Origin: Candidatus Brocadia sinica JPN1
GTDB taxonomy: Bacteria; Planctomycetota; Brocadiia; Brocadiales; Brocadiaceae
DNA: 64,000 bases
Direction of reading: 5' to 3'
Assembly (NCBI RefSeq): GCF_000949635.1
Contig: NZ_BAFN01000001.1
Location: forward strand, 372,001-436,000
Within the stretch, counting starts at the first letter, position 1, and every line of letters starts with the position of its first letter. The notes under the pieces are model-generated. The model searched no databases and was not told where the DNA came from. It saw nothing but the letters and a program-made list of their open reading frames with translations. A program made the translations under genes and the position numbers. Positions 1 through 64,000 of the stretch are shown here, piece by piece.

Positions 1-251
1 TTCAGAAATGATTCTCTACAGTTCAAGCCCGTAGTTTCCAAGATGCAATTTCTCCACCTTTGCCTGGATAGATCGTAATAGAGCGCAAGCCATGCATCGG
101 CTTTACCAAGAGGCGTTGCAGGATATTTTGAACGGTAATTACCAATCTGAAATACCGGCAGATTCAACTTCTTTGATAATCTTTTTCCCAGAGTGGTTTT
201 CCCGGCACCTGGCAAACCGATAATGTGGATGATTGGAAAAATTTCCTTCAT
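1..251 (-). CDS. P-loop kinase/NTPase, N-terminal part (gene runs off the window)
   Basis: Reading the minus strand from the ATG at 251 gives about 83 codons with no stop up to the window edge. Residues 12-19 are a Walker A motif (GLPGAGKT) directly after a short hydrophobic strand, followed by a helix (LGKRLSKKL) and then FQIGNYR, the layout of adenylate-kinase-like and gluconate-kinase-like small-molecule kinases. The substrate cannot be told because the lid and the rest of the fold lie outside the window. No clear Shine-Dalgarno is visible upstream. The call of a P-loop phosphotransferase is firm; a specific activity is not offered. Confidence 0.6.
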   Translation of the reverse strand, partial: MKEIFPIIHIIGLPGAGKTTLGKRLSKKLNLPVFQIGNYRSKYPATPLGKADAWLALYYDLSRQRWRNCILETTGLNCRESFL

Positions 252-344
252 CAGCAAAACCTTTTCTGTTACCTTTTGTGTAAATATTCCCTATACAAAA
301 ACATACTTTGAATTACATGAAAGGGTATTTTATTTCAACGACCT

Positions 345-411
345 TTTGAACAGGGATGTACAGGATGAACGGGATATTTTATCTTGTCTATCCTGTCTCT
401 CCCTGTTAAAA
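345..411. repeat. Head-to-head copies of the 'tcctgt' dispersed repeat
   Basis: The left half (gaacagggatgtacaggat) is an inverted version of the right half (atcctgtctctccctgtt). Together they can form an imperfect hairpin with AACAGGGA/TCCCTGTT and ACAGGAT/ATCCTGT arms. They belong to the same family as the copies at 545-578 and 1696-1729. Confidence 0.55.
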
Positions 412-544
412 GCCGCCCAGTATCTCTTCGGGTTCATGCGTGGCTGACCAAAAATCCTGTAACACACCCCCTAACCCCTCTTTCTAGAGGGAAGCTTAAA
501 AGTAGCTGCCAAAGGCAACCTAACTAAACCCTGTCTCTGCAAAA

Positions 545-578
545 TTATCCTGTCTATCCTGTCCATCCCTGTTCATTT
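545..578. repeat. Dispersed repeat, copy A (identical to 1696-1729)
   Basis: A 34-base stretch beginning ttatcctgtctatcctgtcc and ending cctgttcattt recurs without change at 1696-1729. It is intergenic here; the second copy is inside the cas6 reading frame. Confidence 0.75.
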
Positions 579-580
579 TT

Positions 581-607
581 TTGTTCAAACCAATTAAGCC
601 GTTTAAA
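581..607. repeat. 9-bp minisatellite, three units (intergenic copy)
   Basis: Three 9-base units (ttgttcaaa, ccaattaag, ccgtttaaa) match the YYGYTYAAR unit tandemly repeated inside cas6 at 2110-2172 and 2353-2388. Confidence 0.6.
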
Positions 608-646
608 CAGATATCGTCTTTAATGCATCTTTTTTAGCTGTTACCA

Positions 647-1210
647 TTATTCCTTTACCCGTCTTAATACTGCATTCCAAATTTCGCGAAGGTCTAATCT
701 ATCTGCCCATTGAGTGATGTAGTCAATGTCTATAATGTCACCTGATATTTTGAGGATTCCGGTAATATCTCTCAGGTGTTTTTCAGAAGCACCCTCTTTA
801 TAAAATTCCATTTTTTTTATCATAACGTCTTCCGGTGATGAGAAGTTTGCCTGGTATGTTTCAGCAGGATAGATACGATGTATCCGTTTAAACCGGCACT
901 CGTCAAATGGTGTATTTTTCTTTACGATTACATCTACCTTAAGACCTGATGCCGGATGTATAATGTTGAACTGTCCTCTATAACGAATTGCATTCCTTAT
1001 CATTTCCTCACTAATATAGAATTCCTGAATAGGAAAAGCATTGAGCAAGCCGGGAATATGTTCTTCTTTTATATCTGCTATAATGTCAATGTCATTCGTT
1101 AATCGTGACTCTCCATATGCCATAGCAGCGACAGACCCGGTTACCAGATAAGGAATCCGAAGTCGTTCAAGGATTTCAACAATCTTTTGTAGCAGTTCAA
1201 ACGGCCCCAT
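647..1210 (-). CDS. Nucleotidyltransferase-fold protein (MNT/AbiEii-like)
   Basis: 187 residues. Residues 25-42 show the polymerase-beta nucleotidyltransferase signature: GS (25-26), a helix, then an acidic pair in RLTNDIDII (D40, D42). Proteins of this type occur as one half of toxin-antitoxin pairs (MNT/HEPN, AbiEi/AbiEii) or as stand-alone transferases. The start overlaps the end of the upstream 71-residue gene by 14 bases, so the two are probably one transcript and translationally coupled. A third conserved acid may lie around residues 90-100 (LKVDVIV). The partner is not an obvious HEPN protein, so a toxin-antitoxin role is only a possibility. Confidence 0.7.
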   Translation of the reverse strand: MGPFELLQKIVEILERLRIPYLVTGSVAAMAYGESRLTNDIDIIADIKEEHIPGLLNAFPIQEFYISEEMIRNAIRYRGQFNIIHPASGLKVDVIVKKNTPFDECRFKRIHRIYPAETYQANFSSPEDVMIKKMEFYKEGASEKHLRDITGILKISGDIIDIDYITQWADRLDLREIWNAVLRRVKE

Positions 1211-1412
1211 GCGTAAGCCTCCTGGTCACTTCCTGGGCAAGTCTTTTAGCATCCCATTCAGGATGAGTTTTTTTTAGATAAGTCATGAGCATATTACGCG
1301 CTGATATCCACAAGTTAAAACCAATGCAAATCCTTTCTGCAGGTGTTTTGTGGCGCAGCACTTCTGCCATAGCATCATCCACCACTTCAATTTGTCCTTT
1401 ATCCAGTCTCAT
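1197..1412 (-). CDS. Small conserved-type protein paired with the nucleotidyltransferase
   Basis: 71 residues, predicted all-helical, with no signal peptide or membrane segment. It starts MRLDKGQIEVVDDAMAEVL and ends in a basic helix (DAKRLAQEVTRRL). It lies directly upstream of, and overlaps by 14 bases, the nucleotidyltransferase gene, which fits a two-gene module. I do not recognise a named domain. Small helical proteins in this position commonly accompany such transferases, but neither a toxin nor an antitoxin role can be read from the sequence. Confidence 0.55.
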   Translation of the reverse strand: MRLDKGQIEVVDDAMAEVLRHKTPAERICIGFNLWISARNMLMTYLKKTHPEWDAKRLAQEVTRRLTHGAV

Positions 1413-1652
1413 AATACCCGAACATGTCGGAAGAGATTATCAATACTGTGAACTTTTATCGTCTTATAATAAATCAACGTTCCTTACAATAATATATCAT
1501 TTTTATTTGATTTAGTTCGGGTTAGTTAGCCAAAAAACTTAGAATCAACTTTCCGGCATTTAAAAAAAATACGCACTTCTATGAATTGGCTTGGAAGTCT
1601 TGTATTATTTGACAACAATTCTGACTCCCATTCATTATCATTCCTACCCCGT

Positions 1653-2606
1653 CTATCTCTGTTTCAAAGACGCAAGATATTGCGTCTTTACAAAGTTATC
1701 CTGTCTATCCTGTCCATCCCTGTTCATTTCCACATATCCGCATCCCATGCTGTTATTCTGTCCAAAACCGCACTCAAGGCCGATCCGGATCAATTCTTTT
1801 GGCCCGGTTACGGTAAAGGATTGTAATGTCCCTTTTATGTTGATGGGTTTTGTGCTGCCGTCCAATCCCTTCTTAAAGATGGTAAACTGTTTCACGGATT
1901 TTCCCTTGATAGCATGGAAATCGAATTTCAACGGTTCGCCTTCAAAAGGTTTGCCATAGAGGGTATTGTATTTGTGAATGAGGTTTTGGTTTAGGAGTTC
2001 TTTATAATCTTCGTCTCCCGGAAATAAGAAGACATCATGCTGGCCGTATGGCATGGGTTTTTTGATGAAGATGGGAGATTCTAAGGGGCGTAAATTCAAA
2101 CCGATCGATCCGTTCAAGCGGTTTAAATCGCTTAAGCCGCTTGAACCGTTTAAACTGTTTAAACTGTTCAAAGGATCCGGAAGGGTTTCTACCCTGTGAA
2201 TAGTTACCTGCTGTCGCCCCAGGGTTATTTCATTTCCTTCCCGGAAGATACCGTCTATTAAGTGCTGGATGAATTTATCGACCGGGGATGCGATCTGAAA
2301 AGAAAAGGTAAAGGGATTGGTTTGAGAAGCTTTGAATGAAAAACCTTCAGAACAGTTCAAACCGTGTAAGCCGTTTAAGCAGTTTGAACTGATGATCTTG
2401 ATTTGCTTGTGGAATGTGATACCGGAAAATACAAAGAACTTGAATCGTTTATCGTTTTTATAGACGTAACCTTGCTCATGCAGCCATGAGGAATAATCAG
2501 GATTCGATTTAGACAAAAATTCGTAAATAATGGCTTGTAGCTGATGTTGATAGTTGAAGTCAATGATGCCGGATTTATCTGCTGAGAGGATTATTTTTAT
2601 TCTCAT
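1653..2606 (-). CDS. cas6: CRISPR-associated endoribonuclease Cas6, orphan and repeat-invaded
   Basis: Cas6 cuts CRISPR precursor RNA inside the repeat. The N-terminus (MRIKIILSA), the YQHQLQAIIYEFL helix, the FKFFVFSGI strand and the C-terminal glycine-rich loop (GFGQNNSMGCGYVE) are the family pattern. The start is set at the ATG at 2606, which follows a GGAAGGAA ribosome site; an upstream in-frame start at 2633 has none. The gene carries two blocks of a 9-bp minisatellite encoding Leu-Asn-Gly/Ser tripeptides. After the normal GYVE end it runs on for about 24 residues through two dispersed repeats. No cas1, cas2, effector genes or CRISPR array are visible in the window, so it acts in trans or is a relic. 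The frame is intact. Confidence 0.85.
   Translation of the reverse strand: MRIKIILSADKSGIIDFNYQHQLQAIIYEFLSKSNPDYSSWLHEQGYVYKNDKRFKFFVFSGITFHKQIKIISSNCLNGLHGLNCSEGFSFKASQTNPFTFSFQIASPVDKFIQHLIDGIFREGNEITLGRQQVTIHRVETLPDPLNSLNSLNGSSGLSDLNRLNGSIGLNLRPLESPIFIKKPMPYGQHDVFLFPGDEDYKELLNQNLIHKYNTLYGKPFEGEPLKFDFHAIKGKSVKQFTIFKKGLDGSTKPINIKGTLQSFTVTGPKELIRIGLECGFGQNNSMGCGYVEMNRDGQDRQDNFVKTQYLASLKQR
1666..1689. repeat. Perfect 10-bp hairpin repeat inside the cas6 3' end
   Basis: AAAGACGCAA, a 4-base loop (gata), then TTGCGTCTTT. It is translated as part of the abnormal C-terminal tail of Cas6 and sits just before the dispersed repeat at 1696-1729. Confidence 0.7.
1696..1729. repeat. Dispersed repeat, copy B, inside cas6
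   Basis: Identical over 34 bases to 545-578. On the minus strand it encodes the MNRDGQDRQDN stretch directly after the Cas6 glycine-rich loop, so it has replaced or displaced the native stop codon. Confidence 0.75.
2110..2172. repeat. 9-bp minisatellite, seven units, in-frame in cas6
   Basis: Seven consecutive 9-base units of the form YYGYTYAAR (for example ccgtttaaa, ctgtttaaa). On the coding strand they give LNS/LNG-type tripeptides, an insertion between conserved Cas6 segments. The unit length is a multiple of three, so copy-number change keeps the frame. Confidence 0.8.
2353..2388. repeat. 9-bp minisatellite, four units, in-frame in cas6
   Basis: Units cagttcaaa, ccgtgtaag, ccgtttaag, cagtttgaa. 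They encode the CLNGLHGLNC segment of Cas6. Same family as 2110-2172 and 581-607. Confidence 0.75.
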
Positions 2607-2750
2607 TTTATTTTCCTTCCGATTTTCTATCAAAAAATCAAAATTCTTACTCCTCTGTTCTCTCGTGGTTTTTTATTCCTGATCTGCCCCCTTGTTTTGC
2701 ACACCATAACATATCAGGAGACTATGTCAACCGTTTTTTCAAGAATCTGT

Positions 2751-2779
2751 TTGACAAGTTCCTGGAAATTTACTATAAA
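2751..2779 (+). promoter_or_regulatory. Sigma-70-type promoter for the eno operon
   Basis: TTGACA at 2751-2756, a 17-base spacer and TATAAA at 2774-2779, a near-consensus promoter. The leader to the GTG start at 2849 would be about 60 bases. Confidence 0.75.
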
Positions 2780-2812
2780 ACTGATACTTTTTACTGTTTA
2801 TAACCTACCTAG

Positions 2813-4689
<1,877 letters not shown>

Positions 4690-6000
4690 AAATGCAAAAT
4701 CGGCATCACGCGTTATTGCCTCTGCCAGCACTGTTACAAAAAATGCAGCACTGAACAATATTGCTGATGGCATTATCTCTTCTGCTGCCACACTCATAAC
4801 CGAGAATGAAAAAGACCTTATGGCTGCGCAAAAGGCAGGACTTTCCGGAGCCATTCTCGACAGACTTCGTCTTACCGAAGGCCGAATCAAGGGTATGGCC
4901 GAAGGGGTCAGGCAGATTGTGAATCTTGCCGACCCTGTCGGTGAACTCATACAGGGAAACACCCGCCCAAATGGTCTGCAAATTCAAAAAATACGCGTAC
5001 CCATTGGCGTCGTCGTTATTATTTATGAATCCAGGCCCAACGTGACTGCCGATGCGGCGGCATTATGTCTGAAGGCAGGTAATGCGGTCATCCTGCGTGG
5101 CGGGAAGGAGTCTATCCACTCAAACATTGCTATTTACAGGATACTTACATCCGCACTGGAAAAGGCCGGTTTGGACAAACGATGCATTCAGCTCGTGGAG
5201 GTTATCGAACGTGAGGCTATTGACTATTTACTCAAAGCGGACCAATATGTGGACGTCGTTATTCCCAGAGGCGGCGAAGCCCTTATTCGCACGGTAGTGG
5301 AAAAATCCACCATCCCTGTCATCAAACATTACAAAGGGGTCTGCCATACCTATGTGGATGAATTTGCAAATCTCAAAATGGCAGAGGAGATTTGCCTTAA
5401 TGCAAAGGTGCAACGCCCTGCCACCTGTAATGCCATGGAAACCATGCTGGTACACGAAAAGATCGCGCCAATACTTTTGCCGGGTATAGCAAAAAAATTG
5501 CAGGATGCCGGAGTAGAAATCCGGGGCTGTAACCAGACATGCAGCATTTTAGACAATATAAAACAAGCTACTGAAGACGATTATTACAATGAATATCTTG
5601 ACCTGATCCTTAATGTAAAAGTCGTACATACAATAGATGATGCTATTACTCACATAACTAAATATGGGTCGAACCATTCCGATGCAATTGTCACAGACAA
5701 TTTCAACAATGCCATGAAATTTACCAGAGAGGTGGATTCTGCGGCTGTGTACGTCAATGCCTCTACGCGTTTTACTGACGGCTACGAATTTGGCATGGGC
5801 GCAGAGATTGGCATTAGCACCGACAAACTTCACGCCCGGGGGCCCATGGGTCTTGAAGAACTCACGTCATATAAATTCGTAGTCTTTGGGAATGGGCAGT
5901 TGAGGAAGTAATATAATCAAAGCCATCTTTTTTTGAAAATTTTTACTGATTTCCTTATAATTGATCTTTTCATATCATGTACCCATGATAACAATATTTT

Positions 6001-6086
6001 TTTACCCCTTCAGGGTTTGCCTATGTTCCATTCTATTTCCAGGGGGCTTTACCTCCCTGCTTTATACTGGCGGCCTTTTCAGGCCT
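6001..6086. repeat. Structured intergenic element with two hairpins
   Basis: Two small hairpins in tandem: CAGGG/CCCTG at 6040-6059 and GGCC-ttttca-GGCC at 6072-6085. The wording of the stretch is like dispersed intergenic repeats, but no second copy was found in this window. It could end the eno-proA transcript, though no T-run follows. Confidence 0.4.
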
Positions 6087-6142
6087 AAAGAGAGATAATC
6101 AAAAAATTAGATTTCAGGAAAAATCAATGAGAATCGTCAAAA

Positions 6143-7174
6143 ATGACACTGAAGAAAAATAACTTTACCAATCGCAGGAATTTTCTTAAAGGTACTTTCA
6201 CCGTTGCCCTGGGTCTGAGTTTTACAAAGAATTTGCATCATGATTTTCCTGTAGATCTGGTTTCTTTTACAACAACAGAGGATAAAGACGAAGGTGTGCC
6301 TAAACGTCGTCTGGGTAAAACAGACAAGATGGTTTCCATCCTCTGTGCAGGAGGTTACCATATTGGTCGAATGCAGGACGAACGTTACGCCATCCGGATG
6401 ATTCATGCCGCCCTTGATGAAGGGGTTAATTTTTTCGATTCGGCCTGGAGTTACAATAAGGGTGACAGTGAGAGACGTCTTGGAAAGGCGTTAAAAGACC
6501 GGCGAAACGAGGCATTTATCATGACCAAGAGTCGTGGACGGGACAAGACCGTAGCAATGAATGAATTGCACGAGAGCCTCAAACGATTACAAACCGAGTA
6601 CCTCGATTTGTGGCAGTTCCATGATGTGCAAACGATGGAGGATGTAGATACCCTTTTTAGGGAAAAGGGGGCCATTGAGACGGCCCTTCAGGCTAAGCAA
6701 GAAGGAAAGATCCTGCATGTGGGGTTTACCGGGCATCGGAGCCCGACAGCGCTCGTAAAAATCATCCAAAAGTACCACCACCTTATTGAAACAGTACAGA
6801 TACCCGTGAATCTTGTGGACCCACATTATTTGAGTTTTATTTTGCAAGTCGTTCCGGAGGCTGTGAAATACGATATTGGAATTCTCGCAATGAAAACTGT
6901 CGCAAATGGTGTGCTCCTGGAAGATAACGTGGCTTCGGTAAAAGAGTGTTTATACTTTGCCTGGAGTCAGCCCATCAGTAGTTTAGTTTCAGGTATGGAT
7001 AGTATTGAACAATTGAAAGAGAATGTAACTTTTGCACGCCAGTTCAAGAATCTTTCGGAAAAAGACCAGTCTGAACTGCTCGCCCGAACGGGGCCTTTTG
7101 GCGGAATCAAGAGAGAGTTTTACAAACATCCCTCTGATACCTGGCGCATTTATCCCACCCGGCCGCTGCATTAG
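6143..7174 (+). CDS. Tat-exported aldo/keto reductase
   Basis: 343 residues. The N-terminus carries a twin-arginine signal (RRNFLKG at 11-17) followed by a hydrophobic stretch, so the protein is probably folded with its cofactor and then exported. The rest is an aldo/keto reductase barrel: GGYHIGRM, FDSAWSYNKGDSERRLGKAL with the catalytic Tyr, the Lys in IMTKSRG, and the His in LWQFHDVQ. These form the NADPH-dependent carbonyl-reductase catalytic set with the preceding Asp. The substrate is unknown. There is no operon partner; about 230 bases with hairpins precede it and 160 follow. Confidence 0.85.
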   Translation: MTLKKNNFTNRRNFLKGTFTVALGLSFTKNLHHDFPVDLVSFTTTEDKDEGVPKRRLGKTDKMVSILCAGGYHIGRMQDERYAIRMIHAALDEGVNFFDSAWSYNKGDSERRLGKALKDRRNEAFIMTKSRGRDKTVAMNELHESLKRLQTEYLDLWQFHDVQTMEDVDTLFREKGAIETALQAKQEGKILHVGFTGHRSPTALVKIIQKYHHLIETVQIPVNLVDPHYLSFILQVVPEAVKYDIGILAMKTVANGVLLEDNVASVKECLYFAWSQPISSLVSGMDSIEQLKENVTFARQFKNLSEKDQSELLARTGPFGGIKREFYKHPSDTWRIYPTRPLH

Positions 7175-7262
7175 GAACTAATGCAAAAATTAAAGATGAA
7201 AATTCCTATGCAATCAAGCTAAATCTTGTTAGTACCATCAAATCCAATCCCCCAGTTTCTCC

Positions 7263-7291
7263 TTATCATTCACGTAAATTTGTGGTAAAAT
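7263..7291 (+). promoter_or_regulatory. Probable sigma-70 promoter for the globin-coupled kinase
   Basis: TTATCA at 7263-7268, a 17-base spacer and TAAAAT at 7286-7291, the -10 box preceded by TG one base away (extended -10). About 45 bases lie between it and the ATG at 7336. Confidence 0.45.
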
Positions 7292-7335
7292 TTTTAAAGT
7301 TGTAAAGAATAATCGAAACTCTCATTGCATAGAAG

Positions 7336-9408
7336 ATGTTTATCATGGAAGAACACATTCTGCCTATTGGGGAGCCAAGCCTCAGCGAACAGGAGCGTCA
7401 GACCCGTAAGAATTTTTTAGATTTTTCTGAGCGGGACGTAACTTTGCTCAAAGAATTAAAAGGGCTCATTCATCAACATGCCGATGACATAATAAATAAG
7501 TTTTATACTCACCTTCTCCGATTTAAAGAAACGAAAAACTTTTTATCCGACGAAGAAACGGTTAAGAAGGTCAAGCGCACTCAAAAGGAATACCTCCTTA
7601 TGCTTACCGAGGGAAATTATGACGAAAAATACTTTGGGCATCGGTTAAATGTTGGGAAGACTCACGATCGCATAGATCTGCATCCTAATTGGTATATTGG
7701 GGCATATTGCCTATATCATCGACTTCTTTACCCGCTTATTATTGAAACATACAAAAATCAAGCCGATAAGATAGTGGACTATATCCTGGTTCTGGATAAG
7801 ATCATGAATTTAGATATGCAACTGGCCATGGATGCTTATATCCATAATTATCATGCTGCGCTTGAAGAGAAGGTGAGACTTGCCGAGATACAAAACAAGA
7901 AGATCGAGGCTGCCAACAAGGCCAAGAGCGAATTTCTCGCTAATATGTCACATGAACTTCGTACTCCATTAAATGCAATTATCGGTTTTTCGGAAGTGCT
8001 TCGGGATAAGCTGTGCGGCGATTTGAATGAGGAACAAATGGAATTTGTTACGGACATTCACAGCAGCGGTCAGCATCTCCTGCAAATGATTAACGATATT
8101 CTGGATCTTTCTAAGGTGGAATCAGGAAGATTAGAATTAAGATACGAAGGGTTCGAGGTTCGTAAGGCTATAGATGCCGTCCTGATAACATTAAAAGGTC
8201 TTGCCAGCAAGAAGTCGTTAACCATTGAAAAAATCCATCACAATTCCATTGATTGTATCTTCGCAGACCTTATCAAGTTTAAACAAATTCTCTATAACCT
8301 CCTTTCCAATGCGATCAAGTTTACCCCTGAACACGGAAAGATTATTATTTACACGGCAGCGATGAAGACAGAAAAAGATTTCATTGAAGTTAAAGTTACC
8401 GATACAGGTATTGGGATAGCCACCGAGGATTACCCGAAAATATTTGTGGAGTTTTCACAGGTTGACAGCTCTTATTCGCGTAAATATGAAGGAACAGGAC
8501 TGGGTCTTGCCCTCACGAAGAAATTAGTTGAGATGCACGGAGGCAAGATCGGATTTGAGAGTAAGGTTGGAATCGGTAGCACCTTTTATTTTACCATGCC
8601 CGCAAAACCATCTGTACGTGTGAAAACGGAAAAAGAGGATGTCCTTTTCCCTGAAAAACCGTCAGGTTACGAAACAGTTCTGGTGGTAGAAGACGACCCA
8701 AAGACCAGTGAATTGCTCTGCGTTTTTTTAAACAAATCCGGATATAAAACAATTACTGCTTTTGATGGTGAAGAGGCGCTTCAAAAAGCCAGGATATTTA
8801 AACCTTTTGCTATTACCCTGGACGTAATGCTCCCCAAAAAAGACGGATGGGAGGTGTTAAAAGAGCTTAAAGAAGACAATGACGTTAAAGATATCCCTGT
8901 CCTTGTTCTATCAATTGTCGATGACAAGGATATTGGTTTTGGGCTTGGCGCGGCAGATTACCTCTGTAAACCAGTTAGCAGAAGTGAACTATTATCCAAA
9001 CTTACTTCGTATAAATTACCCCCCGTTGTTAATAACTCGCATACCAGGGTTTTGATTGTTGATGACGAACAGAAATCAGTCGAATTGCTCAGCGCCCTTT
9101 TGATTTCGGAAGGATATGAGGTTCTGGAGGCTTATGGGGGAAAAGAAGGAATCAACAAGGCGTTTCAATATAAGCCGGATTTAATCTTCCTGGACCTAAT
9201 GATGCCTGAAGTTAGTGGATTTGATGTGGTTGACAAGTTAAAAACTTCTCCAGAGACCAATACCATTCCCATTATTGTGATTACAGCGATGGATTTGACA
9301 CCGGAGGATAAGGAAAAACTGAACCACTGTGTTTCACTGGTGATGAAGAAGGGAACGTATTCTAAAGAACGATTCCTGAGTGACATAGCCACTTTGAGGA
9401 AACATTGA
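7336..9408 (+). CDS. Globin-coupled hybrid histidine kinase with two receiver domains
   Basis: 690 residues, soluble. Residues about 15-170 look like a protoglobin/globin-coupled sensor domain, with the likely haem-ligand His110 in the [17 protein letters not shown] motif; it may sense O2 or another gas. Then come a short coiled coil, the HisKA dimerisation domain with phospho-acceptor His206 ([16 protein letters not shown]), and an ATPase domain with the N-box (about 318-330), DTGIGI and GTGLGLAL. Two receiver domains follow: the first around 446-560 (acceptor Asp496 in TLDVMLP), the second around 570-685 (Asp620 in IFLDLMMP). There is no output domain, so it must signal to another protein, possibly one of the regulators at 15-20 kb. 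Confidence 0.88.
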
Positions 9409-9548
9409 TGGTTAAAAATACGTTGGTCACTCATTCTCAGAAGATATTTGCAAATGGTGCCGGGCAAGGAGCAGCTGATTTTCGTAAAATTGGCTATGGC
9501 AAACCATGTCCACCGGGTGGCATGTACAGATATTATTTCAAGCTATAG
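9408..9548 (+). pseudogene. Relic of a YbhB/YbcL (PEBP) family gene
   Basis: An open frame of 46 codons overlapping the kinase stop codon. Its second half (DFRKIGYGKPCPPGGMYRYY) matches the conserved centre of the bacterial phosphatidylethanolamine-binding-protein family (DFGKxGYGGPCPPxGxHRYYF). The stop TAG falls at KL-stop where the family reads KLYALD; a small deletion restores LYELN. Both the front and the end of the roughly 150-residue domain are missing. It meets the end of the convergent kinase gene (9543) with a 6-base overlap. Confidence 0.65.
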
Positions 9549-12116
9549 AATTAAATGCGTATCTATGGCTTTTGGTCTTGAGTTAATGATACTATCGGCA
9601 CCCATGTTATTCAATGGCAGGCCAATATAAAAATCTGTTCCAACTCCTTCCTTGCTTTCTACGTAGATGCCGCCCTCATGATCCTTGATAATTCTGTACA
9701 CAACGGCAAGACCGAGTCCGGTACCCTTATCTTTATTGGAAAAGAAAGGTTCAAAGATATAGGGAATCTTTTCAGCGGGAATACCCGCACCATTGTCGGA
9801 GATTTTTACAACAAAATACTGCTTATTCAGGTTGTTTGAGAGAGGTGGGGCAAACGAGAAGAATATGCTGCCAGGTTGTTCTTTTGCCATACTTTTGAAC
9901 TCCGAAAGATTATCAACCAAACGAGTGCTTACCGTAATATGTCCATTGTCTGGCAACGCATCAAAACTGTTTTGTAAAATGTTTATAAGTACCTGCTTTA
10001 CCTTATCTTCATCTGCAATAAGTTGGCATCTTCTCCCTTCCAGCATCGTTGTTATTTTAATATCTTTCTTTGCGGCATCATTCTTTAAGAAGTTTATGGT
10101 ATCCATTATCACACAATGGGGATCTATGTGTTGTATGACAAGTTTGGAAGGTTTTGCCAGATTCAACATCTCTTCGATAATTCTGTTAATCCTTCCTATT
10201 TCTTTTAAAGCAATTTCCCGAAAATTAGTGTGGAATTCCGGATCGTCTTTCTTGTAGGGAAGCAGTTGAAAATAGGTGTTTATGGCCACAAGGGGATTTT
10301 TTATTTCATGGGCAATATTAGAAGCGAGGGAACCAAGATGGGCAAGTCGGTCGGCATGTTGCTTTTCCACCTGAAGTAATTTTAGTTCAGTTTGGTCTGT
10401 CAGAATCATCAATGCCCCAAGCTTCTCTCCTGATTCAGTTTTGAGCTGTGTTATGGTTACACTGCATGGAACCCTGGCATTATTACCTCTTTCAATAAAA
10501 GTTTCAATATCAATATGGTCTTTGCCATTCTTAAGGGTATGTTTCAGCAATTTGTAAGTCTCTTTGTCAAAAACATCAAATATCATTTTACTCGAATTTA
10601 CACTTTCCAATCCGAGGATACTCTTTGCCTCCTTATTACTGAGGGTAACCTCCTCATGATTATTTATCGTAATAACCCCACACTTTAAACTCTGAAGGAT
10701 ATTATCCCTATAGGTCTTGGCTTCTTCCAAGCCAGAGTAAAGGCGAGCATTATTAGCTGCCATAGCCAGTTGGCCAGAAAAGGCGAGAAACATCTGGATA
10801 TCTTCCTGGGTAAATACCTTCTTATTAACCTTTTTACCCAAAAGAATTATGCCAAAGAGGTCTTTTCCATGAAGAATAGGGATACAACTATCCACATCCA
10901 TTGATACCAGTGTTTCTTCTAACAGACGATCAAGCTTGCCATGCGTAAAGCGATTTAATTGTTCTCTTGAAAGAACAGTTTTATTGTGGCAAAGCCAGGT
11001 GACGACAGCGGTATCGCCGGGAAGGAATAAACCATCTTCGGATGAAAAATTTATAGCAGCCTTTAAACTGTACTGTTTGGTATTTTCATCCTTTGTCAAT
11101 ATACCGATCTTCTCGATACCCACGGAATCATATAAATATTGGATTGCAAAACGCAAAAGTCTATTTAAATCATGGATAGAAGAAAACATTACCGTTGAGT
11201 TACTGAGTATCTTGGGGTAACTATACTTGGTATGGAATAGACGATTCTCGATAAAATGTTGAATCGATTCCCGGGTTGGCACAAAGATGAAGACAATTAT
11301 TATGATAGAAATTACATTACTAACGGTCTCTGTATACTTTGATACAGGAAGTATGCTACTCATAACAAGTCCAACAGTAAAATAGATTATGCTGAGGACA
11401 ATAGAGAGGATGGCGTAAACAGTACTTTTCTTGATTACTACACTAATATCCATAAGATGATACTTTACAATAGCGTAAGCCACAGCTATCGGAATGGGAA
11501 CGGACACCAGTGGCACAAACATCTCAACTTGCCATATACCAAATACTGGCAAAAGAAAATTTGTGATAATTCCCAGAAACACAGATACTGCTACTCCGAA
11601 GTATACGTATTGGATCTGCAATCTCTTTATCCCGTAGAAGCGTCTGCTTTTTCCATAAAGTATATATAACGAATATGCCATACAGACAATAAAGTGAAAC
11701 CAAAATATTGGGAATAATGGACTGTATTTGGCCTGAGGGAATTGTCTTACAAATGATACAGACTCAACAATATGGGAAGACGAAAATGCCAGAAGGGTGC
11801 TTATAATGAAAAAAGATATACTTAAGTATCGTTCAATAGGCCTTTCCGTTCGATCAGGAAAGACAGATGAAAATGAGAAAAAGGTAGGTGGAATAAAAAC
11901 AGCTGCGCAAAAAACCAGCTTCAGTCTGAAAGTAGCTAATGTTGTATCTGTTGTCTGGAGCAAAAAAAAAATAAAAAATATCCACACAGACACAACATGT
12001 GCAAAGATACAAAATCTCTTGTTAATAACGTTCGCTGGATTTCTTAAGAGTACAAAGACCCCAATGCCGGCAATCAAAAGAAATATAAAAATGAATATTA
12101 CCTGGCTTGCAATCAT
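9543..12116 (-). CDS. Membrane-anchored NtrB-type histidine kinase (7TM-GAF-PAS-HisKA-HATPase)
   Basis: 857 residues. Eight or so hydrophobic segments fill residues 1-275, like the 7TM-type histidine-kinase input region. Then come a GAF domain (about 305-460), a PAS domain (about 470-575), HisKA with His603 in ASNIAHEIKNPLVAIN, and the ATPase domain (N-box INILQNSFDALP about 711-722, SDNGAGIP, GTGLGLAV). The H-box AHEIKNPL is typical of kinases paired with NtrC-type regulators, and such a regulator gene lies at 15423-16799. Eleven bases separate this gene from the ketosynthase upstream, so it is the last gene of a three-gene operon with a radical SAM enzyme. The overall plan resembles PrsK of PEP-CTERM systems, but no sorting genes are here. 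Confidence 0.85.
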   Translation of the reverse strand: MIASQVIFIFIFLLIAGIGVFVLLRNPANVINKRFCIFAHVVSVWIFFIFFLLQTTDTTLATFRLKLVFCAAVFIPPTFFSFSSVFPDRTERPIERYLSISFFIISTLLAFSSSHIVESVSFVRQFPQAKYSPLFPIFWFHFIVCMAYSLYILYGKSRRFYGIKRLQIQYVYFGVAVSVFLGIITNFLLPVFGIWQVEMFVPLVSVPIPIAVAYAIVKYHLMDISVVIKKSTVYAILSIVLSIIYFTVGLVMSSILPVSKYTETVSNVISIIIIVFIFVPTRESIQHFIENRLFHTKYSYPKILSNSTVMFSSIHDLNRLLRFAIQYLYDSVGIEKIGILTKDENTKQYSLKAAINFSSEDGLFLPGDTAVVTWLCHNKTVLSREQLNRFTHGKLDRLLEETLVSMDVDSCIPILHGKDLFGIILLGKKVNKKVFTQEDIQMFLAFSGQLAMAANNARLYSGLEEAKTYRDNILQSLKCGVITINNHEEVTLSNKEAKSILGLESVNSSKMIFDVFDKETYKLLKHTLKNGKDHIDIETFIERGNNARVPCSVTITQLKTESGEKLGALMILTDQTELKLLQVEKQHADRLAHLGSLASNIAHEIKNPLVAINTYFQLLPYKKDDPEFHTNFREIALKEIGRINRIIEEMLNLAKPSKLVIQHIDPHCVIMDTINFLKNDAAKKDIKITTMLEGRRCQLIADEDKVKQVLINILQNSFDALPDNGHITVSTRLVDNLSEFKSMAKEQPGSIFFSFAPPLSNNLNKQYFVVKISDNGAGIPAEKIPYIFEPFFSNKDKGTGLGLAVVYRIIKDHEGGIYVESKEGVGTDFYIGLPLNNMGADSIINSRPKAIDTHLIL

Positions 12117-12127
12117 ATCCAGTATTT

Positions 12128-13369
12128 CTAAGAATATCTCCTGAGTACGAGAACGGCATGCGTTCCACCCACGCTATGGCTATTTATCAGCGCTGTTTCC
12201 AGGGAGAAACGCCTGGCATGGTGTGAAACATAATCAAGATCACAGAGAGGATCTGGCACATCAAGGTTAATTGTAGGGGTAACAAATCCGTTCTTTAAAC
12301 AAAGGCTCGTTGCAACCACCTGAAAACCACCGCCGGCAGCGTAAGCCTGCCCAGTCATGGACTTAATTGAACTTATTGGAATTTTATATGCATGGTCCTT
12401 GAAGAAAGTTTTAAAGGCATTGGTTTCTGCCACGTCATAACTAGGAATAGCATTCCCATGAGCACAGATATAGTCTACCTCTTCCCTTCTCATTTTGCCG
12501 GAGGTCAGCGCCTGTTCCAATGCAGTGACTAATCCCCGTCCACTTGTGTCAACCCGAAGGACGTCTTGTCCCTCGGATGCTGAGGCGTAGGATACGATTT
12601 CAGCATATATGTCTGCGCCTCTATTCAGGGCATGATTCAATTCCTCAATCACTATTGCTGCTCCACCTTCACTAAGTACCATACCATCACGATCCTTATC
12701 ATATGGCCTCGATGCCTTTTCCGGTTCCTCATTTCTTTTTGAAAGAATTCCCAGGGCACAGAAGGTGGACATGGCGAAGGGAAAGATGGGTGCATCCGAA
12801 CTCGCCACGACAGCTACATCTACCTCTCCCCGCTTTACTGCTTTATAGCCCCAGTTCACGACTTCAAGTCCAGTTGAGCATCCTGATGACAATGTTGAAT
12901 TTGTGCCGGTAATTTTCAGTTCGGAACATATATAACCCGTTGTTATATGGGGTGTAAACTCAGGGGCGGTAAAACGACCAACCGCCTTTGGGCCAGACTC
13001 TAAAAATTTTTTGTGCTGGCCTTCATATATATCATTTTCGGCTCCTATCGTTGTTCCGAAACATACGCCGCATCTGTCTCTATTCTCCCGGCTTAGGTCA
13101 ATCTCAGAATCTGCCACCGCCATCTTTGATGCCGCAACGCCAAAATGGGTAAATCTTCCGCTTCTTTTAACCAATTTTGAGTCGAAGTAATCACAAGGGT
13201 CAAAGTCTTTTACTTCACCTGCAATTTGGGTACTGAAGGGAGAAGGATCAAAGGATGAGATTTTTTTTATACCAGATCGCCCGTTGATTAACGCATCCCA
13301 GTACGCATCTTTCCCATTGCCATTGGGGGCCAATATCCCTAAGCCAGTGATAACAACACGCCTTGTCAT
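12128..13369 (-). CDS. Beta-ketoacyl-ACP synthase II-like protein with a variant active site
   Basis: 413 residues, the normal FabF length. Condensing enzymes of this family extend acyl-ACP with malonyl-ACP. The nucleophile Cys164 (LSSGCSTGLE) and first His304 (CAHGNAIPSYD) are present. The second catalytic His, normally in KSMTGHLLGAAG, is replaced by Gln341 (SSIKSMTGQAYAAGG). A His398 occurs where FabF has Phe (NSHSVGGTHA against NSFGFGGTNA). It may still condense, or act as a specialised or partner subunit. It sits 17 bases after a cobalamin-type radical SAM gene and 11 bases before a sensor kinase gene, which points to a regulated, specialised lipid or polyketide step rather than housekeeping fatty-acid synthesis. 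Confidence 0.85.
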   Translation of the reverse strand: MTRRVVITGLGILAPNGNGKDAYWDALINGRSGIKKISSFDPSPFSTQIAGEVKDFDPCDYFDSKLVKRSGRFTHFGVAASKMAVADSEIDLSRENRDRCGVCFGTTIGAENDIYEGQHKKFLESGPKAVGRFTAPEFTPHITTGYICSELKITGTNSTLSSGCSTGLEVVNWGYKAVKRGEVDVAVVASSDAPIFPFAMSTFCALGILSKRNEEPEKASRPYDKDRDGMVLSEGGAAIVIEELNHALNRGADIYAEIVSYASASEGQDVLRVDTSGRGLVTALEQALTSGKMRREEVDYICAHGNAIPSYDVAETNAFKTFFKDHAYKIPISSIKSMTGQAYAAGGGFQVVATSLCLKNGFVTPTINLDVPDPLCDLDYVSHHARRFSLETALINSHSVGGTHAVLVLRRYS

Positions 13370-13386
13370 TATGGAACTTTTCCCCT

Positions 13387-15192
13387 CTAAGAAATTTCCT
13401 TGTTTGTTGAAGAGAAATTTTTCTCTGCCAGTACACGGCTGTGTGTGTTTATTTTCTGATAGACATCATTAAGGAAGCTATAGTCCGTTGTTAAGAGAGA
13501 TAAGTCACTTCTCATCTTGAATTCCTCTAAACCTCTCTGACCGAAGAATCCTGCACTCCTCGCTGCGAGGCAATGTTCATCTGAGACGTTCACTACGTAA
13601 CCCATTTCTCTGACCTTTTTCTCCATAAGTCCGGACATTTTTAGCATATCCACGAACTTTATTTCATGTAAGGAGATACTCAGCTCGGGCCACATGCTTG
13701 GGTCCTTCGTCAGTTCATACTCATAACGGAGGACAGTCTGGAAATAATCGTCAGGCAGATCAAATCCGAATTTTTCCGGTTCTTTTTGCCATACAGTACC
13801 AGGAAGAGGCGCTGCCGGAGTTACAAGGACTGAATCAGGTTTGTAATCTTCATTTTTTAACTTTTGAAGTAAATACAGATTTTCTTCTAAAATTTGTTCA
13901 TGAGTTATAGCGCTACCCGAAGGTATTGGGCAAGGATAAATAAAACTTACACCTACGTCAAGATGTTTTTTTTGATTGTAGGATGCCTGTTTTAGTGCTT
14001 TAACGGTAAAATATACATCCTCCACAGAATTACCCTTGTCCATAATCTTTGAAAGGATATCGTTGTTCGCTGTTTCAACGCCGAGGAAGACAGCCTTAAG
14101 GCCGGAGCGTATGATTTTTTCATAAGCGCCAATCAGCTCTGCCATCCGTTCCTTTGCCCTGTTTTCTGCCCGGACGAACATTGAATACTCAATATGCAGG
14201 CCTTCAGTCAATAAAGCCTCAGCGATCCGGCTGCTGAGAGAAACGGGTGTTGTTGACCCTGCAAATCTGAAGAGTCCAATGCCCATTTCCATGATAGTTT
14301 CTTTAATCTCCTGAATGGTTATGCTGATATCTCTGGTCTGGTATTTTCCGGTAATATTTGGATGCGTACAAAAATTGCATTTCCCATAATAGCAACCAGA
14401 CGATTCATTTATTACTGCAATATTTACTTTTCCATCATCCTTCTCATAGAGCGGGAAAGGTTTTGAGTTCAAAGAAAGCCTTTTAATGGGTGTTTCTTTT
14501 ACCTCGCCGCTGTTGTTTTTATAAATCACATTAAAAATTTTACCTGCTTCTGCAAGATCAGTGATTCTTTTTATAACATCAGATTTAGATCCTCCCTGGG
14601 AATATATTTCTTTTACAATATTCATAATCTGTACAAGGGTTACTTCACCCTCAACATCGATGCAAAACTCAAAAGGGCTGTTTTCCAATGTATGTGTCTT
14701 AAATTGATTAACCTGGGGACCCCCGGCAATTACCAAGGTGTTTGGACTCAGTGCCCTGACCCTTTGCGCAAGCTTCTCTGAGTATGCAAATCTATCGCCA
14801 AGCCAGGTCTTGATCCCAAGCACTTTTATTCGGTTCTCGCATATCTTCTGAGCCAGACCATTAATATATTTCTCCATTTTTTCTTTGATAGCACTCATAA
14901 GATTATTCTGAAGCAGATCCCATTCCTGCCTTAAAGATACACAATCTTCCCTCTTTTTTGCGTCAAAGACGTTCACAGCAAGTTCCGATAGTCTGGGTAT
15001 AAGATCGTTTTTTGTAAATGTAGCGTAAAATTCGATTCTTGCCGGATCTTCAACAATAATGTTAAAACCCGCATCCTTACATGCCCTGGCGAGTACTCCA
15101 ATACCGTTTTCCTTAAAGCAGTCACTGACGGAATAGGCCTTTCCCATGAATGAATTCCATAACATAAGGTCTACACTGTCCGAACCACTCAT
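13387..15192 (-). CDS. Cobalamin-binding-type radical SAM protein
   Basis: 601 residues. Residues about 115-195 look like the Rossmann-type B12-binding domain (IKVLGIKTWLG, NTLVIAGGPQVNQ), though the classical DxHxxG cobalamin ligand motif is not seen. The 4Fe-4S/SAM motif is ESSGCYYGKCNFCTHP (Cys267, Cys272, Cys275), a CX4CX2C spacing rather than the usual CX3CX2C, as in a known subset. A radical SAM barrel with LGVETANNDILSKI follows, then a long C-terminal region. Such enzymes methylate or rearrange unactivated carbons. A good ribosome site (AGGGGG) precedes the ATG. First gene of the operon with ketosynthase and kinase. Confidence 0.85.
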   Translation of the reverse strand: MSGSDSVDLMLWNSFMGKAYSVSDCFKENGIGVLARACKDAGFNIIVEDPARIEFYATFTKNDLIPRLSELAVNVFDAKKREDCVSLRQEWDLLQNNLMSAIKEKMEKYINGLAQKICENRIKVLGIKTWLGDRFAYSEKLAQRVRALSPNTLVIAGGPQVNQFKTHTLENSPFEFCIDVEGEVTLVQIMNIVKEIYSQGGSKSDVIKRITDLAEAGKIFNVIYKNNSGEVKETPIKRLSLNSKPFPLYEKDDGKVNIAVINESSGCYYGKCNFCTHPNITGKYQTRDISITIQEIKETIMEMGIGLFRFAGSTTPVSLSSRIAEALLTEGLHIEYSMFVRAENRAKERMAELIGAYEKIIRSGLKAVFLGVETANNDILSKIMDKGNSVEDVYFTVKALKQASYNQKKHLDVGVSFIYPCPIPSGSAITHEQILEENLYLLQKLKNEDYKPDSVLVTPAAPLPGTVWQKEPEKFGFDLPDDYFQTVLRYEYELTKDPSMWPELSISLHEIKFVDMLKMSGLMEKKVREMGYVVNVSDEHCLAARSAGFFGQRGLEEFKMRSDLSLLTTDYSFLNDVYQKINTHSRVLAEKNFSSTNKEIS

Positions 15193-15422
15193 AAAAGCCC
15201 CCTGAAATGAATCGTTTATTTAATAGTTTAAGTTCTAGAAATAAACTCTCTTGTATTGGAAATAATTATATGAACTCAAAACATTGGTGCTTCCCGGACA
15301 CCACAGAAAATACTTCGTGTTCGGTTACCTTATCCTTCAATGCATTATACTGTTCAAAGGATATTTCTTGCTGTCATCTTTATCCCGAAACTGTTTATAA
15401 AACTCATTTTTTCATAAACAAT

Positions 15423-16799
15423 CTAATTCCCGGAATCACTAATTCCATACTTTTGCATCTTATAATTAATAATGCGCCGCGTAGTGCCCAGGAGTTTGGC
15501 AGCTTTTGATTTTACACCACCGGATTTTTGAAGCGCCTGTTCAATGAGATGCTTTTCAACTCTCCCCACTTCATCTTCCAGGGAAATTCTCCAATTTATA
15601 TTTGGTTTCACTCTTTGAAGATTACCAGAAATACCCGTGATTTCCGAAGGCAGATATTCAGGGAGAAGGGTAGTCTCGTTGCCATAGAGAGCGATAGTCC
15701 TCTCCATTATATTTTTTAATTCCCTTACGTTTCCAGGCCAATGATATTTCGATAATGCATCCATAGCTTCTTTAGAAATAAATTCTGTTTTTGCGTGACA
15801 CTCTTTTCGAAAGATGTTAAAGAAGTGTTCTACCAATTGCGGAATGTCTTCTATTCTCTCGCGAAGGGGCGGCAGATAAATAGGAACGACGTTGATACGA
15901 TAATACAAATCTTCCCGGAAGCGTCCGTCCTTAATCATTGCCTCTAAATCTTTATTCGTTGCGGCAATTATTCGTACATCCGTCTTTATAACAGAATGAC
16001 TGCCTACACGAGAAAACTCTTTTTCCTGTAAAATACGCAAAAGTTTTGCTTGCAAAGGAAGGTTTATCTCGCTAATTTCATCAAGAAATATGGTGCCACC
16101 TTCGGCTATTTCAAATTTTCCCAATCTCCTTTCATAAGCGCCGGTAAACGACCCCTTTTCATGACCAAAGAGTTCGGTCTCCAACAAGTCGCCTGCCAGA
16201 TTTGGACAACTTACAACTATAAACGGATTCTCCCGCCGGTTGCTGTCAAAATGGATCGCACGAGCCACTAATTCCTTGCCCGTTCCGCTTTCTCCCCGTA
16301 AAAGAACTGTAGAATCCACCCTTGACACCCTGGAGACTACCTCAATTATATACTCCATCATTCGACTGTGCCCGTGGATTAACCTGTCTATAGAGTGGTA
16401 TCTAAATTCCGAGCGGAGATAACGAACCTCCCGCGTTAAACTTTTAAACTCCAATGCCTTTTCAATCGTTATCTTGATTTCCTCAATTTCAAATGGTTTC
16501 ACAATATAATCTAAAGCGCCTAGTTTCACAGCTTCAACGATCGACTTGACGTCATTTACCGCTGTTAACACCACGACACCTGTCTCTTGACAAGATGGTT
16601 GCAATCTCCTTAGCAGTTCTATCCCATCCATTTCATGCATCTTCAAATCAAGCAACACGAGATCTACACGTTCTTTATCCAGTATCTTTAAGGCTTCTTT
16701 TCCACTATTCGTACCGATAACCTTATAATTATCTTTTAAGATAAGCCTCAGAGACTCAACAACACTGGTTTCATCGTCAACTAACAATATGGTTTTCAT
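15423..16799 (-). CDS. NtrC-family sigma-54-dependent response regulator
   Basis: 458 residues in the standard order: receiver domain with Asp51 (LVLLDLKMHEMDG) and Lys101 (IVKPF), AAA+ domain with Walker A GESGTGKE (169-176), the sigma-54 contact loop GSFTGA (216-221) and Walker B TIFLDE (236-241), and a C-terminal Fis-type helix-turn-helix (about 425-455, SKAAKLLGTTRRIINYKMQK). It should activate sigma-54 promoters when phosphorylated. Its likely kinase is the NtrB-like protein at 9543-12116, transcribed in the same direction about 3.3 kb downstream. I saw no convincing -24/-12 site in the neighbouring intergenic stretches, so the targets are not known. Confidence 0.92.
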   Translation of the reverse strand: MKTILLVDDETSVVESLRLILKDNYKVIGTNSGKEALKILDKERVDLVLLDLKMHEMDGIELLRRLQPSCQETGVVVLTAVNDVKSIVEAVKLGALDYIVKPFEIEEIKITIEKALEFKSLTREVRYLRSEFRYHSIDRLIHGHSRMMEYIIEVVSRVSRVDSTVLLRGESGTGKELVARAIHFDSNRRENPFIVVSCPNLAGDLLETELFGHEKGSFTGAYERRLGKFEIAEGGTIFLDEISEINLPLQAKLLRILQEKEFSRVGSHSVIKTDVRIIAATNKDLEAMIKDGRFREDLYYRINVVPIYLPPLRERIEDIPQLVEHFFNIFRKECHAKTEFISKEAMDALSKYHWPGNVRELKNIMERTIALYGNETTLLPEYLPSEITGISGNLQRVKPNINWRISLEDEVGRVEKHLIEQALQKSGGVKSKAAKLLGTTRRIINYKMQKYGISDSGN

Positions 16800-17086
16800 A
16801 GCAAATTCTTAGTAATCGGTATGATACGAAAATTACGACCTCTCCCCCTTTATCGTGGCATCATAATTCTGCGTATTGTTCGATTATTATCTGAATTATT
16901 GAAAAAACCAACACCAAAATTATATCCTTTTTTTAACACAGATGAAAGTGGGATATTTTGTATTCTTCCTGAAGATCTACCACATCCCGGACTAATCGTT
17001 CTGTAATACTTACTATGAATCATCAAAGTTATTGCTCTTCCCGTATTATGGGCAAAAATATTCCGCAAGCTTTTTTCCCCCAGTAA

Positions 17087-18541
17087 TCAGGCTGGCTGTG
17101 TGACAAGCTCACTACTTAACACATGAGAAATATCAGATGAGAATGTTCTGGTTTCTAAATCCTTTATTTTTGTTTCCAGTTTCTCAACCTTACTTAAGCT
17201 CGATTGCAATTTCTTAATCTCACTCATATCTGAAAATATGATAATCGCCCCTAATTCACCCTCGCTATCTAATAAAGAAGTGCTCACTGCATAGACAGAA
17301 CGGGTAATGGGGTGCTCAATCTCAGTGGCCTCATAAGTTTTTTTGTCTTTCAGAGTTCTCAGAATAATGTTAGCAAATAGTGAGCCAATATGCTTGACAT
17401 CCTTTCCTATTACATCATCCGGAGAAATTTTGAGCATCTTTGCAGCACTTTTGTTAAAAGTATTAATCTTGCCGTTATTGTTTATGGCGATTACACCGCA
17501 AGGAATATTTTCTAAGATATTCTCATTTCGAATTTTCCTGAGATTTACCTCCCGGTAAAGAAATGCATTCTCCACTGCCATACCTATATATCCTGCCAGC
17601 ATGGATAACAATTCAATATCCTCATCAAAGAACGCTTTCCCTGTAATCTTGTTCCCCAAAGCGATTACACAACTAAGACTCCCGTGAGCAAAGACAGGAA
17701 CGCACAGTTGCGATTGTAAAAGTTCTATTTCCCTCTGCATGTTTATCGCCTCACGCATAGCTAATTTATTCGCCGAAACTTCCCTATCGATAACTTCCTT
17801 ATTTAATATCTGATGATTTTTAGCCAACCACAGCGTAGTCCCTTGATTAATATCGAAGCACACATTTTTAGCAGCTACCTCATCTAGTCCCTGGCAACGG
17901 TAGAGTCGGCTCAGCCCCTCCTTTTTATATATCAGCATAAAGCCTACCCTGCCCACCCCGAATATCTCTGCCATTGCCTCAACTGTCATATCAGCAAGTT
18001 TCCCAAGATCATGAACACGCGTTAATACCTTCGAGAACTTCTGGAAGACTTCCTTGTAGGTAAGATGCATGTCGCTGGTACTTGTTTGCTTATTATAGGT
18101 CATTTCGGATAACCCATTCTCTTTCCTCACTGGCATTAAATTTTTTATTTGAGACTGAAGAAAACCCAACTCTCTTCTTATTTCGTGCTTTTCCAAGGCT
18201 CTCTGTGAAACATGCTGTATTTCCTCTTTTCGAAGAGGTTTTTCAAGAAGTTCGTACGCGCCTATTCTCAGTGCTTCTTCAGCTAGCATCGGCTGCGATT
18301 CAGGGACTAACACAACAATTGGCGGATCAATATTTGTTTGTCTCAGTTTCTCCAAGAATTTGTTTGTTCCATCATCATTTAATAAAATATCTAAAAAAAT
18401 TACATCAATATCTCTTCCGAGGCATATTTGTAACGCTTCTTCAGGTGTCTTGGCAATATAAACGATATTAACCCCATTTAAAGACTTTTTAAATAAACTA
18501 CACACCGAACTATCATTTGAGACCACCAAAAAAGAGTGCAT
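17087..18541 (-). CDS. REC-GAF-PAS regulatory protein without output domain
   Basis: The start is placed at the ATG at 18541 because GAAGGAG lies 6-8 bases upstream; an in-frame TTG at 18556 would put that site inside the gene. 484 residues: receiver (about 3-120, Asp51 in VIFLDILLNDDG), a linker coiled coil, GAF domain (about 175-330, weakly conserved), and PAS domain (about 340-450, ENIPCGVIAINNNGKINTFNKS). It ends in a short coiled coil with no kinase, cyclase, HD-GYP or DNA-binding module. It probably works as a scaffold or phosphate sink for the surrounding regulators. The GAF-PAS section resembles the same section of the kinase at 9543-12116, suggesting duplication of a sensory cassette. 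Confidence 0.82.
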   Translation of the reverse strand: MHSFLVVSNDSSVCSLFKKSLNGVNIVYIAKTPEEALQICLGRDIDVIFLDILLNDDGTNKFLEKLRQTNIDPPIVVLVPESQPMLAEEALRIGAYELLEKPLRKEEIQHVSQRALEKHEIRRELGFLQSQIKNLMPVRKENGLSEMTYNKQTSTSDMHLTYKEVFQKFSKVLTRVHDLGKLADMTVEAMAEIFGVGRVGFMLIYKKEGLSRLYRCQGLDEVAAKNVCFDINQGTTLWLAKNHQILNKEVIDREVSANKLAMREAINMQREIELLQSQLCVPVFAHGSLSCVIALGNKITGKAFFDEDIELLSMLAGYIGMAVENAFLYREVNLRKIRNENILENIPCGVIAINNNGKINTFNKSAAKMLKISPDDVIGKDVKHIGSLFANIILRTLKDKKTYEATEIEHPITRSVYAVSTSLLDSEGELGAIIIFSDMSEIKKLQSSLSKVEKLETKIKDLETRTFSSDISHVLSSELVTQPA

Positions 18542-19126
18542 ATCAATCTCCTTCAATAATTGGTAAAAAGTCTTTTAAGTCACGGTAATTCTATTTGAAC
18601 AATTATGAGCAAAGAGCAACTTTAGTACCAACCATAAAATATTTTATATATCAATAGAAAGTTCTTTTAAATTGAACACTTACTACCATCAAACAATCAG
18701 AAAGAGGATTTGTATTTAAAGTCTTGATGTGAAATAGTGTACATTTTCACGGCAGATTTTGTTGAAATTTTTTCTTTTTTAGATATCTTTTAACAAAATT
18801 AGCCATTTATTTTTTTCACCAATTTCCTGTACAATGCTCTTGCAACTATTGCAAATAAGCTAAAATAATCATTTTTGTCAAATTCATACCTTAAGTAAGG
18901 CAAAAACCCTTAGAAAGCGAACAAATATGAACTCAATTATGCAAAATTGTTCCTTAAAAAGAAAGAATAAACAATATTGTAAAGTTGCATACGAGCAGCA
19001 GCTTATTTACAGATTTACTAAAATAGTCATTAGTGTCGATAATCTCATATGTTGCAGTTTTTCGTTGAATTATTCCGGCAGATTTGGTACAAAAAATGTC
19101 ATGCTTGGATCTGAGGAGATTACGAA
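18542..19126. other. Long A+T-rich divergent intergenic region
   Basis: No gene is seen. It separates two divergent regulator genes and probably carries promoters for both. Two short motifs each occur twice: CGGCAGATTT (18750-18759 and 19076-19085) and TAAAATARTCATT (18861-18873 and 19019-19031). They could be regulator sites, but the order of the motifs is reversed between copies, and no promoter is clear enough to call. Confidence 0.4.
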
Positions 19127-20152
19127 ATGGAACAGAAAATGAAACCAGCAAACATACTTGTGATTGATGATGACCTTGGCGTCAGGGAATCATTAAAAAT
19201 GATTTTGAAAGAAAAGTATTCCATTTCTGCCACATCAAACATTGAAGAAGCCCTTAACAGCCTGAACAACATAAAGCCGGAAATGATTTTCCTTGACATA
19301 AAAATGCCAAGGGCAAACGGTCTGGATTTTTTGAAGCAGATGCGTTCTGCAAATTCTACAATTCCAATAATCATGATCACGGCATTTCCTTCTACCCAAA
19401 CCACGATTACAGCCTTGCGAAACGGCGCCTTTGATTACATAATCAAACCCTTTCAGCCTTCAGAAATCCTAGCAGTAACGGAAAAGGCCTTAAACCATCA
19501 CCTTGAATTGTCGGAGAAAGACAGGTTGGTGGAGAATCTGAGAACAGCTGTTCAACAAAATTTTTTTTCAACCGCAGAAGCCCTCTTGCTCGCCATAGAT
19601 GCCAAAGACTCCTATACAGCAGGCCACTCCAAAAGGGTGTCTCAGCTGTTTGCCCTTGTGTCTGAAGAACTGGGAATTAATAAATCGCGAATTGAAGTGT
19701 TGCGATACGGGGCATTCCTTCATGATATAGGGAAGATAGGGGTTGGTGATGTTGTGCTGGCGAAACCGAGCTTCCTTACAAATGATGAATTCGTTATCAT
19801 GAAGCGCCATTCGGAGATAGGTTATAAAATTCTTGAGCCTATAGATTTTCTAAAAGAATGCTTGCCAATAGTACGCCACCATCATGAATGGTATAACGGC
19901 AATGGCTACCCTGACGGCCTGAAAGGACCTGAAATTCCCTTTGAAGCTAGCATTCTCTCTATAGTAGATGCTTATGATGCGCTAACTACCGACAGACATT
20001 ATCATAAAAAATATTCCCATCAGAAGGCATGTGAAATTATTCGGGAAGGGATATGCATTCAATTTGTACCTGATTTAACTGAAAAAATTCTCACCATCAT
20101 CGACAGATACCGCGAATTATGTTCGAGGAATGAAGATGGAGAAAAATCATAA
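19127..20152 (+). CDS. REC-HD-GYP response regulator (cyclic-di-GMP phosphodiesterase type)
   Basis: 341 residues. Receiver domain with Asp57 (EMIFLDIKMPRANG) and Lys108 (YIIKPF), then an HD-GYP domain with HD at 199-200 (LHDIGKIGVGD) and HHEWYNGNGYPDGLKG around 251-267. HD-GYP domains hydrolyse cyclic-di-GMP; the HD pair and the GYP-type loop are both present, so activity is likely. GAGGAG at 19113-19118 sits 8 bases before the ATG. It is transcribed divergently from the REC-GAF-PAS gene and ends 65 bases before a FadL-type porin gene on the same strand. Confidence 0.9.
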   Translation: MEQKMKPANILVIDDDLGVRESLKMILKEKYSISATSNIEEALNSLNNIKPEMIFLDIKMPRANGLDFLKQMRSANSTIPIIMITAFPSTQTTITALRNGAFDYIIKPFQPSEILAVTEKALNHHLELSEKDRLVENLRTAVQQNFFSTAEALLLAIDAKDSYTAGHSKRVSQLFALVSEELGINKSRIEVLRYGAFLHDIGKIGVGDVVLAKPSFLTNDEFVIMKRHSEIGYKILEPIDFLKECLPIVRHHHEWYNGNGYPDGLKGPEIPFEASILSIVDAYDALTTDRHYHKKYSHQKACEIIREGICIQFVPDLTEKILTIIDRYRELCSRNEDGEKS

Positions 20153-20217
20153 ATCTCTTTTCATCTCTGTATACAAAATATATACCAAACACGAGCATCC
20201 ATTTATTAGGAGATAAC

Positions 20218-21483
20218 ATGAAGCAACTTGCTTTCGTTTGTGCCATTTTCCTTTTGTTCTCCTTCAGGTCTACCTGCGTCACTGCACAGATTGCTTCGGG
20301 ATTCCATAATCCTGTCTTTGGCGCTAGAGCGCTTGCACAGGGAAACGCTTTTGTTGCCCGCGCTGACGATGCATCTGCAATCGCATTTAATCCAGCAGGG
20401 CTAACACAGTTAGAAAGACCGCAGATTTCTTTGGGTTCTTGCTTTGTCCTCCCTTCAGTAGAATATCACGGCGATGGTATCAGCGAGAATATGGATACAG
20501 ACGTAAATATTATACCAAATTTATTCTTTGCAAGTCCCATCCTAGGAAATAAATTAGCCGCTGGTTTGGGCATAACAATCCCTTACGGACTCCAGGGTGA
20601 ATGGGACGATGATGGGTTTTCACGGTATGTAATAACGGATTTCGATTTGACCATCATTAACATCAACCCTACCATTACATTTAAACCCTTCTCTTTTCTT
20701 TCAATTGGCGCTGGACTTGATTACTATTATGCCGATTCCAACCAGGAAAGTCGCATACCCCCTTTAGTAGCAGGCACTCCTGAGGGATTTCGGGATCTTG
20801 AAATGAATGGCGATGCCTTTGGATATAATGCCGGAATACTCTGCAATATCAATCCACAACACAGTATTGGTATTTCTTTCCGAAGTAAGGCAGATATAGA
20901 CTTTGATGGTGAACTGGAACTCAGCGGCTTACCCGCTGCGGTAACCGGCTTCGAGCGTTTCGATTCAGATGCCAGCACAACTGCTGCAATACCGGAGATG
21001 CTCTCCCTTGGTTATGCGTACAGACAGGGGAATCTTTGGAGTATAGAAGCCGACGTCCAGTGGACCAACTGGTCACGTTTTGACGTTCTCGGAATTGATC
21101 TTGATCCGCCCAATCCCCTCCTTGGGACAGAAATTGAGGATGTGCGGAAATGGCGTGATACCTGGGGCTTTGCGCTGGGCGGGGAGTATAAGTTCTCTGA
21201 AGCGCTGAAAGCGAGAGGCGGTTATGCCTTTCATGAGTCCCCCGTTCCAAGTGAAACCTTTGAGCCCTCTGTCCCACAGAGTAGCCGACATGCATTGTTT
21301 ACAGGACTTGGATATGGTTGGGGAAAAAATGTAAACAAATGGGTAGATCTTGCTTACGGTGTCGTATTTTATGAAAACAGGAAGATAGACAATACAGTCG
21401 GAGATGCTTTGGGAGGACCTATAGATGGACGCTACGACCTCATTACCCATCTTATTGCAATAAATTTTAACTACAGATTCTGA
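20218..21483 (+). CDS. Outer-membrane protein of the FadL/OmpP1 (Toluene_X) family
   Basis: 421 residues with a cleavable signal peptide (about 1-24, ending CVTAQ) and the family signature near the mature N-terminus (GARALAQGNAFVARADDASA, then IAFNPAGLTQL). Many alternating strands and a terminal aromatic residue (NFNYRF) fit a 14-strand barrel that takes up hydrophobic molecules such as long-chain fatty acids. An AGGAG site lies 6 bases before the ATG. Its presence argues for a diderm envelope. The stop overlaps the convergent cinA gene by 13 bases. Confidence 0.88.
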   Translation: MKQLAFVCAIFLLFSFRSTCVTAQIASGFHNPVFGARALAQGNAFVARADDASAIAFNPAGLTQLERPQISLGSCFVLPSVEYHGDGISENMDTDVNIIPNLFFASPILGNKLAAGLGITIPYGLQGEWDDDGFSRYVITDFDLTIININPTITFKPFSFLSIGAGLDYYYADSNQESRIPPLVAGTPEGFRDLEMNGDAFGYNAGILCNINPQHSIGISFRSKADIDFDGELELSGLPAAVTGFERFDSDASTTAAIPEMLSLGYAYRQGNLWSIEADVQWTNWSRFDVLGIDLDPPNPLLGTEIEDVRKWRDTWGFALGGEYKFSEALKARGGYAFHESPVPSETFEPSVPQSSRHALFTGLGYGWGKNVNKWVDLAYGVVFYENRKIDNTVGDALGGPIDGRYDLITHLIAINFNYRF

Positions 21484-22727
21484 CAGATATTCAGCAATTT
21501 GAGACGTATCATATTTAATGCTGTATTTGCCGAGAAAATTTTAACATCTACCCTGGAACCTTTAAACAAACATTCTTTTACTTCAGAAAAATTATCCCCT
21601 GCAATAGCAATATAGACCAAACCCACAGGTTTTCCCGTTGTAGCGCCTGATGGACCTGCAATCCCTGTAATACCGACACCAATATTTGCTGATGCCCTTT
21701 TTTTTATCCCTTCAGCCATGGCTTTTGCCACCCCCGGACTCACTGCACCGTGCTTCTTGATAAGCTCCCCGGGGACATTTAATGCGTCAACCTTTGCCCT
21801 ATTACTATAAGCAACACTGCCTTCCAAAAAATAATCAGAAATCCCCGGGATGTTAGTGAGTTTGTCTGAAACCAGTCCTCCTGTGCAAGATTCAGCGACG
21901 GCAATTGTTTTGTTACACTTTTTTAGAAGCATGGCAACTGCATGCTCAAGTGTCTCATCACCAACTCCAAATACTGCATGACCGAGCTTCATCCGAATAT
22001 CCTGTTCCGCTTTGTCTAATATTTTTGCAGCACTTTCTCTCTTCGGTGCAGCCGCAAGGATATTTATTGTAACAATGCCATCATGGGCTAATGTCATTCC
22101 CTTAACTTGCTTCTTGCCTTTGAGATAATTCCTTACTACATCCTCCCCAGACAGTTCGGAAATACCAATGGTATGCAAATTTCTCATCACTGCATATCCT
22201 TCGTCCGACTTGTGGCGTGAATCGTACACCTCCAAATACTTATTCAGCATGGAATGCATTTCTCTCGGAACACCTGGTAAACAAACGATTGCTTTGTTAT
22301 CATACTGAAGGACAAATCCCGTCGCAGTCCCATTTTCATTGCAGATCACAAGGGCGCCTTCGGGAATTAAGGCCTGTTTCTTATATCCATCCAGCATATT
22401 CCCGTGATGACTCTCCAGATATTTCTGAATACGAATACAGGCTTCTTTATCAGATATCAGTGGAATGCCGAAAAGTTCTGATACGGCTTCGCGGGTCAGA
22501 TCATTTGCCGTGGGACCTAATCCTCCAGTTGTTACAATCAGGCTCACCCGATCCCTGGCAATCTTCAGGGCAGATTTCAATAATTCTTTATTATCATTAA
22601 CGGATGTCTGGAAAAGTATCCGGATTCCTTTTTCAGTTAAACTTTTTGCAATATACTGGGCATTTGTATCCACAATCTGTCCTAATATGATTTCAGTTCC
22701 TATGGTGATAATTTCTGCTGTCGTCAT
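21471..22727 (-). CDS. cinA: CinA family protein (MoCF-like domain plus NMN deamidase-like domain)
   Basis: 418 residues with the two family domains: an N-terminal molybdopterin-binding-fold domain (AEIITIGTEIILGQIVDTNA, TTGGLGPTANDLTREAV), linked to ADP-ribose pyrophosphatase activity, and a C-terminal CinA/PncC domain (VAVAESCTGGLVSDKLTNIPG, GVGITGIAGPSGATTGKPVG), linked to nicotinamide-nucleotide deamidation in NAD salvage. It lies 53 bases downstream of uvrC on the same strand and overlaps the convergent porin gene end by 13 bases. Confidence 0.93.
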   Translation of the reverse strand: MTTAEIITIGTEIILGQIVDTNAQYIAKSLTEKGIRILFQTSVNDNKELLKSALKIARDRVSLIVTTGGLGPTANDLTREAVSELFGIPLISDKEACIRIQKYLESHHGNMLDGYKKQALIPEGALVICNENGTATGFVLQYDNKAIVCLPGVPREMHSMLNKYLEVYDSRHKSDEGYAVMRNLHTIGISELSGEDVVRNYLKGKKQVKGMTLAHDGIVTINILAAAPKRESAAKILDKAEQDIRMKLGHAVFGVGDETLEHAVAMLLKKCNKTIAVAESCTGGLVSDKLTNIPGISDYFLEGSVAYSNRAKVDALNVPGELIKKHGAVSPGVAKAMAEGIKKRASANIGVGITGIAGPSGATTGKPVGLVYIAIAGDNFSEVKECLFKGSRVDVKIFSANTALNMIRLKLLNICQNL

Positions 22728-22780
22728 AAAACTTCTCTCGTACTCCAGTTAGTCAAAAATGGAAAGAGGTTTATTGGGGT

Positions 22781-24640
22781 TTATACGTGACAATTTGAGG
22801 TCTGAGTAGTAACTGTTTCAGGCCTATGGAAGTAATGAAAGATCTCGTTTGCCTGCCTTGATGGTATTTTACCGATTTCCATCAACTGTTCAAGTGTGGC
22901 GTTTCGTATGCCTTCAATGCTGCCGAAACACCGCATGAGTTTCCTTTTGCGTGCAATCCCAATTCCGGAAATCTCATCAAGGGGTGATCTGTAATATTCC
23001 TTATCCCGGAGTTTTCTATGATACGTGACAGCAAACCGATGGGCCTCATCTCGTACCTTATCAAGAAATAAAAGTTCCGGGGAAGATGATGCCAGCACGA
23101 TAGGGTCTGACATGTGCGGTTTAAAGATCTGCTCTCCAATCTTTTCTCCCAGTGTATCGCCTTGATTCCTGCCTTTAGCCAAAGCAATCAAGTCAACATT
23201 ACCTATCGCCAAATCCTCAAACACCTTCAGGGCTACGCCTAACTGACCCTTGCCTCCATCCACCATAAGCAAATTTGGTAAATCACCTTCTTCCACTGCC
23301 CGTTTGTATCTCCTGGTTAGCACCTCGTACATCATTGCATAATCATCGATTTGCCCTACAGTTTTAATCTTAAACCTTTTGTATTTAGATTTATCAGGTT
23401 TCCCCAGCTCAAACGTAACCATGGACCCCACCGCCTGTTTACCAAAGATATTAGAGATGTCAAAACACTCTATACGTTCAGGCACATGTCTTAACATCAG
23501 ACTTTCTTTCAGGGTCTTTAATGTCCTTGTAAAATTTTCATCATGAGTCCGGGATACCTGATAGGCGTTCTCAGCGTTTTTTTGTGCCATTTCAATAAGC
23601 CGCATCTTGTCACCGCGCTGAGGATGTATTACCTCCACCCTCTTGCCTTTCTTTTCCGTGAGCCATTCTTCAAGCAACCTCGCATCTGCAGATTCCACAG
23701 GGATAATTACCTCAGAGGGTATAAATCGTGTCTGACTGTAAAACTGATTTAAAAAAGACCTGAACACCTCTTCGATAGTAGTATGATTTGTGGGAAAATG
23801 GTAGGAAGCTACATCTTCCATATTACCCGATCGGATAAACATGACCTCGAGATACACCTCATCCCTTGCTATATAATAACCAAAAACATCACGATCTACA
23901 AAGGTCATGGAATGGATTCTCTGCTTTTCCACCGTTTCTTCAATAGCACGAATCCGATCACGGATCTTTGCCGCCTTTTCATAGCGCAGTGCTTTCGATT
24001 CCTCACGCATCTGCTGTTTCAGTATCCCAATAAGATCTTCCTGTTTACCTTTTAAAATCAGGATTACCTGATCCAACAGTCCCTCATATGTAATTTCATC
24101 CACAAGGCCGCAACATGGTCCCAGGCATTTATGGATTTGATAATAGAGACAGGGTTTTACCCTTGTTTTAAATACGTTATCCGGACATTTGCGAATGGGA
24201 ATGGTATCATGAATGTATCGTAGTGTCTCTCTTACAGCCCTGGCGGAAGCGTAAGGGCCAAAATACATTGCACCGTCATCGTCGATCTGTCGTACCACCT
24301 TTGGATACGGGAATTTTTTGTTGACTTCGAGTTTAATACTAATAAAGGTCTTATCATCACGGAGATTAATATTAAATTTGGGCTTAAATTGTTTGATCAG
24401 ATTGTTTTCGAGAATAAGCGCTTCTTTCTCTGTTTCAGTAAGTACAAAGTCAATATCTGCAACACGTCTCACCAGATATTCCGTGTAGAGCCTGTTGTCT
24501 GCTTTTTTTTGAAAATAGCTTTTCACCCGGTTTTTCAAATGCTTTGCCTTACCCACATAGATTACCTTGTGTTTGACATCTTTCATGAGGTAGACGCCCG
24601 GTGAGGTGGGAAGATTTTTTAATTTGTTTTTCAGGTTCAT
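22781..24640 (-). CDS. uvrC: Excinuclease ABC subunit C
   Basis: Nuclease of nucleotide excision repair that makes both incisions with UvrAB. GIY-YIG domain at the N-terminus (PTSPGVYLMKDVKHKVIYVG), a central UVR motif (about residues 205-240), an RNase H-like nuclease domain (ECFDISNIFGKQAVGSMV, LLMVDGGKGQLG) and C-terminal HhH motifs (ISGIGIARKRKLM). I place the start at ATG 24640, giving MNLKNKLKNLPTSPG as in typical UvrC. A longer start at 24715 would overlap the divergent murQ promoter and has no ribosome site. It is in operon with cinA. Confidence 0.95.
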   Translation of the reverse strand: MNLKNKLKNLPTSPGVYLMKDVKHKVIYVGKAKHLKNRVKSYFQKKADNRLYTEYLVRRVADIDFVLTETEKEALILENNLIKQFKPKFNINLRDDKTFISIKLEVNKKFPYPKVVRQIDDDGAMYFGPYASARAVRETLRYIHDTIPIRKCPDNVFKTRVKPCLYYQIHKCLGPCCGLVDEITYEGLLDQVILILKGKQEDLIGILKQQMREESKALRYEKAAKIRDRIRAIEETVEKQRIHSMTFVDRDVFGYYIARDEVYLEVMFIRSGNMEDVASYHFPTNHTTIEEVFRSFLNQFYSQTRFIPSEVIIPVESADARLLEEWLTEKKGKRVEVIHPQRGDKMRLIEMAQKNAENAYQVSRTHDENFTRTLKTLKESLMLRHVPERIECFDISNIFGKQAVGSMVTFELGKPDKSKYKRFKIKTVGQIDDYAMMYEVLTRRYKRAVEEGDLPNLLMVDGGKGQLGVALKVFEDLAIGNVDLIALAKGRNQGDTLGEKIGEQIFKPHMSDPIVLASSSPELLFLDKVRDEAHRFAVTYHRKLRDKEYYRSPLDEISGIGIARKRKLMRCFGSIEGIRNATLEQLMEIGKIPSRQANEIFHYFHRPETVTTQTSNCHV

Positions 24641-24682
24641 ACGATAATTTATAACACGTATATCTTCTTTTGTAAATATGCT

Positions 24683-24711
24683 TTGACAATCTTCAGCGGC
24701 GATGTTACTAT
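24683..24711 (+). promoter_or_regulatory. Near-consensus promoter placing murQ mRNA almost leaderless
   Basis: TTGACA at 24683-24688, exactly 17 bases, then TACTAT at 24706-24711. The murQ ATG is at 24721, only 9 bases after the -10 box, so transcription should start within about 0-4 bases of the start codon. Confidence 0.7.
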
Positions 24712-24720
24712 GCATCCGTT

Positions 24721-25620
24721 ATGGAAATGAAAGACCGTTCTCAACTGTTAACCGAACAGCGTAATCCCCGTACGAACAATATTGACTGCAAAACCACTCT
24801 GGAAATTATTGATAGTATTAACGCTGAGGATGCGCGGGTTTTTACTGCTGTTCATAGAGAACGCGAATCTATAGCAATGGCGGTTGATCTGATCACTGAT
24901 GCTTTTGAAGAAGGTGGCCGGCTTATTTATGTCGGCGCCGGAACTAGTGGAAGACTGGGTATACTGGATGCCTCAGAATGCCCCCCTACCTTTGGTACTG
25001 AACCTAACATGGTTATGGGAATCATTGCAGGCGGTGAAAAAGCGGTATTCCAATCCATCGAAGGTGCAGAGGACTTTTCTGAGAATGGCGCAAAGGATAT
25101 TCAACAAAAAGAGGTAAATCACCGGGACGTTGTTGTGGGTATTACTACAGGTGGTACAACTCCCTATGTAATGGGTGCCCTTTTTGAAGCAAAAAAACGC
25201 AAGGCCGGGACAATCTTTTTGTGCTGTAATAGAGAAACCACGCCGAGTTTTGACGTTGACATCATCATCCGACCAATCGTAGGGCCAGAGGTTATAACCG
25301 GGTCCACCCGTATGAAGGCTGGCACGGCTACCAAGCTCATACTAAACATGTTAACCACCGCAACGATGATCAAGATAGGGAAGGTTTATGAAAATCTTAT
25401 GGTAGACTTACGCGCCGTGAATGCAAAACTCTCCGATCGTGCCGAACGTATTATTATGGCCGTTACAGGTATCAGCCGGGAAGATGCCAAGAAATTGTTA
25501 GTATCTGCCTTTGGCAATGCAAAGGTTGCCATTGTTATGCAAAAACTGGGTCTTGATTATGCAGAAGCAAAAAAAAGACTTGATGGTCAGGGTGGATTTG
25601 TAAGAAGGGTTTTGTCGTAA
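24721..25620 (+). CDS. murQ: N-acetylmuramic acid 6-phosphate etherase
   Basis: Splits the lactyl ether of MurNAc-6-phosphate to GlcNAc-6-phosphate and D-lactate in peptidoglycan recycling. 299 residues, the family length. The SIS-fold signature GGRLIYVGAGTSGRLGILDA and the SECPPTFG region are intact, as is VGPEVITGSTRMKAGTATK. The start is the ATG at 24721 or the ATG at 24727; both lie right at the predicted transcription start. It implies that the organism makes and recycles peptidoglycan. There is no recycling neighbour (anmK, murP) in the window. Confidence 0.95.
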   Translation: MEMKDRSQLLTEQRNPRTNNIDCKTTLEIIDSINAEDARVFTAVHRERESIAMAVDLITDAFEEGGRLIYVGAGTSGRLGILDASECPPTFGTEPNMVMGIIAGGEKAVFQSIEGAEDFSENGAKDIQQKEVNHRDVVVGITTGGTTPYVMGALFEAKKRKAGTIFLCCNRETTPSFDVDIIIRPIVGPEVITGSTRMKAGTATKLILNMLTTATMIKIGKVYENLMVDLRAVNAKLSDRAERIIMAVTGISREDAKKLLVSAFGNAKVAIVMQKLGLDYAEAKKRLDGQGGFVRRVLS

Positions 25621-26399
25621 TATTCAACACTATGTGGTTGTGTTGTATAAAAATGAAACAACATCATGGGTTTTTATGCGGTTCGTGAGGTTTATGTGTA
25701 CGAAATTGGATAAAACAAAACAAGAATTTCCGATTTTTATGAACAAGTTACAAAAATATCAAAAATCAAGCCCAACGTTTCCCTTCAAAATGTCAAATTT
25801 GTACAAATCATTGATTGTCCTCCTTATGTTTCTCTAAAAATACGTCATGAAATTGCCTCATTTTTTATCTGTAGATGTAATACCTGTCCTTTTTTTGTAC
25901 AATACCTCTATAAAATGCACCATTTTGTACCTTAATGCCTGGAATTGTTGTTCCCGCCCTAAAGGTCATCGTGAAGTAAATAATGAGGAAATATAGATCA
26001 TTGGCTATACTGTATTTTGTATAAAAATATAATGTTAATACAAAATATGGCAATGTAAGGTGCTTTCTGTGAAGTGCAGACTGGCTTGTTTCGTTCGTGA
26101 TAGGTAATTCTCATTTTAGTTGGCATACTTTGTGCTTTTAATACTACCGTGAGTCGGTATTGGAGCACCTAAGAAACCCATAATCCGGCCACGAATTCAT
26201 ATCCTCCTTCTCATCTTCCTTCTTATAGGGATGTCGTCACAAAATGGCGACATCCCTGTAAAAGGGGCGCAATCAATCTCCTGGTTAAATACTAGCATCA
26301 AATCATCATCGCATAATGCCTAACAAGATTGACATTTTAACAATTTGTCAGAATGTTTTTGCCCGGTCGAATTCCTCGTTTTTTACTACCATACCTCTG
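25621..26399. other. A+T-rich stretch without a recognisable gene
   Basis: Reading frames here are short and lack family features. A small hairpin (CAACAC/GTGTTG, 25625-25645) follows murQ and may aid termination. Part of the stretch is probably decayed sequence like that directly to its right. Confidence 0.5.
26227..26257. repeat. Perfect 10-bp inverted repeat
   Basis: AGGGATGTCG, an 11-base loop, then CGACATCCCT. There is no T-run on either side, so it is more likely a repeat element or binding site than a terminator. Confidence 0.55.
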
Positions 26400-26530
26400 T
26401 TATTGTTTTTTCTTTCGCATCACGAGTTCAATTTCTTTTTTCTCTCCTTCTTCAAGTTCAACTTTCTGCCTCGATTTTTTATACCCCTTTTTATTTACGG
26501 TAATTTTATGGGTATCCTTCTTAACTATGT
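26400..26530 (-). pseudogene. Fragment resembling the end of a PEGA-domain protein
   Basis: The last about 40 codons before the stop at 26400 read like a PEGA surface-domain repeat: HKITVNKKGYKKSRQKVEL followed by an acidic turn (EEGEKKEIELV) and a lysine tail. Upstream of it the same frame loses sense and runs antisense to a transposase relic, so only a C-terminal scrap is left. The resemblance is from memory of the domain pattern. Confidence 0.4.
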
Positions 26531-26589
26531 GGTAGTAACCAATCATAAGGGCAATATCCCAGAGATTATGAAGGTTAAGGTGTAGCGTG

Positions 26590-26918
26590 GGAAGTGCGAG
26601 AAAAGGATTTGCCGGTTTACAAATGAGTTTCTCAGTCACCTTCCGATGGGGAAGTTTCTTGCAAACAGGGTATATCTTTTGTGCGCACAACTGGACTATA
26701 ATTTGTCGCTCTGGATACGGGATTTGGTATTGCCAAAACCATACCGAAAGAAGCACATCAAAAGGATACGGCGTTGTATAGAAGTGATTGCCTCCAAGAC
26801 AATTACGAATGGACGTCAGATACGAATAAAAATATCGACCATGCATCGGTGGTGGAAGGACTTTGTTCATGCGTGGAAAACGATTCCGTCCTTGTATATG
26901 GCTACAAGCAGTGGATAA
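26590..26918 (+). pseudogene. C-terminal relic of an IS1380-type (DDE) transposase
   Basis: Two frames have to be joined. The first gives FAGLQMSFS and, after a shift near 26636, the second gives HLPMGKFLANRVYLLCAQLD and then YNLSLWIRDLVLPKPYRKKH, the C-terminal part of IS1380/IS4-like transposases (LPxGxFxANxxxLxxxxLxYNLxxW). The catalytic domain is gone. No terminal repeats were recognised. Confidence 0.6.
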
Positions 26919-27158
26919 AAAACAGTATCGTATATTCTTTCTGTATTGCATAAAAAGAAGGTGTTTGGTAAGAAGAAAGTGTTTCTTCGCTGTGCGCTTT
27001 ATTGTTATTAGTGAAGAAAAAAATGACACGTTTTGGGTATGCTCCTGGTACATGAGGTTCTCTTGAACATGCTCTTGAGTTGTTTTAGGCATTGTTTTTG
27101 TCATTTTCGCTCACCAAATTCTTATTTTTGCTCGTTGTCGCTGGATTGGGGTATATAT

Positions 27159-27392
27159 ATGAAATTACATACTATTCAAGTACATACTTATTCCGGATAT
27201 AAAGCAGATGAGCGGCCGCTCATGTTTATTTTTGAAGGGAAAATACATAAGATTAAGGGAATATTACACCAAGCCTATGAAGAAATTCCTGGTAAAAGGC
27301 GAAGAAGAAGGTACACTATAAAAACAGATGAAAAACTTACCTTTAAGCTGCTCTATGATGAAAATCAAGACCGATGGTTTTTAGAGGAGTAA
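27159..27392 (+). CDS. Small conserved-type hypothetical protein (77 aa)
   Basis: The start is taken at ATG 27159; the frame is open further upstream but reads as noise there. Residues HTYSGYKADERPLMFIFEGK, a central basic patch (GKRRRRR) and a final KLLYDENQDRWFLEE suggest a small beta-rich protein in which the substrate-like strands repeat a 'xYDExxxxWxL' ending. I recall similar short proteins in environmental bacteria but know no function. It stands alone between the decayed region and a methyltransferase gene. Confidence 0.55.
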   Translation: MKLHTIQVHTYSGYKADERPLMFIFEGKIHKIKGILHQAYEEIPGKRRRRRYTIKTDEKLTFKLLYDENQDRWFLEE

Positions 27393-27568
27393 TTTGAAAA
27401 TATTGGGACATCTCCTATATTTTTCTTGATAATCTCTTTCTGTTAGAGTTGCTTCTTATCACGCCAGAGTGCAGTATTATGGAATATCTCTTTAGAATTG
27501 TGTGTAAATAAGACCTATTCAAGCATTTAACTCAGTTGCAAAATGCCATCAGCAATTGAGGCATCGTT

Positions 27569-28402
27569 ATGAAAAATGTTATCAAACGATTTATACTAAG
27601 GCCGATTAGAAAGACACTGCGAAGGATTTATTATTTTCCAATAGACACCATCGACTCGTTGTTAGGCCTGCGAGACGAACTAACACCTCCCAGAGAAAAA
27701 ATTTTCGTTGGTGCCGGTGATTTTAAAAAAATTGGGCAAGAATTTTTCCAGTATTTTATAGAACTTGGTGAACTAAAATCAAATGAAAGGGTACTGGATG
27801 TAGGGTGTGGCATTGGCCGAATGGCCGTCCCTTTAACGAACTATTTGGATAAAAGGGGTGCTTATGAAGGATTTGATATAGTTGCTGATGGGATTAACTG
27901 GTGCAGAAAAAAGATCACCCCTAAATACCCAAATTTTCATTTTCAATTAGCCGACGTGTTAAACAAAAGTTATAATCCTAAAGGAAAATACAAAGCGTCC
28001 GAATACAAATTCCCATACCAGGATGAGTCCTTCGATTTTTTATTTCTCACATCTGTATTTACGCATATGCTTCCACAGGAGGTGGAAAATTACTTCTCTG
28101 AGATTGCACGATTATTAAAAAGAAACGGAAGGTGCTTAATCACATTCTTTCTATTAAATATCGAATCGGTAAAACTCATGGACGCAAAGTCAAGTACCTT
28201 GTATTTCAAATATGGTATTGAAGGATGCCGCACAACAAATATGAGTAAGCCAGAATCTGCCGTCGCTTATGAGGAAAAATCTATCCGGAGCCTCTATGAA
28301 AAATATAAACTAACTATAGTCGAACCAGTTCGTTATGGTTCATGGTGCGGAAGGAAAAATTTTTTAAGTTATCAAGACATTATCATAGCGGTTAAAAAAT
28401 AA
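27569..28402 (+). CDS. Class I SAM-dependent methyltransferase
   Basis: 277 residues. Motif I is VLDVGCGIGRMAVPLTNYL (about 76-94), followed by an acidic residue at the end of the second strand (YEGFDIV) and a post-motif region with FPYQDESFDFLFLTSVFTHM. This is the Methyltransf_11/25 pattern. A basic N-terminal helix (KRFILRPIRKTLRRIYYF) may touch membrane or nucleic acid. The substrate is not evident; such enzymes near small hypothetical genes often modify lipids or sugars. It stands as a single gene. Confidence 0.8.
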   Translation: MKNVIKRFILRPIRKTLRRIYYFPIDTIDSLLGLRDELTPPREKIFVGAGDFKKIGQEFFQYFIELGELKSNERVLDVGCGIGRMAVPLTNYLDKRGAYEGFDIVADGINWCRKKITPKYPNFHFQLADVLNKSYNPKGKYKASEYKFPYQDESFDFLFLTSVFTHMLPQEVENYFSEIARLLKRNGRCLITFFLLNIESVKLMDAKSSTLYFKYGIEGCRTTNMSKPESAVAYEEKSIRSLYEKYKLTIVEPVRYGSWCGRKNFLSYQDIIIAVKK

Positions 28403-28461
28403 GAAATATGTAGCAATTCTCTTAACACCTGGTAAATCACATATTAAATATTATTTTCCCC

Positions 28462-29466
28462 TTACGCCAGCATATATTCAATCACCTTTTTTCCCGGTAT
28501 AAATTTGTTCAACTGACTCAAGCCCAATCTTTCAACAGCTACGGCAATAATCCTCTCTTCTGACGGCTCTTTTGAATAAAAACGACCGGCGGTCAGCAAT
28601 GCCTCCTTGGGAACAAGACCAACAATCTCGCTCCCAGTAACACGTACGCCTAATACACCGGCCTGTTTCTTGACCTCTTCAAAGGCCACGTGCGGTGGGG
28701 CAACTTTGTAATTCAGCAGGTTCATGGAGACCTGGGTAATGTTGTGTTCCTTCAAATGCACACCCATGGCCTGTACGAATTTTAGCAGCCCAGGGATGCG
28801 CACCTTTTCCCCCTTTTCGTTGATCTTGACAACCCCTGATGCCCTTACAATCCCAGAAATCTTGTTGGCTATCTGGATATTCTGTGTATCGAGATTCACG
28901 TTGTATGCAATTAAAAATTCCCGTGCGCCAATTACCGTAGCCCCCGTCTTTCTCACGTTGTCGTTAAATTCAGCATGACCATAGTCGGGTCGCCACTTTT
29001 CGTCTTTAAGTCTTTCGGGCAGGCTTTCATACTCCCCCTTTCTGATATCGGGTAATAAATGTCGTTCTGGAATCATCGCGGCCTCTCCATACAGATAAAC
29101 GGGGATACCAAGCCACTCCCCTACTTTCTTTCCCAGTACTCGTGCAATCTGAACACACTCGTCCATCGTAACATTGGCTACGGGAACAAATGGACAGACG
29201 TCAGTGGCGCCGATGCGGGGATGGGCGCCTTTGTGCTTTGACATATCGATAACCTCCGCTGCCATCTCGATGGCATAAAAAGCCGCATCCTTGACTGCCT
29301 CGGGTTTACCTGCAAAGGTAACAACGGTACGATTATAGTCTGTGTCTGATTCTACATTGAGCAATTTAACGCCTTGTACCTGTTCGATTTCACTGACAAT
29401 CCTGACTATTTTTTGGGCATCCCGGCCTTCGCTGAAATTTGGGACACATTCAATAATTTTATTCAT
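28462..29466 (-). CDS. ftcD: Glutamate formimidoyltransferase
   Basis: Transfers the formimino group between N-formimino-glutamate and tetrahydrofolate. 334 residues make up the transferase domain only; the cyclodeaminase half found in bifunctional enzymes is missing. Recognisable are IIECVPNFSEGRD at the N-terminus, the catalytic region SKHKGAHPRIGATDVCPFVP and VYLYGEAAMIPERHLLPDIR. No histidine-degradation genes lie nearby, so the role may be in one-carbon metabolism. The start is only 3 bases after the stop of the EamA transporter gene upstream. Confidence 0.92.
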   Translation of the reverse strand: MNKIIECVPNFSEGRDAQKIVRIVSEIEQVQGVKLLNVESDTDYNRTVVTFAGKPEAVKDAAFYAIEMAAEVIDMSKHKGAHPRIGATDVCPFVPVANVTMDECVQIARVLGKKVGEWLGIPVYLYGEAAMIPERHLLPDIRKGEYESLPERLKDEKWRPDYGHAEFNDNVRKTGATVIGAREFLIAYNVNLDTQNIQIANKISGIVRASGVVKINEKGEKVRIPGLLKFVQAMGVHLKEHNITQVSMNLLNYKVAPPHVAFEEVKKQAGVLGVRVTGSEIVGLVPKEALLTAGRFYSKEPSEERIIAVAVERLGLSQLNKFIPGKKVIEYMLA

Positions 29467-29469
29467 TTT

Positions 29470-30333
29470 TTAAAATATGGTGATGATGATTACCCCCACA
29501 ATCATAACAATGCCTCCAATCAATCGCTCCCTGATATTCGTCTCTTTAAACCAAATAGCACCATACATGATACCAAAAAGGAGGCTCATACGTTTTACCG
29601 AAATGACATAGGGAACTTCCGCAATGCTTACTGCCAGAAAGTGTGTAATGGTGGCAAAGGCAAGGGCTAATCCAATCAGGCTAAATATGGTACCATGAGA
29701 AAATATCTGCTTCATTTTACCATGATTCTTCCAGACAAGAACAGGAAAAAGGATTGCTGCAAGGATGGGGAGATACGTTGCCGCAAAGAATAAAGGGCTG
29801 GAGTGCAGTATGGCCATTTTCCCTAAGTTGGATGTAATACTGTATATAAAGGCAACAACAATCATGTACACCGAGCCACGTTCCCGTCCTATGGCTTTAA
29901 AGGGTTCTAATATGCCTTTCCTGGTAGTCCTCACATTCAACAGGTAGGCTCCAATAGCAGTGAGCACAATACCCATGATTCCATATTGATCAAGCCTTTC
30001 CCCAAGTATCAGATTTGAAGTAAAGATCATAAAGATTGGGCTTAATGCCAGGAATGGTAAAGTAATGGATAAAGGCGATACCTTGATAGCCTTCATGTAT
30101 AATATAAGAGCAATGGTTTCTAACGGAAACAAAATAAGCATTGCAAGGAAAAAATACATGTCTAGCCTGGGTATTTCTATGAAGGGTAAAAGTAAGAGTA
30201 AAAAAGGTGTGGCAAATCCGACACGCACCCAGGCAACAAGGTATTCGTTACTCTCAAGAAGTGACTTTTTACAGAGGGCATCAGCCGATGCCGCAAAAAA
30301 GGCACAAAACAGCGACAGGAGGAACCAATTCAA
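29470..30333 (-). CDS. EamA/DMT-family membrane transporter
   Basis: 287 residues with about ten hydrophobic segments in two repeated halves of five, the drug/metabolite transporter plan. The N-terminal half includes LFCAFFAASADALCKKSLL and the second half SVYMIVVAFIYSITSNLGKM. The substrate is unknown; relatives export amino acids, nucleobases or other metabolites. It is followed immediately by ftcD, so the two are co-transcribed, and a link to formimino-glutamate or amino-acid export is conceivable but unproven. Confidence 0.85.
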   Translation of the reverse strand: MNWFLLSLFCAFFAASADALCKKSLLESNEYLVAWVRVGFATPFLLLLLPFIEIPRLDMYFFLAMLILFPLETIALILYMKAIKVSPLSITLPFLALSPIFMIFTSNLILGERLDQYGIMGIVLTAIGAYLLNVRTTRKGILEPFKAIGRERGSVYMIVVAFIYSITSNLGKMAILHSSPLFFAATYLPILAAILFPVLVWKNHGKMKQIFSHGTIFSLIGLALAFATITHFLAVSIAEVPYVISVKRMSLLFGIMYGAIWFKETNIRERLIGGIVMIVGVIIITIF

Positions 30334-30374
30334 GGCGGACCATTGAAAAAAGAATACAACGACGTTTTAAAAAT

Positions 30375-30447
30375 AACCGCAGATTGCTCAGATTCCACAG
30401 ATGGTTCATATTTTTTATCTGTGTAATCTGCGAAATCTGTGGTTCCA
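30375..30447. repeat. Inverted 'cagatt/aatctg' dispersed-type repeat
   Basis: CCGCAGATT...CCACAGAT on the left is answered by ATCTGTG...AATCTGCG and ATCTGTGG on the right, so the stretch can fold back. It fills most of the gap between the transporter and the adenosine-kinase-like gene. Phrases of this type are common dispersed repeats in environmental genomes. Confidence 0.55.
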
Positions 30448-30479
30448 GATGTTTCTTATCGGTCAGAGATAATCCATTG

Positions 30480-30965
30480 CTAGAGTTTATAGCCGATTTT
30501 ACGAAGGAATTGCTTGCGGTTTTGGATGTCTTTTTCACCCTCAACTGCCTTTGGACTATACCCGTCAATAACACCCAGTATACCTCTTCCCAGTTCGGTT
30601 TCCGCTACAATAACTTGCACAGGATTTGCGGTCGCACAAAAGATGGAGCATACTTCAGGACAAGCCTTAATAGCATTCAGCACATTCACCGGAAATGCCT
30701 CTTTGATGAGAATGACAAAGGTATGGCCAGCGGCAATATTCCGGGCGTTTTGAATAGCAATCTCTTTGAGAGCATTATCGTTCCCTTCTGCCCTGATTAG
30801 GCATGGGCCAGAGGCTTCACAGAAGGCGACACCAAACTTAATGCCGGGTACGGAATTAACCATGACCTCATATAAGTCTTCCGCCGTTTTAATAAAATGA
30901 GTGTGCCCAATAATTACATTGGATCCTTCAGGGATTTTCATTATAACGGTCTTAATTTCTATCAT
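30480..30965 (-). CDS. Adenosine-specific kinase family protein (PF04008 type)
   Basis: 161 residues, the whole length of this compact family best known from thermophiles and archaea. Characteristic stretches are [61 protein letters not shown] and the C-terminal [18 protein letters not shown]. It is proposed to bind or phosphorylate adenosine; the physiological role is poorly known. The gene starts 3 bases after the stop of the M16-like gene upstream, so it is probably last in that operon. Confidence 0.85.
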
Positions 30966-30968
30966 GAT

Positions 30969-32459
30969 TTATTTCAACTCTATAATGTTGACTTTTCCGA
31001 AACTGTCAAGGGGTTTATCGAACTTTTCCTTATCACCAACCACGAGAATTTTGATCTCGTCCGGATGCAGATATTTCCTGGCAACCCGCTGAACGTCTTC
31101 CTGGGTAACTGACTGCACTTTATCCAGATACGTCTCGAAATAATTCAACGGTAAATCCTCGTACTCAATATCGACCTTTTGTGCCACGATACTTGCGCTG
31201 GTCATAAACCGGAAGACGAACTGGTTCATAAAGGTTTCTTTCGCCAGCGCCAATTCCTCTTTATCAATTGGCGCCTTCCGAATTTTATCAATTTCTTCAA
31301 GCGCAATCGAAATGGCGCGGTTGGTCGATTCTAATTTAGTTTGACATGAGACAAAAAATATCCCAAGGTCTCGTGCGGTTTGAAAAGCGCTGAAGGCTGA
31401 GTATGCAAGACCCTCATCCGAACGAATTCTGCCCGGAATACGTGCCGTAAAGCTTCCGCCACCCAGGATAAAATTCATTATCATAACGGGAAAATAATCC
31501 GGGCTTTTCCGGTGAATTCCCAGATGCCCCATAATCACATTCGCCTGATTAATATCCTTGTACACATAATACACTGACTTCTCGAAGCGTTTTTCGACCT
31601 TTGGTACTTCCGGAAAATCAGTATCCTCTTTTTTCCAGCCTGCAAATACCGCATCCAGCTTTTTAATAATTTCTTCCTTATTGAAATCACCTGAGATACC
31701 AAGGATAATATTATTCGGATGAAAAAATTTCTTGTGAAAAGCAACCATGTCATCTCTTGTAATCTTCTCAATGGATTCCAGAGTTCCGTCAATCTTTCGG
31801 CTGTATGGGTGTTTGCTGTCATACAGAATTCTGCGAAATTCCCTGTGCGCGATTTGTGTAGGATTATCGTTCTCACGCCGGATGGATTCAATGACTTCGT
31901 CCTTTCGCATCTTGATCTTATCTTCAGGGAATGCAGGGTTCATGAGTACATCGGCAAAGATTTTTAAGCCTTTATCAATATCTTTTTTGAGCGTAGATAA
32001 ACTTGCACTACCTGATTCGCGATCAATGGAGGTTTCCACAGAGGCTGCCATAAACTCGATTTCTTCATTCATCTTATCGGGCGGCATGGCTATTGTACCA
32101 CCGCTTCTCATCACATATCCTGTCAAACTGGCCAATCCAGCCTTTTCCTGAGGCTCATAAATTGCGCCAGTCCTGATACGTGCGGTAATATTAAACAATG
32201 GCAGATCATGGTCTTCCAGGAGATACAAAATCATACCATTTTCTAAAACAACCCGATCAACTTTTGGTGGGATAAAATTGAGAGGTTTGAATTTGAAACC
32301 AGAAACAATCTTCGCGCCTTCCGACTCCGGCTTTCCCACCGATGGAGCAACAACACGTTCATGCCCCTGAGACTGCGCAAAGAGACGAGTGGAAGAAACA
32401 ACAGAAAACAAGAACGCTATACATACAATCGGAAATACGAAATATTTATTTTTGATCAC
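30969..32459 (-). CDS. M16-family peptidase homologue lacking the zinc motif
   Basis: The start is set at GTG 32459, preceded by AGGGAG with an 8-base gap; an in-frame ATG at 32486 has no ribosome site. 496 residues with a signal peptide (about 1-28, ending RLFAQS). The two M16 half-domains are clear (VVLENGMILYLLEDHDLPLF; FHPNNIILGISGDFNKEEI), but the HxxEH site is replaced by SLTGYV around residue 100, so it cannot bind the catalytic zinc. Such subunits pair with an active partner, here the gene directly upstream. Likely a periplasmic M16 heterodimer, as in PqqF-type or mitochondrial-processing-type enzymes. Confidence 0.88.
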   Translation of the reverse strand: MIKNKYFVFPIVCIAFLFSVVSSTRLFAQSQGHERVVAPSVGKPESEGAKIVSGFKFKPLNFIPPKVDRVVLENGMILYLLEDHDLPLFNITARIRTGAIYEPQEKAGLASLTGYVMRSGGTIAMPPDKMNEEIEFMAASVETSIDRESGSASLSTLKKDIDKGLKIFADVLMNPAFPEDKIKMRKDEVIESIRRENDNPTQIAHREFRRILYDSKHPYSRKIDGTLESIEKITRDDMVAFHKKFFHPNNIILGISGDFNKEEIIKKLDAVFAGWKKEDTDFPEVPKVEKRFEKSVYYVYKDINQANVIMGHLGIHRKSPDYFPVMIMNFILGGGSFTARIPGRIRSDEGLAYSAFSAFQTARDLGIFFVSCQTKLESTNRAISIALEEIDKIRKAPIDKEELALAKETFMNQFVFRFMTSASIVAQKVDIEYEDLPLNYFETYLDKVQSVTQEDVQRVARKYLHPDEIKILVVGDKEKFDKPLDSFGKVNIIELK

Positions 32460-32509
32460 GTTAAAATCTCCCTGATTTCTAATCATTAATATTATGGAGT
32501 TACAGCTGT

Positions 32510-34057
32510 TTAGTAAGCAACTGCGGGCTTTTCCGCCTTACTCTTTTCCTTTGTCTCTTTCATCTTCTGGTTATTTTCCTTTTTCACCAAAATAGCCACA
32601 GTTCGGTTGTTTTTCGTCAAATATTTATTTACGACCCTCATCACGTCCTCTGCGGTAACTTGTGCCAGTTTGTCCATGAAGGTATTAATGTAGCGCCAGT
32701 CGGAAAGAACCTCAAAATTCCCTATTTCATTAGCAAGACCAGAGGCAGAGTTAAGGTCTCGGATAAAATCCGCTTCTAATTGGTTTTTGATTTTTTGCAG
32801 CTCCCAATCAGTGGGTGGGACATTTTTTAGTTTTTCAATCTCATCGTAAAATGCAGATTCTATCTCTGCCACGGTATGCGGTGCCCGTGGCACAGCAATA
32901 AAGGTAAATGTATCTGGATATTTCCCTATTCCACTATAGGCGTGAGCCATGACGGCAATACGCTTATCATCAATCAGAGATTTATACAATCTGGATGTCC
33001 GTCCGTCCGAAAGAAGTGAACTCACGACATCCAGGGCATAGAGGTCTGGATGACCAATCGCAGGGATGTGATAGGAAATGGCTATATAAGGATTTGATTC
33101 AAATTCAATTTCTACTCGTCGTTCCCCTTTCTGTTCGGGTTCTATCGTTTTTACCTTTGGCGGCGCCGGTTGGCCTGGAATATCACTAAAGTATTTTTCC
33201 ACTAATTTTATTGCATTGTCAGGATTAAAATCTCCTACCATGACAACCACGGCATTATTGGGAGCATAGTATCGTTTAAAATACTCCTCTGTTTCCGCCT
33301 TAGTGACATTTTGTATATCGGATCTCCACCCAATGGTGGGCCAACGGTAAGGGTGGGCGATGAAGGTTATGGCATTAAGTTGTTCAATCAGCAACCCCAT
33401 TGGGCTATTCTCAGTTCTGAGTCGTCTCTCTTCCATAACAACATCCCGTTCGGAGTAAAATTCCCTGAGCACGAGATTTTTCATCCGATCTGACTCAATA
33501 AATGCCCACAATTCTAATTTGTTTGCAGGAAGATCGCAGAAGTAATACGTACCATCAGTACTCGTTGCTGCATTAAGCCCGGAAGCCCCATGTCGTAAAT
33601 ATAAAGAAAAAACTTCGTCTTTAACCACCAAATCCCGGAGTTTCTTTCTTACTTCTTCCAATTCCTTTTCAAGTGATTCAATTTTTTTCCTGTCGGCAGT
33701 CTCTTCATTGCTTTTTTCTGTAGAAATTTTCATAACCAATTCGTCTTCCCTGCCAAGCAAGGATTTTTCCGCCGCGTAATCCCTGGTTCCGAATATCTTT
33801 GTCCCTTTAAACATCATATGCTCAAAAAGGTGTGAAACACCAGTAATCCCAGGTCGTTCGTCGACGGACCCCACCTTATAATTAATACGAACACATACGA
33901 TAGGGACATCATGCTTTTCCAGCATAAGTAACGTTAAACCGTTTTTGAGTACATGCTCTTTAACGTCAAGCTTCAGGGAATTAGCAAACACCCTACCTGT
34001 AAACAACACAATAAAAGTTATGATTGAAAGGATTGATACCAGGGTCTTCTTTTTCAT
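32510..34057 (-). CDS. M16-family zinc metallopeptidase, active subunit
   Basis: The start is set at ATG 34057, ten bases after AAGGAG; the ATG at 34066 would be too close to that site. 515 residues with a signal peptide (about 1-26). The inverted zinc motif HLFEH (residues 76-80) is intact in GITGVSHLFEHMMFKGT, with the distal Glu in FIESDRM. Between them lies an unusual Lys/Glu-rich coiled-coil insertion of about 40 residues (around 105-145). The second M16 half follows (YAPNNAVVVMVGDFNPDNA). Paired and co-transcribed with the inactive M16 homologue downstream. Confidence 0.9.
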   Translation of the reverse strand: MKKKTLVSILSIITFIVLFTGRVFANSLKLDVKEHVLKNGLTLLMLEKHDVPIVCVRINYKVGSVDERPGITGVSHLFEHMMFKGTKIFGTRDYAAEKSLLGREDELVMKISTEKSNEETADRKKIESLEKELEEVRKKLRDLVVKDEVFSLYLRHGASGLNAATSTDGTYYFCDLPANKLELWAFIESDRMKNLVLREFYSERDVVMEERRLRTENSPMGLLIEQLNAITFIAHPYRWPTIGWRSDIQNVTKAETEEYFKRYYAPNNAVVVMVGDFNPDNAIKLVEKYFSDIPGQPAPPKVKTIEPEQKGERRVEIEFESNPYIAISYHIPAIGHPDLYALDVVSSLLSDGRTSRLYKSLIDDKRIAVMAHAYSGIGKYPDTFTFIAVPRAPHTVAEIESAFYDEIEKLKNVPPTDWELQKIKNQLEADFIRDLNSASGLANEIGNFEVLSDWRYINTFMDKLAQVTAEDVMRVVNKYLTKNNRTVAILVKKENNQKMKETKEKSKAEKPAVAY

Positions 34058-34066
34058 TTTCTCCAT

Positions 34067-34368
34067 GCTCCTTATTCTTTCACTAAGTAATGGTCTGCCT
34101 GCTCATAAATAAAAATTTTAAGATGTAAGCTACTACGTTTACAACGTAATTTTTCATTATCTTTTGGCATGTTTCATTGTCACATCGTAATCTTTTAAAC
34201 ACCTTTGGTCAACAGAAAGTTTCTCGATTCTCGTTATCTGTACCCGTAAAGAAATGACTCTTGAATATTAAGATGTATTCATGTAATATATCCCAAACCA
34301 TCATGCAGACTAATACTGAATTGATCGTTAGAAGGGGAATTTTTGGAATAAACAAGGAGTCAGTCATC
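34067..34368. other. Divergent intergenic region between the M16 and TlpA-like genes
   Basis: No gene is seen. It carries a probable plus-strand promoter (34261-34289) and must contain the promoter of the M16 operon on the minus strand, for which no clear boxes stand out. Confidence 0.5.
34261..34289 (+). promoter_or_regulatory. Probable promoter for the TlpA-like gene
   Basis: TTGAAT at 34261-34266, 17 bases, TAATAT at 34284-34289; each box has four of six consensus bases. The leader to ATG 34369 would be about 73 bases. Confidence 0.4.
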
Positions 34369-35307
34369 ATGAAAAAAGGAAGATATTTCATTGTTATCAT
34401 AATTGCATCTGCTTTTTTACTTTGGGCTGGATATACCGGCAATGCAGGTGAACTGAGGCACGATGCAAATGCAGCAAAACAGCTGGAGATTATCAGGAAA
34501 GATTTAAGCGGTCTGACTGAAATGAAATTTAAAGATGCAAAAAAGTATTATGAAGAGTCGCTTAAAGAATTGAACAGATTGATCGAAAAATACCCCAAGA
34601 CACAGCAGGAACTGGAAGCGAAGTTCTATATTGGCAATATTTACAATACAATGCATAATTTTGATGAGGCTACGAAATATTTTGATACTGTGCTGAGTCA
34701 AAAAGACATTGACAGCCTTTTTAGGGCGAAAGCATTGTATTTTAAAACAAAGGCGCTGATAGCAAAAGGTGACATTGCAAAAGCAAAAGAAACGGTTGCG
34801 GAATTAAAACTAATCGATCCGAGGGCAGCCGATACCTTTGGAAGAGAATTAACCGGTACAATACGGATCGGCGTGGAAGCCCCGGTATTCAGTGTTACGG
34901 ATTTTAACGGAAAAGCGGTCGATTTATCAAAATACAAAGGAAATATCGTTGTCATAGATTTTTGGGCAACGTGGTGCGATCCATGTATTCAGGAATTTCC
35001 CAAAGTGAAAAAAATGTACGGTAAGTTTAAGAATAAAGGTGTCCAGTTCATTGGCGTAAGCCTGGATGACGATATTGAGGATTTACGGGGCTTTGTGAAG
35101 CAGGAAGAAGTGGAATGGCCACAGATATTTGATGGAAAACGATGGAAAGGGGAAATTCCTGCCTTATATAGTATTCAACTAATACCCACAATGATTGTGC
35201 TGGATAGGGAAAATAAAGTGCGCTATATTGGAAGTGACACTGAAAACGTCTCTCAAATTGTCACCACACTCCTTTCTGAATCAAAGGAGCTGCCCTTATT
35301 CCGATAA
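34369..35307 (+). CDS. TPR-linked TlpA/ResA-type thioredoxin-like protein, exported
   Basis: The start is set at ATG 34369 with AAGGAG nine bases upstream, giving 312 residues and a clear signal peptide or anchor (about 1-26). Residues 50-155 form TPR-like helices (YYEESLKELNRLIEKYP, EAKFYIGNIYNTMHNFDEA). Residues 165-305 are a thioredoxin fold with the redox pair Cys203/Cys206 in FWATWCDPCIQEFP and the cis-Pro in QLIPTMIV. Such proteins reduce disulfides outside the cytoplasm, often during cytochrome c maturation. The TPR part probably recruits a partner. Confidence 0.88.
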   Translation: MKKGRYFIVIIIASAFLLWAGYTGNAGELRHDANAAKQLEIIRKDLSGLTEMKFKDAKKYYEESLKELNRLIEKYPKTQQELEAKFYIGNIYNTMHNFDEATKYFDTVLSQKDIDSLFRAKALYFKTKALIAKGDIAKAKETVAELKLIDPRAADTFGRELTGTIRIGVEAPVFSVTDFNGKAVDLSKYKGNIVVIDFWATWCDPCIQEFPKVKKMYGKFKNKGVQFIGVSLDDDIEDLRGFVKQEEVEWPQIFDGKRWKGEIPALYSIQLIPTMIVLDRENKVRYIGSDTENVSQIVTTLLSESKELPLFR

Positions 35308-35330
35308 AGTGAGTAAAACTGGTTTCCTTT

Positions 35331-35762
35331 TTATGGAAATCCTTCGATACCTAATTGCTTGCTGAACTGTATTATCAGCAATAAAATTCCAAACACAATA
35401 ATTGCAATTATTAAAATCCAGTCTTTCTTTTTTTGGGCGGTCTTTAAGGGTTTTTCCAAAGAGGCAACGGTTTTCTCTCCTGTTTCAACAGCAATTGTTT
35501 CCAAGGTGACTTGGGTACGTTTTAATTCTGCTTTTTTATCCTTAGCGCCCGATACGGTTGCTGTCTTTTGCGGGGGTCTTACATCAGTCTTTGGTCTTTC
35601 CGTTTGCTGAGTTTGTATTTTTTGTTGCGGCTTTGCTTCTGGTTTTACCTGGATATTCGATTTTTTCTGATCATCGGGTATCAAAGTTAAAAATTCGCCA
35701 CAAAAACGACACTTAATCGCTTCATCCTTAATTTCTTCCGCACAATAAGGACATTTCTTCAT
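35331..35762 (-). CDS. Zinc-ribbon protein with C-terminal membrane anchor
   Basis: 143 residues. A zinc ribbon at the very N-terminus ([20 protein letters not shown]; Cys4, Cys7, Cys18, Cys21) is followed by a Gln/Lys/Thr-rich disordered linker and a single membrane segment (about 115-132, [19 protein letters not shown]). The four-base ATGA overlap with the TPR gene upstream indicates translational coupling. The layout resembles small zinc-ribbon tail-anchored proteins of unknown role; the anchored TPR partner suggests a membrane-tethered scaffold. Confidence 0.7.
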
Positions 35763-36775
35763 AATTTTTCCTTTTTGGTTTTAAAGAAATATATCCCTAA
35801 AAAGGCGACAATGAATAACCAGATTTGTATCGTCATTATGTAATAAAGGAAACCTTTCACAAGCTTGCCAACATACGTTTTCTCTAATTTTTCAGCCCCC
35901 TTTTTAAAGGGGCTCTTAAACAAGCTCTTCCCCACCTTCTTGAACGGTTTAAAAAGATGTTTGTATGCAGGGTCTTTTTTATCCACTTTAATATAGGGGG
36001 ACTTGTATTCTGTTTCAGCAGGAAGTTTTTCCCCAGTTGGCGGCTTAGGAGACTCTGTATATCGTTTTTCAAGCTGCTTTGTCGTCTCTAATACAGCCGG
36101 CGCTTCCGATTCTGTCACAGATGACTGGATACCTGCAGGAGGCCTGGCTTCCCCTGCCTGTGGAGATACTGGTTTTACCACAACAGGCCTTTCCTTTTCA
36201 GCCTCTTTTTCGGGAGAGACTGATTCTGTGACCCTTGTATCGGTTACTGTCGTCTCCGGCGGTCTTGTCTCTGTTGTCGGCCGAGTTTCTTCCGGTTCTG
36301 GCTTTTCTTCCTGCTCTTCCCTTTGCGGAGGCGGCGCAACAGGCTTCACCACCTGAGAAGAACCACCCACCATACCCTGCATACGTTCTTCAATTAATTT
36401 TTTATACTTTTGAAGTTCTTCTTCTGCTTTATCGCTCATGCCTAATTTTTTGTATGCAAGCCAAAGTCGCTGGTAGGCTTCAACATATTCTGGTTTAATC
36501 CTGGTTACCTTGGTAAATTCCTTAACGGCATCATCAAACATGTTTTGCCGGAAATAGATACTCCCCATACCAAAGTGTGCTTCGGCGTGGTCTGGATTAA
36601 GCTCTATAACTTTCCTTAACATCTCCAGGGACTGATCCAATTTCCCCAACTTGTATAAGTTGTATGCATCCAAGTAACACTTATTCGCCTCATCATCTCT
36701 TTGAGCAAAGAGCGTCTGTATATTAAGGATACTCGTTAAAACAATAATGGGTAAAAGAATGACACTTTTTTTCAT
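35759..36775 (-). CDS. TPR protein with Pro/Glu-rich stalk and C-terminal membrane segment
   Basis: 338 residues. A signal peptide or N-terminal anchor (about 1-24) is followed by TPR repeats at about 30-135 ([59 protein letters not shown]). Then come a long Pro/Glu/Thr-rich low-complexity linker (about 145-255), a basic stretch, and a membrane segment near the end (about 312-330). It probably displays the TPR domain outside the cytoplasmic membrane for protein-protein contacts. It is part of a same-strand run after hisS and aspS and overlaps the zinc-ribbon gene by four bases. Confidence 0.75.
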
Positions 36776-36818
36776 ATTATGAATAATAACAGCTTTAAAC
36801 CAATAGTAAAAATAAATT

Positions 36819-37244
36819 TTATTTGCTTTCTTTGAGTTTATTATAAGAATCTAATGCCTGATTTGCCTCTTCTTCCATACCCTTCTTCTTATAAATCAGG
36901 TACATTTCTTTATAAACATTACCAAGATCGGGGTTAATGGTTAAGGCTGTTTTTAGTTCTGTAAGTGCATCGTCAAGTAAGTCTTTTTTGTGATACATCA
37001 TACCTAATGCTACATGAGCTTCTGAAAAATTCGGATTTTTCCCCAGTTCTTCCTTTAATGCAGTGATAGCTTTATCGAGTTTTTCCTGAGGTACTTGTTG
37101 TATATATTGATCCAGGGTCTTGAAATTGGATTTTGAAAGGGAACGCTGCTTATATTTTAAATACACAAAAAAACTGACAGAGATTAAGAGTATTATAAAA
37201 GCAGCCCCTATAAGGAGAAAAAACACTTGTCGTTTCATAGTCAT
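36819..37244 (-). CDS. Membrane-anchored small TPR protein
   Basis: 141 residues. One membrane segment near the N-terminus (about 6-28, FFLLIGAAFIILLISVSFFV) and two to three TPR units (NPNFSEAHVALGMMYHKKD, NPDLGNVYKEMYLIYKKKGM). It lies 43 bases upstream of the larger TPR gene in the same direction, and its TPR units resemble those of that protein, so the two probably arose by duplication and may interact. Confidence 0.7.
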   Translation of the reverse strand: MTMKRQVFFLLIGAAFIILLISVSFFVYLKYKQRSLSKSNFKTLDQYIQQVPQEKLDKAITALKEELGKNPNFSEAHVALGMMYHKKDLLDDALTELKTALTINPDLGNVYKEMYLIYKKKGMEEEANQALDSYNKLKESK

Positions 37245-37338
37245 GGTTTTATCTTCTTGAAATTTTCAATTTGAACGCAAAAAGCCAAGTTGTCACATTT
37301 TTCATATCCTGATATCTTGCAGACCCCATTGGATACCA

Positions 37339-39102
37339 TTATAGCAGCCGTATGCCCAATTCTTTCAGTTGCTGGAGATCTACTTCCGAGGGTGCATTTG
37401 TCATAAGGCACGTAGCCTTCTGTGTCTTAGGAAATGCGATAACCTCGCGAATGTCATCGAGCTGTAATAACAATGTAACCATGCGGTCAACCCCCAGGGC
37501 AATCCCGCCGTGAGGAGGAGCGCCATACTTCAATGCATCGAGTAAAAATCCAAATTTTGCATAAGCACTTTCATCCTCTATCCCAAGTAAACGGAAGACC
37601 CTCTTTTGTACTTCAGGGGCATGGATACGGATGCTGCCCCCTCCAAGTTCTACGCCATTGAGTACAAGGTCATACGCACGCGCCTTAACTTCCAGGGGTT
37701 TCTCTTCCAGGATTGGAAGGTCATCGGGATGAGGAGATGTAAACGGATGATGAAGCGCTTCATATCGTTGCAAGTCTTCGTTATAGTCAAATAAGGGGAA
37801 ATCCACAACCCATGAAAAATAGAATGTATTTGTGTCAATGAGTTTATTTTTTTGCGCAAGATGCAATCTGAGTTGTGCCAGGGACTGGGATACCACCTTG
37901 GGTTTATCAGCAACGAAAAGGAGCAAATCTCCCTTTTTCGCGTCCATGTACTGCCGTATCTTTTCCCGGGTTTCTTCCGGAAAGAATTTTGTTATGGAAG
38001 AGGACAGTCCCTTTTCTTCCACCTTGAACCACGCAAGCCCCTTTGCCCCGAATTGACCAACAAAGGCCGTTAAATCATCGATGTCTTTTCTTGAAAAATT
38101 CCCGCAGCCATTCGCATTGACACCACGAACCTGTCCACCTGATTTCACCGTATCTAAAAACACTTTGAAATCTGATTTTTGAACTATGTCAGATATATCT
38201 TTTATTTTCATCCCAAAGCGTAAATCGGGGGCATCGCAGCCGTAAGAAGCCATGGCTTCGTTATACGAAAGCCGTGGGAAGGGAGTGGCAACCTTTTTCC
38301 CGATCACCTTATCGAAAATTGCAGCAACGAGTCCCTCAATGATCTGGATAATATCATTTTCATCTACAAACGACATCTCCATATCCATTTGTGTAAATTC
38401 AGGCTGTCGCTGTGCACGGAGGTCTTCGTCACGGAAACAGCGTACTATTTGAAAGTAACGATCGTAACCTGCCACCATGAGAATCTGCTTAAAAAGTTGG
38501 GGAGATTGCGGCAGGGCGTAAAACTTTCCGAGATTTACCCTGCTGGGTACCAAATAATCCCTTGCCCCTTCCGGAGTACTCTTTGTCAGCACGGGCGTTT
38601 CGATATCAATAAAATTCAACCGGTCGAGGTATTCACGTATCACCTGACAGACCTTGTGACGGAAGATCAATCGCCTCTGCATAACGGGACGTCTCAGATC
38701 CAGGTATCGGTGCTTGAGACGTAATTCTAAAGATACCTTACTTTCGTCCTCGATCTCGAATGGGGGGGTTTCTGATTTATTTAATATCTCGAGAGTGTCG
38801 GCGTATACTTCGATTTCTCCGGTATCCAGATTGGGATTCAATGTACCCTCGGGTCTTGCAGAAACTGCGCCCTGTATAGCCACAACATATTCAGGTCTCA
38901 ATTGTCCGGCAGTAGTGTAGAATTCGTTTCCTTTGTCAGGATTGAAAACCACCTGGGTAATACCGTATCGGTCACGCAAATCAATAAAGATTAGCCCTCC
39001 GTGGTCCCGAATACTGCTTACCCAGCCCAACAGGGTAACGGTTGATTTCACATCTTTTATCCGTAATTGACCACAGGTATGTGTTCGTTTCAATTTAGAC
39101 AT
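37339..39102 (-). CDS. aspS: Aspartyl-tRNA synthetase, bacterial type
   Basis: The start is placed at ATG 39102 (MSKLKRTHTCGQL), which gives 587 residues as usual for bacterial AspRS, leaves a 32-base gap to hisS and has GGAG upstream; a longer frame begins at 39171 inside hisS. Visible: OB-fold anticodon domain (VTLLGWVSSIRDHGGLIFID), class II motif 2 (FRCFRDEDLRAQRQPEFTQM), the GAD insertion domain (about 285-420), and motif 3 (GIALGVDRMVTLLL). No gatABC genes are in view, so whether it is discriminating cannot be said. Confidence 0.95.
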   Translation of the reverse strand: MSKLKRTHTCGQLRIKDVKSTVTLLGWVSSIRDHGGLIFIDLRDRYGITQVVFNPDKGNEFYTTAGQLRPEYVVAIQGAVSARPEGTLNPNLDTGEIEVYADTLEILNKSETPPFEIEDESKVSLELRLKHRYLDLRRPVMQRRLIFRHKVCQVIREYLDRLNFIDIETPVLTKSTPEGARDYLVPSRVNLGKFYALPQSPQLFKQILMVAGYDRYFQIVRCFRDEDLRAQRQPEFTQMDMEMSFVDENDIIQIIEGLVAAIFDKVIGKKVATPFPRLSYNEAMASYGCDAPDLRFGMKIKDISDIVQKSDFKVFLDTVKSGGQVRGVNANGCGNFSRKDIDDLTAFVGQFGAKGLAWFKVEEKGLSSSITKFFPEETREKIRQYMDAKKGDLLLFVADKPKVVSQSLAQLRLHLAQKNKLIDTNTFYFSWVVDFPLFDYNEDLQRYEALHHPFTSPHPDDLPILEEKPLEVKARAYDLVLNGVELGGGSIRIHAPEVQKRVFRLLGIEDESAYAKFGFLLDALKYGAPPHGGIALGVDRMVTLLLQLDDIREVIAFPKTQKATCLMTNAPSEVDLQQLKELGIRLL

Positions 39103-39134
39103 GTATTGACTATCTCCAGGAAATTCAGAATTTG

Positions 39135-40457
39135 TTAACTCTTGAGAGGTGGCTGTTGATTTTGGAACCACTTGAGTACTTCGCTCTGTTTCAGAGAAAT
39201 TTCTTCGCTCGTTTCCATCACCTTGACCTTCACGTCGCCACGGGCAAGTTCATCGGGACCCAACACTACAACGTATTTTACCCCTAATTTATTTGCCGTG
39301 CGCATTTGTGCCTTGGGACTTCTTCCTTCGTAATCAAAATCAGCGGAAATATCGGCCTTTCTCAAAAGATTGAGCAGGTAAAAACATTTTTTTTTCGTTT
39401 CTTCTCCAATAGAAACGATATACACCAGGGGGGAAGGAACGGAAACCTCCTGATAAACGGATTTATTCTTTGCCATAACATTTTCAAGAGCCAGGATCGT
39501 TGCCTCCATCCCGATAGCAAATCCGACGGAGCCAATAGGAGGTCCCCCAATATCGGAAATCAAATTGTCATATCTCCCGCCAGCGCAAATGGCATCACGA
39601 GCGCCCAGCGACAGGTGGGTGATTTCATAAACAGTTTTTGTATAATAATCCAGCCCTCTTACCAGATGAGCATCTGCAATATAGGGAATGCCAATCTCCA
39701 AAAGCGATTCTCTTACTGCTTTTGCATGAGAATGGCATTCTCCGCACAAATAATCATTAATGGAAGGCATCGTATGGCTAATTGTTTTGCATTTTTCATT
39801 TTTACAATCCAGGATGCGGAATACATTCCGGTTTAACCGTGACTGACAGAGATCACATAATTCATTTTCATGTTCACAGAGTTTCTCTTTAAGGATATTT
39901 CTGAAAACAGGTCTGCATTTTTCACACCCTATAGAATTAATCTTGACCTTATATCCCTTCAGACCAATGCGGTCGAATATCCGGGTGGCCACACTGATGG
40001 TCTCCACATCAAGCAAAGGGTCGGTGGCGCCCACCGCTTCTATACCCATCTGGTGGAACTGGCGAAGCCGTCCAGCCTGCGGACGTTCCTTTCTGAATTG
40101 GGGACCGATATAGTAAAATTTTTGGAATTTTTTTGTCTTATATAATTCATACTCTAAGTATGCCCGCATAACGGGTGCTGTACTTTCAGGACGCAGGGTG
40201 ATGCTTGAGTCTTCGCTATCAGCAAAGGTATACATCTCCTTTTCAACAATGTCTGTAGCTTCCCCAATACTCCTGACAAATAAACGAGTATCCTCAAAAA
40301 TGGGAGTGCGGATTTCATAATATCCACAGAGTTCAAACTCCTGCCGCCCAATTTCCTCAAGCTTTCGCCATAAAGCCCATTTCGTTGGCAATATATCTTC
40401 AGTACCCCTGGGCGCCTTAAAGGTATACTCGGCCTTCTTCTCTGTATTCACGTTCAT
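39135..40457 (-). CDS. hisS: Histidyl-tRNA synthetase
   Basis: 440 residues. Class II signatures: FKAPRGTEDILPTKWALWRK at the N-terminus, motif 2 in FRKERPQAGRLRQFHQMG, the His-binding motif LVRGLDYYTKTVYEI, and motif 3 GGPPIGSVGFAIGMEATIL, then an alpha/beta anticodon domain (SADFDYEGRSPKAQMRTANK). A small Cys-rich insertion (CEKCRPVFRN, CDLCQSRLN, CKNEKC, CGEC; about 180-245) could bind zinc and is not in the shortest forms of the enzyme. It is followed by aspS, a common gene order. Confidence 0.95.
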   Translation of the reverse strand: MNVNTEKKAEYTFKAPRGTEDILPTKWALWRKLEEIGRQEFELCGYYEIRTPIFEDTRLFVRSIGEATDIVEKEMYTFADSEDSSITLRPESTAPVMRAYLEYELYKTKKFQKFYYIGPQFRKERPQAGRLRQFHQMGIEAVGATDPLLDVETISVATRIFDRIGLKGYKVKINSIGCEKCRPVFRNILKEKLCEHENELCDLCQSRLNRNVFRILDCKNEKCKTISHTMPSINDYLCGECHSHAKAVRESLLEIGIPYIADAHLVRGLDYYTKTVYEITHLSLGARDAICAGGRYDNLISDIGGPPIGSVGFAIGMEATILALENVMAKNKSVYQEVSVPSPLVYIVSIGEETKKKCFYLLNLLRKADISADFDYEGRSPKAQMRTANKLGVKYVVVLGPDELARGDVKVKVMETSEEISLKQSEVLKWFQNQQPPLKS

Positions 40458-40571
40458 TCCACCAGTCCTATTGATTTATAGCAAGCAAAAATAAAAAAAT
40501 AATTATACTAAGCTGGGCATAATATGCAAGGCTTTTTAGAGGATGTATTTATGCTGAAAAGGAGAATTTGC

Positions 40572-41600
40572 TTATATTTTTAATACAATCTTGCCAAAAT
40601 TTTCCCTGTTTAACATCTTCTGCTGGGCAGCGGCGGCCTCTTTTAAAGGGAAAGTGCTGTCAATAACAGGTCTCAGCTTTCCCAATTCCACCAGGTTCAA
40701 AACATCCAGAAGTTCCTTTTTGCTACCCATGTAGCAGCCAAGAATCGCGTGCTGCTTCATGAACAAAAATCGGATCTCCATAGTTACCTTAGGACCGCTC
40801 GTGGCGCCACATACCACCATCCGACCGCCTTTCGCCAGACTCTGCAGATTCTTCTCCCACGTGTCAGGCCCGATATGTTCGAAAACAAGATCAACTCCCT
40901 TGTTATTCGTTATAGACAATACCCTTTCCTTATAATCTTCTTTCGAATAATCTATAATTTCATCGGCGCCCAATTGTTTCGCCTTCTCCAGTTTTTCCTT
41001 TCCCCGGGCAGTAGTAATTACGCGGGCGCCTGCCAGACGGGCAATCTGAATAGCGGCGCTGCCGATACCGCTGCCAGCCGCATGGATCAACACATTCTCC
41101 CCGGGTTTGAGTTGTCCCCGCGTAATGAGCATGTGCCATGCCGTTAAAAATACCAAAGGAATGGCTGCCCATTCCTCAAAGGAAAGCTTATGAGAAATCG
41201 GGATGATATTATCTACATGGGCCCTGGCAAATTCTGCATAACCTCCCTGCACCTGAAACCCCATAATCTTAAAACTATTACACATGCTGTCGTTGTTCGT
41301 GATACAATACACACACTTCCTGCAACGAACACCGGGGGCGATGAGTACCTTATCGCCCGGCCTGAAGTTCTTGACCTCCATTCCCACCTCGGCTACTTCA
41401 CCGGCTATATCACTACCTAGTATATGCGGCATAGGAATCTCAATACCAGGCAATCCCTGTCTTACCCAGATGTCTAAATGATTGAGTGCACAAGCCTTTA
41501 CCCTCACCAGCACTTCATAGGGAGAAATTTTTGGGTTCTCCATATCTGTGTACGTTAACTTATCTACTCCGCCATTCTCATAAAAAACGACAGCCTTCAT
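40572..41600 (-). CDS. Zinc-type medium-chain alcohol dehydrogenase/quinone oxidoreductase family protein
   Basis: The start is set at ATG 41600, six bases after GAGGAG, rather than the TTG at 41615. 342 residues. GroES-like N-terminal half with the GHE-equivalent region changed to LGSDIAGEV, a structural-zinc cysteine cluster (CRKCVYCITNNDSMC, about 90-105), and a Rossmann half with HAAGSGIGSAAIQIARLAGA. The latter resembles crotonyl-CoA reductase/quinone-oxidoreductase branches. A catalytic-zinc His in the usual position is not evident, so it may reduce enones with NAD(P)H rather than oxidise alcohols. The substrate is unknown. Confidence 0.85.
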   Translation of the reverse strand: MKAVVFYENGGVDKLTYTDMENPKISPYEVLVRVKACALNHLDIWVRQGLPGIEIPMPHILGSDIAGEVAEVGMEVKNFRPGDKVLIAPGVRCRKCVYCITNNDSMCNSFKIMGFQVQGGYAEFARAHVDNIIPISHKLSFEEWAAIPLVFLTAWHMLITRGQLKPGENVLIHAAGSGIGSAAIQIARLAGARVITTARGKEKLEKAKQLGADEIIDYSKEDYKERVLSITNNKGVDLVFEHIGPDTWEKNLQSLAKGGRMVVCGATSGPKVTMEIRFLFMKQHAILGCYMGSKKELLDVLNLVELGKLRPVIDSTFPLKEAAAAQQKMLNRENFGKIVLKI

Positions 41601-41716
41601 ACTATTTCTCCTCAATGAATAGTGTTACTGCATAAAAATTTCTTTTCCCCATTTATTATAATGATACACTTGTGAAAGCAAAAGGATGCGGGGTAATTAA
41701 TGTGAGGTATGCTGCG

Positions 41717-42586
41717 CTATGGCATGAGACCATACTTTTTCAGCGTATTTACTAATTGATTCTCATGTTCCTTCGTCATATCACAAAGCGGCAAACGCAT
41801 CTCCCCGTTTATTCTTCCCAGGAGTTTCATAGCGGTTTTCACGGGAATTGGATTGGTTTCGATAAACATACCTTTGCACAGTGGGAAAAGTTTGTGATGA
41901 CATTTCCTGGCTGCTTCGAAATTGCCTTCCAGACAATAACGGGTTAATGCGGCAGTATCCGCTGGCACAATGTTGGCCACTACAGAGATCACCCCTTTCC
42001 CCCCCACCGACATAATCGGCAGGGTGAGAGAATCGTCTCCCGAAAGAACGGTAATGTTGCACAGTTGCAGTATCTGGGTCGTTTGATCAATGCTGCCACT
42101 GGCCTCTTTTATTCCAACGATATTTTTGATCTCCGAAAGCCTCGCTACCGTTTCCGGTAATATAGATATACCAGTCCTGGAAGGGACATTGTATATCACA
42201 ATAGGGATATCAACTTCTTCCGCAATTAATTTGTAATGCCGGTAGAGCCCCTCTGGGGTGGGTTTATTGTAGTAAGGTGTGATAAGCAGGGCTCCGTCTG
42301 CCCCAACATCCTTTGCGTGCCTGGTCAAGCGCAGGGCTTCCCCAGTGTTATTTGAACCTGCTCCCGCCAGAACCCGTATCCTCCCTCCAACCATACTAAC
42401 AACCTCACCGATCATCCGTTCGTGCTCATCAAACGAAAGCGTGGCTGATTCACCGGTTGTACCGCACGGAACAATCCCATTTGTCCCCTTCTCAATATGG
42501 AATTCGACGAGTTCTTTCAGCTTTTTATAATCGATTTGTCCGTTTTTAAAGGGTGTTACTAATGCTACAAATGAGCCCTCAAACAT
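41717..42586 (-). CDS. dapA: 4-hydroxy-tetrahydrodipicolinate synthase
   Basis: First committed step of lysine/diaminopimelate synthesis: pyruvate plus aspartate semialdehyde. 289 residues, the family length. The aldolase-class features are complete: VALVTPFKNGQIDYKKLKEL, GTTGESATLS, the Tyr in VIYNVPSRTG, and the Schiff-base Lys in NIVGIKEASGS. With murQ it supports a diaminopimelate-containing peptidoglycan. Single gene; about 145 bases separate it from the cytochrome peroxidase upstream. Confidence 0.96.
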   Translation of the reverse strand: MFEGSFVALVTPFKNGQIDYKKLKELVEFHIEKGTNGIVPCGTTGESATLSFDEHERMIGEVVSMVGGRIRVLAGAGSNNTGEALRLTRHAKDVGADGALLITPYYNKPTPEGLYRHYKLIAEEVDIPIVIYNVPSRTGISILPETVARLSEIKNIVGIKEASGSIDQTTQILQLCNITVLSGDDSLTLPIMSVGGKGVISVVANIVPADTAALTRYCLEGNFEAARKCHHKLFPLCKGMFIETNPIPVKTAMKLLGRINGEMRLPLCDMTKEHENQLVNTLKKYGLMP

Positions 42587-42732
42587 GGTATTCTCCTTTT
42601 GTCCTTTATTGTATTATCTTGCAAAACTTCCTTTTTCATAAGTTATTGTTCATGAAAAACCACTGTATAAATATCTTTTCTGTCTGTGTTTATCAGCGTT
42701 CATCTGTGCCCTATTGCAGAATTCCTGTAAAA

Positions 42733-43812
42733 TTAATTCCGGTTTGGTTTCGGAGTGTTTTCATTTGAGGGTGGTAGAATCGGGAAAATAATCGAAGGTT
42801 GATCTCCGGTTAAGGTCTTTAGAAACGCAACAATCCTGTTCGTTTCATCATCGGCAAGTGTAACTCCCAGCTGATATTCTGCCATGGTATTTACTGCCTC
42901 ACTCAAACTCCATGTGTTTGCGTCGTGAAAATAGGGCGCCGTCAGCTCAATATTCCTCAGCAGCGGCACTTTGAATACGTATTTATCCTTCTCATCCTTT
43001 GTTACGTTGTATCTGCCAAGCGTCTGTGTATCTTTGTCATACGGTTTTGCAATCCCGAATTTCTGGAAAGAGTTTCCTCCTACGCCAAAGCCGTTATGAC
43101 AGACTATACAACCTTTATCCTTGAAAAGAGCATATCCGTCCTTTTCTGCATCAGTAATTTTGTCATCATAGTCTTTTAACCACCAGTCAAATCTTGAGTT
43201 GGGCGTAGTTAGCGTCTCTTCAAACGCAGCAATAGCATCAGCAATATTGTCTATGGTAATTTTCTCATCTCTATACACTTCCTTAAACCATTGTACATAT
43301 GCCGGTATCGATTGCAATACATTCACGGCAAGCTCATGGTTCGAAGCCATTTCCATCGGATTGGCTACAGGCCCTTTTGCCTGTTCTCTCAGGTCATTTG
43401 CGCGGCCATCCCAGAATTGTGCCAGATTGAATCTTGCATTCAGGACAGTGGGTGAGTTTATCGGACCAAAGAGCCATTTATGTCCGATAGAGGTTGGCAA
43501 ATTATCTGCGCCGCCTGTTGAGAGGTTGTGGCAGGAATTACAGCTGATCCAGCCGGACCTGGACAATCTGGGTTCAAAAAACAATTTCTTTCCCAATTCT
43601 ATCTTCGCGCTGTCCCAATCATAACTCATGGGAATTGGCTGTATAGGTTCTTTTGAACGTTCTGATACAGCTCCACCCTGCATCCTTCCGCCTCTGCCAT
43701 AACCTATCTGCCGCTGTGATTCGTTTGCCGTAGTAGTTGTCTGCAACACAACATTAACAACGGCAAAAGCCAGCAAATAGCTCACCATCGCAATAAATTT
43801 CGTTGGCTTCAT
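42733..43812 (-). CDS. Di-heme cytochrome c peroxidase family protein (CCP/MauG)
   Basis: 359 residues with a signal peptide (about 1-30) and two haem c sites: CNSCH at 91-95 and CIVCH at 235-239. The segment between them (FGPINSPTVLNARFNLAQFW) and the axial-ligand region MAEYQLGVTLADDE match bacterial di-heme peroxidases. A short Gly/Arg-rich stretch (GYGRGGRMQGG) follows the signal peptide. It should reduce H2O2 or oxidise a partner in an extracytoplasmic compartment. It implies a cytochrome c maturation system; the TlpA-like protein at 34.4 kb may be relevant. Confidence 0.92.
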   Translation of the reverse strand: MKPTKFIAMVSYLLAFAVVNVVLQTTTTANESQRQIGYGRGGRMQGGAVSERSKEPIQPIPMSYDWDSAKIELGKKLFFEPRLSRSGWISCNSCHNLSTGGADNLPTSIGHKWLFGPINSPTVLNARFNLAQFWDGRANDLREQAKGPVANPMEMASNHELAVNVLQSIPAYVQWFKEVYRDEKITIDNIADAIAAFEETLTTPNSRFDWWLKDYDDKITDAEKDGYALFKDKGCIVCHNGFGVGGNSFQKFGIAKPYDKDTQTLGRYNVTKDEKDKYVFKVPLLRNIELTAPYFHDANTWSLSEAVNTMAEYQLGVTLADDETNRIVAFLKTLTGDQPSIIFPILPPSNENTPKPNRN

Positions 43813-44078
43813 TTATCCTCCTTATATTGTCAGCTAATACTATTGAAACGCGTGCTTTTTATTTATCGTTTTTTAACAATCCTTCCTACACTGCATAGCT
43901 TACTTCGTTATATTGCAATAATATATATCGTCTGCAAAAATGTCAAAAGCATTTATTTTACAAACACACCATAATTTTATTGATTTTATTTGATTTGAAA
44001 TGATTTAATGTTTGCTCTCGGAAGAAATCCATTCATTGGGTGAAATGTTAAACTATGCTTTATGAGGAGCTTTGAAAA

Positions 44079-46151
44079 ATGAAGAGAAAATCATCCGGAA
44101 AAATAATTTTTTCCTCAATTTGTGGCATTATAATTTTGGTTGCAATACTCATTTATCTGGGAAGAGTAAAACCAATTCTTGAAATCGTTCCAACGGAATT
44201 GGATTTTGGAGACAAAGAAACCAAAATGCCCTTTACACTGAAAAATAAAGGGGAAAAAAAATGGGCATATCTGTCTTTTGTAAAAACATTACAGTATGAA
44301 ATTGATATCCCGAAAGATAATGACTGGATTTCGGTCTCTCCAAAATCCGGATTATGTGGAAAACAGGAAGAAAAAAACATCCCTATTGTTATTAACAGGG
44401 ATAAACTTGCCGTAGGAATAAATCGTGCAGAAATTAATGTAAAATCGAATGGCGGAAATAAAACTATTGGGATTGTTGCAGAGGGTGTAAAAGAAGAAAA
44501 AATCATAAAAATAATAAGCCCTTACGCCGGAGCATCATTAGCAATCGATGAGGACATCACTATTCGCTGGTCGGCGACACCAAATATAAGTAATCATGCT
44601 GATATCCTTCTGTTACGAAATGATTCCATCGTAGAAAATATTGCAAGTTCTTACAATTACAGAAATGACGCCACCAGCAATGGAGAATTTAAATGGACAC
44701 CAAAAAGTCCTCTTCGTCCCGGAGAAGAACCGTACACGATACGGATTATTGATTCTTTAAACAAGGATGTATTTGCCGAAGTGGCTTCTCTGAAAATTAC
44801 TTCTCCTCTTACGAAGCTTCACCTGAAAAACATTACTACCGCCCACCAAAAACCCAGTACCCTTCAGTTTGTCTTTTCCCTTCGGGATCAAAATAATCGT
44901 GCTGTCCTGATCGACCCGTCAAAATTTAATTGGAAAAACCTGAAAATATGGGAGAATAATGAAGAAATTGATTACATGGAAAGTCGTCCTTTTCTCTATA
45001 CCCAAGACGATTTTCAACTGCAAGTCATGCTGGTGCTGGATTTTTCTGCTTCAATTAAAGCGCAGCGAAATGGCATTGATACCATGCTTGCCGGGGTAAA
45101 ATCCTTGATAGACCGTCTGAAGGAAACCCATCAGATAGGCATAGCCGAATTTCACAGGTCGGATGAAGCGCCTCTCATTATACAACCATTTACCACCAAC
45201 AAACAAACTGCAAAAGACGCAATTGATACTTTCGCTAAAAAAAGCATCTATAGCGATTTTTCGATTTGCTGGGATGCTGTTTACAACGGATTAAAAGAGT
45301 TTCCCTCAGCGCCTGATCCAAAAACTTTCCGGGCTTTAGTCTTTCTGTCCGACGGGTTTGACAATTCTAGTGTTCGGCAACCCGACGACCTGATATCTCT
45401 TGCTAACAAACGGGACGTCCACATTTATGTTATTGGTCTGGGTGATGTTCGGCATCAGGGAATTCTAGAAAATATCTCTGTCAAGACAGGGGGTACATAC
45501 GTTCATGCTGAAGACATGAACGTTTTTCTTGAACGATTTAAACAGATTATTGAAGATCTGGGGGGACAGTATAAAATAAGTTATATAACGCCGAAAAAAC
45601 CAGAAGACGGAATTTTTACCGTAAAAAGCGAACTTACCTATAAAGGAATTACCGGTGTTCCACCCTTAGAAGACAAGGTTGATGCCTCTCTCGTATTTGG
45701 AAAAACAAACCAGGGAGTCATTGTTTTCGAAACCTCCCCATTTATCAAAGGCGAACGCGCTGAAATTTTTATGTGGTGCGACCATGTGCCAAGATACATT
45801 AATACCTTCCGTTTTCATTTGAAGACAGAAAAGCCTTACAAAATTTCGTTAGTGCCTGCAAGTAATGGGGGAATATGTGATGGCTGGAATGTCACCAATA
45901 AGGGAAATAGCTGGTATCAGATGAGTTCACCCGACCCAAAAGATTTATCACATGATTTGGAATTTGGCCGTTCCGGGATTATCTGCAAAATTACCATTGA
46001 CAACATTAAAGAAGAACACCTGGAAATACCTTTTCTCCTTGATAACTCTGTCTATAAACTCGGCCAGACATTCTATGGCAGAGATGCTTCAGAAATCGAC
46101 ACAAATAAAAATTGGAACAAGATACTAATCATTTCTAAAAAGCAAGGATAG
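44079..46151 (+). CDS. Membrane-anchored von Willebrand factor A domain protein
   Basis: 690 residues. N-terminal membrane segment (about 9-29), then a beta-sandwich resembling BACON/ASPM-SPD2 type modules (about 33-137, ELDFGDKETKMPFTLKNKGE) and a second beta-rich module (about 143-242). The VWA domain (about 313-510) has an intact metal-ion adhesion site DFSAS (321-325) and FLSDGFDNSS. A C-terminal beta domain follows. Probably an extracytoplasmic adhesion or assembly protein. GAGGAG lies nine bases before the ATG. It is divergent from the cytochrome peroxidase gene. Confidence 0.85.
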   Translation: MKRKSSGKIIFSSICGIIILVAILIYLGRVKPILEIVPTELDFGDKETKMPFTLKNKGEKKWAYLSFVKTLQYEIDIPKDNDWISVSPKSGLCGKQEEKNIPIVINRDKLAVGINRAEINVKSNGGNKTIGIVAEGVKEEKIIKIISPYAGASLAIDEDITIRWSATPNISNHADILLLRNDSIVENIASSYNYRNDATSNGEFKWTPKSPLRPGEEPYTIRIIDSLNKDVFAEVASLKITSPLTKLHLKNITTAHQKPSTLQFVFSLRDQNNRAVLIDPSKFNWKNLKIWENNEEIDYMESRPFLYTQDDFQLQVMLVLDFSASIKAQRNGIDTMLAGVKSLIDRLKETHQIGIAEFHRSDEAPLIIQPFTTNKQTAKDAIDTFAKKSIYSDFSICWDAVYNGLKEFPSAPDPKTFRALVFLSDGFDNSSVRQPDDLISLANKRDVHIYVIGLGDVRHQGILENISVKTGGTYVHAEDMNVFLERFKQIIEDLGGQYKISYITPKKPEDGIFTVKSELTYKGITGVPPLEDKVDASLVFGKTNQGVIVFETSPFIKGERAEIFMWCDHVPRYINTFRFHLKTEKPYKISLVPASNGGICDGWNVTNKGNSWYQMSSPDPKDLSHDLEFGRSGIICKITIDNIKEEHLEIPFLLDNSVYKLGQTFYGRDASEIDTNKNWNKILIISKKQG

Positions 46152-46490
46152 TGATACAAAGCATTCATACACTGCAAGTATACCTCTGGTACTAGTCTTA
46201 TTTAAATCTTGACACAAAGTTATAGGCACCTATAATGCTAGTTTATCTTTTTTTGTATATGCCGATTGAATACTGAATGTTTGACCGTTCCTTTCACCAA
46301 TGTTTCCGTGAAGGCGCCGAGCGATTGATGCTTTACTTACACCTTGCCCATCCTACAGACTGTAAATGCCAGGATCAAAGATCACGCTTTTCAGCTATTT
46401 TCATGGAGAAACATGAAAGACAAAAGTTATTTTAAATGTAATAATGCATGTATTGACAATTTCAGTTTAATTTGAAAGGAGATGTGCATC
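46152..46490. other. Intergenic region upstream of the CBS gene, no gene seen
   Basis: A TTGACA box at 46453-46458 lies too close to the CBS start for a full promoter with leader. No terminator after the VWA gene and no ORF with family features were found. Confidence 0.45.
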
Positions 46491-46985
46491 ATGGGAAGGA
46501 CGAATATTGTAGCCAGTGATATTATGAACAAAAACGTTACAGCAGCAAAAAAGCAAGCATTAGGCAAGTCTCTGGCAGAAAAGTTATTGACCGGTAAGTA
46601 TAGTGGAATGCCAGTTGTAGACGAAAACAATAGGATTGTTGGAGTTATAAGCGAGTTTGACCTTATAAAAGCCATGGATCATGGAAAATCTTTAGAAAAA
46701 ATAACAGCTGAAGAGATCATGTCCACAAAGCCCATATGTGTAACTGAAAATACAACTGTTGAAGATGTCATACACATCATGACAAAACATAACATCGTTA
46801 GGGTTCCTGTTGTCAGAGATGAAATTCCTGTAGGAATAATATCCAGATGCGATATCCTTAAGTGTGTGTATGGTGTACTCAAACCAGAATTTGTAAGAAT
46901 CAATAGTGAACACGACAAAATCGAAGTCTTCACAGAGTTTAAGAGTGCAGAGTTTAAAAGTAGTGAAGAAGTAACCAATTTGTAA
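46491..46985 (+). CDS. Tandem CBS-domain protein
   Basis: The start is set at ATG 46491, nine bases after AAGGAG; the earlier in-frame ATG at 46482 abuts that site. 164 residues forming one Bateman module: CBS1 about 5-65 (MPVVDENNRIVGVISEFDLI) and CBS2 about 75-135 (IMSTKPICVTENTTVEDVI, VPVGIISRCDILKCV). Such stand-alone proteins sense adenine nucleotides and control a partner. No partner gene is adjacent. Confidence 0.88.
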   Translation: MGRTNIVASDIMNKNVTAAKKQALGKSLAEKLLTGKYSGMPVVDENNRIVGVISEFDLIKAMDHGKSLEKITAEEIMSTKPICVTENTTVEDVIHIMTKHNIVRVPVVRDEIPVGIISRCDILKCVYGVLKPEFVRINSEHDKIEVFTEFKSAEFKSSEEVTNL

Positions 46986-46989
46986 GAAA

Positions 46990-47126
46990 TGTTCCTGCGA
47001 GGCATAGGCCTGTTCTGTAGCAGGAACCTTTACATCACGGATAATGTGTGCCCAGCAGAAATGCAGGAGTCCACAGGTGCAGTCTTTGTGATATCTGAGG
47101 TAATTGACACAGCCTGGCACCAGCAA
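46990..47126 (-). pseudogene. Possible transposase scrap (IS66-like)
   Basis: The minus strand reads VNYLRYHKDCTCGLLHFCWA followed by HIIRDVKVP. The phrase CWAHIIRDVK resembles the 'fCxAHLIRE' region of IS66-type transposases. The flanks do not extend the match and no catalytic residues are present. Weak call. Confidence 0.3.
46991..47027 (+). terminator. Hairpin after the CBS gene
   Basis: GTTCCTGC (46991-46998) pairs with GCAGGAAC (47020-47027) six bases after the stop codon. The loop is long (21 bases) and no good T-run follows, so termination would be weak or Rho-assisted. Confidence 0.35.
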
Positions 47127-47204
47127 TTTTCTGAGACAGAAACTTGGTCAGGGGCAAAGGAATTCATCATATAAGCATGTCCTCAGGTAAACAGGGAATA
47201 AGAC

Positions 47205-47240
47205 CAAGGCGTGTGTTAAATTTATTCAGCACACGCCTTG
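47205..47240. repeat. Perfect 11-bp inverted repeat
   Basis: CAAGGCGTGTG (47205-47215), a 14-base loop, CACACGCCTTG (47230-47240). A strong hairpin in the gap between the CBS and DUF748 genes, without a T-run. It could be a bidirectional terminator or a protein-binding site. Confidence 0.55.
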
Positions 47241-47466
47241 ATCCGTATGGGTGACTGATGCGGATTTATAACCTGTAACTAAAGTGTTGAAAATTCAAGT
47301 GCAGTCAATAGAATGAAAGCTTATGAAACAATCGTATTATTTCGGTTGATACTGCATAATATTTACGATTTTTTGTTACGGAAAATCTTTTTCGCTTAAC
47401 AAAAGCCCACCTGATGGGCAACCCCATCCGGCCTTCCTGGTTGCAAAATATCAAGGGGGAAAAGAC

Positions 47467-50403
47467 GTGTTACAGGCTAAATCCTTCTTTCGCGTTGGTC
47501 GTAACTTTACCTCCTGGTCATGGCCGGCTCGTATAGTAATAATTGGGAGCTTGTTGGTTGCTCTCTATGCGGCTACAGGTTTTTTCATACTGCCACCGCT
47601 GATTAAAACCCGGTTGATAGAAAAGCTTTCTGCTTACACAGGACGTAAAGTGGAACTGGGGGAATTGCGTTTGAACCCATTTGCCCTGTCAACCACGTTG
47701 CGGAAGTTTACGTTACACGAACGAACCGGCGGGCAGTTCATGAGTTTTGATGAACTCTACATCAACTTCCAAACAAGTTCGTTATTTCGCTGGGCATATA
47801 CCTTCTCTATAATTCAACTGACTTCCCCTTCTTCAAACATCAGGATACAAAAGGATGGAACATTCAATTTCCATGATTTACTTCCACCAGCCAGGGAAAA
47901 GAGTGAGACGCAACAAAATGCCCCTGTTCCTCTTCTCATTCAACATCTTGTTGTCAATCGCGCACAAATGGTCTTTGAGGACATCACGCGACCGACACCT
48001 TACAAACAACAGATAGCAGCTCTCAGTTTTTCTCTGAAAAATTTTACAACCAGGCCCAACCGTGAGGGACTGTATGAGTTCGAAGCCGCCACGGAGGAGG
48101 GTGCAACCCTGAAATATCGCGGTAATCTCAGTATGGCGCCCATGTACTCAAAGGGCAGTCTGGAACTTACGGGGATTAAGCTCAGAAAACTATGGTCATA
48201 CCTGCAGGATCAGCTCAATTTTGAAATAGCTGGCGGGGAACTGGATATCAGTGGGACGTACGAATTCAATATTACAGAGGGGCTGACTGATTTGCGCCTG
48301 CAAGACAGCAGTGTAAACGTTCGTTCTCTTTCAGTCCTCAGTAAAGAAGACGGCGAAGAAGCAATTACCCTGCCACACCTTTCCTTTAGCGGAACAGAAC
48401 TTGATTATCAAAAACGCGAAATGAAAATCGCCCTTATTCAAAGCGACTCAGCAAAGATTCGTGGCAAGTTTGATAAAGACGGCAAATTCAGTCTGCATAA
48501 AATGTTCCAGCCGAAAACAACCGATAGCTCACAAGAGATGCATCCGAAAAATCAGTCAAAGTCAGGGGAATGGCAAATCAGTATCAATAAGATCGAAATC
48601 GCTGACTATGCACTCCACATGAAAGATCAAACCACCGTACCTATAACGCAACTAGATCTTTCTCCGGTGAATCTGAAGATTGAAAACGTTAAGATTGGCT
48701 CTCCAGGCACAGCACATATCGAGCTGCAGGTAGGTTTGAATCAAACAGGAACAATGAAAGTTGCCGGGAAGGTATCTCCCGAACCTCTAACAGCGGATTT
48801 AGACGTACAGATTTCAAAAATAGCGCTTCCGCCATTTGACCCTTATGTAAAAAAACACACACAACTCGAGATAAGCGATGGATCCCTGTCGCTCAATGGA
48901 CATCTTAATTTCTCTCGCCCCGGCGCGGAACAGCAGGTTGATTTTGAAGGCGATATCCGGATAGAGTCAGCTCGTGTTCTCGATTCAGTACTTTCTGAAG
49001 ATTTTGTCCGTTGGAAACGCCTTGACCTCAGGCAGGTAAAATATGACAACAATCCGGCATCACTCTCAATTCAGGAGATTATCGCCCGTGGTCTCTATAC
49101 ACGCATCATCATAGGGCCTGATCGCACTGCCAATGTTCAACACATTCTTGTAAGAGACAAAAAACCTTTAACGGAAACGAAGGGACAGCAGGCGAATGAT
49201 AATCAATTACCTATCCGTATTGGTCAGGTCAGTATAATCGATAGTTCCATGAATTTTACAGACCTTTCACTCAAACCAAATTTTACCTCGGCTATCCAGA
49301 ATCTGAACGGAACAGTGAAAGGGCTTTCATCCGAACAGCTTGCACGCGCTGATATTGATTTAAAAGGGCAGGTGGACAAATACGCTCCGGTTGTCATACA
49401 GGGAAAGATCAACCCATTGAGTGAGCAGGCTTATACAGACATCACCATGAATTTTCATGGTATCGAACTCACCACATTTTCCCCGTATTCAGGGAAATTT
49501 GCGGGATACAAGATTGAAAAGGGAAAACTATCGTTTGAATTACAATATAAACTTTCTCAAAAAATCCTGATAGGCGAAAATCACATTGTCCTGGATCAGT
49601 TTACCCTTGGAGAAAAGGTAGAAAGTCCGGATGCAACCAATCTGCCGGTTCGTCTTGCAATTGCCATACTTAAGGATTCACACGGTGTGATTGATCTTAA
49701 TATTCCCGTCCGCGGTGACCTCAATGATCCGCAGTTCAGGCTTGCGCCTGTGATAATCAAGGCATTTGTTAATCTTATCGCAAAGGCCGCAACATCCCCA
49801 TTTAAAATGCTTGGCGCACTGGTAGGAGGTGAGGGTGAGGAATTGGACTTTGTACTCTTTACACCGGGTTCAAATGCCCTCAGCCAGGAACAGCAGTCAA
49901 AGCTTGCCAAAATTGCCAAAGCGCTTGAAGAACGACCACAACTCATACTGAACCTGCGTGGTACTGCTGCGGAGTCTGTCGACCGATATGCACTGGCAGA
50001 GCGTGCAATTTTGACCCGTATTCGTACTCAGCGAAACATCCCAATTGAAAGTCCCCTTGCTGAAGACGAACAAAAGCGTCTCCTCAAACTCTACCGTGAA
50101 ATGTTCAGGAAAGAAGACCCTTATGACTTGATACCACCAACCGATACAACAGGAACAAAGATTCCTAAGGATGTGCGCAGGGCTGCTGTTGTTGATGCCG
50201 CGCGAAAAAAGCTCATAGAGAAATACCCGATTTCCGAAAGCGATTTGCGTACACTTGCACAGGAGCGAGCCGAGGTAATAAAAGATTACATGGTTCAGCA
50301 GGGTGGTTTGGCAGCGCCCCGCATCTTCCTCTTAGAAGTTGATACGAAGGCCTCCGCTACAGATCATGAAGTCAAAATGCCGCTCGCGCTGGATGCCCGC
50401 TAG
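47467..50403 (+). CDS. DUF748/AsmA-like envelope protein
   Basis: 978 residues. GTG start with AAGGGGG seven bases upstream. One N-terminal membrane segment (about 20-40), then the DUF748 pattern (RLIEKLSAYTGRKVELGELR, NPFALSTTLRKFTLHE), repeated beta-rich stretches, and a second DUF748 block (RIGQVSIIDSSMNFTDLSL, TDITMNFHGIELTTFSPYSG). The last about 170 residues (FTPGSNALSQEQQSKLAKIA) look OmpA-like. The AsmA superfamily bridges inner and outer membranes and may carry lipid. Together with the FadL porin it supports a diderm envelope. Single gene. Confidence 0.85.
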   Translation: MLQAKSFFRVGRNFTSWSWPARIVIIGSLLVALYAATGFFILPPLIKTRLIEKLSAYTGRKVELGELRLNPFALSTTLRKFTLHERTGGQFMSFDELYINFQTSSLFRWAYTFSIIQLTSPSSNIRIQKDGTFNFHDLLPPAREKSETQQNAPVPLLIQHLVVNRAQMVFEDITRPTPYKQQIAALSFSLKNFTTRPNREGLYEFEAATEEGATLKYRGNLSMAPMYSKGSLELTGIKLRKLWSYLQDQLNFEIAGGELDISGTYEFNITEGLTDLRLQDSSVNVRSLSVLSKEDGEEAITLPHLSFSGTELDYQKREMKIALIQSDSAKIRGKFDKDGKFSLHKMFQPKTTDSSQEMHPKNQSKSGEWQISINKIEIADYALHMKDQTTVPITQLDLSPVNLKIENVKIGSPGTAHIELQVGLNQTGTMKVAGKVSPEPLTADLDVQISKIALPPFDPYVKKHTQLEISDGSLSLNGHLNFSRPGAEQQVDFEGDIRIESARVLDSVLSEDFVRWKRLDLRQVKYDNNPASLSIQEIIARGLYTRIIIGPDRTANVQHILVRDKKPLTETKGQQANDNQLPIRIGQVSIIDSSMNFTDLSLKPNFTSAIQNLNGTVKGLSSEQLARADIDLKGQVDKYAPVVIQGKINPLSEQAYTDITMNFHGIELTTFSPYSGKFAGYKIEKGKLSFELQYKLSQKILIGENHIVLDQFTLGEKVESPDATNLPVRLAIAILKDSHGVIDLNIPVRGDLNDPQFRLAPVIIKAFVNLIAKAATSPFKMLGALVGGEGEELDFVLFTPGSNALSQEQQSKLAKIAKALEERPQLILNLRGTAAESVDRYALAERAILTRIRTQRNIPIESPLAEDEQKRLLKLYREMFRKEDPYDLIPPTDTTGTKIPKDVRRAAVVDAARKKLIEKYPISESDLRTLAQERAEVIKDYMVQQGGLAAPRIFLLEVDTKASATDHEVKMPLALDAR

Positions 50404-50406
50404 CGC

Positions 50407-50843
50407 TTAATTGCATAAATTATCGATAGTATTTCTTAGTTGCGACCCCTTTACTTCTCTCTTTCTCCACACAAATGGTTTCGCTGTTTTACCATAAGCC
50501 TTAACAAAGGCTTCTATCGCTTTGCGCAGTTTCTCTGTATTTTTGAAACTTGCTCCCCTGAGCGCTTTCCGGCTCATAATGCCAAACCATATCTCTGATC
50601 GAACAATCCTGCTATTTCCTCCCCGCTGAAATCACCTCCGTCAGTCTATGACAGGATTCGGCCTTATCTTTAAATCCTTTGCTATCTGCAATACACTCTG
50701 TCCTTCTATGCATTTCATAATAATTTTCGCGCGCTCAGCAAGCCTCGCCTCAATCGTCCTGCTTCTTATCTATAATGGCACCATCATTAAATACCGGTAT
50801 GTTGGAGGGGCGCCGCCCTGGACGTCCGTCGCCTCTGCCTGAT
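50407..50843 (-). pseudogene. IS630-family transposase relic with the catalytic core deleted
   Basis: The front reads ARLAERAKIIMKCIEGQSVL and then QIAKDLKIRPNPVI, the helix-turn-helix of IS630-type transposases. After stops and a shift, the tail reads ALRGASFKNTEKLRKAIEAF and then VKAYGKTAKPFVWRKREV, the IS630 C-terminus. The DDE catalytic part between them is missing. It lies downstream of the DUF748 gene in the opposite direction. Confidence 0.7.
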
Positions 50844-50980
50844 GATCAACAACAAAAACTTACAGACATATTGAGCAGAAAGTAACAGTAATGTATCAAT
50901 TTATAAACCACCATTCTAACACTTCCCCCAGCTATTAATTTCCTCTCTCACCCTCAACATCACTTCTTTCACTGGGTTCC

Positions 50981-52765
50981 TTACAATGCTTTATATTCTT
51001 TCAGCAACTTCCTGAATTTATCAACTGTCACTGCATATGGCTCTTTTCCGCTAAGGTCAATCCCGGCATCCTTTAGAATTTCAAGTGGTTCTTTATGTGA
51101 TCCCCTGCCCAGAAATGTCAGATAATCTTCGACAGCGCCTTCTTCGCCGGAGGTTACCCGCTGAGATAGAGCTATTGCTGCTGAAAGACTGGTAGCATAT
51201 TTGTAGACATAAAAGGCATTGTAAAAATGGGGAATGCGCGCCCATTCGTAGTTTAACTGTTCATCAATAACCATGCCCTTGCCCAGATATGCCTCCAGAT
51301 TTTTCCTGTAAACGCCGGTTATACTTTTTGCCATCAACACTTTGCCGGATTCCGCCATCTCATGAATATCCCTTTCGAAATTTGCGAACATAGTCTGGCG
51401 GTAGAAAGTTGCCTCTATGCGTTTCATAGAGTGATACAAGAAAAATTTCTTCTCCTCGCGGGATTCAGCAATCTTTGACATATGATCAAACAACAACGCC
51501 TCATTGAATGCCGATGCTATCTCAGCCAGAAAGATCGGATTTTGATAATAGATATAGGGTTGATTTTCAATGGAGTAATCCCGATGCAGGCAGTGGCCGA
51601 ATTCATGTGCAAATGTTGAAACATCAGAGAACTTTTCCGTGTAATTTAAGAAAATCAATCCCCGGCTCGCATAGCTCCCCCACGAAAACGCCCCTGACCT
51701 TTTACCGGGAGATTCAAATACATCAATTACCCCTGCACAGACAGTAGAATCGTATTTTTTGAGATATTCTGCGCCGAGGGGTTCAAGCGCTGTACGAACC
51801 AGTTCGATTGCCTCTTCATAGGAATATTTCTTATCAACCTCACGAACCAGAGGGACATAATTATCATAGAAGTGTAATTCTTCAATTCCAAGCTCTTCCT
51901 GTTTCAGGGCATTGAACTCGCTGATCACATCAATATTCTCCTTTGCGACTTCTATGAGATTAGTAAAAACCGTGGTTGGCACGTAATCAGGAAATAGGGA
52001 CATTTCCAGCATTGACGAATAGTTGCGCACCTTCGCCATTTTAATGTTTGCAAGTACGTTTGCAGCATAGGTATTTGCCAGGACGTCAATGTTCTGCAGG
52101 TAAGGTCGGTAATAGTAATCAAACGCTTTTTGCCGGAGAGCACGGTCTGGTGATTCTAACAGTTGCACATACCTTGCATGAGAAAGGCGGATTATTTCTT
52201 CCTTGTGTTCAAATTCCCCGAATGAAATATTGTTATTATTATAAGCCGAAAAAATATCATCAGGTTTTTTTAAGGCAATTTCCAGTTCCGCCAAAACTGT
52301 CTCCGTCTCTTCAGAAAGGATATGAGGATTGTACCGGGCATAGCTTTCCAGAAAAAACCGATACCCTGCCAGATGAGAATTTTCACTAATCATGGTATCG
52401 ATATCATCCTGTGATAATGAGGACAGCTCCTTCTTTATAAAGACGGTTTGCGCGGAAATCTTCGACGCAAGCAGTTCGATACGACCTTTCATCTCTTCAT
52501 ATACGGCGTTTCTGGTATCCTCAAAAAATCGCACATACGCATACACATATAAATTTTCTCTCACGATCGAATGGTTAATATAAAACTGCATAAACTGTCC
52601 GAGTTTTCTGGGATCAGCAAGAGAGCCTTTAAACTCCAGGAGTTGAGGAAGTCCTTTTTCCACCTTCCGGTAATCTTCTTCCCAAGTATCATCCGATGCA
52701 TACAAAACTGACAAATCCCACTTGTATTTACCTTCTATTTGATCTCTGGTCTTATTCTTGTTCAT
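50981..52765 (-). CDS. pepF: Oligoendopeptidase F (M3 metallopeptidase)
   Basis: 594 residues, the usual length. The zinc motif HEFGH is intact in STFAHEFGHCLHRDYS. N-terminal DRDQIEGKYKWDLSVLY-like start (TRDQIEGKYKWDLSVLYASD) and the C-terminal WARIPHFYNAFYVYKYATSL segment are typical of PepF/M3B enzymes. It degrades short peptides in the cytoplasm. The gene is bracketed by mobile-element and gene relics on both sides, but its own frame is whole. Confidence 0.93.
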   Translation of the reverse strand: MNKNKTRDQIEGKYKWDLSVLYASDDTWEEDYRKVEKGLPQLLEFKGSLADPRKLGQFMQFYINHSIVRENLYVYAYVRFFEDTRNAVYEEMKGRIELLASKISAQTVFIKKELSSLSQDDIDTMISENSHLAGYRFFLESYARYNPHILSEETETVLAELEIALKKPDDIFSAYNNNNISFGEFEHKEEIIRLSHARYVQLLESPDRALRQKAFDYYYRPYLQNIDVLANTYAANVLANIKMAKVRNYSSMLEMSLFPDYVPTTVFTNLIEVAKENIDVISEFNALKQEELGIEELHFYDNYVPLVREVDKKYSYEEAIELVRTALEPLGAEYLKKYDSTVCAGVIDVFESPGKRSGAFSWGSYASRGLIFLNYTEKFSDVSTFAHEFGHCLHRDYSIENQPYIYYQNPIFLAEIASAFNEALLFDHMSKIAESREEKKFFLYHSMKRIEATFYRQTMFANFERDIHEMAESGKVLMAKSITGVYRKNLEAYLGKGMVIDEQLNYEWARIPHFYNAFYVYKYATSLSAAIALSQRVTSGEEGAVEDYLTFLGRGSHKEPLEILKDAGIDLSGKEPYAVTVDKFRKLLKEYKAL

Positions 52766-52769
52766 AGAG

Positions 52770-53012
52770 TTATTTCCATATTTCCCTTACTTTGATTTTA
52801 CCATCCACGAACATCTCTTTTTTGATCTTTGATAGTTTTTTTACTTTCGCTTCCATCTTTAACGCCATACTCTTGCTTCCCATCTTCTTTTTCATAACCA
52901 GCGCTAAAGGCGCTTTCCCCCTTAAGTATTTTGCTCCTTTTTTATCATTCCTTGTATGTTCTGCAAATCTCCTTTCCACATCGGAAGTCCATAGTGCGTT
53001 GCGACAACGCAA
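52770..53012 (-). pseudogene. GIY-YIG nuclease gene, N-terminus lost and fused to a yaeQ relic
   Basis: Residues from DVERRFAEHTRNDKKGAKYL through RGKAPLALVMKKKMGSKSMA to ALKMEAKVKKLSKIKKEM match the second half of the small GIY-YIG (UPF0213-type) proteins. The GIY and YIG strands themselves are missing. The preceding sequence is instead the other-frame reading of the end of a yaeQ gene, so the two genes are joined by a deletion near 52978-52985. The remaining 80-codon frame has only a TTG start. Confidence 0.65.
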
Positions 53013-53232
53013 CCATTTCCTGAATAGATTCCGCCGGCAGGTTTATTACCGACAGATTTTTAAAATGATGAAATCGGAATTTATCTTTTTTCACCAGGCG
53101 TTTGCGCTGTTGCCACTATAGGCGTAGACAATAACCTCCTTGGCGCGGCCACAGGCCTTGTGGATACGCTTCTCATCAGGCTGTCCAAGGTCTATCCATA
53201 ACTCAAATATTCCCGCTTAAATCTTTTCGCCA
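52978..53232 (-). pseudogene. yaeQ-family relic in three frames
   Basis: Read with two frame shifts, the minus strand gives WRKDLSGNI, then ELWIDLGQPDEKRIHKACGR with AKEVIVYAYSGNSANAW, then WKKDKFRFHHFKNLSVINLP with AESIQEMVALSQRTMDF. This is the C-terminal half of YaeQ in order. The N-terminal half is not found to the right. The gene is dead and joined to the GIY-YIG relic. Confidence 0.7.
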
Positions 53233-53399
53233 TAGTTATGATTTCTTGGCCAACAAAATTGCACCGTCCTGCAATTGATAAATCATCATTTGACAGTGGT
53301 TATTTTATAGATTCACTATGATATAATAATTCTGTGAAAAATGAAACTAATATCAACAATTATTATAGTATAGCAGAGATTTTGAAATAGGAGTTCCCG

Positions 53400-53663
53400 T
53401 CAGCGGTGAAGTCCCTCGAAAATTCAATCGATTCATGCCTTGTTTTTTTCTCTTTTCCGGAGGAGGAATGGATATCGATGAGAACAACGAATATTGTTAA
53501 GGGATTGAACAAAGAATTTAAGAGAAGAACAAAGCCTATGGAGATTGTAGCGGGAGAGAATTCCTGTTACCGGCTGTTGGCCTTTATCCCATTAAGGATA
53601 GAATTAGCATGGAGAACGGCTCCAATTGGAAAGATGAATGCGAATCTACCATTTTTCAGATAA
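53400..53663 (+). pseudogene. C-terminal relic of an IS256-family transposase
   Basis: The frame reads AVKSLENSIDSCLVFFSFPE, EEWISMRTTNIVKGLNKEFK and RRTKPMEIVAGENSCYRLLA, the well-conserved C-terminus of mutator-type (IS256) transposases, where RTTN...ERLNxEFRRRTKxMxxF is the hallmark. The catalytic D, D and most of the protein are missing to the left. An in-frame ATG makes it look like a small gene, but it is a fragment. Confidence 0.75.
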
Positions 53664-53853
53664 ATAGCAGAAAAAGAATTGAAATCTCTTGTAAGCCTTA
53701 AGAACACTGATAGAATCAAGCAAAATCGAAAAGCATAAGAATACATGGAAAACTGTATAAATAGCCAGGAAATAACTATTTGTTATTTGCCTGTATTCTG
53801 TAAGTCTTACGGTAACAAGAGTATATAAAAACCTGTATTTGCCCATGTCGTAC

Positions 53854-54807
53854 TTATGCCGTACCCGCCTGAGAGATCATCGGTATTACAGCCCTTTCAC
53901 TTATGGTTAGGATATGGTCTGTCAACGCCTGTGAATCCCTTCTCTTGCTGTCTAATCCAATATGGGAATATTTCAAGGTCATACTCAGGTCACTATGTCC
54001 CAACATTTCCTTTACGGTAACGGCACCGGTTCCCAAATCACCCTGTAAACTAGCAAAGGTATGTCTTAGACAGTGGTAAGTAAAGCCATGAATTCCCAAC
54101 CGTTCAAACACTTCTTTAAAATGCTTGCTACGGCATGTAATGAGCGATTGGTTTATTTCTGAATCCTCAAACAGATTATTGTTTTTACAATTGCCCTTAT
54201 AGTCTGTTAGTTCCTTTACCATGAAATCGGAAAAGGGAACAGTTACTTGTTTTCCTGTCTTGGATTGAGTAAACGTTAACAGGTTTCTGGTAAAATCAAA
54301 ATTATCCCATGTTAACTTTAGTGTTTCGTTTAACCGTAATCCACAAAATAAGCCAAGTAAGACTGCCATACGGTCATGGCCTTGTAATGTGTTCAACAAT
54401 ATGCGTATTTCTGATTCAGATAAAACCCTGTCTCTGGACTGCATTGCCTTTAGCCGTTTAACGTCCTTACATGGGTTTCCATCAATGACACCCTCTTTTA
54501 TGGCCGTATTGTATAAATGCGACAGTATAGCCAGGTCATGATTAACCGTGATAGCACCCACTTTGTCCGTTTCCTGTCTGGAAAGCTTGAATCGCTCAAC
54601 AATAAACGGTGTCAATTTATCCAGCCGATAATCCCCTAAATACTTCGTCAAGGCATTTACCGCCCGTTCTCTTCCAAGTCGTGTGTTTTCTTTATCACCT
54701 TTGTGATGTTCTAAATACCTTTGGCAGTATTCCACAAAGGTAGGAACAACCTTCTTCTTTGGCAGGTTCAGTTTACCACGTTCCCGGTCACCTATAAACA
54801 TAGCCAA
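53854..54807 (-). CDS. Tyrosine recombinase/integrase, catalytic part (downstream of an in-frame TGA)
   Basis: 317 codons with the complete catalytic set of phage-type integrases: Arg158 (FCGLRLNETLKL), Lys183 (QSKTGK), His245 and Arg248 (YHCLRHTFAS), His271 (EMLGHSDLS) and Tyr280 (TLKYSHIG). A SAM-like core-binding domain (about 20-105) precedes it. The only start in this open stretch is a TTG at 54807 without a ribosome site. The same frame continues upstream past a TGA at 54859-54861 into a convincing N-terminal arm beginning at ATG 55020. So the enzyme was originally about 387 residues. Whether the shortened or read-through protein is made is open. Confidence 0.85.
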   Translation of the reverse strand: MAMFIGDRERGKLNLPKKKVVPTFVEYCQRYLEHHKGDKENTRLGRERAVNALTKYLGDYRLDKLTPFIVERFKLSRQETDKVGAITVNHDLAILSHLYNTAIKEGVIDGNPCKDVKRLKAMQSRDRVLSESEIRILLNTLQGHDRMAVLLGLFCGLRLNETLKLTWDNFDFTRNLLTFTQSKTGKQVTVPFSDFMVKELTDYKGNCKNNNLFEDSEINQSLITCRSKHFKEVFERLGIHGFTYHCLRHTFASLQGDLGTGAVTVKEMLGHSDLSMTLKYSHIGLDSKRRDSQALTDHILTISERAVIPMISQAGTA

Positions 54808-54858
54808 GCGCTTCTCTGCTTCCGTCTTGTTCCTTATGTCCTTGAAGGTAAGGGATTG

Positions 54859-55020
54859 TCATTCCTTCCGGTCGTCAAAGAATTCAATGCACCATGTCCC
54901 ACAGGTCTTGTATTCACCATTTGACCGCTTAGGCCGATCCCCCGGACAATGCTTACCTTGTCTACCGTTACAAGGAATAGGCTTGCATTGCTGGAAATAC
55001 TTCCGATACCTAACCGCCAT
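54859..55020 (-). pseudogene. N-terminal arm of the same integrase, ending in TGA
   Basis: From ATG 55020, 53 codons run in the same frame as the catalytic part and stop at TGA 54861-54859. The arm has five cysteines in a zinc-like pattern (CKPIPC, HC, TCGTWC) and ends FFDDRKE; beyond the TGA the frame goes on QSLTFKDIRNKTEAEKRLA. Integrases of this type have Trp at that point (KxWQSxTFK), so one TGG-to-TGA change explains the break. AAAGGA lies ten bases before the ATG. Confidence 0.7.
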
Positions 55021-55042
55021 TGTCTCGCCGTCCTTTCTGAAA

Positions 55043-55092
55043 TAAAAAAGGCAACTAACACCCTGTAGGACGGTACAGGATGCCGTTGCCTT
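55043..55092 (-). terminator. Strong Rho-independent terminator on the minus strand
   Basis: AAGGCAAC/GTTGCCTT outer arms (55048-55055 and 55085-55092) enclose CCTGTA/TACAGG arms (55062-55067 and 55074-55079), followed on the minus strand by a T-run. It lies 22 bases upstream of the integrase start and would have ended transcripts from the HTH gene at 56589-57095 before ISL3 inserted between them. Confidence 0.75.
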
Positions 55093-55121
55093 CGTTACGA
55101 TGATATAAGTGTCTTTCGTAT

Positions 55122-56351
55122 TTAAGTTGAAAGCTTAGGGTCAAGAAGTCCGCAATGTTGATGAATCTTGAGTAAGAAGTATTTGACGTCTCGATAACCG
55201 TATGCCATGCGCTTGAACCTCTTTATTTTGTTATTGATTCCTTCTGATATAGCGGACGTTATTTTGCAAACAAAATAGTTCAGAACATAATGCCTCTTCC
55301 GGAAAAATTTGTATCCTAGCTCTACAAATGATGCTATCCCAGACCTTATTGCTGTCCCTATCCACGCCCTCAGATTTGCATATGCTACCCTTCGATTACT
55401 TGCTACATAAAGAGAAAGAAACTGCTCCTTTAAAAGCATTGCCTTATATACCTTCTCATTGAGCGTTGAGAGTTTATCTAAAATGTCCTTCTGCTTATTT
55501 GTAACCTTATTTTGCATCAATATAAACCTCTTGTTGCAATGAAGAATTCGACTCAAGTCTTCCTGGTTTTGTTGCCTGGCTTTTCTGAGTTCTTCCTTCC
55601 TTACCGCATCTACTGCCTCATTGAGATACTTCTTTACATGAAAATGATCCAATACTATCAAGGCATTCTTCAAATGCTCTTTCGTAGACGTAAGAAAACC
55701 CTTTGCTCCATCGCTTGCCACTGCCTTTATCCTCTTACAACCTTCCTTGCCTATCTTACGATAAAATTTATCCAGCGTTGTCTTGCCCCGTCCATCGTGA
55801 TTCCAAATCACCTTGCGCTTTTCCACATCAACAACATTGGTAACATACTTGTGCCACTTCTGCCATGCAACCTCATCCACACTCATATGACGCGGCGCCT
55901 TCACTTTCTCAATTCTCTCCAGTGATAACTCCTCTAACATCTCCTTATCTATCCGGTACACCGTCTCATCGTCTATTCCAAGAAACCATCCTGCTTCCTT
56001 ATTTGTCGTTATTGAGGTCAGTCGATACACCTGTTCCACAAAACGCTTCGTAAATCTCCCCCTTATCCACTCGTGCTCCTCTACCCGAATACTCCCATCT
56101 TCAAGGCACATCGATTTCCTCTTCGGTACGTGCAAATATACCCTCCTACTACTCATCGGTAGGTCTTCTACTGTTATTCTTCCCACACTATGCACTGCCG
56201 TATTGTGCACTTTACCGCAACCTGAACATACACTCGTTCTTTCTTCCTCTTGCTCCAATAAAAACTCTATACTGCTTTCCGTGCTGGATATCATATGCGT
56301 TACTTTAAATCCTGGAATTCGTAATAATTCTGTGATAGTATCTAACCGCAT
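55122..56351 (-). CDS. ISL3-family transposase
   Basis: 409 residues, full length. N-terminal zinc finger (VCSGCGKVHN) with HTH, the NKEAGWFLGIDDETVYRI segment, catalytic Asp159 in HMSVDEVAWQK, Asp214 in AVASDGAKGF, the VLDHFHVKKYLNEAVDAVRK signature of the family, and the C-terminal SEGINNKIKRFKRMAYGYRD. GAGGAG lies seven bases before the ATG. The gene looks intact and probably functional. The start codon lies within one arm of a 12-bp inverted repeat (see the separate entry). Confidence 0.92.
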   Translation of the reverse strand: MRLDTITELLRIPGFKVTHMISSTESSIEFLLEQEEERTSVCSGCGKVHNTAVHSVGRITVEDLPMSSRRVYLHVPKRKSMCLEDGSIRVEEHEWIRGRFTKRFVEQVYRLTSITTNKEAGWFLGIDDETVYRIDKEMLEELSLERIEKVKAPRHMSVDEVAWQKWHKYVTNVVDVEKRKVIWNHDGRGKTTLDKFYRKIGKEGCKRIKAVASDGAKGFLTSTKEHLKNALIVLDHFHVKKYLNEAVDAVRKEELRKARQQNQEDLSRILHCNKRFILMQNKVTNKQKDILDKLSTLNEKVYKAMLLKEQFLSLYVASNRRVAYANLRAWIGTAIRSGIASFVELGYKFFRKRHYVLNYFVCKITSAISEGINNKIKRFKRMAYGYRDVKYFLLKIHQHCGLLDPKLST

Positions 56352-56421
56352 CGAATTTCTCCTCGTGTAGTATGATCTTATCTCTCATAAAACCATATTA
56401 CATACGGATGAAATTCGATGC
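56348..56421 (-). promoter_or_regulatory. Inverted repeat covering the ISL3 transposase start codon
   Basis: GCATCGAATTTC at 56348-56359 and GAAATTCGATGC at 56410-56421 are perfectly complementary over 12 bp. In an mRNA entering from outside the element the two pair, burying the AUG and the bases next to the GAGGAG ribosome site. A transcript begun between the arms would escape. Confidence 0.6.
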
Positions 56422-56588
56422 TATCCTTTTACTCTCATCTTTTACCCTATCTTCCCTACTTATATTTTCCTGTCTTCAACTTTTTTACGAATGAACCTGA
56501 TATAATCATCGTATTATATTCATGCGTTCCGTCCAACGCCTTGTTTTCCGTACGTTATCGTACCTTTTCAGTTAATGCAAGGATTTTT

Positions 56589-57095
56589 TTACCTGTTCTC
56601 ATGACTTTTAATTTCTTCTGTGACATCTTTAACTTGTAGCTCTTTTAAAAGTTCCTCTTTGCGTTTACGAATTTCCTCTAAGGATGTCTGGATTGTAAAT
56701 TGATCTATATTTTCAGTGCTTTGCCCCCGGATTAATCGCTTCTTGTCTTCCAAAATACCCATAGCCACAATACGTTGAGCAAATGGAGTCTTTTTTATAT
56801 CTTCTTCGGTAATGCTTTTATATATCCTATGTTGTAAGACCTCATAATGTGTTGCAGTGTCTTTACTGAATCCCTCAAATTCCTCGCAATCCTGCAATCT
56901 TTGCCAAATGTTTTGTTTTGAGCATTTCAGGATGTCAGCTATCTGTTGTAGTGACAAATTCTTGCGCCGAAGCTCAATAATCTTTGCCAGTGGAATATCT
57001 TTGTTATTTCTGTTAATGCCGTCACTGGGTGAAATGATGTCAACATCTTCGGCCTGAATAGCCTTTATTGTTTCATTGGATTTGTTTTCAGTCAT
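56589..57095 (-). CDS. Helix-turn-helix DNA-binding protein of the mobile element
   Basis: 168 residues. A clear helix-turn-helix lies at about 38-68 (IIELRRKNLSLQQIADILKC then SKQNIWQRLQ), followed by helical, charged regions and a Lys/Glu-rich coiled coil near the C-terminus (LEEIRKRKEELLKELQVKD). GAGG is seven bases before the ATG. In this setting it could be a repressor/activator or a terminase-small-subunit-like protein; nothing decides. It is divergent from the small membrane genes at 57155, sharing a 59-base promoter region, so it may control them. Confidence 0.65.
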   Translation of the reverse strand: MTENKSNETIKAIQAEDVDIISPSDGINRNNKDIPLAKIIELRRKNLSLQQIADILKCSKQNIWQRLQDCEEFEGFSKDTATHYEVLQHRIYKSITEEDIKKTPFAQRIVAMGILEDKKRLIRGQSTENIDQFTIQTSLEEIRKRKEELLKELQVKDVTEEIKSHENR

Positions 57096-57137
57096 CGTTT
57101 TACCTCTTTTTACTGTTTTGTTTTTATTGTTATGTGG

Positions 57138-57143
57138 TATAAT
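57138..57143 (+). promoter_or_regulatory. -10 box for the small membrane-protein genes
   Basis: A perfect TATAAT preceded by TGG (extended -10) with only a weak -35. The ATG at 57155 is 11 bases further on, so the leader would be only about 5 bases. Confidence 0.5.
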
Positions 57144-57154
57144 GTATTCAAAAT

Positions 57155-57337
57155 ATGAATGAAAAACAAAGAGAAGACGTTGTTAAATTTCTGTATGACT
57201 TAGCAAAGCTTACATATACAGGTCTTATCATTGGTGGTATAATTTCACCAAAAGGACTTCTCTGGTTTCATATACTCTTTGGTGTCTGTGCATCAATAAT
57301 CTTTTTTATCGTAGCCTATAAACTTAGAAAGGAATAA
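57155..57337 (+). CDS. Small two-helix membrane protein (60 aa)
   Basis: 60 residues: a charged start (MNEKQREDVVKFLYDLAKL), then two hydrophobic segments (about 18-32 and 36-55) separated by SPKGLLW, and a basic end. It resembles short DUF6722-like membrane proteins from memory. There is no ribosome site, in line with a near-leaderless mRNA. It is first of three or four tiny genes on the plus strand within the mobile element. A holin-like or toxin-like role is imaginable but not supported by a lysis neighbour. Confidence 0.6.
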   Translation: MNEKQREDVVKFLYDLAKLTYTGLIIGGIISPKGLLWFHILFGVCASIIFFIVAYKLRKE

Positions 57338-57341
57338 CGTT

Positions 57342-57443
57342 ATGGATTCGCTTAGCTTACTTTTCATATTGGCAATCGCAATAACGCTTATCGGCTTTGG
57401 TATTTATTATTTCCAGGAACGGAAGAAAAAGCACACCCATTGA
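57342..57443 (+). CDS. 33-aa single-helix membrane protein
   Basis: ATG at 57342 with AAAGGA eight bases upstream. The protein is one hydrophobic helix (SLLFILAIAITLIGFGIYYF) followed by a short basic tail QERKKKHTH. Four bases after the previous stop. Its layout is repeated in the next gene. Confidence 0.55.
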   Translation: MDSLSLLFILAIAITLIGFGIYYFQERKKKHTH

Positions 57444-57450
57444 TTTAACA

Positions 57451-57552
57451 ATGAATGAAACCAACCTTTTAATAATCTTTGGTGTAGGAATTGTTGCCTT
57501 GTGGGTAATGTATTTCTATATCACAAGACACGAAAAGCACAAACACGGCTAA
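57451..57552 (+). CDS. 33-aa single-helix membrane protein, second of the pair
   Basis: ATG at 57451, seven bases after the previous stop. One hydrophobic helix (NLLIIFGVGIVALWVMYFYI) and a tail TRHEKHKHG. Same length and same plan (helix, then Lys/His-rich tail) as the gene before it, so the two look like diverged duplicates. Confidence 0.55.
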   Translation: MNETNLLIIFGVGIVALWVMYFYITRHEKHKHG

Positions 57553-57553
57553 T

Positions 57554-57664
57554 TTGACCAATACAGCCCGAAAAGAATCCACCGCAAAAGCTCAAAGCAC
57601 ATCAGCCACGTTAGAAAATCATACAGGTTACCCATCAAACAAACTCCGTGTCCTTACGGATTGA
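57554..57664 (+). CDS. Possible 36-aa protein following the membrane pair
   Basis: An open frame from TTG 57554 directly after the preceding stop, polar and Thr/Ser-rich (TNTARKESTAKAQSTSATLE ... GYPSNKLRVLTD). It overlaps the end of the convergent methylase gene by 37 bases. Only its position and protein-like composition support it. Confidence 0.25.
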   Translation: MTNTARKESTAKAQSTSATLENHTGYPSNKLRVLTD

Positions 57665-58464
57665 AAATTGCAGTATAAGACCTCTTGGGTTCTTGGCTTT
57701 TCCTCACCTTCTGACTTATGGGATCCCTTGAACGATTGATATTCATATCTATTCCAGCCCTTGTATAATTCATCATATAAGCTATTCTGATAGTGTGAAA
57801 CCATAGCCTTGCCCTTTACCTTGTTCAATAGCTCTGCAAGGTTGTAATGGTCATCCTGGCTAAAGGAATCCTTGCCGTAATAATGTTCTGAATTCAGATA
57901 AGGTGAATCGCAAAAAAACAGGGTGTCTTCTGAATCATATCGCTTAATGCAATCGGTATAGTCTAAGGACTCAATACAAACGTTTCTGAGACGTTCTGCA
58001 ACCATGTCAAAGGTCTCAATAGTATTCCGAAAGCTTGTTATTGGATTACGTCCGGTGGTAGAAGGTACAGCAAAGCCACCCCTTAGCTGATCGCCTGAAA
58101 AGCATGTCCTGTTTAGGTAATACCACTGTGCTACACGCTCAATTTCGTCCTGTGGGATATTGCCTTGTTTCCAGTTTGCCCTTATCCCTTGCCATAAACT
58201 TCGGGAATATGGCATATAGTTTAAAAGGTTAGTCAACATTTGGCATTTCCCCGGTTCCTGAATGACCCTAAAGAAGGTTACCAAATAATTATCGATATCG
58301 TTTATAACTCCCGCCTGAGACGGTTCTTTTCCAAAGAGTAAATGTCCGGCGCCGCAAAAGGGTTCACAATAAAGGGTATGCTGTGGTATATGCTGAGATA
58401 GCCAGCTTGCCAGAAAATATTTCCCGCCCATGCGATTAACAGGACTCCTTAAGGCAACATTCAT
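57628..58464 (-). CDS. DNA adenine N6-methyltransferase (Dam/D12 class)
   Basis: 278 residues. SAM-binding motif CEPFCGAGHLLF (33-44) and N-terminal RSPVNRMGGKYFLASWL are D12-class features. The catalytic DPPY is here FCDSPYL (Asp186-Ser-Pro-Tyr189), a first-Pro to Ser change seen in some members. It probably methylates GATC or a related site to protect or mark element DNA; no restriction enzyme gene is adjacent, so it acts as an orphan methylase. Four bases after the excisionase-like gene, in the same operon. Confidence 0.88.
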   Translation of the reverse strand: MNVALRSPVNRMGGKYFLASWLSQHIPQHTLYCEPFCGAGHLLFGKEPSQAGVINDIDNYLVTFFRVIQEPGKCQMLTNLLNYMPYSRSLWQGIRANWKQGNIPQDEIERVAQWYYLNRTCFSGDQLRGGFAVPSTTGRNPITSFRNTIETFDMVAERLRNVCIESLDYTDCIKRYDSEDTLFFCDSPYLNSEHYYGKDSFSQDDHYNLAELLNKVKGKAMVSHYQNSLYDELYKGWNRYEYQSFKGSHKSEGEEKPRTQEVLYCNFQSVRTRSLFDG

Positions 58465-58468
58465 ACGT

Positions 58469-58657
58469 TTATATCCGCTCGGTAAGATTCTCGTTGATAA
58501 ATGCCTGTAAATCCTCTGGCCGAAACCTATTTAGCTTGCCTATCTTTACCACCGCTATTTCCCTGCGCATTACCATTTGGTATAATGTATTTTTCTTGAT
58601 GCCCAACAAGCTAGACGCTTCATCCATGTTTAGAAGTCTGTTATTATCTATTTGCAT
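58469..58657 (-). CDS. Excisionase-like winged-helix (HTH_17) protein
   Basis: 62 residues, one MerR-type helix-turn-helix: LLNMDEASSLLGIKKNTLYQ, MVMRREIAVVKIGKLNRF, RPEDLQAFI. This is the AlpA/excisionase fold used to direct recombinase excision or to bind the element origin. Its start overlaps the end of the PC4-like gene by 10 bases; the methylase follows after 4 bases. Confidence 0.8.
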   Translation of the reverse strand: MQIDNNRLLNMDEASSLLGIKKNTLYQMVMRREIAVVKIGKLNRFRPEDLQAFINENLTERI

Positions 58658-58887
58658 TCTTTTACCCCCATTTGTTTTGCCTTATTGAGTAATCCGATAA
58701 GTATATCCACCTTGCCCGGTGGTAACGTTATGCCTTTTTTCGTGAAACACCACTCATTTTTTTCATTTAGGAAATATGTTCGTATGTCCAAGTAATCAAA
58801 CCCTTTGTATTCCTTCATGGATACCACTACCTTTTCGCCTTCTTTCTTCTGAATTTCACCAAATTTAACACCTTGTTCATTTGTCAT
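58648..58887 (-). CDS. PC4/YdbC-like single-strand DNA-binding protein
   Basis: 79 residues with the transcriptional-coactivator PC4 fold pattern: VVVSMKEYKGFDYLDIRTYF, then NEWCFTKKGITLPPGKVDIL. Bacterial members bind single-stranded DNA and are frequent in mobile elements, probably in replication or late transcription. It lies between a hypothetical gene and the excisionase-like gene in one tightly packed operon with the primase-helicase. Confidence 0.8.
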   Translation of the reverse strand: MTNEQGVKFGEIQKKEGEKVVVSMKEYKGFDYLDIRTYFLNEKNEWCFTKKGITLPPGKVDILIGLLNKAKQMGVKECK

Positions 58888-58908
58888 AAATACCTCTAAA
58901 TAAAAGTT

Positions 58909-59289
58909 TTAGTTAGAATAAAATGATTTGTATTTGTCGATTAAGTCACATCGGCCAATTTCTTTTAAGGTGTCACATACAGATTGACCGCCGTTCCAGT
59001 AATGGTATTTCCTGTGACTATTAAAGGGAATGACCAACACCCCGGAATCGGTGACATACGGTTCGGTCTGTCCGGGTTCGCAATTCTCGCCCATGATGCA
59101 CATTCTCTCGTTTAAAGACTCTTTCTCTGCCGAAATCTCACCTATAGGCTCGCCTATCGTTTTAATCTTGCCTTCCATGATAAGCTTTAAGGCCTTTTCC
59201 TCTGCAATGGTGATTACCTGTCCGGGATGTAAGTTTAAATCGCCCTGTTTTGTTTTGACTGTGAAAGGTGTCGTTACTTCGTATCTCAT
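58909..59289 (-). CDS. Mobile-element hypothetical protein (126 aa)
   Basis: 126 residues. It starts with a short beta-rich part (MRYEVTTPFTVKTKQGDLNL HPGQVITI across the first 28 residues), followed by a helical stretch and a region with VLVIPFNSHRKYHYWNGGQS and CDTLKEIGRCDLIDKY. Two cysteines in ERMCIMGENC could bind metal. I do not recognise it. The ATGA overlap with the primase-helicase gene shows co-translation, so a replication-accessory role is plausible. Confidence 0.6.
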   Translation of the reverse strand: MRYEVTTPFTVKTKQGDLNLHPGQVITIAEEKALKLIMEGKIKTIGEPIGEISAEKESLNERMCIMGENCEPGQTEPYVTDSGVLVIPFNSHRKYHYWNGGQSVCDTLKEIGRCDLIDKYKSFYSN

Positions 59290-61091
59290 AGTTCAACCCC
59301 CAAATCATCAAGGTTTATAGGTTCGTTCGATACTGTATTTTTTACCGAAAATTCTTGTTCCCGTTCTTGAAAATTTGCAGAATTTTGGGGACAAGAATAA
59401 TCCTTGATTTTATGCGGGTATCCAGCCGTTTCGGGGTTCTTGTTTTCATGTTCCCAACATATACCGGGAACAAGGGAACAAGAATATTTAAAGGGGTCGC
59501 CTTTGCCCCCTTTTCCGTCTCGCTTAACCTCTTTCCCAACCATTTCCCGAAGCGCCTTTCTTTTGTTAACAGTTTTGCCTTCAACCCCATCCATGATTAC
59601 TGCCTCCGTAACCGGTTCGGCTTGTACTGATAAGAATTCAATAATTGCCGTTTTTGACAAATTAATATCCTCTTCCTGTCGGCTACCACCAAAAACGAGA
59701 CGCCTTGTCGTTTTATCATAACCTAATATAATTTCTTCTAAATCCTCCCCATACCTCTGAATCGTCTTAATTGTCCTATAATGTTCGTGACGTCCCATTA
59801 TCATAAGAGTATCGACACTACCAAAGATTGCTTGGCTACCCAAAACACAATTACCATCCTGGCTATCCATTTTGTTGGCATGATGAACACATAGGACGTG
59901 AGTTCCGGTATTTCTAGATAATCGCAATAAGGGCTCTAAAGCATTTGTGACTTGGACATAATCGTTCCCATCTTTAACCTTTGTCAAACGAAATAAGGGG
60001 TCTATTATTAAAAGCAATGGTTTTAATGATTCGATTTGTTTAATGGCATCGGCAGGTGCTCCCCCAACATAAATGTGAATTTCCTCTTTGCCGCTTGCTC
60101 CCATAACCTGAAAATGTCTTTTTACTTCTGACCGCTTTTCTTCTAAAGCCAAATAGATAACTGCACCTTGATTAACGTCTCTGCCTAGAAATGGCTTATT
60201 TCTTGCAATACATAGCCCCAAATTTCTAGCAAGTGTGGATTTCCCAACTTTTGGCTTTGCCACCAATACAGAAAAACCGCCAGAAGGGAGTAACCTGTCA
60301 ACCAGCCAAGTTGTAACCTCTTCAGGCTCTTGAAATAAACTGTCTAAACGCGTTAACACCATTGCTGCTGGTCTTTCTTTTTGGTGTTTTTCGAAAATAC
60401 TCCTTACCGTTTGCTCAATCTCTTTTACCGACAATGGCGGATTGTTTTTTAAATTCCATAACCTTGCGTTCTCCAAACACTCTTCGAAGGTAAGACCGTC
60501 CCTTGCCCATGATCCCACAAGTCTTGCAAGGGTAGTATTACGATCGCCCTTTGTAGCCCCCCGGTAGAGTTCTTTCAATGGCGTTTTATCCTCTGGTGTT
60601 TTAGCCAAAATTATTTCTGGAAACTCTGCTAAAGGCAAATCATCAAGACTTTTCGATTTCACCCACATATATTGGCATCCCGAAAAGTGCACGGACGGTG
60701 GAGCTACCACATAACCACCGTCACCCCGAAGGTCAGTCCCTGGTAGGTTATCACGTTTTTGAAAATTCCTTATGCCTTCTTTATATTTATAATAAGCATG
60801 AAATCCCTTCTTAGTCATTACCAATGGGGTTTCGGGAAAGTTCATTTCTCTTGCATACTGGACGGCTTCCGGGGTGTCAAAGTCAATAACTGCAATCCCT
60901 GATATTTTGCCAGTGACGATGCCGATATTATTTTGGCTGCCATTTCCAAACCATTCTTTCAATTCCTCATCCGTAGCATAACGCTTTTGATATTCAGCCC
61001 AGGGTATTAAAGGTTTTTTATCTTTCGGGACAAGCGGTATTACCGAAAAGTTTTTTGAACGATAATAAAAAGCCATTTCAAGAGTTTTCAT
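59286..61091 (-). CDS. PrimPol (bifunctional primase/polymerase) fused to RepA-like helicase
   Basis: 601 residues. Residues about 5-165 are a Prim-Pol domain with the metal-binding pair Asp70/Asp72 (IAVIDFDTP), His98 (GFHAYYKY) and GTDLRGDGGYVVAPPSVH. Residues about 255-470 are a RecA-like AAA_25 helicase with Walker A AKPKVGKST (278-286) and Walker B LLLIIDPLFRL, plus the CVHHANK sensor. This fusion initiates replication of plasmids, phages and satellites. The gene starts one base after the ribbon-helix-helix gene stop (TAA-a-ATG). It marks the element as able to replicate by itself. Confidence 0.88.
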   Translation of the reverse strand: MKTLEMAFYYRSKNFSVIPLVPKDKKPLIPWAEYQKRYATDEELKEWFGNGSQNNIGIVTGKISGIAVIDFDTPEAVQYAREMNFPETPLVMTKKGFHAYYKYKEGIRNFQKRDNLPGTDLRGDGGYVVAPPSVHFSGCQYMWVKSKSLDDLPLAEFPEIILAKTPEDKTPLKELYRGATKGDRNTTLARLVGSWARDGLTFEECLENARLWNLKNNPPLSVKEIEQTVRSIFEKHQKERPAAMVLTRLDSLFQEPEEVTTWLVDRLLPSGGFSVLVAKPKVGKSTLARNLGLCIARNKPFLGRDVNQGAVIYLALEEKRSEVKRHFQVMGASGKEEIHIYVGGAPADAIKQIESLKPLLLIIDPLFRLTKVKDGNDYVQVTNALEPLLRLSRNTGTHVLCVHHANKMDSQDGNCVLGSQAIFGSVDTLMIMGRHEHYRTIKTIQRYGEDLEEIILGYDKTTRRLVFGGSRQEEDINLSKTAIIEFLSVQAEPVTEAVIMDGVEGKTVNKRKALREMVGKEVKRDGKGGKGDPFKYSCSLVPGICWEHENKNPETAGYPHKIKDYSCPQNSANFQEREQEFSVKNTVSNEPINLDDLGVEL

Positions 61092-61092
61092 T

Positions 61093-61263
61093 TTATCCGT
61101 TCCCGCTCCTCTCAGAACATTTGCAATCTTTGCTTTTCAAAACAAGAGTAATTCCATTTCGCACTATTTCACTAATTGGCTTGCCAAGTTTATAACTGGT
61201 CTCCTTTAATGCGTTGTAAGTTTTCCCACTGATTAATATGTTCAAATGTCGATAGCCTTCCAT
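61093..61263 (-). CDS. Ribbon-helix-helix (CopG-like) regulator
   Basis: The start is set at ATG 61263, four bases after GGGGG. 56 residues with the pattern RHLNILISGKTYNALKETSY then KLGKPISEIVRNGITLVLK, a beta strand plus two helices as in CopG/Arc repressors that control plasmid copy number. It is coupled to the primase-helicase gene (one-base gap), so it probably limits replication. Two closing cysteines (KDCKCSERS) are not typical. Confidence 0.7.
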   Translation of the reverse strand: MEGYRHLNILISGKTYNALKETSYKLGKPISEIVRNGITLVLKSKDCKCSERSGNG

Positions 61264-61276
61264 TTTTCCCCCATAA

Positions 61277-61326
61277 ATAAAAAAGGTCACAAATTACGAA
61301 CAAACACTTGTCCGCAACTGTGACCT
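61277..61326 (-). terminator. Terminator between the zinc-finger gene and the replication operon
   Basis: AGGTCACA/TGTGACCT outer arms (61284-61291, 61319-61326) and CGAACAA/TTGTCCG inner arms (61297-61303, 61308-61314, one G-U pair), then a T-run on the minus strand reaching nearly to the RHH ribosome site. The layout mirrors the terminator before the integrase. Confidence 0.7.
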
Positions 61327-61436
61327 ATGATATTTATTGCTTTGCTTAAATGAAACTACATCCAGGTAATTTCTTTATTCACGAATTCGGTATTTACATA
61401 CATCCCCCTTTAAACACCGCATAAGACAAGAAATTT

Positions 61437-62207
61437 TTATGAAATTCCGTATTTCAAGCTTGTCTTCCTTTTATAATTCCTAAAAGTCTCTCCACACTCA
61501 TATACCAATTTATATGCTCTTTCCTTAGCTTCTCTTGGTAGGAATTTCTCTTTGTCTATTAACCATTTTTCAAACTCTTGAATGTCTGCTTTTTGTCGAT
61601 TTCTCTTATTGCGATCTCTCCCCGTGCTGACACGTTTGTTAATGTCTTCTCTGGACGATTCACCAAATTTTTTCCCGCAAACCTCATCACAAAAAACACT
61701 CTTTGGTTTACCCCGGCCTTTACGCTTTTCTACAATCCAAAATGTTCCGCAACATTTGCATTGTTTTAAACGTGAGTGTAAGTCTTTACGCTTTTCCCAA
61801 AAACCATAAATACAGGCGCATATTGTGCTTTCTAGACTACCACCAAATCTAACCCGATTGTCTTTTTCGTATTTCCTGAGAAACTCACCTATTAGATATG
61901 GGCTTTCTTCGTATTCACTAAGCTCAATCCCCATATTTATTCTTGCCAAGTATGAAAAGATATAAAACACCTTATTCCACAATTCAAATTCTTTACCTGT
62001 TGGTGGGAATCCGTATTTCCCCAGGAATATATTAAATTCCTCTGCTGTAGGATAGCACTTGCCATGACCAGCAAATACAGGTTTGCCGTTTTCTGTAATC
62101 CACGAATAACCTTTATGATCAACAACTCCACGATTACTTTTATGTTCTGCAATAGCCCTATTTATAGCATCCCTGGTGTACCCTAGCCCCTTATAATATT
62201 CTGTCAA
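61437..62207 (-). CDS. Zinc-finger protein of the mobile element, probably 5'-truncated by IS3
   Basis: 256 residues from a TTG at 62207, the only start in the open stretch. The frame continues upstream (LNDLSAETIKSL) to a stop at 62247-62249 right at the IS3 end, so the original N-terminus was probably cut away. A CGNR-like zinc finger is visible at about 150-185 (KQCKCCGTFWIVEKRK ... SVFCDEVCGKKF). A basic region follows. Likely DNA-binding; the function is unknown. It is followed by a terminator. Confidence 0.6.
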   Translation of the reverse strand: MTEYYKGLGYTRDAINRAIAEHKSNRGVVDHKGYSWITENGKPVFAGHGKCYPTAEEFNIFLGKYGFPPTGKEFELWNKVFYIFSYLARINMGIELSEYEESPYLIGEFLRKYEKDNRVRFGGSLESTICACIYGFWEKRKDLHSRLKQCKCCGTFWIVEKRKGRGKPKSVFCDEVCGKKFGESSREDINKRVSTGRDRNKRNRQKADIQEFEKWLIDKEKFLPREAKERAYKLVYECGETFRNYKRKTSLKYGIS

Positions 62208-62422
62208 AGATTTGATTGTTTCTGCCGATAAGTCGTTTAATGGTTAAGGTGTACCCCATTGTCTAGACAATTATTTAATAAAAATAAGATAGAATTTTAG
62301 TATTGTTTATGCGAAGTATCTTTTAATTATTTGATGAGCAGGAAAACGGAATGGAGCGGAGCGGAATGGAGTTTTTCTGCTCATCCGCCGTGCATTTCTC
62401 CGTTCTTGCTTTCTTGCCATTT

Positions 62423-63307
62423 TTACCCGGTCAGTTCAAGAGTATTTACCATCTCTCCTTTCCGTGCCTTTTTGTTACTACAATACAGCGTTGCTGGCGC
62501 TCTGTATTTAAGCGACTGATGTAATCTCTCGTTGTTATAAAAATCAAAATACCTCCTTAAACCATCCACTGCCTCTCTTACCGTCTTATAGTCTTTTAAA
62601 TACACCTCCTCGTATTTTATCGACCTCCACAAACGCTCTATAAAAATGTTATCAAACACTCGTCCCCTTCCATCCATGCTGATCTTTACCCCGGCTCCCT
62701 CTAATTTCCCAGTAAACGCATTGCTCGTAAACTGCGATCCCTGGTCCGTGTTAAATATCTCAGGGCATCCCTTCCTTATTGCCCTGTCTAATGCTTCCAG
62801 ACAAAATCCCACATCCAGGGTTATTGATGTCTCCCACGACAGCACATACCGACTATACCAGTCCATTATTGCCATGAGATATACATACCCCTGATTGAGC
62901 CGTATGTACGTTATATCCGCACACCACACGTGATCTGGATACTCTATACTCAATCCTCTGAGTAAATATGGGTATTTCTTGTGTCCTTCACCTCCTTTAC
63001 TTAGCCAAGGCTTCGGATAGATCGCATATAATCCCATCTTCCTCATTAACCGTTTTACCCTCTTAGGGTTTACCTCATGCCCTTCCTTTCTTAACCATGC
63101 CGTCAACCGCCTTACCCCATAAAACGGATACCCCGTATAATACTCATCTATCAGGTTCATCAATTGAAGATTATATGCACTCTCACCAATCGCCTTATAA
63201 TAAAAGACTGAACGGGATATCCCCAGTAACTCACACTGCCGACTTACACTTATCTCCTCATTTTCTGGCTCTATTAACCTCTTCCTTTCCTCAACCGTTG
63301 ATCCCAA
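62423..63307 (-). CDS. IS3-family transposase OrfB (integrase catalytic part)
   Basis: 294 codons from a TTG in the overlap; normally made as an OrfAB fusion by -1 frameshift. HTH_21 region (SRQCELLGISRSVFYYK) and the rve catalytic domain with the D-D-E triad: VWCADITYIRL, IFNTDQGSQFTSNAF, and the Glu in NIFIERLWRSIKYEEVYL. The family ending YNNERLHQSLKYRAPATLY is complete, so the enzyme looks functional. Confidence 0.9.
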   Translation of the reverse strand: MGSTVEERKRLIEPENEEISVSRQCELLGISRSVFYYKAIGESAYNLQLMNLIDEYYTGYPFYGVRRLTAWLRKEGHEVNPKRVKRLMRKMGLYAIYPKPWLSKGGEGHKKYPYLLRGLSIEYPDHVWCADITYIRLNQGYVYLMAIMDWYSRYVLSWETSITLDVGFCLEALDRAIRKGCPEIFNTDQGSQFTSNAFTGKLEGAGVKISMDGRGRVFDNIFIERLWRSIKYEEVYLKDYKTVREAVDGLRRYFDFYNNERLHQSLKYRAPATLYCSNKKARKGEMVNTLELTG

Positions 63308-63575
63308 CTTTTTTTTTCAGCCAATCCAGTTCAACCTTCAATTGCCCTATCTGCTGGTACAACGACGCACGCAATTCATCCTCCTTTCTGGCATCTTGCA
63401 CCTTCTTCAGCGAAAATATCCTCGGTATCTCTTCTATTACCTGCTTCTTCCACTGTGCTATCTGCGTTGGGTGTACCCCATATTGCCCTGCTAGCTCGTT
63501 TGCAGTCTTCTCCCCCTTTATCGCTTCTATCGCTACTCTCGCCTTAAATTCCCCATTATATTGCTTCCTCTCCAC
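63291..63575 (-). CDS. IS3-family transposase OrfA
   Basis: 94 residues. Helix-turn-helix (FKARVAIEAIKGEKTANELA, GQYGVHPTQIAQWKKQ) followed by a leucine-zipper-like helix (LRASLYQQIGQLKVELDWLK). OrfA binds the element ends and regulates transposition. It overlaps OrfB by 17 bases. Confidence 0.9.
   Translation of the reverse strand: MERKQYNGEFKARVAIEAIKGEKTANELAGQYGVHPTQIAQWKKQVIEEIPRIFSLKKVQDARKEDELRASLYQQIGQLKVELDWLKKKVGING
63308..63317 (-). promoter_or_regulatory. Slippery A9G run for -1 frameshifting between OrfA and OrfB
   Basis: On the coding strand, nine A residues then G (codons AAA AAA AAA G) lie in the overlap. A -1 slip joins DWLKKK to KLGSTVEERKRL, giving the OrfAB transposase. 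IS3 elements commonly use A6G/A7-type slippery runs. Confidence 0.7.
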
Positions 63576-63754
63576 CTCTTATTTTATACCCCCTTTCCAA
63601 ACCTTTTTCTCTTCCATGCCTGCCTTTAGCCAGGCATGATTTTCTATCTTAACATACTGTCCAGTTTTTGGGGTACATTATAGGTTCAGGTTCTTTGGTA
63701 GGTGTTCTCTTAAGAGGATTTACTATTGGTCTGAAAGCACTTAGAACGCCCTTT

Positions 63755-63841
63755 TTAAAAGGAAGGTTTGCAAATTCTAAAATCCCCTTGAATAGGTTCA
63801 AAAGCTTTCTTTGCTTCCGGTGTGCCTTTTGGTGTGCTCAT
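63755..63841 (-). pseudogene. Short frame with strong ribosome site, probable start of a gene cut by IS3
   Basis: AGGGGG lies four bases before ATG 63841; the frame gives MSTPKGTPEAKKAFEPIQGD and stops after 28 codons. In the next frame a proline/lysine-rich segment (GVLSAFRPIVNPLKRTPTKE) runs to the IS3 end at 63677. This looks like one gene with a frame shift, cut by IS3; it may once have joined the zinc-finger frame beyond the element. Function unknown. Confidence 0.4.
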
Positions 63842-64000
63842 GTTACCCCCTAAAGTAAGAAGCCCTAGAAAATGATTAAGGGAAATCCATCTAGGGAAAT
63901 GGACTTGTCGGTCGGCCAACCTATCCCTTAATTGTTCAAAGTCCTGAAATGCGAAAATTTTTCGCTCAAAACCCTTTTTGCTGTATTCCTATCACAGGGG
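63842..64000. other. Window end, no gene recognised
   Basis: Stops occur in all frames on the minus strand, and nothing with family features is seen on the plus strand. It may hold the promoter of the truncated gene at 63841. Confidence 0.4.

Follow-up and report, generated by a model that had tools for sequence, protein, structure and literature searches.

Tyrosine recombinases such as lambda Int (1z1b) and Tn1549 Int (6en2) are among the closest described counterparts of the integrase studied here; like them, it has core-binding and catalytic domains, the catalytic residues and, as predicted, an N-terminal domain placed before them. It differs from both in sequence (about 20-25% identity), in being interrupted and in the lack of a Pfam arm-domain match. 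The element that carries it resembles PICI-like and other small integrative elements: it is about 10 kb long, the integrase is terminal, an excisionase-like HTH protein and a primase-polymerase are encoded, and no structural phage genes were recognised. The one hint of helper-phage packaging, as in PICI-like satellites, is a terminase-like match, and a weak one (E 0.002). A search of the literature on anammox integrases and on Brocadia pseudogenes yielded nothing relevant.

The integrase frame and its internal stop

The window analysed is a stretch of 64,000 nucleotides from the genome of Candidatus Brocadia sinica JPN1. Translation of the minus strand from 55020 to 53854 gave 388 residues with a single internal stop: TGA at 54861-54859, codon 54 of the frame, in the context KE-stop-QSLTFK. 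The product scored 80 bits against Phage_integrase (PF00589; curated cut-off 27.1), the SAM-like core-binding domain was also above its Pfam cut-off, and the catalytic set is complete and falls in conserved alignment columns (R229, K257, H316, R319, H342 and Y351). This score and these residues identify the product, at the level of sequence, as a tyrosine recombinase. No Pfam arm-domain model matched the N-terminal 90 residues. A frame of 388 codons with one stop, aligning end to end with intact homologues, excludes chance as its origin, judged from the alignment. The initial annotation had described the frame as open from 55020 to 53854 save for the TGA and the catalytic residues as intact; retranslation agrees, and all six residues were located.

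Relatives were sought in 33 genomes of the host's family and across the order. The closest is the integrase of a congener (G010), 93% identical over the whole length, which belongs to a related element occupying the same chromosomal site. In this sister copy codon 54 is TGG, one G-to-A change away from TGA. Trp was also found in all of the other relatives aligned at that position (40 of 40, not counting the sister copy); the single different letter, a Tyr, came from a second, distant match within one locus, and Cys occurred in no relative aligned. The premature stop is thus absent from the orthologues, and the claim of the initial annotation that it replaces a conserved Trp holds. The same gene was not found in viral contigs, and phages and plasmids gave distant matches only, with less than 28% identity among the matches listed.

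The window and sister integrases differ at 93 nucleotides (dS 0.29, dN 0.035, ratio 0.12). The ratio points to purifying selection over most of their divergence and hence suggests a young stop at codon 54. At some family-conserved residues the window copy is changed (e.g., L95F, L304V and A362D). The sister copy has changes of its own, among them one at the LGH glycine (G341R), and may for this reason be impaired too. No surplus of changes at conserved residues was found in the window copy compared with its sister.

Over its first 300 nt (54721-55020) the gene is 87% identical to the sister copy, against 94% for the remainder, with dS of 0.66 and about 0.2, respectively; local recombination in this part is a possible reading of the alignment. 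Among other loci of the family (L118, L090, L094, L117 and others), the first 88 residues are between 35% and 90% identical to the sister copy while the remainder stays near 45-55%, a pattern suggesting that integrases have swapped their N-terminal domains.

About ten other copies found in the order are broken independently, at unrelated positions: stops occur at residues 77 and 230, frameshifts near residues 31, 40, 115, 139, 181, 333 and 341, and there are internal deletions as well. Where the genomes are fragmented, some of these lesions may stem from misassembly. As aligned, the scattered lesions point to no common recoding site. A stop or frameshift site shared within the family was considered for two loci (L166 and L165) that both break within the first 45 residues, and was rejected: the nucleotides and the changes differ, and the other lesions lie elsewhere.

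The integrative element and its putative arm-type sites

The element is about 10.3 kb long, with the integrase at its left end, and is bounded by direct repeats of 114 bp that are 90% identical. The left repeat (att site) lies at 53674-53787 and its partner at 64107-64220 (L106:11107-11220), just past the window. End repeats with an integrase adjoining one of them mark the region, by its sequence features, as an integrative element. An ISL3-family insertion sequence (55109-56497, minus strand; transposase 55122-56351) lies between the integrase and the following gene; it is flanked by a perfect 8-bp duplication, TGATATAA, at 55101-55108 and 56498-56505, and is missing from the element of G010. 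The genes that follow are all on the minus strand. They code for an HTH protein with the weak terminase-small-subunit match (56589-57095), a D12-class adenine methyltransferase (57628-58464), an excisionase-like HTH protein of 62 aa (58469-58657), a small regulator-like protein of 79 aa (58648-58887), a 126-aa protein not assigned to a family (58909-59289), a primase-polymerase with an AAA domain (59286-61091), which ends with TGA in an ATGA overlap, and a 256-aa protein with CxxC pairs (61437-62207). The last adjoins an IS3-like insertion sequence (62250-63677, minus strand; transposase 62423-63307), for which no clear target duplication was seen. No RNA family of Rfam was found over 53500-64000.

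The chromosome to the right of the element is common to the host and G010, and the left flanks differ. Because the left flank of G010 maps to another part of the host genome, the comparison indicates that the chromosome beside the element has been rearranged as well. A short ORF just left of the element (53406-53663), which we take to resemble the end of a transposase, is possibly a trace of this event. The G010 element (L104, L105) differs in its primase module, which seems to be spread over more than one frame, and has a frameshifted methyltransferase gene; this element may be decaying too, or may be mis-assembled.

The fold of the integrase was predicted from an alignment of 13 sequences, with a modest mean pLDDT of 69.7, and its best matches were Tn1549 and other tyrosine recombinases, including lambda integrase. 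Strands at residues 2-10, 38-48 and 54-58 and a helix at 59-81 are predicted ahead of the core-binding domain, a layout that, in the model, resembles that of arm-binding domains. The stop leaves a fragment of 53 residues, interrupting the protein where the third predicted strand begins.

A tandem GTACG repeat overlaps the 3' end of the integrase gene (53839-53865), with a partner beyond the window at 64043-64069 (L106:11043-11069). The pattern GTACG-N6/7-GTACG lies on or close to the stop codon of almost every family integrase examined (L075, L110, L119, L094 and others); some tandems are degenerate, and the reading frames differ. A second tandem was found at the far end of the element in both elements checked, that of the window and that of G010. 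On the basis of this arrangement, the tandems are probably arm-type binding sites.

Decoding of the TGA and alternatives to a nonsense mutation

The host genome contains hydrazine synthase alpha genes, which mark the host as an anammox bacterium, a gene for RF2 (prfB, 511 bits; cut-off 370) and two intact integrase paralogues. The one tRNA-Trp found has the anticodon CCA and an anticodon stem of five pairs; the form tied to UGA readthrough has a four-pair stem (PMC13092985). A tRNA-Sec with anticodon TCA is also present (L125:1501-1597), so some host genes may read UGA in a second way. Within the genes of the element itself, TGG encodes Trp 22 times, and TGA terminates 5 of the 36 window ORFs of at least 250 aa. 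The 66 nt running downstream from the stop, searched for a SECIS-like fold, folded no better than shuffled sequences (z 0.14).

Special decoding of the integrase TGA is unlikely in view of the RF2 gene, the canonical tRNA-Trp, the absence of a fold, the 22 TGG codons and the TGA end of the primase gene. The initial annotation had raised an origin of the element in a host that reads TGA as Trp; codon counts, the RF2 gene and the tRNA-Trp led us to reject such recoding, and the survey it had proposed of in-frame TGA codons in other genes of the element turned up none beyond codon 54. A selenoprotein was likewise rejected: a tRNA-Sec exists, yet no hairpin follows the UGA and the relatives have Trp rather than Cys. 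The broader idea of an element originating or residing in a system that decodes TGA as Trp or Sec finds its one favourable point in that tRNA and, with close relatives found in the same order only and carrying Trp, is effectively refuted. Low-level readthrough with Trp, which would supply a little full-length integrase and limit mobility, is a different matter, and we regard it as highly improbable. In bacteria UGA terminates weakly when C is the next base, so slight leakiness of this stop is conceivable, and a near-cognate tRNA-Trp would put back the native residue. However, the stop is confined to the window copy among the aligned relatives, the tRNA-Trp is of the canonical kind and no significant structure lies 3' of the stop; readthrough as a regulated device, as the initial annotation had suggested, is without support. 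A related reading, in which the stop is tolerated as a brake and small amounts of full-length or arm-less integrase arise, through rare insertion of Trp or from a downstream start, leaving the element stably integrated yet occasionally mobile, is in our estimate very unlikely.

Translation could also restart at TTG 54807, or at the in-frame ATG two codons later. The candidate frame (53854-54807, minus strand; 317 aa) is open and holds every catalytic residue, and lacks the N-terminal domain. It is scarcely credible that it gives a working integrase, because relatives retain this domain and the tandem sites putatively bound by it persist at both ends of the element. Orthologues starting at the downstream TTG, which the initial annotation had held would count against its reading, are not what the alignment contains: nearly all full-length relatives begin upstream and keep the domain. 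The chief remaining doubt is that a miscalled base, or misassembly, has produced the TGA in a gene that is in fact intact. The stop is indeed a lone substitution in an otherwise open frame; against an error stand an assembly in 3 contigs scored as 100% complete, the 36 long ORFs found in the window and the further decay seen in the element, and we consider it unlikely.

Probable inactivation of the integrase

Very probably, a once-functional integrase of a small integrative element was inactivated by a G-to-A nonsense mutation that changed Trp54 to TGA. We take this as ordinary decay, in a mobile element, and not as a special reading of the code; it is supported by the ISL3 insertion, with its duplication and its absence from the sister element, together with the IS3-like insertion. 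The otherwise open frame, the low dN/dS and the lack of surplus changes at conserved residues weigh against inactivation; the stop may be recent.

The stop would cut the protein inside the predicted arm-binding domain, and restart at the TTG or ATG could yield core-binding and catalytic domains only, without the part predicted to bind GTACG. With its integrase truncated or arm-less, and its activity and arm-site binding presumably lost, the element is probably immobile, barring another integrase or rare readthrough of the UGA; in principle, the two intact paralogues could act in trans. Of the proposal in the initial annotation that a nonsense mutation locks the element in place, the mutation is borne out by the TGG of the sister copy and the unrelated lesions in the family, and the locking is a reasonable inference.

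The TGA gives no reason to suppose that the element is recoded or its host unusual; it documents ordinary inactivation of an integrase in a family common among anammox bacteria. As a by-product, the analysis provides an integrase family that is well sampled, has a conserved GTACG tandem at the 3' end and an independently varying N-terminal domain, and could be used for studying arm-site recognition by integrases.

The locus resembles the integrase pseudogenes known from prophage and island remnants in combining a nonsense point mutation with IS insertions in an integrated element, and in belonging to a family with other independently broken copies. It differs from them in that the window integrase so far has one lesion, which places it at an early stage.
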